A stretch of 34,294 bases of DNA from Syntrophobacterales bacterium GWC2_56_13 (GTDB taxonomy: Bacteria; Desulfobacterota; Syntrophia; Syntrophales; UBA5619): NCBI GenBank assembly GCA_001830835.1, contig MICJ01000002.1, positions 1-34,294 of the forward strand. The letters run 5' to 3'. Below the pieces are notes generated by a model that was given only the letters and a program-made list of their open reading frames with translations, had not been told where the DNA came from and ran no database searches. The position numbers and the translations under genes are program-made. Positions 1 to 34,294 of this stretch are shown piece after piece (positions within the stretch are counted from its first letter, which is position 1; each line of letters starts with the position of its first letter).

Positions 1-2
1 GC

Positions 3-779
3 GGGGAGGCGGAGTATCGCCAGATACGATCGGATGGTTCTCTGCACTGGATGCACGACCGGTGGATCATAATCACGGACGAGACGGGAAATCCTGTGAT
101 TATCGAGGGCATCGTGCGGGACAACACCGAGCACAAGCGGACGGAAGAGGATCTTAAGGAATCCGTGGAGCATTTGCGCCGGGCCATTCATACGACGATC
201 CAGGTGTTGGTCTTGGCCGTGGAGACGAAGGATCCCTACACGGCGGGGCATCAGAAGCGGACCGCGAATCTGGCCCGGGCCATGGCCGCGGAGATGAACC
301 TCCCTCCGGAGAAGATTGAAGGTCTCCGGATGGCCGGGGTCATTCATGATATCGGGAAGATCTCCATTCCTTCGGAGATTTTGAGCAAACCGAAGAAACT
401 GCCCGCAATGGAGTATTCCTTGATCAAAGAGCACGCCAGGTATGGCTATGAAATCCTGAAGGACGTGGAATCTCCCTGGCCTTTGGCGGATATAGTCCAT
501 CAGCATCATGAACGGATCGATGGTTCCGGTTATCCCCGAGGGCTCAAAGGGGAGGAGATTCTCATCGAGGCCCGCATCCTGGCCGTTGCCGACGTCGTAG
601 AAGCTATGGCGTCTCACCGTCCTTATCGACCGGCTCTGGGAATGGGCGCTGCTTTGGAGGAAATTGAGAAGAACAGAGGCATCCTGTACGATCCGGCTGC
701 GGTAGAAACTTGCCTGAGGCTGATCAGGGAGAAGGGCTTTCAACTTGAGGCGGATGCCAATCACACAGTTAAAACCTGA
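3..779 (+). CDS. PAS/PAC fragment + HD-GYP domain protein (5' end outside window)
   Basis: Frame is open from base 3 (GEAEYRQIRSDGSLHWMHDRW...IVRDNTEHKRTEEDL, PAC-like) into HD-GYP motifs: AGHQKRT, GVIHDIGKI, HHERIDGSGYPRGLKGEEI, ILAVADVVEAMASHRPYRPA. Confidence 0.9.
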   Translation, partial: GEAEYRQIRSDGSLHWMHDRWIIITDETGNPVIIEGIVRDNTEHKRTEEDLKESVEHLRRAIHTTIQVLVLAVETKDPYTAGHQKRTANLARAMAAEMNLPPEKIEGLRMAGVIHDIGKISIPSEILSKPKKLPAMEYSLIKEHARYGYEILKDVESPWPLADIVHQHHERIDGSGYPRGLKGEEILIEARILAVADVVEAMASHRPYRPALGMGAALEEIEKNRGILYDPAAVETCLRLIREKGFQLEADANHTVKT

Positions 780-812
780 TTTCAGACGCCTTATTGATAG
801 CGATGAATCCTG

Positions 813-840
813 TTGACATATTTTCCAAAGTGGGTACAAT
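813..840 (+). promoter_or_regulatory. Sigma70-type promoter upstream of tRNA-Arg
   Basis: TTGACA (813-818), 16-nt spacer, TACAAT (835-840). Confidence 0.7.
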
Positions 841-947
841 GGCCGCCCGTCGTCAAGAAGGCATCCCGGGAACGATTACTGTTAGGAAGGGACCTCAGGA
901 AGCGACTGCTGCCCCGCCGGGGTGGGTCGTAAGAACTGAGTAAATAC

Positions 948-1024
948 GCGCCCATGGCTCAGCTGGATAGAGCGTCAGACTACGAATCTGAATGTCGGAG
1001 GTTCGAATCCTCCTGGGCGCGCCA
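948..1024 (+). tRNA. tRNA-Arg (anticodon ACG), CCA encoded
   Basis: Acceptor GCGCCCA/TGGGCGC, D arm GGCTCAGCTGGATAGAGC, anticodon arm TCAGA-CTACGAA-TCTGA, T arm GGAGG-TTCGAAT-CCTCC, GCCA 3' end. Confidence 0.96.
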
Positions 1025-1031
1025 ATAAAAA

Positions 1032-1070
1032 CAAGGGGTTATCCATTTACGGTTAGCCCCTTGCTTTTTT
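1032..1070 (+). terminator. Intrinsic terminator after tRNA-Arg
   Basis: CAAGGGGTTA...TTAGCCCCTTG stem followed by CTTTTTT. Confidence 0.8.
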
Positions 1071-1135
1071 ATGCTGCTCTGTATGGGCAATGTGGAGAAA
1101 CCGGTCTACTCGACTCAAAAAAGGAGAAACTTATA

Positions 1136-2011
1136 ATGATAGAAAGTTTAAATCGGTTTTGGCAAGTTTCAGTTTATGATCAGAAAAATGGTATGTCGGA
1201 ATCTCGTACCCACTATCTTGATCCATGGTGCGAAATGATGACGAGTATTTTTATCAGCAATTCAGATTACAAGGTAGAAGGCCCCACAATAGAAGGCGCG
1301 ACAATAGAAGTAATGCGTAACTTTTTGGGTAAGGAAAATAATTGCAAAAAAAGCCTGGATAGCTTAATAGGAACGTGTGCATATAAAGGAGTAGCAAAAA
1401 GAGTTTTACAAGCGACTGCCGGGGGCGACACTGGGTTATGGGCGGGGATGTTGCTGGAAGGAGTTAAGGCGTTAAGACAATCGAGACTGTTTGTTTGGGA
1501 AAGGGAAGGGTTCGATTTCACGCCTTACTTACCATTAATTGAAAATGATTTTCGTGATAGCTGTATCCGCTTTAGTACGCCTGAAGGCATGCAAAGCATA
1601 CTTAATCTAAGCCATCTGCTGGAACATACCAGAGGGGATTTGCTGTTTTCCCGGTACCAGTACTGCTTTTTGCAAAGTCAAAATCTTAGACAATTGGTCA
1701 CAGTGGGATTAGCCGACTCCTTTCACGAAATGACATTGAATCTTGAGCTAATAGATACAAAGATCACTTCCAGCAGTACAAAAATAATCAGAGCGCCGCA
1801 AGAGATTTGCTTTGAAGCGGAACATAAGGGCAATAACCTTAAAGGTAAAAAACTTTCAGCAGTGGCTGCAAATGAATGGGCAAGGGAATTGCGGGGATCT
1901 GATAGCTGTACCCACCTGGCTGATTTAGCAAGGGAGGCAGCAAGTTCTCTTAATTATTGGTATATTCAGAAAAAAAACAACAGCGTTCATCAGAATTTTC
2001 TGGTGGCATAA
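1136..2011 (+). CDS. Protein with two tandem DUF2889-like domains (hypothetical)
   Basis: ATG at 1136 preceded by AAAAAAGGAGAAACTTATA. C-terminal half FHEMTLNLELID...ICFEAEHKGNNLKGKKL...GSDSCTHLADL fits the DUF2889 pattern (HxMxLxLxID...C...L.G..i...GCTHL). N-terminal half CEMMTSIFISNSDYKV...CKKSLDSLIG repeats the same layout. Confidence 0.65.
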   Translation: MIESLNRFWQVSVYDQKNGMSESRTHYLDPWCEMMTSIFISNSDYKVEGPTIEGATIEVMRNFLGKENNCKKSLDSLIGTCAYKGVAKRVLQATAGGDTGLWAGMLLEGVKALRQSRLFVWEREGFDFTPYLPLIENDFRDSCIRFSTPEGMQSILNLSHLLEHTRGDLLFSRYQYCFLQSQNLRQLVTVGLADSFHEMTLNLELIDTKITSSSTKIIRAPQEICFEAEHKGNNLKGKKLSAVAANEWARELRGSDSCTHLADLAREAASSLNYWYIQKKNNSVHQNFLVA

Positions 2012-2035
2012 AATAAATCGAATGCCGTTCAATAA

Positions 2036-2878
2036 TCATTGGCCGCTTTCAGGGTGTACAGGCAGGGGGCCGTTGGGGATCACATCTTCGGGCATGACCT
2101 CCACGTACTCTCCCCGGATCATCTTCATCTGTGTCAGGATGGCAGGGATCACCTTGGCTTCCGTGGAGCGGATGGCTTCTTCGATCGTCATGAACCCGCT
2201 CACCTCGACCAGGTTCACGATCGTCGGAAGAACCATGCCGAATTTACCCTGCTTGCACTGTTCAAGGGCATCCTTTGGTCTGATCCAGACATGCCCTGTC
2301 AGCTCCAGGCCATCGTGCATTCCTTCCTGGTCAGCCGGGGCTTCCGCCAAAAAAAAGCGAACGTCATAACGGTAGGGAAGCGGCTCCGGCGTGATCCAAT
2401 GAGAAAAATAATGAAGGTGATCGGTCGCCAGTGTCAACCTCTCCTGTTCCAATATGTCCAGAAAGCCGATCCGGCCCTCGATGAGGGCGCGGCGGTAGGC
2501 GCTGTATTGGGCTTTTTGTACTTCCGAATCGATGGAAACGAGGGACCCGTCCCTTTCATAAGCCAGGAGCAGTCCAACTTCCTCGAAGGTCTCGCGAATT
2601 CCTGCAATCCAGGCGCCGATAGCTTTCTCAGGCGGTAAGATATCGCGAATCAGGCTTCGAGCCCTTGCCTGATTCAGGCCCCGACAGAATCGTTCCACCT
2701 CCGGCGCGTAATCCTCCTCGTCCAGGCACCCGCCGGGAAAGACGTAGCAGTCCGGCGCAAAAATGCTGCCGGGGTGCCGTAAAACCATGAGCACCTCGAA
2801 GTCCCGTCCGGATGAATCGCACGGCCTGCGAAGGATCATGACCGTGGCGGCGTCTCTGGATATTGTGACCATAGTCAT
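2036..2878 (-). CDS. Nudix hydrolase, NUDT19-like with an extended Nudix box
   Basis: VFPGGCLDEED...(insertion)...AGIRETFEEVGLLLA. The ORF-track start at 2890 lies inside the upstream terminator stem; an internal Met (2878 or 2872) is more likely. Confidence 0.85.
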   Translation of the reverse strand: MTMVTISRDAATVMILRRPCDSSGRDFEVLMVLRHPGSIFAPDCYVFPGGCLDEEDYAPEVERFCRGLNQARARSLIRDILPPEKAIGAWIAGIRETFEEVGLLLAYERDGSLVSIDSEVQKAQYSAYRRALIEGRIGFLDILEQERLTLATDHLHYFSHWITPEPLPYRYDVRFFLAEAPADQEGMHDGLELTGHVWIRPKDALEQCKQGKFGMVLPTIVNLVEVSGFMTIEEAIRSTEAKVIPAILTQMKMIRGEYVEVMPEDVIPNGPLPVHPESGQ

Positions 2879-2937
2879 AAAAAGAGGCACTCCCGCACCA
2901 TGCTGCTCATGGGCTGGAATGCCTCTTAAATTGGTTG
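2879..2937 (-). terminator. Intrinsic terminator of the cold-shock gene
   Basis: On the minus strand AAGAGGCATTCC...GGGAGTGCCTCTT followed by TTTAT. Confidence 0.65.
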
Positions 2938-2947
2938 GCAGATCCGC

Positions 2948-3148
2948 TTAGATCGCTTTTACGTTTTCCGCTGCCGGACCTTTGGGTCCCTGCACAACAT
3001 CGAAACTGACGCGCTGACCTTCGGCCAACGTCTTGAAGCCAGTCGCCTGAATGGCGCTGTGATGAACGAACACATCCCCGCCGTCATCCTTCTCGATGAA
3101 CCCGAAGCCTTTCTGCTCATTGAACCACTTCACTTTACCTTCTGACAT
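2948..3148 (-). CDS. cspA: Cold-shock protein, CspA family
   Basis: [66 protein letters not shown] carries both RNP motifs; AGGAGG lies upstream. Confidence 0.96.
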
Positions 3149-3286
3149 CGCTTGCATCCTCCTTTCATAAATTTTTCCTAAGTCGGATTTCCACCATGCC
3201 AGAAAGAAAAATCCACCGAAACTCTTAAAGCTTGATGGGCACCTTCAGCACTGCAAAATGTCTTAATCCAAACTTATGTTGATGGG

Positions 3287-3315
3287 ACTTTATTCTGCCA
3301 TCTGTTGAAAGTCAA
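3287..3315 (-). promoter_or_regulatory. Sigma70-type promoter of csp with a long 5' UTR
   Basis: Minus strand TTGACT-N17-TAAAGT, roughly 130 nt upstream of the csp start codon. Confidence 0.65.
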
Positions 3316-3409
3316 GGATTTATTCGCAGCCGCAGGACCTGGTAAAAATAGGTGAAAATCCGGTCGATTTATCCTATAATGCTATCGTTTATCCAGAAAC
3401 GGAGAATCC

Positions 3410-4195
3410 ATGCCGGAGAGTGAGAGGAAGGTGAGACGATTGCCGGATCAGGAATACCGTCGGGCCATCGATCTTTCCCGGAAGATCGCCTTTGAGATCG
3501 GGACGCCCCGTTTCTACCGCGAAAGGGAAAGGGAGGCGGCTCTTTCCCGAAAACTGTTCGCCGCTGAACCGCTCGTCGCGTCAGCGCTCCGGATCGTCGA
3601 AGATCGGGGCGATTGTCTCGGTCATGGACTCTCCCACGTTCAAAAGGTGGCCGCCGATGTCGGCGCCCTGATCCTCATCGAGGAGGGGAGGCCTGACGCC
3701 CGCGTCCGGAGGCGGGTCCTCCTCGCCCACCTGGCCGGCCTTCTCCACGATATCCGGCGAACGGAGAAGGACCATGCCGAACGGGGGGCGCAAGAGGCGG
3801 AAAAGATCCTGCTGTCGTTTCCGCTCCGGGAGGACGAACGTGACGGCATTACCGGCGCAATCCGCAACCATGAAGCCTTCCGGCCCTGCCGGACCGCCGC
3901 CGGACCCGCAGCGCAGCTCCTCTCCGACGCCCTCTACGATGCGGACAAGTTCCGCTGGGGACCGGACAACTTCACGGAAACCATTTGGGCCATGATCATT
4001 CCCCGCAGAATACCGCTGCAGACCCTCCTGCCCCGGTTTCTCACGGGACTCGAGGGAATCCGAAAGATCCGGGAGAGCTTCCGGACGGCGACGGGTCGCG
4101 AATACGGACCCGACTTCATCGACCGCGGACTGGAGATTGGTCTGCGGCTCCATGAGGCATTAATCAAAGACGGATTCAAAGGAGAAAAGCAATGA
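3410..4195 (+). CDS. HD-domain phosphohydrolase
   Basis: GHGLSHVQKVAADV...AHLAGLLHDIRR...DHAERGAQEAEKIL...ALYDADKFRWG (H..HD..D). TATAAT at 3375-3380. Confidence 0.85.
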   Translation: MPESERKVRRLPDQEYRRAIDLSRKIAFEIGTPRFYREREREAALSRKLFAAEPLVASALRIVEDRGDCLGHGLSHVQKVAADVGALILIEEGRPDARVRRRVLLAHLAGLLHDIRRTEKDHAERGAQEAEKILLSFPLREDERDGITGAIRNHEAFRPCRTAAGPAAQLLSDALYDADKFRWGPDNFTETIWAMIIPRRIPLQTLLPRFLTGLEGIRKIRESFRTATGREYGPDFIDRGLEIGLRLHEALIKDGFKGEKQ

Positions 4196-4587
4196 CGTCA
4201 TTCACCATCAGGACGACGGCCAGAGTCGAAATGATCGACATCACGGATCGCGTCGCGGCCGCGGTCAGTGAAAGCGGGGTCAAAAACGGGTTCTGCCGTG
4301 TTTTCATCCCCCACACGACTGCGGCAGTCACGATCAATGAAAACGCCGATCCGGACGTCCCGCGGGATATCCTTGCGGCGCTGGACCGGATCGTACCGCT
4401 TTCCGACCGCTACCGGCATGCGGAGGGCAACGCCGCCGCCCATATCAAGGCCTCCCTTTTCGGGGCGTCCCAGACGGTCTTCATCGAGAGCGGCAGGCTG
4501 GCCCTAGGAACATGGCAATCGCTTTTCTTCTGTGAATTCGACGGTCCGAGAACGAGAAAGGCGTTGATTCAACTGACCGCCTGCTGA
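4192..4587 (+). CDS. YjbQ family protein (UPF0047; secondary thiamine-phosphate synthase-type)
   Basis: VFIPHTTAAVTINENADPDVPRDILAAL...HAEGNAAAHIKASLFGASQTVFIESGRLALGTWQSLFFCEFDGPR; ATGA overlap with the preceding HD gene. Confidence 0.93.
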   Translation: MTSFTIRTTARVEMIDITDRVAAAVSESGVKNGFCRVFIPHTTAAVTINENADPDVPRDILAALDRIVPLSDRYRHAEGNAAAHIKASLFGASQTVFIESGRLALGTWQSLFFCEFDGPRTRKALIQLTAC

Positions 4588-4628
4588 AAAAACGGCTCTG
4601 TAAAAAAGGCCACATAGAGAATCAAAAA

Positions 4629-4652
4629 CCCCCGGAGGGGAGCCCCCGGGGG
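4629..4652. terminator. Hairpin terminator between convergent yjbQ-like and hsp20 genes
   Basis: CCCCCGG...CCGGGGG stem flanked by A-rich tracts, in a convergent intergenic region. Confidence 0.6.
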
Positions 4653-4665
4653 ATAAAACGCCCGG

Positions 4666-5067
4666 CTATTCAGTCCGGACGGCGATCTTCTTCACCTTGG
4701 CCTGCGGGGCCTTGTGCAGGGCGATCTTCAGAACGCCGTTTTTCACGACTGCCTCGATCCGCTCGCGATCGATCTCATCGGAAACGGTAAACGCCCGCTC
4801 ATAATCGCCGACGTCGTATTCCGCATAGGCGATGTTGCGCCTGGGCAACGCCTGGGGCTCTACCGCCCCCGTAATCGTGAGGACGTTTTTCTCCAGGATC
4901 ACCTCGACCGACTTTTCATCCACACCGGGCATATCGGCGAACATCACCATCGCCTCCCCGGTTTCGATGATATCCACCTTCGGCACGTAAACCCGCCGGT
5001 TTCTCATCCGCTCCGTTTCCACCGGCGTCTGAGCCGGTTTCTTTTCATATTCACTCTTGCTGTCCAT
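4666..5067 (-). CDS. Hsp20/alpha-crystallin small heat-shock protein (second copy)
   Basis: VYVPKVDIIETGEAMVMFADMPGVDEKSVEVILEKNVLTITG...YERAFTVSDEIDRERIEAVVKNGVLKIALHKAPQAKVKKIAV. Confidence 0.93.
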   Translation of the reverse strand: MDSKSEYEKKPAQTPVETERMRNRRVYVPKVDIIETGEAMVMFADMPGVDEKSVEVILEKNVLTITGAVEPQALPRRNIAYAEYDVGDYERAFTVSDEIDRERIEAVVKNGVLKIALHKAPQAKVKKIAVRTE

Positions 5068-5078
5068 GATTCTACCCC

Positions 5079-5522
5079 CTATTCGCACTTGACCGAGATC
5101 TTCCTCGGCTTGTCCGCTTCCGCACGCGGCAGGGTGATCCGGAGGATGCCCCTGTCGTACTTCGCCTCGACCTTTCCCGCCTCCACATGAAAGGGGAGCT
5201 GGAGGCTCCGGGAGAACCGCCCGTGGTTGCGCTCCTGACGATGATAGCTCTCCCCCTCCTTGAGTGTCTCCGCCTCACGCAAACCGCTGATGGTCAGAGC
5301 ATCGCCCACCACGGAAATGTCAACCACGCATGGATCCACACCGGGCAATTCGGCAGTCACCACCGTGTCGCTCTCCCCCACCCAGACATTCACCGGGGGC
5401 ACTTCCTGTGTCAGGGGCTGTCCCAGCCCGGAAAAGATCCTGTTCATCTCCCGCTGCACACGCTGCATCTCCCGCAGGGGATCAGCCATTGCGCCAAATC
5501 TCCATAATCCTGGTCCAAACAT
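5079..5522 (-). CDS. Hsp20/alpha-crystallin small heat-shock protein (first copy)
   Basis: PPVNVWVGESDTVVTAELPGVDPCVVDISVVGDALTISGLREAE...FSRSLQLPFHVEAGKVEAKYDRGILRITLPRAEADKPRKISV. Confidence 0.95.
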   Translation of the reverse strand: MFGPGLWRFGAMADPLREMQRVQREMNRIFSGLGQPLTQEVPPVNVWVGESDTVVTAELPGVDPCVVDISVVGDALTISGLREAETLKEGESYHRQERNHGRFSRSLQLPFHVEAGKVEAKYDRGILRITLPRAEADKPRKISVKCE

Positions 5523-5653
5523 ATCTTTCTCCTCCCAAGCAGTGTTTATAAGATTTTTCTATAACCGGACGCTCTGAACGTGATCGCCGCAAGGAATAAA
5601 TTGTGCTCAGCGCAACAAACCAATATCGTTCAGTTAGTACCGATTTCGGGCCT

Positions 5654-5681
5654 AATATAGGCACCAACTTGCAGTTGTCAA
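5654..5681 (-). promoter_or_regulatory. Promoter of the hsp20 pair overlapped by inverted repeats
   Basis: Minus strand TTGACA-N16-TATATT. GCCTA-ATA-TAGGC covers the -10 and CAACT-TGC-AGTTG sits next to the -35. Confidence 0.55.
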
Positions 5682-5799
5682 GATCGGGCATCGATGGGAA
5701 AAAAGATGGGCTTCTTTTTCGCAAAGCGGATGTCAACCCCTTCCTGAGGGGGAGAGAAAAACGAGATGTTTTCCGTGAAAGTAGGTGCGGAGTTTGATT

Positions 5800-6597
5800 C
5801 TATTGGGCGTCGAGGGGATCAGTTTTTGTAATGATGCCGACCATCTCCTCGTGGATGAGGCCGTTGGAGGCAAGGATGTGCGGAGAGAAGAGGCCATAAG
5901 GACCGCCACAGAGATCCGTTACGACGCCGCCGGCCTCGGAGACAAGAAGCCATCCGGCCGCGGTGTCCCAGGGCATGAGCTTCAGTTCCCAGAGTCCGTC
6001 GAAGCGGCCCGCCGCCACGTAGGCCAGATCGAGAGCGGCGGAACCGGCCCGGCGGATCGCTTGGGCATTCATGGCCATCGCCTTAAAGTAATTCATGTTG
6101 TTATTTCTATCCTCCCGGATGTCGTAGGGGAAGCCGGTTGCGAGAAGCCCTTCTTTGAGATTCGCCGTTCGGGAAACGGCAAGACGCAGGCCATTCAGGA
6201 AGGCCCCCTCTCCCTTTTCAGCCGTGAATAACTCCTCCGCCAACGGGTTATAGACGGCGCCGAGGCAAATCACCCCCTCCACCTCCAAGGCAATGGAGAC
6301 GCAGAAGACCGGATAGCCGTGGGCATAGTTCGTCGTCCCGTCGAGCGGATCGACGATCCACCGAAAGTCTGAGCCGTTCGCGGTCTCGGGGGATTCCTCC
6401 GTCAGGATGTCATGGCCGGGAAACGCGTTGCGGATCCTCTCCATGATCAGCGCCTCGGAGAGCTGGTCCGCCTCCGTGACCAGGTTGATCTCCCCTTTGT
6501 AATGGACGATATGGCGGTTGTGGAACCTCTCCCGGAGGAGAGTTCCCGCCTCGCTGGCTACAGTCTCGATGAACTGCCGGTAATTGTTCATAGTCAT
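5800..6597 (-). CDS. Inositol monophosphatase family protein (SuhB-like)
   Basis: ILTEESPE...WIVDPLDGTTNYAHGYPVFCVSIALE...RRAGSAALDLAYVAAGRFDGLWE..LMPWDTAAGWLLVSEAGG. Confidence 0.95.
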   Translation of the reverse strand: MTMNNYRQFIETVASEAGTLLRERFHNRHIVHYKGEINLVTEADQLSEALIMERIRNAFPGHDILTEESPETANGSDFRWIVDPLDGTTNYAHGYPVFCVSIALEVEGVICLGAVYNPLAEELFTAEKGEGAFLNGLRLAVSRTANLKEGLLATGFPYDIREDRNNNMNYFKAMAMNAQAIRRAGSAALDLAYVAAGRFDGLWELKLMPWDTAAGWLLVSEAGGVVTDLCGGPYGLFSPHILASNGLIHEEMVGIITKTDPLDAQ

Positions 6598-6797
6598 ATT
6601 CACACCATGTGAGAGTGTGGAGCGACCATACCAGCACAAAAGCGGATAAAAAACCAGGAGAAATTGACCATACCTGCCGGGCGCGCCGTCATCTCTGCTG
6701 CTCTCGTAAAAAAGTCGGTAAAGCCGTCATCTTTCTATTGCGCGATCGGAAGAATGGTGCTAATCGTATCCGTAACTTACATGGGAACGTGAATACA

Positions 6798-7652
6798 ATG
6801 AAGGAAAAGGAAGATCTACCGGCTGCGGGGAAGACAACCGAGCTGCCGATAGAGGCTGTCCAGGATCTGAAAGCCGCCCGGGAGGCCCGCGGACTCTCGC
6901 TTAAGGACGTCTTCCAGGCGACGCGCGTCAGTTTGGTCAACCTTGCGGCAGTGGAGAACGGGGCATTCGACCGACTGCCCCCCCCCGTCTATGCGAGAAA
7001 CTTCATCCGCAAGTACGCCCGTGCTGTCGGGGTTGACGAAAAGCCTTTTCTGAACCGCTATGAGAGGTATCTGGAAAGCCTGAAGCCGTGCAGCAAGGAG
7101 CCTGAGGTTCAGAAACCCTGGCCGGAAAATAACCGGCGTTACCCGTTCCTTTTTCTGTGCCTTGCCGCCGTGATCGTCGCCGGCATCCTGGTCTATGCAC
7201 TCTTTCTCTATGACCAGTCCGGAAAAACGATCCCGCCGGCCCCGTCCGTCACAGCGCCTCCGGAAGCACAGATTAATCCCGCACCAGCCCCGCTGCCTTC
7301 AACCCCTGAAACTCGCGCCCAGGCATCAACGGAAGGTTCCGTGCCCGCTGCAGCAGAAACAGCCGGCCGGCCGGCCTTGACTGCGGGGGGGAAGATGCAT
7401 CATCTCGTCATCGAAGCCCAAGAACTCACCTGGATCCGGATCACGGCAGACAGGGGCGCCTCCTACCAGGCCCTACTCAGGCCGGGGGACAGAATCGAGC
7501 GGACGGCCTCTGACCATTTTCAACTGGATATCGGAAATGCAGGGGGACTCCAACTCACTTATCAGGGAACTTCTCTGGGAAACCTGGGAAAGAGCGGCCA
7601 AGTCATCCACCTGCGCCTGCCGGAAAAGGCCGCGGAGGGGAAAACCTCCTGA
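6798..7652 (+). CDS. RodZ-like protein: N-terminal HTH, TM helix, DUF4115-like C-terminus
   Basis: LKAAREARGLSLKDVFQATRVSLVNLAAVENGAFDRLPPPVYARNFIRKYARAVG...TM...LVIEAQELTWIRITADRGASYQALLRPGDRIERTA. Confidence 0.88.
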   Translation: MKEKEDLPAAGKTTELPIEAVQDLKAAREARGLSLKDVFQATRVSLVNLAAVENGAFDRLPPPVYARNFIRKYARAVGVDEKPFLNRYERYLESLKPCSKEPEVQKPWPENNRRYPFLFLCLAAVIVAGILVYALFLYDQSGKTIPPAPSVTAPPEAQINPAPAPLPSTPETRAQASTEGSVPAAAETAGRPALTAGGKMHHLVIEAQELTWIRITADRGASYQALLRPGDRIERTASDHFQLDIGNAGGLQLTYQGTSLGNLGKSGQVIHLRLPEKAAEGKTS

Positions 7653-7657
7653 AAAGG

Positions 7658-7693
7658 AAGTCCAATGCGGAGAGAGGTCTTGGACTTTTTTTT
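7658..7693 (+). terminator. Intrinsic terminator after rodZ-like gene
   Basis: AAGTCCAA...TTGGACTT followed by TTTTTT. Confidence 0.85.
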
Positions 7694-7714
7694 CAAAGCC
7701 GCCAGAAGTAATGT

Positions 7715-7743
7715 TTGACAATGCCCGGCCGATGATCTAAGAT
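7715..7743 (+). promoter_or_regulatory. Sigma70-type promoter of tatA
   Basis: TTGACA (7715-7720)-N17-TAAGAT (7738-7743). Confidence 0.7.
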
Positions 7744-7779
7744 GACAGCCAAGAAAATCCTGAAAGAAGGTATAAAACC

Positions 7780-7974
7780 ATGTTCGGAATAGGCATGCCT
7801 GAATTGCTGGTCATCCTGGTGATCATCCTGATCATCTTCGGCGCCGGCAAACTCCCCGAGATAGGGAGTGCGATCGGCCGGGGCATCAAGAACTTCAAGA
7901 AAGCCACCCATGAGCCGAACGAAATCGACGTCACGCCCACCGCCGAAAAGAAGTCCGATGAGAAGAAGCCCTGA
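7780..7974 (+). CDS. tatA: Sec-independent (Tat) translocase subunit TatA/E
   Basis: [42 protein letters not shown]. Confidence 0.95.
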
Positions 7975-7981
7975 GCCCCCT

Positions 7982-8398
7982 TTAGAAGGGGACGTCATCC
8001 TCCGGCAAAGGCCCCTCCGCCCCGGGCTGCGGAAGCGGTGGTCCTTCCTGCCCTGAATCGGCTCCCTTCTGGCCCTTCGAGTCGAGCATCTGCATGTTGG
8101 ACGCAACGATCTCGGTGGTGTAGCGTTTGACCCCCTCCTTGTCATCCCAGGCTCTGGTCTGGATGCGGCCTTCCAGATAGACCAGCTTCCCCTTGTTCAG
8201 GTACCGGCCGCAAATCTCCGCCAGTTTCCCAAAGGTCACGATCCGGTGCCACTCGGTCTTCTGCACCTTCTCGCCGTTCTTATCCTTCCACTGTTCGTCC
8301 GTCGCTATCCGAAAATTGGTCACCATCGCACCGTCCGGCGTGTATCTCACCTCCGGATCGGCCCCCAGCCTGCCCACCAGGATCGCCTTGTTGATCAT
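7982..8398 (-). CDS. ssb: Single-stranded DNA-binding protein
   Basis: [37 protein letters not shown]...[35 protein letters not shown]..., acidic tail ending PEDDVPF. Confidence 0.97.
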
Positions 8399-8586
8399 GC
8401 CCTACCCCCTTTCCCGAAACTTCAATGATAGCCGATCATACACAACTTGCTCCCTGGCCGCAATGTGAAAATTGGCGGACCAGCCATCCCCGTTTTACCC
8501 TGCAACTCTAATTCATGCTTGACTAATACTGGAAAAAAATATAGTCAAATTCACTCTATATTGAAACTGAACGGGGCAGCGCATCT

Positions 8587-10113
8587 ATGGAAGAAAGTGA
8601 ACTACTGAAAAAACGCAGGGAAAAGATCGAATCCCTGAAGGCAGACGGGATCGACCTCTACCCCAACGACGTCCGCGTCGGTGAGACGACGGCCGCGATC
8701 AGCGCGCGGTTCGGACAGACGGACCCCGAGGCGCTGGAAAAGGTGACGGAACGCTTCACCCTCGCGGGACGGCTGATGGCAGTCCGGGACTTCGGCAAGG
8801 CCGCCTTCATCACCATCCAGGACCGCAAGGGCCGGCTCCAGGCCTTCCTCCGCAAAAACCAGCTGGGGGAGAAGGCCTTTTCGCTTTTCAAGAAACTCGA
8901 CATCGGCGACATTGTCTGGATCGCCGGGCGGGTCTTCAAAACAAAAACGGGTGAACTGACCATTGACGCGGAGGAGAACGGCCTGCGTCTGCTTTCCAAA
9001 TCGCTCCGCCCCCTGCCGGAAAAGTGGCACGGCCTCACGGACATCGAGATCCGCTACCGACAGCGCCATCTCGACATGATCGTCAATCCCGAGGTCCGGC
9101 AGGTCTTCCACAAGCGGAGCCGGATCATCAGCCTCATCCGCCGCTTCATGGAGGAGCGGGACTTTCTCGAGGTGGAGACCCCGATGATGCAGCCCAAGGC
9201 CGGCGGCGCCGTCGCCCGTCCCTTCAAGACCTCTCATAACGCCCTGGGAATGAACCTCTTTCTCAGGATCGCACCCGAGCTCTACCTCAAGCGGCTAATC
9301 ACCGGAGGAATGGAGCGGGTCTTCGAGATCAACCGGAACTTCCGGAACGAGGGGATCTCCACCTTCCACAACCCCGAGTTCACGATGATGGAGTTCTACC
9401 AGGCCTATGCGACTTATGAAGACCTGATGGCCATGACGGAGGAGCTCCTCGCCTCCGTTGGCCGGGATCTTTTCGGTTCGCTCCGGTTCAGCTACCAACG
9501 TCAGGAGATCGACCTGACACCCCCCTGGCGGCGGGTCACGGTCCGAGATGCCGTCGTGGAGATCGGCGGCGTCGAGGCGGCAGTTCTCGACGATCATGCC
9601 AAAATGGCTGACCACGCCCGGAAGCTGGGGATAGAGGTGAAAGAAAGCGACCCCCCCGGCAAGGTGCTGATGGCCGTCTTCGACGAAACGGTGGAGATGA
9701 ACCTGGTCCAGCCGACTTTCGTCACCCATTACCCCGTGGACGTCTCGCCCCTCTCCCGGCGAAACGCGGCCGACCCCTCGCTGGCCGACCGCTTCGAGCT
9801 CTATATCTGCGGAAAGGAGATCGCCAACGCCTTCTCCGAGCTCAACGACCCCGTCGATCAGCGCCAGCGTTTTGAGATGCAGCTCAGGGAAAGGGAGGCC
9901 GGCAATCTGGAGGCCCATGAGATGGATGAGGACTACATCGGCGCCCTCGAGTACGGGATGCCGCCAACGGCGGGGGAAGGGATCGGAATCGACCGGCTCG
10001 TCATGCTCTTCACCGACTCCGCGTCAATCCGGGACGTGATCCTCTTCCCGCTCCTCCGGAAGCGGGAAGGCGCCCGGGATGAATCAACAACCGCGGTGGA
10101 AAATGATCAATGA
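8587..10113 (+). CDS. lysS: Lysyl-tRNA synthetase, class II
   Basis: Motifs RFMEERDFLEVETPMMQPKAGGAVARPFKTSHNALGMNLFLRIAPELYLKRLITGGMERVFEINRNFRNEGISTFHNPEFTMMEFYQAY and GIGIDRLVMLFT. Confidence 0.97.
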   Translation: MEESELLKKRREKIESLKADGIDLYPNDVRVGETTAAISARFGQTDPEALEKVTERFTLAGRLMAVRDFGKAAFITIQDRKGRLQAFLRKNQLGEKAFSLFKKLDIGDIVWIAGRVFKTKTGELTIDAEENGLRLLSKSLRPLPEKWHGLTDIEIRYRQRHLDMIVNPEVRQVFHKRSRIISLIRRFMEERDFLEVETPMMQPKAGGAVARPFKTSHNALGMNLFLRIAPELYLKRLITGGMERVFEINRNFRNEGISTFHNPEFTMMEFYQAYATYEDLMAMTEELLASVGRDLFGSLRFSYQRQEIDLTPPWRRVTVRDAVVEIGGVEAAVLDDHAKMADHARKLGIEVKESDPPGKVLMAVFDETVEMNLVQPTFVTHYPVDVSPLSRRNAADPSLADRFELYICGKEIANAFSELNDPVDQRQRFEMQLREREAGNLEAHEMDEDYIGALEYGMPPTAGEGIGIDRLVMLFTDSASIRDVILFPLLRKREGARDESTTAVENDQ

Positions 10114-11390
10114 TGTCCTATGAATTCTTCATAAGCCTGCGCTACCTGAGGGCGAAACGGAAACAGGTGTTCGTTTCCATCATCACCTTCATCTCGGTTG
10201 CCGGGATCTTCCTGGGAGTCGCGGCCCTGATTATCGTCATCGCCGTGATGAACGGCTTTGAAAACGATCTGCGCAACAAGATCCTGGGGATCAATTCCCA
10301 CATCATCCTCATGGAATACAGCGGCGCGATGCGGAATCATCCCCGGGTCATGCAGGAGATCTCCGGCGTCCCCGGCGTCGTCGCTGCAACCCCTTTCATC
10401 TACAGCCAGGCAATGCTGAAAAACGGCAGCAACGTGAGCGGCATCGTGCTCAGGGGTCTCTCCGCAAAGGACGCCCCGAAGGTGATTAACCTGGGAAAGA
10501 TCAGCGAGGGAAAACTCGACTATCTGAAGGAGGGGGAACAGAGGATCCCCGGGCTGAAGCCGGAGTTAGCCGGACTCCCCGGGATCCTCATCGGCCGCGA
10601 ATTGGCAAAGAATCTGGGGGTGTTCCTCTTCGAAACGGTTCACGTCGTCTCCCCCGCCGGGGTCTCCACGCCGATGGGGATGGTCCCCCGGATGAAGCCA
10701 TTTGTCGTGGTCGGCATCTTCGAGTCCGGCTTCTATGAATACGACTCGACACTTGCCTACATCTCCCTTAAGAACTGCCAGGAATTCCTGAATATGGGCG
10801 ACACGGTGACCGGGATCGAGATCCGTGTCGATGACATCTACAAGGCCGACCGGATCGCCAAGGCGATCGAAAAGAAGCTGGGCTACCCCTATTGGGGCCG
10901 GAACTGGATGGAGATGAACAGGAACCTCTTCTCGGCGCTGAAACTGGAGAAGCGGGTGATGTTCATCATCCTTTCCCTGATAGTCCTGGTCGCGGCATTC
11001 AACATCATCAGCGCGCTGATCATGATCGTCATGGAAAAAAACAAGGACATCGCCATCCTCAAAACGATGGGCGCGACAAGAGACGGCATCATGAAGATTT
11101 TCATCTTTCAGGGGCTCGTCGTGGGGGCGATCGGCACCTTCTTCGGCTGTCTCGCTGGGCTCGCCGTTGCCTTCAATTTGGAGTCTCTCTCCCGCTTCGT
11201 GGAGAAACTCTTCGGCTTCAAGATCCTTCCCGGCGACGTCTATTACTTAAACGAGCTCCCCTCGCAGGTCAACTACGGCGACGTGGGGATCATCATCTTA
11301 GGAACGATGCTGATCAGCTTTCTCGCGACGATTTATCCCTCTTGGCGGGCCTCCCGCCTTGACCCGGCGGAGGCGCTGCGCTATGAATGA
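10110..11390 (+). CDS. LolC/LolE-type lipoprotein-releasing ABC transporter permease
   Basis: FISLRYLRAKRKQVFVSIITFISVAGIFLGVAALIIVIAVMNGFENDLRNKILGINSHI...; C-terminal MacB/FtsX-like permease; ATGA overlap with lysS. Confidence 0.94.
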   Translation: MMSYEFFISLRYLRAKRKQVFVSIITFISVAGIFLGVAALIIVIAVMNGFENDLRNKILGINSHIILMEYSGAMRNHPRVMQEISGVPGVVAATPFIYSQAMLKNGSNVSGIVLRGLSAKDAPKVINLGKISEGKLDYLKEGEQRIPGLKPELAGLPGILIGRELAKNLGVFLFETVHVVSPAGVSTPMGMVPRMKPFVVVGIFESGFYEYDSTLAYISLKNCQEFLNMGDTVTGIEIRVDDIYKADRIAKAIEKKLGYPYWGRNWMEMNRNLFSALKLEKRVMFIILSLIVLVAAFNIISALIMIVMEKNKDIAILKTMGATRDGIMKIFIFQGLVVGAIGTFFGCLAGLAVAFNLESLSRFVEKLFGFKILPGDVYYLNELPSQVNYGDVGIIILGTMLISFLATIYPSWRASRLDPAEALRYE

Positions 11391-11428
11391 GGAGAAAGGG
11401 GTAAGGGGTGAGGAGTGAGGAGGTTTTA

Positions 11429-11455
11429 ACGCCTCACGCCTAACGCCTCACGCCT
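11429..11455 (+). repeat. Tandem 13-bp direct repeat ACGCCTCACGCCT
   Basis: Copies at 11429-11441 and 11443-11455; upstream GTGAGGAG can pair with CGCCTCAC. Confidence 0.75.
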
Positions 11456-11466
11456 CTCATTATTTT

Positions 11467-12138
11467 ATGATACAGGTCAAGAACCTCTACAAGACATTCA
11501 TCAAGGACGGGCAGAAGATCGAGGTCCTCAAGGGGCTCAATCTCGGCATCGCCGATGGGGAATCCCTGGCGGTCGTGGGGGTTTCCGGGGCCGGGAAGAG
11601 CACGCTGATCCATATCCTGGGCGCCATCGACCGTCCGACGTCAGGCGCTGTGCTCTTCGACGGGGCCGACGTCTACACCTGGCCAGAACAGAAGCTGGCC
11701 GCCTTCCGGAACCGGAAGATCGGCTTCGTCTTCCAGTTTCATCACCTGCTGCCCGAGTTCAGCAGCCTGGAGAACACCATGATGCCCGCCCTGATCCAGC
11801 GGGTCCCGCAAGCGGAGGCAAAACGGCGGGCCGTGGCTATCCTGAACGAGGTGGGGCTGGGCGCACGAATCACCCACAAACCCGGCGAGCTCTCCGGGGG
11901 GGAACAGCAGCGGGTCGCCGTCGCCAGGGCGCTCATCCTGGAGCCGGAGGTCCTCCTCGCGGATGAACCTACAGGAAACCTTGACACGGAAACCGGAATA
12001 AAGATAGAAGACATCTTAATTGCTTTGAATCAACATAGGCGGATCACGCTGATCGTGGTCACGCACAACCAATCACTTGCAGACCGGATGACTCATCAAA
12101 TCGGTCTGCGTGACGGAAGGATATACACCCGTGAATAG
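11467..12138 (+). CDS. lolD: Lipoprotein-releasing ABC transporter ATP-binding protein
   Basis: Walker A GVSGAGKSTLIH, signature LSGGEQQRVAVARAL, Walker B VLLADEPTGNLD; adjacent to the LolC/E-type permease. Confidence 0.95.
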   Translation: MIQVKNLYKTFIKDGQKIEVLKGLNLGIADGESLAVVGVSGAGKSTLIHILGAIDRPTSGAVLFDGADVYTWPEQKLAAFRNRKIGFVFQFHHLLPEFSSLENTMMPALIQRVPQAEAKRRAVAILNEVGLGARITHKPGELSGGEQQRVAVARALILEPEVLLADEPTGNLDTETGIKIEDILIALNQHRRITLIVVTHNQSLADRMTHQIGLRDGRIYTRE

Positions 12139-14782
12139 AAAGCTGTTTTTTGCAGGCATCGCGACATTTCTGGCCATGATTCTCTTCTGGCCGGCTCCGG
12201 GAACAGCGGCAGAAAACATCAAAAAGGTAGCGATCTTCCCCTTTGAGGTTTACAGCAACATTCCCGGAAGCGCCGCCGATCTCCGGGAAACCGTTTACCG
12301 GGGTATCGCCACAGAACTTCTGAAATCGAAAAATGTCCGGCTTGTCGAGAGGGAAACGATCACCGCCGCCACCGAAGGAAAGCGCCTCGACGACGCAGTC
12401 GTTCTCGAAGTGGGAAGGAAAACGGACGCCTTCTACACCATCACGGGCAGCATCTCCGAATTCGGGGACCGGATCAGCGTGGATGTTCGTCTGATCGATA
12501 TCCGCGACGTGAAATTAATGCCGGGGGTCTTCGTTCAGGGCCGGGGCCGGGAGAACCTGGACGCCATTCTGGCCCAGCTCCGGATGGACATCATGAACAG
12601 GATCGCCGCCGAGCAGCGGATCGCCCGCGTCGAATTCAAGGGCAACCGCAAGATAGAGAACAGCGCCATCAGCCATGTACTGAAGAGTGCGCCGGGGAAC
12701 ATCTTTACCGACGCGGACCTTTCCGACGACATCAAGGGCATCTTCAGGATGGGGTATTTCGACGACGTCACAGCGGAGCTGACGGACGCCCCCGAGGGAA
12801 AGGTGATCACCTTCACCGTGGTGGAGAAACCCATGATCACGGAAATCCGGATCAAGGGAAACAAGGCCCTCAAAAAGGACGACATCGAGAGCGTCATGAC
12901 CGTCCGGAGCCGGCAGACCGTAAACCCCGAGAAACTCAAGTCCGACATGGAAAAGATCAAGGACCTCTTTGACAGCAAGGGGTTCTACAATGCCGAGATC
13001 CGCTACGACATCGCGAAGGAGGGCGAGCGGGACGTCAGCATCATCGTCAGCATCGACGAACATGAAAAGCTCTACATCCGGAACATCACGTTCGAAGGCA
13101 ACCGGACCTTCACGACAAAGGAACTCAAGAACATGATGACCACGAACGAATGGGGGATCTTCCACTTCTTCAGCGATTCCGGCCTCCTAAAGAAGGATCA
13201 GCTCAAGCAGGACGTGGGCAAGATCAATGCCTTTTATCTGAACAACGGTTTCATAAACGCCCAGGTCGGCGAGCCGGAGATCACCCATGACCTGGACGGG
13301 ATAACCGTCAAGATCCCCGTCTCGGAGGGGAAACAGTTTCGCGTGGGCAAGGTGACGATCGCAGGCGACGAACTCAAAACCTCCCGGACAGACCTGCTGG
13401 CGAAACTTCAGATCGCCAAGAAGGACTTCTACGACCGCGAAGCGGTCATGAAGGACATGGATGTCCTGACGCAGGCCTGCAACGACGAGGGCTACGCGAA
13501 TGCCGACGTCGTTCCCCGCACCGAACCCCAGGAGAAAACCCAGACCGTCGACGTTACTTATGAAATATCAAAGGCGAAGCTGGTCTATTTCAACCGGATC
13601 AACGTCACCGGCAACACCAAGACGCGCGACAAGGTCATCCGCCGGGAGCTCTCCGTAGTCGAAGGGGATCTCTACAGCCGGACCAAGCTCAAGAAAAGCT
13701 ACATGGCTCTGAACCGGCTGCGCTACTTTGAGGAGATCGACTTTCAGGCCGAAAAGGGCCCCGACGAAACCCTGACTGACGTGAACATCCGCGTCAAGGA
13801 GAAGCCGACGGGGATCTTCAGCATCGGCGCCGGATACAGCGCCCTGGACCATGCCATCGTTTCGGCCCAGGTCTCCGAGCAGAACCTCTTCGGCCGGGGG
13901 CAGACCCTGAGCTTCAAGGCGAGCCTCGGCTCCCGCTCCACCCTCTACGACGTTTCCTTCACCGAGCCCTGGCTCTTCGGCATGCCCCTCTGGAGCAAGT
14001 TCGATCTCTGGAACCTCTATCGGGAATACGACTCCTACAACCTGGACTCCAAGGGATTCGGCGCGACCTTCGGCTACCCCCTCTGGCCGTACGTCACCGC
14101 CTATGTCGGCTACCGGTTGGCGATCGACAACGTGAAGGACATCCAGGATACGGCCTCCTTTTACATCAAAAAGCAGGCAGGGGAAACGACGAGCAGCGGC
14201 GTCACCGTCAATCTGACCCGGGACTCGACGGACGATGCGATATTTCCTTCCACGGGGTCGAAGAATAGCGCCTCGGTGGAATATACCGGTGGCCCGTTCC
14301 TGGGCAACGTCAGCTACACCCGGTACGGGGTGAGCTCGGCCTGGTTCTTCCCACTGCCCCTGGATACGGTCTTCGGCATCCGCGGTCGGATGGGCGCCAT
14401 GAAGGGCAACGAAGGGAAGGAGGTGCCGATCTTCGAGAGGTACTACCTCGGGGGGATCAACTCCCTCCGCGGACTGAGGCAAGTGGGGCCGAAAGATCCC
14501 GTTACGGGAGATGTCATCGGCGGTCTTACAATGCTGAACTTCAATGCCGAGTATATCTTCCCGCTGATCAAGAACGCCGGGATGAAGGCGCTTGTTTTCT
14601 TCGACACCGGCAATGCCTGGGAGAGCGGTTATCACCTGGGCGATATGAGGAGGACGGCGGGGGTCGGCATCCGGTGGTATTCGCCCATCGGCCCGCTCCG
14701 TCTGGAATGGGGATATGTCCTCGACAGGAAGGAAGATGAATCCCCCAGCCGGTGGGAATTCACGATCGGGATGTTCATGTAG
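12131..14782 (+). CDS. bamA: Outer membrane protein assembly factor BamA with an extra N-terminal domain
   Basis: GTG start (12131) followed by signal peptide NRKLFFAGIATFLAMILFWPAPGTAA; ~130-aa CsgG/FlgO-like domain; POTRA repeats; barrel with RYYLGGINSLRG and C-terminal WEFTIGMFM. Confidence 0.93.
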   Translation: MNRKLFFAGIATFLAMILFWPAPGTAAENIKKVAIFPFEVYSNIPGSAADLRETVYRGIATELLKSKNVRLVERETITAATEGKRLDDAVVLEVGRKTDAFYTITGSISEFGDRISVDVRLIDIRDVKLMPGVFVQGRGRENLDAILAQLRMDIMNRIAAEQRIARVEFKGNRKIENSAISHVLKSAPGNIFTDADLSDDIKGIFRMGYFDDVTAELTDAPEGKVITFTVVEKPMITEIRIKGNKALKKDDIESVMTVRSRQTVNPEKLKSDMEKIKDLFDSKGFYNAEIRYDIAKEGERDVSIIVSIDEHEKLYIRNITFEGNRTFTTKELKNMMTTNEWGIFHFFSDSGLLKKDQLKQDVGKINAFYLNNGFINAQVGEPEITHDLDGITVKIPVSEGKQFRVGKVTIAGDELKTSRTDLLAKLQIAKKDFYDREAVMKDMDVLTQACNDEGYANADVVPRTEPQEKTQTVDVTYEISKAKLVYFNRINVTGNTKTRDKVIRRELSVVEGDLYSRTKLKKSYMALNRLRYFEEIDFQAEKGPDETLTDVNIRVKEKPTGIFSIGAGYSALDHAIVSAQVSEQNLFGRGQTLSFKASLGSRSTLYDVSFTEPWLFGMPLWSKFDLWNLYREYDSYNLDSKGFGATFGYPLWPYVTAYVGYRLAIDNVKDIQDTASFYIKKQAGETTSSGVTVNLTRDSTDDAIFPSTGSKNSASVEYTGGPFLGNVSYTRYGVSSAWFFPLPLDTVFGIRGRMGAMKGNEGKEVPIFERYYLGGINSLRGLRQVGPKDPVTGDVIGGLTMLNFNAEYIFPLIKNAGMKALVFFDTGNAWESGYHLGDMRRTAGVGIRWYSPIGPLRLEWGYVLDRKEDESPSRWEFTIGMFM

Positions 14783-14855
14783 GGAAAGACGGAAGGCCCC
14801 GCGGTTTTCTGTCTGTTACGAAAATACTTAAATGGTTACGGAAAGGGATGGATTG

Positions 14856-15392
14856 ATGAAAAGACATGGTTTAATAATCGTCGCGGGTGTTTTGATGATG
14901 GTCTTGGCGCTAACGGCAACCCCGGTCTTGGCAGACGAAAAAACGGGGTTCGTGGATATCCGGGAGGTCATGCTCACCTCCAGCGCCGGCAAGAAGGCTT
15001 CCGAGGATTTCAAGAAGGCGTTCGAGAAGAACAAGGCGGCCATCCAGGATAGGGAAACCGAACTCAAGAAGCTCAAGGATGAGCTGGAAAAGCAGCGCCT
15101 GCTTCTCAAGGAAGAGGCCATGAAGGAGAAGGAACTGGCCTACCAGAAGAAATTCCGGGACTACCAGCTCCTGGTCAAGGATTCCAATGAGGAGCTCCAG
15201 GTCAAGGATCAGGAGCTGTCCAAGAAAATGGTCCCCGATATCCTGAAGATTGTCCAGACCATCGGCGAGAAGGAAAAATACACGACGATCATCGACATCA
15301 GCGCGATCCCCCTCGCCTATTATGCGAAGGAGAGCGACCTGACAAAACGGGTGATCGAGGAGTTCAACGTGGCGTACAAACACAAGAAGTAA
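14856..15392 (+). CDS. OmpH/Skp-family periplasmic chaperone
   Basis: Signal peptide [46 protein letters not shown], long coiled coil, [31 protein letters not shown]. Confidence 0.92.
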
Positions 15393-15406
15393 CAGGGAAT
15401 AAAAGG

Positions 15407-16447
15407 TTGAATAAGACATTAAACGAGATCGCCGCGTTTTTAGGCGGAGACGTCAGCGGCGACGGCGGGGTCTCCATCGAGCGGATCCGGGGGATCGACG
15501 AAGCCGGCGCAGGGGATCTGACCTTCGTGGCCAACCCGAAGTACCGAAAGAAACTCGAAACCACCGGCGCAAGCGCGATCCTCGTCGCCCCCTCAACGGT
15601 CTGCGCGGGGAAAAACCTCGTTATCGTCGCTGACCCCTATATCGCCCTTGGCCGGCTGCTGTCCCTCTTCCATCCTGAGGAGGAAGAGACAGCGGGAATC
15701 AGCGAACATGCGCGCATCGAGGCGGGGGCCGACGTCTCGCCGGAGGCCGTTGTCTATCCCGGCGTCCACATCTGCCGCGGGGCGCGCATCGAGAGAAAGG
15801 CGGTGCTCTACCCGAGAGTCTTCATCGGCCGGGATGCCGCCGTCGGGGAGGCCTCCATCCTCTATCCCTGCGTCACCGTCTATCGCCGCTGCCTGATCGG
15901 CCGGCGGGTCGTCCTCCATGCCGGCGTCGTCGTCGGGAGCGACGGCTTCGGCTTCGCCCGGCCGGGCCAGGAAAACATCAAGATCCCCCAGGTCGGCTAC
16001 GTCCAGATCGACGACGACGTCGAGATCGGGGCGAATACGACCATCGACCGCGGCGCCCTCGGCAGGACCTGGATTCAGCGGGGGGTGAAGATCGACAACC
16101 TCGTCCAGATCGCCCACAATGTGGTGATCGGGGAATATTCCGTCATCGTTGCCCAGGTCGGAATTTCGGGCAGCACGCAGTTAGGAAAGGGGGTCGTCGT
16201 CGGCGGTCAGGCGGGTCTCGTCGGCCACATCCGGCTCGGGGATCATGTCATGGTGGCCGCCCGGTCGGGGGTCCACAAAGACATCCCTCCGCTCCAGGTC
16301 GTCGCCGGCACGCCCCACATGCCCCACAGGGAATGGTTAAAACTGGAGGCTTGCCTCCCGAAGCTGCCGGAGATGCGGGGGACCCTCGCCGCCCTGAAGC
16401 GGCGGGTGGCGGCGCTGGAGGAAAAATTAGAGAAGGGACCGTCATGA
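15407..16447 (+). CDS. lpxD: UDP-3-O-acylglucosamine N-acyltransferase
   Basis: TTG start. LpxD N-domain ([34 protein letters not shown]), hexapeptide repeats, [48 protein letters not shown]. Confidence 0.96.
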
Positions 16448-17217
16448 ATATACACCCAACGGCATTTATCTCCCCCGACGCGACGCTTGAGGAAGGGGTC
16501 GAGGTCGGACCATACAGCATCGTCGGTCCCGACGTCCATATCGGGAAAAACACGGTCATCGGCCCCCATGTGGTGATCGAGAGCCGCACGGACATCGGCG
16601 AGGGGTGTCGCATCTCCCCGTTCGCCTCTATCGGCGGCGCCCCGCAGGACCTGAAGTACAGGGGAGAGGAAACGCGGGTCGTCATCGGCAGCCACAACAC
16701 GATCCGGGAGTACGTTACGATAAACCGGGCCACCATCTCCGACATCGGCGTCACGATCATCGGGGACCACAATCTGCTGATGGCCTACTGTCATGTCGCC
16801 CACAACTGCAAGTTAGGCAGCCACATCGTCATGGCCAATGCGGCAAACCTTGCGGGCCACATCCATGTGGAGGACTTCGCGATCATCGGCGGCCTGACCG
16901 GCGTCCACCAGTTCACCCGGATCGGCGCCCACTGCATCATCGGCGGCGCCTCGGCGGTAACCAAGGACATCCCCCCCTTCGTCATGGCCTCCGGCAACTT
17001 CGCCAAGCTTTACGGTTTGAACGTGATCGGCCTGAAGCGGCGGGGGTTCACCGACGAGACAATCGGGGCCATCAAGGAAGCCTACCGGATCGTTTTCCGT
17101 TCCTCATTGCTCCTTTCCGCGGCAATCAAAAAGGTCGAAGAGGTGGTGGAAGACCTGCCCGAGATCCGGCAGTTCCTCGATTTCATCCGAAAATCGGAAC
17201 GGGGGATCTGCCGTTGA
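16444..17217 (+). CDS. lpxA: UDP-N-acetylglucosamine acyltransferase
   Basis: [34 protein letters not shown]...[31 protein letters not shown]...[22 protein letters not shown] overlap with lpxD (ORF track start at 16333 is too early). Confidence 0.96.
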
Positions 17218-17245
17218 AATACGGCGCGTGCAAAGGTCTTGATCC

Positions 17246-18271
17246 ATGGAGAAAATCAGAATCGGTGTGGTGGGAACCGGCCATCTGGGACGGTTCCACC
17301 TGCAGAAATATCAGAAAATGCCGGGTTGTCTGATCGTCGGCGTCGCCGATGTGGTGGAAGAGTACGCCCGGAAGGCGGCGGAAGGCTGCGATTGCGAGAT
17401 TCTCACCGATTATCGCGGGCTTCTGGGAAAGGTCGATGCCGTCAGCATCGCCGTCCCGACCGGCGCCCATTACGAGGTCGCCTCGGTCTTCCTGAAGGCA
17501 GGGGTAGACGTCCTGCTGGAGAAACCGATCGCCGCCACACTCGACGAGGCAGACGAACTGATCGCCCTGGCCGAGTCGAAAGGGCTGATCTTCCAGATCG
17601 GCTTCGTCGAGCGTTTCAACCCGGCCGTTGCGGCCCTCGGCACCGTGATGGGAAAGCCCCTCTTCATCGAATCCCACCGCCTCCACCCTTTTTTCGAACG
17701 CGGCACGGATGTGGATGTGATCCTGGATTTGATGGTCCACGACCTCGACATCATCCTCCATTTCGTCGACTCCCCTGTCGAGAACGTAGACGCGGTGGGG
17801 GTGTCGGTCCTCTCGGACAAGGTGGACATCGCCAACGCCCGCCTGACCTTCGCGAGCGGCTGTGTGGCGAACGTCACCGCGAGCCGGATCACCGGAAAGA
17901 TCATGCAGAAGATCCGGTTCTTCGGCCTCGATGGATACCATGCCGTGGACTGCCGGAAGCGGGAACTGGTTTCCCTGGGAAGGAGAATGGGCACGGATGG
18001 AACCGTAACGATCACGGAAAATTACGTGGAGGTAAAGCGGCAGGACCCATTGGAGGAGGAGATCCGCGCCTTCGTCCGGGCCGTGTCCGGCCGGACGGCC
18101 CCGCCCGTGTCGGGAAAGGATGGCAGAGACGCCCTCGGGTTGGCCCTGCGCATCAACGACGCCATCGAGAAAAGCCGGTCCCGAACCCTTTTGTATTCCC
18201 TTGAAACCGCTCCCCTGCCCGCGGCCCCTCTTTCCGACGGGTCTCCTGCGGGAGGTCGGGTGCAGCCGTGA
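17246..18271 (+). CDS. Gfo/Idh/MocA family oxidoreductase (GnnA-like by context)
   Basis: IRIGVVGTGHLGRFHLQKYQ Rossmann motif, LLEKPIAATLDEADELI, GFVERFNPA, DLMVHDLDIIL; located between lpxA and lpxB. Confidence 0.9.
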   Translation: MEKIRIGVVGTGHLGRFHLQKYQKMPGCLIVGVADVVEEYARKAAEGCDCEILTDYRGLLGKVDAVSIAVPTGAHYEVASVFLKAGVDVLLEKPIAATLDEADELIALAESKGLIFQIGFVERFNPAVAALGTVMGKPLFIESHRLHPFFERGTDVDVILDLMVHDLDIILHFVDSPVENVDAVGVSVLSDKVDIANARLTFASGCVANVTASRITGKIMQKIRFFGLDGYHAVDCRKRELVSLGRRMGTDGTVTITENYVEVKRQDPLEEEIRAFVRAVSGRTAPPVSGKDGRDALGLALRINDAIEKSRSRTLLYSLETAPLPAAPLSDGSPAGGRVQP

Positions 18272-19404
18272 ACCAGAAAAAGATCATGATCGTGGCCGGA
18301 GAAGCGTCCGGCGACCTGCACGGCGGGAACCTCGTCCGGGCGATGCAGAACATAAAACCGGGACTCTCCTTTTATGGCGTGGGGGGCGCGCGGATGAAAT
18401 CGGCAGGGGTGGAACTCCTCGCCGACGCCGCCGATATGGCCGTCGTGGGGCTAACGGAGGCGGCCTTCAAACTTCCCGCAATCCTCCGGGTGATGCGCCA
18501 TCTGAAGGCCTCTCTCAAAACAGAGAGACCCGATCTCGTCATCCTGATCGACTATCCGGACTTCAACCTCTCTCTCGCCCGGGCTGCCAGGCGCCGCAGG
18601 ATCCAGGTTCTCTACTACATCAGCCCCCAGGTTTGGGCCTGGCGAAAGGGGCGGATCGCAACAATCAAAAAAACGGTGGACCGGATGGTCGTCATCCTCC
18701 CCTTTGAGGAGGAGTTCTACCGGAAGGCCGGCGTGGACGTCACCTTTGTCGGCCACCCGCTCCTGGACGAAGTCAGGAAAAAATATTCGCGGCAGGAGGC
18801 GCTCAGCCGCTTCGGCTTGCGTGACGACGCCATCACAGTGGGCATCCTCCCCGGCAGCCGCCGGTCCGAGGTGTCTCGAATATTGCCGGAGATGCTCCGG
18901 GCTTGCGGCATCCTGTCGGAAAAGATCTCTCCGCTGCAGTTCGTCCTGCCGCTCGCCGGAACGCTCGATCCCGACTTCGTCCGGAATATCCTCCGGCAGT
19001 TTCCCATCGCGGTCAATGTCATCCGAGACGGGGTTTACGATGTCGTGGCCGTCGCCGACGCGGCGATGGTCGCCTCGGGAACGGCCACCCTGGAAGCGGC
19101 GCTCTTAGAGATACCGATGGTCGTCGTCTATAAGGTCTCCGCCCTCTCCTATGCCATCGGCCGGAGGTTCATCCGCGTGGGCCATATCTGCCTGCCGAAC
19201 ATCATCGCGGGAAGAAGGGTTGTCCCCGAATTGATCCAGAGCGAGGCCACACCGGAGCGGATCGCTTCCGAGGTAAGGGAGCTCGTCGTCCGGCGTGAGA
19301 AGGCGCTGGAAATGAAGGCCGCGCTTGCGGAAATCCGGGAAAAACTGGGAGCGCCCGGGGCGTCGCGCAGGACGGCGCGGATCGCCTGTGACATGCTGAA
19401 ATAA
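18268..19404 (+). CDS. lpxB: Lipid-A-disaccharide synthase
   Basis: IMIVAGEASGDLHGGNLVRAM...VILIDYPDFNLSLA...YYISPQVWAWRKGRI...VGHPLLDEV...GILPGSRRSEV. Confidence 0.97.
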   Translation: MNQKKIMIVAGEASGDLHGGNLVRAMQNIKPGLSFYGVGGARMKSAGVELLADAADMAVVGLTEAAFKLPAILRVMRHLKASLKTERPDLVILIDYPDFNLSLARAARRRRIQVLYYISPQVWAWRKGRIATIKKTVDRMVVILPFEEEFYRKAGVDVTFVGHPLLDEVRKKYSRQEALSRFGLRDDAITVGILPGSRRSEVSRILPEMLRACGILSEKISPLQFVLPLAGTLDPDFVRNILRQFPIAVNVIRDGVYDVVAVADAAMVASGTATLEAALLEIPMVVVYKVSALSYAIGRRFIRVGHICLPNIIAGRRVVPELIQSEATPERIASEVRELVVRREKALEMKAALAEIREKLGAPGASRRTARIACDMLK

Positions 19405-19419
19405 AAGGAAGAGTAAATT

Positions 19420-21177
19420 GTGGACGTTTTCAAGAGGCTATTGAAACTGGCAAAACCGCATGCAGTCAAATTTTCTATCGCCATGATCTGCATGCTCGTC
19501 GTCGGGGCAACCACCTCGGCGCTTGCCTTTCTGGTCAAACCGGCCCTCGATGAGATCTTTTTGAAGAGGAACGCCGAAATGCTGAAATGGATCCCGCTCG
19601 CCGTCGTCGGGATCTATCTGATGAAGGGTGCGTGCAACTATGCCCAGACGGTTCTCATGAACTTCATCGGTCAGCGGGTTGTGGCCGACCTCAGGGAGTC
19701 CCTCTACCGGAAGATCCAGACCCAGTCGCTCGCCTTCTTCACGAAGAACCCGACAGGCACACTCATGTCCCGGATCACCAACGACGTCGGGTTCATCCAG
19801 GGGGCCGTCTCAGAGGCGGTCACCGCGCTACTCAAGGACTCTTTTACGCTCGTCTGTCTCGTCTTTGTCATCTTCTACCGGGACTGGCGGCTCGCGATCA
19901 TCGCCATGTTCGTCTTTCCGCTCGCCGTCTATCCCATCGCCAAGTTCGGCCAGAAGATGCGGCGGGTTGCGACGGGGACTCAGGTCACGCTGGGGAGCCT
20001 CACCACCCTCCTCCAGGAGACGATCTCGGGGACGAGGATCGTCAAGGCCTTCAGCATGGAGGAGTATGAAAACAAGCGGTTTGCCAGGGAAAACGAGCGT
20101 CTCTTCCGCCTCAATCTGAAGGCGGTCTCGATCAATGCCGTCTCCAGCCCCTTCATGGAATTCTTAGGCGGTCTCGGCATCGCCGCGATCATCTTCTACG
20201 GGGGATACCAGGTCATCCACGGTCAATCCACGCCGGGGACCTTCTTCTCGTTTCTCACGGCGCTGATCATGCTCTACGAGCCGGTCAAGCGCCTGACGAA
20301 CGTGAACAACACGATCCAGCAGGGGATCGCCGGCGCCGAGCGTGTCTTCGGGATCATCGACCTCACACCGGAAATCCAGAACAGCAACGGCGCCCTCCTC
20401 CTGCCCAGGATAGCGCGGGAGATCGAGATCCGGGCAGTCAGCTTCCGCTATGAGGAGACGCCGGTCCTCCGGAACATCAGCCTTCAGATCCGGGCCGGCG
20501 AGGTGGTCGCCTTCGTGGGGATGAGCGGCGGGGGAAAAACGACGCTCGTCAACCTGATCCCCCGTTTCTACGACGTCACGGAGGGGGCGATCCTCATCGA
20601 CGGGCAGGACATCCGCGCGGTCACCGTCGAGTCGCTCCGGGGGCAGATCGCCATCGTGACCCAGCAGACGATCCTCTTCAACGATACGGTCCGCAACAAC
20701 ATCGCCTACGGCGACATCGCTCGGACCGAAGAGGAGATCATCGCCGCGGCGAAGGCCGCCAACGCCCATGACTTCATCATGCGCCTGCCTGAGGGCTACG
20801 ACACCCTCATCGGCGAGCAGGGAACGAAGCTCTCCGGCGGCGAGCGCCAGAGGATCTCCATCGCTCGCGCCCTTCTCAAGGATGCCCCGATCCTGATCCT
20901 GGACGAGGCGACCTCCTCCCTCGATTCGGAGGCGGAGATCGAGGTCCAGGACGCCCTGGAGACGCTCATGAAGGGGAGGACCACGCTGGTCATCGCCCAC
21001 CGCCTCTCCACGATCCGGAATGCCGACCGGATCATCGTCCTGGTAAACGGCGAGATTCGGGAGGAGGGAACGCACGAGGCGCTCCTGGCCTGTCAGGGTG
21101 AATACTGCCGCCTCCACAACATGCAGTTCAAGGATAACGGGCGGGGGCACGGGGAACAGGCCGCAAATGGCCCTTAG
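19420..21177 (+). CDS. msbA: Lipid A ABC exporter MsbA-type (fused TMD-NBD)
   Basis: GTG start; VADLRESLYRKIQTQSLAFFTKNPTGTLMSRITNDV; Walker A GMSGGGKTTLVNL; LSGGERQRISIARALLKDAPILILDEATSSLD. Confidence 0.94.
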   Translation: MDVFKRLLKLAKPHAVKFSIAMICMLVVGATTSALAFLVKPALDEIFLKRNAEMLKWIPLAVVGIYLMKGACNYAQTVLMNFIGQRVVADLRESLYRKIQTQSLAFFTKNPTGTLMSRITNDVGFIQGAVSEAVTALLKDSFTLVCLVFVIFYRDWRLAIIAMFVFPLAVYPIAKFGQKMRRVATGTQVTLGSLTTLLQETISGTRIVKAFSMEEYENKRFARENERLFRLNLKAVSINAVSSPFMEFLGGLGIAAIIFYGGYQVIHGQSTPGTFFSFLTALIMLYEPVKRLTNVNNTIQQGIAGAERVFGIIDLTPEIQNSNGALLLPRIAREIEIRAVSFRYEETPVLRNISLQIRAGEVVAFVGMSGGGKTTLVNLIPRFYDVTEGAILIDGQDIRAVTVESLRGQIAIVTQQTILFNDTVRNNIAYGDIARTEEEIIAAAKAANAHDFIMRLPEGYDTLIGEQGTKLSGGERQRISIARALLKDAPILILDEATSSLDSEAEIEVQDALETLMKGRTTLVIAHRLSTIRNADRIIVLVNGEIREEGTHEALLACQGEYCRLHNMQFKDNGRGHGEQAANGP

Positions 21178-21182
21178 AAAAT

Positions 21183-22328
21183 ATGGGAAGCCGACGGAGA
21201 GGAACGATGCGCGTTGAGGCGACGGTCCAGAGGATCTGGAACGAGGAACGGCCTAAAAACTGTACCGCACCCCTGCGCGCCGGTTTGTGTTTCCTGTCGC
21301 TTCCCTACTGCGCCGCCGTCGCCATGAAAAACCGCCTCTACGACCGCGGAATCTTCCGGCAGGAGAAGCTCCCCTGCCCCATCGTCAGCGTGGGGAACCT
21401 TACCGTGGGCGGCACGGGCAAGACACCGACGGTGATCCTCCTGGCCAATCTTCTGAGGGAAAAGGGCCGCCGGCCGGTGATCCTGAGTCGGGGCTACGGC
21501 GGAAACGCGAAGGCCCCAGTGAATATCGTCTCCGACGGGAACCGCCTTCTCATGGGGTGGCGGGAAGCAGGAGACGAACCGGTCCTGATCGCCAAGTCGG
21601 CGCCGGGGGTCCCCGTCCTGACCGGCCCGAAAAGGTTCCTCACCGGTCGAGTCGCCGTGGAGCATTTCGGCGCGGATGTCCTGATCCTTGACGACGCCTT
21701 TCAGCACCGGGCGCTTTTCCGGAACCTCGATATCCTCCTCGTCGACGCAGCGCTGCCCTTCGGGAACGGCTTTCTCCTTCCCCGGGGACCGCTCCGTGAA
21801 CCTCAGGGGGCCCTCAACCGCGCCCATCTCGTCATCCGCACCGGAGGCAGCGGAGAAACGGAGCAACCCCTTCCCGGGGCCCCTTCCCTGCCCTCCTTCC
21901 GGGGAATCCACCGGCCGCAGGGGCTTGTCGAGGCGGGAACGGACCGGGCCTTGTCCCTTGCGGAGCTGCAGGGGAAAAAGGTATGCGCCTTCTCCGGAAT
22001 CGCCTCTCCGGAGGCCTTCCGGGAAAGCCTGACGGCGCTGGGCGCGGCGGTTGTCGCCTTCCGGGCCTTTCCCGATCATCATCCCTACGGCCCCTCCGAC
22101 CTCGACGCCCTCCGGCGCCTCGCCGGGGAGAGCGGCGCCAAAAGGATCGTCACCACGGAGAAGGACGGCATCCGCCTCGCTGATTTCCCCGTTTTCCTGG
22201 CAGAGGTCTCCCTCCTGCGGATCGGAATGGAGATCACCCCTGCCGAGCCATTTGCAGAGTTGATTTTTGCGGGGCTTGCGGGTCATAGCTCCCGGCCATC
22301 CAGAGGGATTTGCAATCATGAGGCCTAA
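21183..22328 (+). CDS. lpxK: Tetraacyldisaccharide 4'-kinase
   Basis: PIVSVGNLTVGGTGKTPTVILLANLLREKGRRPVILSRGYGG...DVLILDDAFQHRALFRNLDILLVDA. The start may be an internal Met. Confidence 0.95.
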   Translation: MGSRRRGTMRVEATVQRIWNEERPKNCTAPLRAGLCFLSLPYCAAVAMKNRLYDRGIFRQEKLPCPIVSVGNLTVGGTGKTPTVILLANLLREKGRRPVILSRGYGGNAKAPVNIVSDGNRLLMGWREAGDEPVLIAKSAPGVPVLTGPKRFLTGRVAVEHFGADVLILDDAFQHRALFRNLDILLVDAALPFGNGFLLPRGPLREPQGALNRAHLVIRTGGSGETEQPLPGAPSLPSFRGIHRPQGLVEAGTDRALSLAELQGKKVCAFSGIASPEAFRESLTALGAAVVAFRAFPDHHPYGPSDLDALRRLAGESGAKRIVTTEKDGIRLADFPVFLAEVSLLRIGMEITPAEPFAELIFAGLAGHSSRPSRGICNHEA

Positions 22329-22331
22329 ACG

Positions 22332-23219
22332 GTGACATCCCAGCGTCTTGACGATATCCTTCTCGCCTGTTTCCGGGTGATCCCCACCCCCCTGCGCAAG
22401 GCCCTGTTCACCGGTCTCCTCCGGCTTTTTTACCATCTCTCCCCCCGCCAGCGCCTGATCGCCGCTTACAACCTGTGCCGCGCCTTTCCGGAGAAATCGG
22501 ATAACGAGATCATCGGAATTGTCCGGGGCGTTTACCGGAACATGGGGATCGTGGCGGCCGAATTCTTCAACATCCCCCGTCTCACGAAAGAGAACATAGG
22601 GAAATTTGTCGAGGCAGAAGGCCTTGAAAACTGCATGCAGGCCCTCGCGAAAGGGCGGGGCCTCCTCCTCTTCAGCGCCCATTTTGGCAACTGGGAGCTG
22701 GAGGCGGCGGCGACAGCCCTCCTGATCAAGCCCGCGGTCGTGATCTACCGCCCCCTGGACAGCCCCCTCCTCGATCACCTCGTCCTCCGGGTCCGGTCGG
22801 CGACCGGGAACATCCCGCTCCGTAAGGAACACGCGATGCGGCCGATGCTTCGAAGCCTTAAAAACAACGAGATACTGGGGATTCTGATCGATCAGAATGT
22901 CGCCTGGTATGAGGGGGTCTTCGTCGACTACTTCGGCCGGCCGGCCTGCACCACGGACGGCCTCGCGCTTCTGGCCCTCCACACCGAGGCGCCTGTCCTT
23001 CCCGCCTACATGGTGCGACTCCCGGACGGCCGGTACCGTCTCGTCTTCGGCCCGGAGGTTGAGGTCACCCGCACCGGCAACCAGGAGGCGGATATCCTCG
23101 CGAACATGCAACGATTCACGAAGGTGATCGAACAGATCGTCCGCCGATACCCAGATCAGTGGCTCTGGGTCCACCAACGCTGGAAGACGCAGCGGTGCCA
23201 GGTCCGGCGGAAGGAATAA
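22332..23219 (+). CDS. Lysophospholipid/lipid A acyltransferase (LpxL/HtrB family)
   Basis: GTG start; HX4E motif in SAHFGNWELEAAA; RPLDSPLLDHLVLRVRS; ILIDQNVAWYEGVFVDYFGRPACT. Confidence 0.92.
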   Translation: MTSQRLDDILLACFRVIPTPLRKALFTGLLRLFYHLSPRQRLIAAYNLCRAFPEKSDNEIIGIVRGVYRNMGIVAAEFFNIPRLTKENIGKFVEAEGLENCMQALAKGRGLLLFSAHFGNWELEAAATALLIKPAVVIYRPLDSPLLDHLVLRVRSATGNIPLRKEHAMRPMLRSLKNNEILGILIDQNVAWYEGVFVDYFGRPACTTDGLALLALHTEAPVLPAYMVRLPDGRYRLVFGPEVEVTRTGNQEADILANMQRFTKVIEQIVRRYPDQWLWVHQRWKTQRCQVRRKE

Positions 23220-23221
23220 TG

Positions 23222-24289
23222 ATGGGGCTGAAGGTCAGAGGCGGGAAAAGGCTCCCCGGGGAGGAGATCGAAAAGGTGCTGATCCGGGGGACGAACTGGA
23301 TCGGTGACGTCGTGATGACCCTCCCCGCCGTCGCCTCCGTGCGAAAAACCTGGCCGGGCGCGCGGATCTTTGTCCTCGCGAAGCCCTGGGTCGCCGAGAT
23401 CTACCGCCTCTCCCCGGATGTGGACGAGGTCATCCCCTTTGCGGAGCCGGGGCGTCATACCGGCGTCATGGGAAAATGGCGCCTGGCCAGGGAACTCCGC
23501 GGGCACGGCTTCGATTGCACCATCATCCTCCAGAACGCGATCGAGGCGGCGATCCTCGCGCGGCTCGCCGGCATCCCCATCCGCGCCGGTTACAACTCCG
23601 ACGGCCGGGGGCTGCTCCTCACCCACTCGGTCCGACGGACGAGAACGATCCGGCAGATACACCAGATCGACTACTACCTGGAGATGGTCCGGGCGCTCGG
23701 CTGCAAGCCCGCCGGGCGCGATGTCCGCCTCTGGCCCGGGAAAGATTACGACGGCCTGGCCGGACAACTTTTCACCCGTTTCGGCATCGACGGCGACCGC
23801 CCCCTGGTTGGCATCGCACCGGGGGCCGCCTACGGTCCGGCGAAAAAGTGGTTCCCGGAGCGGTTCGCCGCCGTCGCCGACCACCTGATCGAGGATGCCG
23901 GCGCGCAGGGCCTTCTCTTCGGGAGCGCCGGCGACCGGGAGAGCACGGCGGAGGTGGGGAAAAACGCCCGCCACCCCCTGATCGATATCGCCGGGAAGAC
24001 GAATCTGAAGGAGGCAATCGCCCTGATCGCCCGCTGCCGGATTTTCGTCTCCAACGATTCCGGCCTGATGCATGTCGCCGGGGCGCTCGGGATCCCCACG
24101 ATCGCCATCTTCGGCTCGACGAATCCCGTGACGACGTCACCCGTGGGGGAAAAGAGCGTCGTCATCCACCATGACGTCGATTGCAGCCCCTGCCTGAAGC
24201 CGGTCTGCCCGACCGATTTCCGCTGCATGGACCTGATCGGCGTGGAAGAGGTCTATACCGCGGCACGGAAGCTCATGGAGAGTCGATGA
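23222..24289 (+). CDS. waaF: ADP-heptose:LPS heptosyltransferase II
   Basis: KVLIRGTNWIGDVVMTLPAVASVRKTWPGARIFVL...GIAPGAAYGPAKKWFPERFAAVADHL...NDSGLMHVAGALGIPTIAIFGSTNP. Confidence 0.93.
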   Translation: MGLKVRGGKRLPGEEIEKVLIRGTNWIGDVVMTLPAVASVRKTWPGARIFVLAKPWVAEIYRLSPDVDEVIPFAEPGRHTGVMGKWRLARELRGHGFDCTIILQNAIEAAILARLAGIPIRAGYNSDGRGLLLTHSVRRTRTIRQIHQIDYYLEMVRALGCKPAGRDVRLWPGKDYDGLAGQLFTRFGIDGDRPLVGIAPGAAYGPAKKWFPERFAAVADHLIEDAGAQGLLFGSAGDRESTAEVGKNARHPLIDIAGKTNLKEAIALIARCRIFVSNDSGLMHVAGALGIPTIAIFGSTNPVTTSPVGEKSVVIHHDVDCSPCLKPVCPTDFRCMDLIGVEEVYTAARKLMESR

Positions 24290-24951
24290 GAGAAGGAAAG
24301 AGGCAGGCGGCCGTCTTCCTGGACCGCGACGGGACGATCAACGAGGAGGTGGGATATCTCGACCGGATCGAGAAACTCCGGCTGATCCCCGGCGCCGCCG
24401 AGGCGATCCGTCTGATCAACGAAAGTGGGATGAAAGCCATCGTCGTAACCAACCAGTCCGGCGTCGCCCGGGGGATGTTCGACGAGGACTTCGTTCATCA
24501 AGTTAATACGCGCCTTCGGGAGATGCTTCGGGCGGAAGGGGCTGCTATCGACGGCCTCTACTTCTGCCCCCACCACCCAACGGAGGGCCTGGGGGATTAC
24601 CTTCGGACCTGCGACTGCCGGAAGCCGGCGCCGGGGCTCCTGCTTCGAGCGGCAGAGGAGCTCCGGCTTGATCTCGCCCGCTCTTATATGGTAGGGGACA
24701 CGCTGAAGGACATCGAGGCGGGGGTCAGGGCCGGGGCGCAGGGCATCCTCGTCCGGACCGGATATGGCGAGGAGGCCGCCGCTGAACTGGTCCCGGATGA
24801 AGAACCACGGAAGAATGGGGACATGATGCCGCATCGTGTCCCCATCGAGAAAGCCGGCACCCAAGGGGAGACGGCAATCGTCCGACCTGTCCACATCACC
24901 GGAGACATCCTCGATGCCGTAAGATGGCTCCTGAAGGATCGGAAAACGTGA
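24286..24951 (+). CDS. gmhB: D-glycero-D-manno-heptose 1,7-bisphosphate 7-phosphatase
   Basis: AAVFLDRDGTINEEVGYL...VVTNQSGVARGMF...YFCPHHPTEGLGDYLRTCDCRKPAPGLLLRA...YMVGDTLKDIEAG; start overlaps the waaF stop. Confidence 0.94.
   Translation: MREGKRQAAVFLDRDGTINEEVGYLDRIEKLRLIPGAAEAIRLINESGMKAIVVTNQSGVARGMFDEDFVHQVNTRLREMLRAEGAAIDGLYFCPHHPTEGLGDYLRTCDCRKPAPGLLLRAAEELRLDLARSYMVGDTLKDIEAGVRAGAQGILVRTGYGEEAAAELVPDEEPRKNGDMMPHRVPIEKAGTQGETAIVRPVHITGDILDAVRWLLKDRKT
24815..24845. repeat. 31-bp near-perfect inverted repeat within gmhB
   Basis: ATGGGGACATGATGC-C-GCATCGTGTCCCCAT; the only non-Watson-Crick pair is T-G (24824/24836). Confidence 0.9.
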
Positions 24952-26042
24952 ACATCCTGATCGTCAAACTGAGCGCCATCGGCGATGTCATTCACACCCT
25001 ACCGGCGCTGGCCGCCCTGCGGAGGTGCTACCCCGTTGCGGACATCACCTGGGTCGTGGAGGAGGCCTCCGCCGACCTGCTCGCCGGTCATCCCGCGCTG
25101 AACCGGGTCATCGTCTCCCGCCGGAAAACCTGGATGAAAGAGATCCGACGGGGAAGGATCGCAGCCCCCCTCAAGGAAATGCATGCATTTTTCAAGGCCC
25201 TGCGCAGCCGCCCCTACGACCTCGTCATCGACTTCCACGGCCTGCTCAAGAGCGCCGTGATCGTCGCCGCGAGTAGAGGCCGGCGGAAGCTCGGCTACGA
25301 CAGCATGCAGGAGTTCTCCGGCCTGTTCTACGACGAAAAGATCCCCGAGGAGATGGGGAAGCACGCCGTGGACCGCTACCTCGACTTCGTCCGCCATCTC
25401 GCCGGAGGTCTGGATGGACGGAATGCCGCTTGCCCAAAGGGGCCGCCGGAGTTCACCATCACCGTCGATGAACAGGAGCGCCGGCGCGTGGCGGCGCTCC
25501 TGGACGAACACGCGGAGATCTTGCTCCCGGCAAAGACGGATCGTCCGGGCGAAGCGGAGAGGGGAAAATGTTTCGTGGCCATCAATCCCGTCGCCTTCTG
25601 GGAGACGAAACTCTGGGAGGAAGAGAAGTTCGCCGAACTCTGCGACCATATCCGGGTAGAGCTGGGGATCGGCGTGGTCCTGACGGCGGGGGAAGCCGGT
25701 CCACTCGACCGGATCCGCTCGCGGATGAAAACGGAGGCCGTCAACCTCGGCGGCAGAACGACGCTCCGGGAACTGGCCTGTCTCTACCGGCAGGCTGTCC
25801 TCCTCGTCACAACCGATTCAGGCCCCATGCACCTCGCCGCGGCAATGGGTACGCCGGTTGTCGCCCTCTTCGGGCCGACCGATCCCGCCCGGACAGGCCC
25901 TTACGGCCCAGGCCACCGGATCATCCGGAGGGAATTGCCCTGCATGCCCTGCTTCCGGAAACATTGTGAAGATCCCCGGTGCATGACGGAAATTTCGGTG
26001 AATGAGGTTTTTTCGGCGGTAAAGGAAATGATCGGGAAATGA
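24948..26042 (+). CDS. waaC: ADP-heptose:LPS heptosyltransferase I
   Basis: GTG start overlapping the gmhB stop; NILIVKLSAIGDVIHTLPALAALRRCYPVADITWVVEEAS...DFHGLLKSAVI...VTTDSGPMHLAAAMGTPVVALFGPTDPARTGPYG. Confidence 0.94.
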   Translation: MNILIVKLSAIGDVIHTLPALAALRRCYPVADITWVVEEASADLLAGHPALNRVIVSRRKTWMKEIRRGRIAAPLKEMHAFFKALRSRPYDLVIDFHGLLKSAVIVAASRGRRKLGYDSMQEFSGLFYDEKIPEEMGKHAVDRYLDFVRHLAGGLDGRNAACPKGPPEFTITVDEQERRRVAALLDEHAEILLPAKTDRPGEAERGKCFVAINPVAFWETKLWEEEKFAELCDHIRVELGIGVVLTAGEAGPLDRIRSRMKTEAVNLGGRTTLRELACLYRQAVLLVTTDSGPMHLAAAMGTPVVALFGPTDPARTGPYGPGHRIIRRELPCMPCFRKHCEDPRCMTEISVNEVFSAVKEMIGK

Positions 26043-26050
26043 AGGAGTGA

Positions 26051-26227
26051 ATGATGGGAATCAGCAAGGAACTTCTGGAAATATTGGCCTGTCCGAAATG
26101 CAAGGGCGAGGTACGCCTGACGCCAGCGGAAGACGGTCTAATCTGTGATCGGTGCCGTCTCCTCTACGAGATCCGGGAGGAAATCCCGATCATGCTGATC
26201 GATGAGGCAAAACACATCGACGGGTAA
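26051..26227 (+). CDS. Trm112/YcaR-like small zinc-ribbon protein (58 aa; not in supplied ORF track)
   Basis: Direct translation: MMGISKELLEILACPKCKGEVRLTPAEDGLICDRCRLLYEIREEIPIMLIDEAKHIDG*; CPKC/CDRC; AAGGAG upstream. Confidence 0.92.
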   Translation: MMGISKELLEILACPKCKGEVRLTPAEDGLICDRCRLLYEIREEIPIMLIDEAKHIDG

Positions 26228-26239
26228 AGGGAAGACCCA

Positions 26240-27340
26240 TCAGCCGGAAAGCGCCTGGCGGATGACCGCCTGCATCTGTGCAACCTCCATGGTATCGAGA
26301 CAGAGGCTGATTCCGCTCCCCTCGCACCCCTTTTGATGGCAGGGGGCGCACTCCATGTCGGGAACGACGACTCGGTTGCGTTCCCCCGGCGGCGCCCAGT
26401 AACGCCAGTCGGAAGGACCGTAGAGGGTGACCGTGGGCGTCCCCACCGCGGCGGCGATGTGCGGCGCGGCGCTGTCGACGCCGATGTGGAGGCGGCTGAG
26501 TTGGAGCACGCCCGCCAGCTCCGCGAGCGTCGTCCGGCCGGCCAGGTTGTACACCTTTCCGGCGCAGGCGCCGACCAGTCCTTCGATCCGTTCCCTCTCG
26601 GCGGGCGAGCCAACAATGACGGCGGGAAGACCGAACGACTGCCAAAGCCAATCGATGATCTGCACCCACTTTTCCAGCCCCCATTCCTTGTAAAACCAGC
26701 GGGAAAAGGGATTCACCGTCAGCCAGCGGTCTGAAGCCGCCGGAGCGGACCAATAATCTCCCTTTTCATCCCCGGCTGCAGGCAAAATTCCCTCATCGGC
26801 AAGAATCTTAGCAGCCCGAAAGCGCACCTCAGTGGAGAGATGGAGCTCGGGAACGACATTCCCCGCTTCGATCCCGAAGGCCCGGAGGATATAAAGGGAG
26901 ATGTCGGCAGCCCCTATCGCGAGGGCCATGCCGGATGGCGCTACGAGATGGGTGAACAGATGGTTCCGCAGCCAGGGGAGCGCTGAATAATAAAGGGCGG
27001 CGCGGACCGGCGCCCCCGTCAGAAAGGCCGTATAGGCCCCCCGCTCGTCCCCTCGAAAATCTAAGACAAAGTCGAACCGCTCCCGGCGGAGCGCCCGGAT
27101 CAGACGGAGCGACTCCCCAACCCCTTTCCGGACCTCGAAGATCTTCGGCGGCGAAGCCTCCGCCGCGAGCAGCAATCCGTTTCCTTCCCGGAGGAGGACG
27201 GCAACCACCGCCTTGGGAAAAGCCTCACGGACGGCTCGGAGGGCGGGAAGCGACCAGACCGCGTCGCCGATGTCGCCGAGTTGGATGAGAAGGATGCGGT
27301 GCGCCTGCGCAGGTTTGTCGAAGCGTTCGGCAATCTTCAT
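26240..27340 (-). CDS. Glycosyltransferase family 9 (heptosyltransferase-like)
   Basis: ILLIQLGDIGDAVWSLPALRAVREAFPKA...GVDSAAPHIAAAVGTPTVTLYGPSDWRYWAPPG. Confidence 0.92.
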   Translation of the reverse strand: MKIAERFDKPAQAHRILLIQLGDIGDAVWSLPALRAVREAFPKAVVAVLLREGNGLLLAAEASPPKIFEVRKGVGESLRLIRALRRERFDFVLDFRGDERGAYTAFLTGAPVRAALYYSALPWLRNHLFTHLVAPSGMALAIGAADISLYILRAFGIEAGNVVPELHLSTEVRFRAAKILADEGILPAAGDEKGDYWSAPAASDRWLTVNPFSRWFYKEWGLEKWVQIIDWLWQSFGLPAVIVGSPAERERIEGLVGACAGKVYNLAGRTTLAELAGVLQLSRLHIGVDSAAPHIAAAVGTPTVTLYGPSDWRYWAPPGERNRVVVPDMECAPCHQKGCEGSGISLCLDTMEVAQMQAVIRQALSG

Positions 27341-27343
27341 GGG

Positions 27344-28258
27344 TCAGGGACACCCCCTGAGGTGCCACACCAGCAGATTCCCGTAGACCGTCCCTTTGTC
27401 TCGCAGCTCCCGCTTGAGTCCCAGCGTCAGAAGAACGCCAAGGGAAGTTAGAAGCCAGTCCACGGCGAGGCGCAGCAGGATCACGACACGGACCGCAAGA
27501 TAATAGGGACGATTCTTCCATTTGCGGAAGAACTGGTAGCGGGAGCGGTAAAACTCGATTCGGGAGCGAAAGCTTCGGCCGATGCTCTGCCCCTGATGGT
27601 GGTAAATAAAGGCGTTGGGCACATACAAGACCTTCCAGCCGGCCCGACGCATCTGATAGGCCCAGTCCGTCTCCTCGAAAAAGAAAAAGTAGCGCTCGTC
27701 GAAAAACCCGACGGCGTCGATTGCCGCCTTGCGAACCATGAGGCAGGCGCCGACCCCCGAATCGACCTCGACAGGCCCCGAATGGCTGTACCTTTTGCTC
27801 GGAAAGCGCCGCGGAAAGAGATACTCGAGAAGCGGCATGTTGGCCAGGAGCGTAAGCAGCGTGGGGAAGGCGGCGATGGAATTCTGCCGGCTCCCGTCGG
27901 CGTTGAGGAGCTGGCCGCAGGCCATCGCCGCTTCGGGATTGTTTACCAGACAGGTAAAGAGTTCGGTGATGGCGTTTTTGGTAAGGACTGCATCCGAGTT
28001 CAGCAAAAGGGCATAGCGGCCTGCCATGATCCGCAGGGCCTGGTTGTTGGCCGCGCCGAACCCCCTGTTTTCGCTGTTCTCGATCCGCCTCACGCCGGGG
28101 AACCGCTCCTTCAGCATGGCGACGCTGCCGTCGGCGGAGGCGTTGTCGACAACGATGACCTCCTGAGAGAAGTCCCGGACCGTCGCCTCCACGGACTCGA
28201 GACACTTCTGCAGAAGTTCCCGTGTGTTCCAGTTGACGATAATGATCGAAAGTTCCAT
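27344..28258 (-). CDS. Glycosyltransferase family 2 (rhamnosyltransferase/WbbL-like)
   Basis: MELSIIIVNWNTRELLQKCLESVEATVRDFSQEVIVVDNASADGSVAMLKERFP...NRGFGAANNQAL...LLNSDAVL. Confidence 0.92.
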   Translation of the reverse strand: MELSIIIVNWNTRELLQKCLESVEATVRDFSQEVIVVDNASADGSVAMLKERFPGVRRIENSENRGFGAANNQALRIMAGRYALLLNSDAVLTKNAITELFTCLVNNPEAAMACGQLLNADGSRQNSIAAFPTLLTLLANMPLLEYLFPRRFPSKRYSHSGPVEVDSGVGACLMVRKAAIDAVGFFDERYFFFFEETDWAYQMRRAGWKVLYVPNAFIYHHQGQSIGRSFRSRIEFYRSRYQFFRKWKNRPYYLAVRVVILLRLAVDWLLTSLGVLLTLGLKRELRDKGTVYGNLLVWHLRGCP

Positions 28259-28361
28259 TCCCAGCCATTCCCGGACTTGACCCGCCAGCCGCCGCAATCC
28301 TAACGCCGCTGGAGAAGCAACCATCGGCAGCGAGCTCCATTCACCGGATCTCAGGCGGGTA

Positions 28362-29159
28362 TTACCGATGAGGAGGTGGACGCCACATCTTGTCCGATTC
28401 CTTTTCCCGCCGGCTCAGCTCATTAAGCTTCGCATACTTGAAGAACTTGTTGACCGCGTCGGTCACGGCAAGCGTCAAACCCTGCGGGCCGTCCAGGAAG
28501 CCGCCCCGAAGGAGATAATCCTGGAAGAAGGTGAATTCCGCCCGCAGAAACGCCAACCAGATCGAACACCTTCGCCCTTCCACGAAGGCCTCTTGGGCGC
28601 CGAGCGTGGAATAGCGGTCGATCTTGCGGAGGATCAAATCGAAGCGGCTCTCCGTCCAATGTTCTATCGGGACCTCCAACTGCTCAACGGGCCCATCAAC
28701 GGCGACCGATTCATGGACCGCGGCCCCCGTCATGCAGCCCTCCCCCTTCCGGAAGAGACGGACCACCCGATCCGGCCACCACCCAGCATGGCGGATCCAG
28801 CGGCCCTGAAAGAAATTCTTTCTCGGGAAGCTGTACCCGGCCGCGGCATCAGGGGAGCCGACAATCAGCCGGATCACGCGGGCAGTTTCCGGCGGGATTC
28901 GTTCATCGGCATCCAGGACGAGTGTCCACGCCTCCCTGCACTTCTCAACGGCAAACTGCTTCTGGGGACCGAAGCCGCGCCACGCCTCGCTGAAGACCTC
29001 GCAGCCGAAATCGGAGGCAATACGGAGAGTCTCGTCCTCGCTTCCGGAATCCACGACGACGATCTGCCGGGCAAAGGCGACGCTCCGCAGACAATCGGGA
29101 AGGCTCTGCGCCTCATTGCGTACGATCATGGCCACGGAAAGCGGCACTTTGTCATCCAT
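28362..29159 (-). CDS. Glycosyltransferase family 2 (WaaE/KdtX-like)
   Basis: MDDKVPLSVAMIVRNEAQSLPDCLRSVAFARQIVVVDSGSEDETLRIASDFGCEVFSEAWRGFGPQKQFAVEKCREAWTLVLDADERI. Confidence 0.9.
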   Translation of the reverse strand: MDDKVPLSVAMIVRNEAQSLPDCLRSVAFARQIVVVDSGSEDETLRIASDFGCEVFSEAWRGFGPQKQFAVEKCREAWTLVLDADERIPPETARVIRLIVGSPDAAAGYSFPRKNFFQGRWIRHAGWWPDRVVRLFRKGEGCMTGAAVHESVAVDGPVEQLEVPIEHWTESRFDLILRKIDRYSTLGAQEAFVEGRRCSIWLAFLRAEFTFFQDYLLRGGFLDGPQGLTLAVTDAVNKFFKYAKLNELSRREKESDKMWRPPPHR

Positions 29160-29934
29160 CGCTCTTCTCCCCGCGCCAGGCCGACAGCATCCCCACCGGC
29201 CGCTGCCGGGTGGCAAATCCTTCTTTCTGCAGAAAAGCCTCCAGGGAGTCGATATTCTGATCCGCCCCTGGTCCCCCGTGGACCTCCATTGCGATCCGAT
29301 CGATGCGGGCCAGGACATCCGGCGGACAGTGATAGAGGATGCCGTATTCGGCCCCTTCGCAATCCATCTTGAGAAGGTCGCACCGCTTCAGGCCATGTTC
29401 GTCCAGGATCTCCGGGATCGTCACGGCGGGAACGCGGATCCGGTCTTTCTGGCCGGAATCGCCCCCCATGACGGTGGCGCTGGTGGTGAAATCATCGCCG
29501 CCATCAAAAGCGAGGATCAGCTCGCCCGACTGTCCCGCCACCGCCTTGGGCACGCAGAACCACGGCAGGCCGGGATTCAGGTCACGGTTCCTCTGCAGAA
29601 GCCGGAAATTGGCCGGTATGGGTTCAAAGGAGAATACCGTGGCCCCGTCAAATCGGGATAGCGCAAACAGCGAGAAGTAACCGGCATTGGCCCCGATATC
29701 CAGGATCGTCGGATTTTCGGGAAGCGGGAATGCCAGATCTTTCATATAACACTCATCCATGAAGATCTCCTTGAAGGTCTGCAGGAGCCTCCTCGGCACC
29801 TCGATGCGGACCCCCCGACGCGTCGTGAAGCGGAGCGGATCGCGGCGGGTGAGATCGAACTTTACTTTCAGATAGAGCGGCCAGTTGGAAATGTTCCGCA
29901 GAAGGTTGCAGTATCTCATGACTCGCTTGCCCAC
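29152..29934 (-). CDS. FkbM family methyltransferase
   Basis: NPTILDIGANAGYFSLFALSRFDGATVFSFEPIPANFRLLQRN...CDLLKMDCEGAEYGILYHCP. Confidence 0.92.
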   Translation of the reverse strand: MGKRVMRYCNLLRNISNWPLYLKVKFDLTRRDPLRFTTRRGVRIEVPRRLLQTFKEIFMDECYMKDLAFPLPENPTILDIGANAGYFSLFALSRFDGATVFSFEPIPANFRLLQRNRDLNPGLPWFCVPKAVAGQSGELILAFDGGDDFTTSATVMGGDSGQKDRIRVPAVTIPEILDEHGLKRCDLLKMDCEGAEYGILYHCPPDVLARIDRIAMEVHGGPGADQNIDSLEAFLQKEGFATRQRPVGMLSAWRGEKSDG

Positions 29935-30046
29935 ACTCCTGTGAAAATATTGCAGTGATTTTCTATCATAGTTGCACTATTATTCAAACAGCGATTTGCC
30001 TTCGAAAAGGATTTCAGACCATGAACCTGGAATGAATTGACCTGGG

Positions 30047-31201
30047 TCAGATGAGGTTCATGAGGGTGAAGACCCGCTCGAACCGCATCTCCCATGTGTG
30101 CTCCTTCCAGGCCCGCCGGAACCCCGCCTGGCGGATAGCCTCCACTTCGTCCGGATTGGCCAGGAGATGGCGGATTTTGGCCGCGAGTTCGTCAACGCCC
30201 CTGTACGTAACGATCTCTTTCCCCAGGTCATAGACCGTCTCCAGTTCAGGGTGGTACTCCGTCAGGTAGAGCCCCCCGCTCATGGGGATCTCAAAATCCC
30301 GGCCCTTGATACAATAAGTCTCATCATGGCCCTCCACACCCCCGAAACCGAGGTTGATCCGGCTTCTCGAATAGATGCGGACCATCTCCTCCGTGGAGAG
30401 GGGGCCGCCCGGCCAGCCGTACCCGAAGGCCTCGACACGGATGCCCGCCTCCCCGAGACGGCGGATCGTTTCGGGGCGTTTGCCGTAGCACTGGCCGACG
30501 AAGGAGACATCGATCGTCTTTTCCTGTTCCCAGGGTCTGTGGAGTTCCGGATTGGCCCCTTCAGGCAGGTAGAGGGGGATGGCTCCTTCCACGCAGTACT
30601 TCTTCAGGGCGTCCTCGGTGCTCGTCCAGCACAGATCGAAGAAACGGCAGATGTCCCGCGAACCGAAGGCGAGGCCGCCTCTCACCTTGCCCACGAAATG
30701 TTCCTTGTCGTTGAGGCTGAAGTGGATCATGGGCGCGCCATAGGCCCGGAGGGCCTGGACGGTCTCGGGAAAAACAAGTTCCCCAGAGAGGTATGTGAAG
30801 ATTACGTCGGGGCGTTCCCCTACAACCCATTGCCCGATACGGACCACGAGATCCCGGTTCATGTCCGCCTTAACGGACCTCCGCCAGTCACGGCGCGCGT
30901 GGTTGAACTCCCCGAACCAGTCGTAGCGACGCACCGTCCCGAACCTCTCAAGGGCGGGTCGCAGGGAAGTATCTTCCCAGTTGTAGTGGTGGTAGACGGC
31001 GATGATCGAAAGCGCACCCTTCGGCTTCGGCCTGAGGCCGGGGAAACCGTTCTGCAGGGCCAGACGGATGGCTGAATCATCGGGGATCGCAAGCCCCCGG
31101 GCTGTAAATGCGGTTTCGTAGCGTTCCAGCTCCCCCTTGAGCCTCACCCTGTTCTCCCAAGACCGGAATCGCCTGCGGCATGTTTTCAGGGGATCGTTCA
31201 T
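30047..31201 (-). CDS. CgeB-like / group 1 glycosyltransferase
   Basis: MNDPLKTCRRRF...DVSFVGQCYGKRPETIRRLGEAGIRVEAFGYGWP...YSRSRINLGFGG...CIKGRDFEIPMSGGLYLTEYHPELETVYDLGKEIVTYRGVDELAAKIRHLLANPDE. Start 31201 chosen by 4-bp overlap with the upstream gene. Confidence 0.85.
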   Translation of the reverse strand: MNDPLKTCRRRFRSWENRVRLKGELERYETAFTARGLAIPDDSAIRLALQNGFPGLRPKPKGALSIIAVYHHYNWEDTSLRPALERFGTVRRYDWFGEFNHARRDWRRSVKADMNRDLVVRIGQWVVGERPDVIFTYLSGELVFPETVQALRAYGAPMIHFSLNDKEHFVGKVRGGLAFGSRDICRFFDLCWTSTEDALKKYCVEGAIPLYLPEGANPELHRPWEQEKTIDVSFVGQCYGKRPETIRRLGEAGIRVEAFGYGWPGGPLSTEEMVRIYSRSRINLGFGGVEGHDETYCIKGRDFEIPMSGGLYLTEYHPELETVYDLGKEIVTYRGVDELAAKIRHLLANPDEVEAIRQAGFRRAWKEHTWEMRFERVFTLMNLI

Positions 31202-32160
31202 GGCTGTGCGGGTCCGGCGCCGGACATGCGTCCCCTTGATTTTCTGAGGGTGTACATTCTCAGCCCCTTCGACTTGTCCTCCCGGCCATTCATCATGTTC
31301 AGGACATGTCCGGCATCGAGGATGGGTATCGAGAAACGGACGGCGGCATCGACGCAAATCGGAAGGGCGCCCACGCCCGCGCCGGCGAGACAGAGATCGG
31401 TACCGGACGGAATCCGCCCCAGAATCCCCTCCCGTATCGTTTCCCACCGTGTTGCAACATACTCGGCCGGAATCTCGATGAAAACGATTTCCGGCTTGCT
31501 CGCGAAGCGGGCGAACCAGTCCCGGCAAGCATCCGGGTTGTATTCCGCGTTGAGGATGCAGAGCTTCCTGCCGTCGACGAGGCGGGCAAAGGCTTCCGAA
31601 GTAAGGTAAGCGTAGACGACGTAAAAAGGGATGTAATTTTCACCCGTCACTGCAATGCCATGGTCCTGAAGAAAATTCAGAAAGGAAGCGGAGGAAACCT
31701 CTTCGGAACGTCGGAAGAAGGAGAGAAATACTCGCTTCCGTCCGCGGCCGATGTTTCCGGGGAAAATCAAGGGCGCCATCTTCCCGCTTGCCGTCAGCCA
31801 TCTGAAGGCATTGATGTGCAGGGGCATCGCCTTCCGGACGGCCTCTACCGATTCGGCCTGCCGGTAAAGACCGTTGCAGCCCAGCGTGAGTTTGTAGAAA
31901 GCGTACTCCCCGTCCGCAAAACGGACCACCGGGGCCGGCCTCCGCTCCTCCAGTCCCACCCTTACGTAATCGTGCATGATCTCCAGGTAATCGGCGCCGC
32001 AGACGACACTGCGGTGGAAGAGGCAGGTCTCCTGCTCAACGATCTCCGGCACGTTGACCCTGATGACCGGTTCGTTGTCGATCTCCGGCAGGTCGAGCCT
32101 GGCGAAGCGAAACTCCCCGCTCTCCAGCAATTCACGGCAATAGTCCCTGTTCTCCTTCAT
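31198..32160 (-). CDS. GT-D fold (DUF1792)-like putative glycosyltransferase
   Basis: VVRFADGEYAFYKLTLG resembles the RFGDGE motif of GT-D proteins; C-terminal DLCLAGAGVGALPICVDAAVRFSIPILDAGHVLNMM. Assignment is by motif only. Confidence 0.55.
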   Translation of the reverse strand: MKENRDYCRELLESGEFRFARLDLPEIDNEPVIRVNVPEIVEQETCLFHRSVVCGADYLEIMHDYVRVGLEERRPAPVVRFADGEYAFYKLTLGCNGLYRQAESVEAVRKAMPLHINAFRWLTASGKMAPLIFPGNIGRGRKRVFLSFFRRSEEVSSASFLNFLQDHGIAVTGENYIPFYVVYAYLTSEAFARLVDGRKLCILNAEYNPDACRDWFARFASKPEIVFIEIPAEYVATRWETIREGILGRIPSGTDLCLAGAGVGALPICVDAAVRFSIPILDAGHVLNMMNGREDKSKGLRMYTLRKSRGRMSGAGPAQP

Positions 32161-32172
32161 GGTGATGCCTTT

Positions 32173-33006
32173 TCACGGGTTTCCGTTCTTCCGCGCGACG
32201 ACCGCGAAGCTGTGTCCCGAATAGAAGCGCGCGATCAGCCGGGCGACGGGTTTGGGAAAAAACGCCCTCTCCAGACTTTCCTTGACGTGTTCGGAAAGAT
32301 AATCCTTATGGCGCATCGTCCGGAAGCCCTTTTTCGCAAGGAGTTTCTGCAGGGTCCCCGGGGTGAAGTGGTAGAAATGATAGGGCAGAGACCACCCCGT
32401 CCAGTGATCCCACCTTTTCCGGGCATCCGTTCCTTCATAATTCGGCACGTCGACCACCAGTATCCCATCCGGCTTCAGCCACTGTCGGGCCTTTTCAAGA
32501 TACTTGGCCGGCTCGCGCGCGTGTTCGAGGAAATGCCACATGGTGATGATGTCGAACGATGCCGGCGGATAATCGACCCCATCGATGGTCCCGACGGCCA
32601 CCGGTATCCCCAGTTCACGGCGGACATAGGCGGCGGAATCGGCGGAGATGTCCATCCCCTCGACGTCGTATCCCCGACGGCGGCAGGCAAAAAGGAAATA
32701 GCCCATGCCGCAGCCGATGTCGAGGAGCCGGCCCTGTCTCCTGATCCCGTGAAAGAAGCGGACCCGGTGCGTTTCCTGGGAGAGGCGGCGTTTCATTTCC
32801 GGTGAATCCGTTTTTAATCCGTCGTCATAGTGACTTTGAAAGTAGCTGCTCCTATAAAGCTCGTTCAATTCGTCCTGATCCGGGCGGGGATCCAGAAAGC
32901 CCAGGCCGCAGGCATTACAGCGTAAGACGGTCCAGTCACCCTGGCGTATCAGGGGGCTTCTATCAGGGCTGTCGCAGAGGATGCAGTTCACAGCGGCATG
33001 CTCCAT
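32173..33006 (-). CDS. Class I SAM-dependent methyltransferase with N-terminal zinc ribbon
   Basis: CILCDSPDRSPLIRQGDWTVLRCNACGLGFLDPRPDQDELNELY; GRLLDIGCGMGYFLFACRRRGYDVEGMD; ITMWHFLEHAREPAKYLEKARQWLKPDGILVVDVPN. Confidence 0.92.
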   Translation of the reverse strand: MEHAAVNCILCDSPDRSPLIRQGDWTVLRCNACGLGFLDPRPDQDELNELYRSSYFQSHYDDGLKTDSPEMKRRLSQETHRVRFFHGIRRQGRLLDIGCGMGYFLFACRRRGYDVEGMDISADSAAYVRRELGIPVAVGTIDGVDYPPASFDIITMWHFLEHAREPAKYLEKARQWLKPDGILVVDVPNYEGTDARKRWDHWTGWSLPYHFYHFTPGTLQKLLAKKGFRTMRHKDYLSEHVKESLERAFFPKPVARLIARFYSGHSFAVVARKNGNP

Positions 33007-33010
33007 GAGA

Positions 33011-33907
33011 TTAGTTGCTCCCTTCGCTATTCAACGGTTTGAGCGTTTCATAGATGGCCCGGTATTTGGTCCGCTTCCTTTCGGTCCTGACCCCGTCCCC
33101 GAGGAAAGGCATAGTCAGTGCCAGCGTAGCCAGCCGGAAACGGGCCTTGCACAGGTCGGCCTTCCGGATTCTGGCGATCGTCTCCGGGAGGTAGTGTTTC
33201 CGGTAGAAGAGGTACTCGGCCAGAGTCTTTTTCTTCCAGCCCTCCGCGGGGACGGATTGCCGTTCGCTCTGGCCGCCGTAATGGACGACGACGGCGTCAT
33301 CGATGCACCCGATCTCGTAGCCGGCCCGGCGGACCCTCAGGCAGAGATCCTGGTCCTCTCCATAGAGGATGAACTCCTCGTCGAAGCCCCCGATCCGCTG
33401 GATCACCTCGGTGCGCGCGATCATACTGGCACCCATGACACAGGCGATTTCACCTTTCAAACCTTCCATCTCCGACATGGCGAACTTCTGTCCCGGATAC
33501 CGCCAAGAAACCGATTTCTGCAAGCTCCCATCCGGATTGACCAGCCTCGTTCCGGCCAGGCCGACCCCGGGATTGGCATCCATGAACCGGACGCATTTCT
33601 CAATGACACCGGGGCCGGTCAACTTGGCATCCGGGTTCAGGTAATAGAGATAGGACCCTCGGCACAGCGGCAGAACCTGATTGTTGGCCGCGGCGAAACC
33701 CCTGTTTTCTTTATTGACGGTCAGGTTGATCCAGGGATAGCGGTTCCGGACAATGTCCGCGCTTCCGTCCGTCGAGGCGTTGTCGACGACAAAGACCTCG
33801 CGGGACAGACCCGTTTCGGCACCGAGGGAATCAAGGCACATCCCGATCATATCGGCCGTATTGTAGGAGACAATGATGATTGAAACATCCAGTGGGTTTT
33901 TCTTCAT
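33011..33907 (-). CDS. Glycosyltransferase family 2 (paralogous to 27344-28258)
   Basis: LDVSIIIVSYNTADMIGMCLDSLGAETGLSREVFVVDNASTDGSADIVRNRYP...NRGFAAANNQVLPLCRGSYLYYLNPDAKL. Confidence 0.92.
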   Translation of the reverse strand: MKKNPLDVSIIIVSYNTADMIGMCLDSLGAETGLSREVFVVDNASTDGSADIVRNRYPWINLTVNKENRGFAAANNQVLPLCRGSYLYYLNPDAKLTGPGVIEKCVRFMDANPGVGLAGTRLVNPDGSLQKSVSWRYPGQKFAMSEMEGLKGEIACVMGASMIARTEVIQRIGGFDEEFILYGEDQDLCLRVRRAGYEIGCIDDAVVVHYGGQSERQSVPAEGWKKKTLAEYLFYRKHYLPETIARIRKADLCKARFRLATLALTMPFLGDGVRTERKRTKYRAIYETLKPLNSEGSN

Positions 33908-34294
33908 CGGAATCCTGAAACCATATTTGTTCGGAGTCCTTCTAACATAAAAACGGCCATTTATCACCATGATTCTCAAGGCCGCTGAAAACGTTCGCGA
34001 TAGGTTTGGCTAGCGCAGATTTTCACATCCGCTGCTTCGAGCCGTCGCCGCGCCTCTTCGGCGCCCTCTCCGAACGAGCCAATGGCGAACCCCCGTGACA
34101 GCAAACTATTCTGATTTGCAGGGCAAAAAAACGAATCCGCTTTATTTTTCAACAGAGATTCACCAGTTTTCCATTGGGATTTCTGTGACCGAGGAAAAGG
34201 ATGCGTGCCCTCACAGGGGCGGCAAAGCGGCGATGCAGTTATTTTCGGTGGTGATTCAGAAGGCGGGGTTGATGTTAAGCAGCATCTTCCGAAT

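Follow-up and report, generated by a model that had tools for sequence, protein, structure and literature searches.

The gmhB gene of Syntrophobacterales bacterium GWC2_56_13 raises the question of how a hairpin-forming palindrome came to lie, in frame, within the coding sequence of an enzyme. The window analysed here, a stretch of 34,294 nt, opens contig C2 of a 2.6 Mb genome in 119 contigs, whose near relatives include Syntrophaceae MAGs. As an earlier note on this DNA had reported, the self-complementary stretch (Table 1) contains a single T.G mismatch, which becomes a G-U pair in RNA. The corresponding pattern with 8-bp arms matched at a single place in the window and in none of 100 shuffles; the palindrome is not a product of chance. 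Read single-stranded, the hairpin is GGGGACATGATGCCGCATCGTGTCCCC; the top-strand ssDNA hairpin reaches -13.2 kcal/mol (z = -5.5), and the stretch folds strongly as RNA as well. Its 27-nt core encodes GDMMPHRVP, residues 178-186 of GmhB, and is neighboured by GAAGAAT on the left and ATCGAGA on the right, with AT/AT as the only outer arm pair. With a probability of roughly 0.8, it represents a mobile palindrome, non-autonomous and REP-like, with G-rich ends (GGGGACA...TGTCCCC), inserted in frame in an unconserved linker and tolerated there as a passenger of nine residues.

Table 1. Coordinates of the gmhB palindrome and its surroundings, in positions of the window.
Feature	Position	Strand	Remarks
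gmhB, D-glycero-D-manno-heptose 1,7-bisphosphate 7-phosphatase	24286..24951	+	221 aa, stop included; start ATG 24286, stop TGA 24949-24951
Self-complementary stretch	24815..24845	.	ATGGGGACATGATGC-C-GCATCGTGTCCCCAT, in frame within gmhB; full 31 nt with flanking AT/AT pair
27-bp palindromic repeat core	24817..24843	.	GGGGACATGATGC-C-GCATCGTGTCCCC; asymmetric T.G / central C form
Native variable linker and conserved RP	24844..24888	+	IEKAGTQGETAIVRP; outside the inserted element; aligns with the G004, G006, G014, and G016 linkers
waaC-like heptosyltransferase gene	24948..26042	+	GTG start overlaps gmhB stop (GTGA)

The insertion had been described as 27 extra residues (81 nt) in a protein expected to pass almost directly from EEP to ITGDILD. 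Comparison with gmhB orthologs revealed a smaller event. The compared interval measures 217 nt in the window's genome (G000) and in G013, which shares its insertion, versus 196 nt in the palindrome-free G004, G006, and G014, so that the net gain is 21 nt and not 81, or 7 residues and not 27, for a palindrome of 9 residues. These relatives are just 21 nt shorter, since most of the supposed extra residues belong to an ordinary linker of variable length. The expected passage overlooked both RPVH, which is conserved in nearly all family-level GmhB orthologs, and the linker before it, whose length between the conserved TGYG and RPVHI varies naturally among orthologs. The IEKAGTQGE tail corresponds in the alignment to residues of native linkers (GEKGQSS in G004, SGKAGARE in G016), and a mobile unit including IEKAG was rejected since native linker aligns there in G004, G006, and G016. 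The palindrome is absent from other orthologs; distant ones in particular, whose sharing of the segment would have counted against an insertion, lack it.

GmhB residues 5-169 match NCBIfam models and the solved structures of E. coli GmhB. As the HAD core aligns to these structures up to residue 167, the insertion lies outside it, a placement taken from the alignment to solved GmhB structures and not from a single-sequence structure prediction (mean pLDDT 37), which was left unused. The palindrome would have landed in frame downstream of the HAD catalytic core of GmhB and ahead of its C-terminal segment, overwriting about 6 nt, and the peptide that it encodes would be tolerated in the linker as a near-neutral passenger.

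The same kind of sequence is dispersed throughout the genome. Searching for GGGGACA-N6-36-TGTCCCC returned 85 palindromes and a reversed-pattern control none, and a 27-mer identical to the gmhB core is located at G000:C8:16148-16174. These results bear out the earlier proposal of a REP-like palindrome inserted without breaking the frame, against which a lack of related palindromes elsewhere in the genome would have spoken. They also dispose of the idea that an ordinary variable linker happens to be palindromic, which has virtually no probability left even if linker length among orthologs varies without any palindrome. Several arm types occur in the genome: GATTT.AAATC, which dominates, AYGATGC.GCATCRT, to which the gmhB copy belongs, GATCTATTTT, and GCTCCC; the YGA-armed subfamily numbers five copies. 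Among the relatives sampled, genomes of the neighbouring genus g2 hold 1-194 copies and the other genomes of g1, the genus of G000, hold 0-2. A scan of species genomes detected at least 118 stretches with a gmhB-type core, in Syntrophaceae/Syntrophales MAGs and in one MAG labelled Candidatus Poribacteria, and the asymmetric T.G / central C form was the commonest in a sample of Syntrophales copies, accounting for 34 of 52. In the Poribacteria-labelled MAG, assigned to another phylum, L083 and other JACRIR01 loci contain the same 27-bp palindrome, almost always with longer outer arms. The repeat letters themselves, used as a literature query, gave unrelated matches only.

Copies are found in frame in other proteins too. 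Twenty candidate palindrome-containing ORFs were scanned with Pfam, several of which have no Pfam support and may be spurious. Among the Pfam-supported cases, copies lie between the N- and C-terminal domains of mutL, between HHH and BRCT of ligA, between the two domains of a UPF0261 protein, and, in glycogen debranching enzyme, both between GDE_N and GDE_C and inside GDE_C; further supported hosts are GH57, HemN-like, alanine-racemase-like, and radical-SAM/DUF2344 proteins. Judged by these predicted domain boundaries, in-frame palindromes are often situated in inter-domain linkers. Palindromes with other arms are also present in ORFs with Kdo-transferase and polysaccharide-epimerase domains (L008:1501-1525, at G000:C2:59918, and L014:725 and L014:1829, on G000:C21).

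Anchored comparisons of filled and empty sites showed that these palindromes do not simply add their own length. Net gains were +21 nt in gmhB, +18 in radical SAM, +18 in ligA, +12 in GH57, +21, +15, and +15 in glycogen debranching enzyme (two sites, one of them occupied in two genomes), +24 in a nucleotide-sugar-dehydrogenase-like gene (L188, a host called by eye and possibly truncated), and +3 in UPF0261, or +6 versus one relative. All net length changes measured at conserved coding sites are multiples of three, an effect of selection for frame, and all are below 27, so native bases were lost at each site. Intergenic sites gave other net values, and in a RelE-like gene, a family judged by eye, the palindrome adds 17 nt and breaks the frame (L121:1026 vs L297/L298). 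Native bases may have been lost in the insertion itself or by later change; clean flanks at L188 and L114 favour the insertion event. No target duplication was seen at the filled/empty sites compared. Replacement without target duplication is not textbook behaviour for a transposable element.

This replacement of native bases is among the observations that bring another process into view, in which replication template switching, along with ectopic repair between hairpin repeats, is mainly responsible for the spread and alteration of the palindromes, a few native bases being overwritten per event, and the transposases are merely relatives of the original ends. Of 123 distinct copies (L083-L200), 69 have a copy-specific self-complementary outer flank of at least 4 bp, against 5 expected from re-paired flanks; among loci with known titles, such arms accompany 28/31 copies from the Poribacteria MAG and 19/52 from Syntrophales. 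At one site compared between G012 and G013 (L194:1455 vs L304), the order flank-palindrome-right has changed to flank-inverted palindrome-inverted flank, in L098:3568 vs L299 the core is inverted and an arm matches the opposite flank, and the pairs L116:5872 vs L086 and L102:6777 vs L184 differ by an inverted flank copy plus half a palindrome. Inverted cores and inverted flank copies are described as signatures of template switching at quasipalindromes in the abstracts of two studies (PMC7202029, PMC8794818). Going by the aligned alleles, template switching has later remodelled the copies, as their individual arms and inverted cores show. That the outer arms always represent inverted native flank was rejected as a general rule, because most of both arms at L188 is new.

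All of this, together with the failure to find a cognate transposase in the genomes searched, suits template switching as the main mode of spread, which is possible but on balance improbable: it accounts for arms and inversions at existing sites, whereas more than 100 unrelated sites need long-range transfer, and there are Y1 transposase genes with related palindromes at their ends. A bolder variant, that the palindromes overwrite 3-24 nt by hairpin-seeded template switching with arms drawn partly from the flanks, as a transposase-independent or hybrid system that rewrites inter-domain linkers family-wide and in a second phylum, is speculative and rather doubtful.

In the likelier account, that of a mobile palindrome, a TIR-associated Y1/HUH transposase would act in trans. 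Such enzymes were named TIRYTs (TIR-associated tyrosine transposases), with GGGGWSAS ends, by Di Nocera et al. (PMC3733652), and most of them were placed in TnpA-Y1 subclass 2.1 by Quentin et al. (PMC6006769); such ends are the mark of the group (PMC3733652, PMC6006769). In the gmhB copy, the top strand reads GGGGACAT, which misses the last position, so that the fit is confined to the bottom strand, GGGGACAC. Genes for Y1 transposases (PF01797), which the earlier note had suggested seeking, do exist: of 30 Y1_Tnp loci examined in relatives, 9 have the gene enclosed by GGGGAC inverted repeats 18 nt or longer, and at several others G-rich repeats of a related kind are present. Seven loci (L066, L206, L213, L216, L060, L072, and L081) contain Y1 genes within GGGGAC-type terminal inverted repeats and form TIRtron-like units. 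Ends of sister type recur in solo palindromes of this genome: GGGGACAGCTCCCTATTTT adjoins the Y1 gene of L206 and also belongs to the solo palindrome located at G000:C31:5617. The sister ends AGCTCCC, ATAATACC, CCATACTA, and GGTTCTA flank Y1 genes as inverted repeats.

In view of the GGGGAC inverted repeats around Y1 genes of relatives, mobilisation by such an enzyme is likely. A transposase gene with GGGGACAYGATGC (AYGATGC) ends was found in none of ten palindrome-bearing genomes, a search with its long end in 155 order-level genomes returned no such gene, and G007, a MAG about 85% complete with 100 palindromes, gave no Y1_Tnp match. In the absence of an AYGATGC-ended Y1 gene from these searches, the action of a TIRYT in trans is inferred. 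The family shares with TIRYT repeats G-rich ends, fitting GGGGWSAS on the bottom strand only, its dispersed solo copies and dimers, and the GGGGAC inverted repeats at Y1_Tnp genes of relatives; it differs in that a solo copy is a compact palindrome of just 27 bp and that AYGATGC arms surround none of the Y1 genes found. On these sequence likenesses the palindrome family is probably TIRYT-related.

Comparison with other repeat systems narrows the assignment. Like REP/RAYT repeats, the palindromes are short, many-copy hairpins (on the genome-wide count and its empty control given above), mostly intergenic, sometimes in frame, and present in DNA-repair hosts, here mutL and ligA. Membership of the classical REP/RAYT class is nevertheless unsupported, because the gmhB hairpin has neither a GTAG nor a CGTC tag at its foot; the listed copies share no common tag, and their G-rich ends suggest TIRYT affinity instead. 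With Rickettsia palindromic elements (RPEs) the family has in common the in-frame insertion of palindromic repeats in protein genes, here gmhB and the other hosts with Pfam-supported frames, and a peptide placed outside the catalytic core, but the sequence is another, the element is shorter than RPE-1, and it has no CGTC tag such as RPE-4 and RPE-6 carry. Most of what is known of protein-coding palindromic repeats comes from Rickettsia and from a small number of genomes rich in REPs, and the Syntrophaceae lineage, unlike Rickettsia, is not obligate intracellular. A MITE (70-300 bp, terminal inverted repeats, target duplication) is not matched by a 27-bp element with replacement at filled/empty sites. 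Quasipalindrome template-switch mutations, as far as the abstracts of PMC7202029 and PMC8794818 describe them, share with the present case, at palindromes already in place, mutually complementary arms, inverted cores, and inverted copies of the flank; what sets the present case apart is that the process affects a family of dispersed repeats and takes place within linkers that code for protein.

How the allele reached this lineage can be approached through its neighbours. Identity between G000 and G013 is 87.9% near the palindrome and 79.9% in the gmhB core (Fisher p = 0.01, uncorrected for several comparisons), and between G000 and G007 87.4% and 78.8%, respectively (p = 0.007, uncorrected); palindrome-free relatives show no such rise near the palindrome. 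In the waaC tree, G000 joins its own genus g1 and G014 (98/96), apart from G013, G007, and G012. The simplest reading of these modest statistics is that the 3' part of gmhB has probably recombined, and the allele would have arrived partly by homologous recombination of that part with a relative in the neighbouring genus.

After arrival, the gmhB site has been unstable yet stays in frame. The gene of G007 has gained a further half palindrome in frame (+24 nt, MMPHRVPAMMPHRVP), in that of G012 the 48 nt separating two runs of GGGG have been deleted, and that of G016 carries CATCTCCCC, possibly the decayed right half of a palindrome. In G019, an ordinary GmhB C-terminus and stop are followed by a palindrome and a relic gmhB end; this locus, L229 (G019:C151), looks near 522-780 like two gmhB alleles joined at the palindrome by recombination. 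The deletion in G012 and the lengthening in G007 speak against recruitment of the hairpin as an RNA element tuning translation or stability of the gmhB-waaC mRNA. Such a role is suggested by a strong RNA hairpin in a coding region and by the GTGA overlap, through which translation of both genes is probably coupled, but it is very unlikely, since many relatives with the same gene order lack the hairpin, its end lies about 105 nt upstream of the waaC GTG, and the same element is present in many unrelated genes.

The palindrome family illustrates well how repeat DNA can rewrite the linkers of proteins. The kind of element is not new; most interesting about the family are the replacement of native bases and the template switching. 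Alleles that are filled, empty, doubled, or deleted at one and the same site offer a direct view of the entry of repeats into genes, and related genomes show which linkers tolerate palindromes and how hairpins are remodelled by template switching. The marker peptides GDMMPHRVP and GHDAASCP flag such inserts in predicted proteins.
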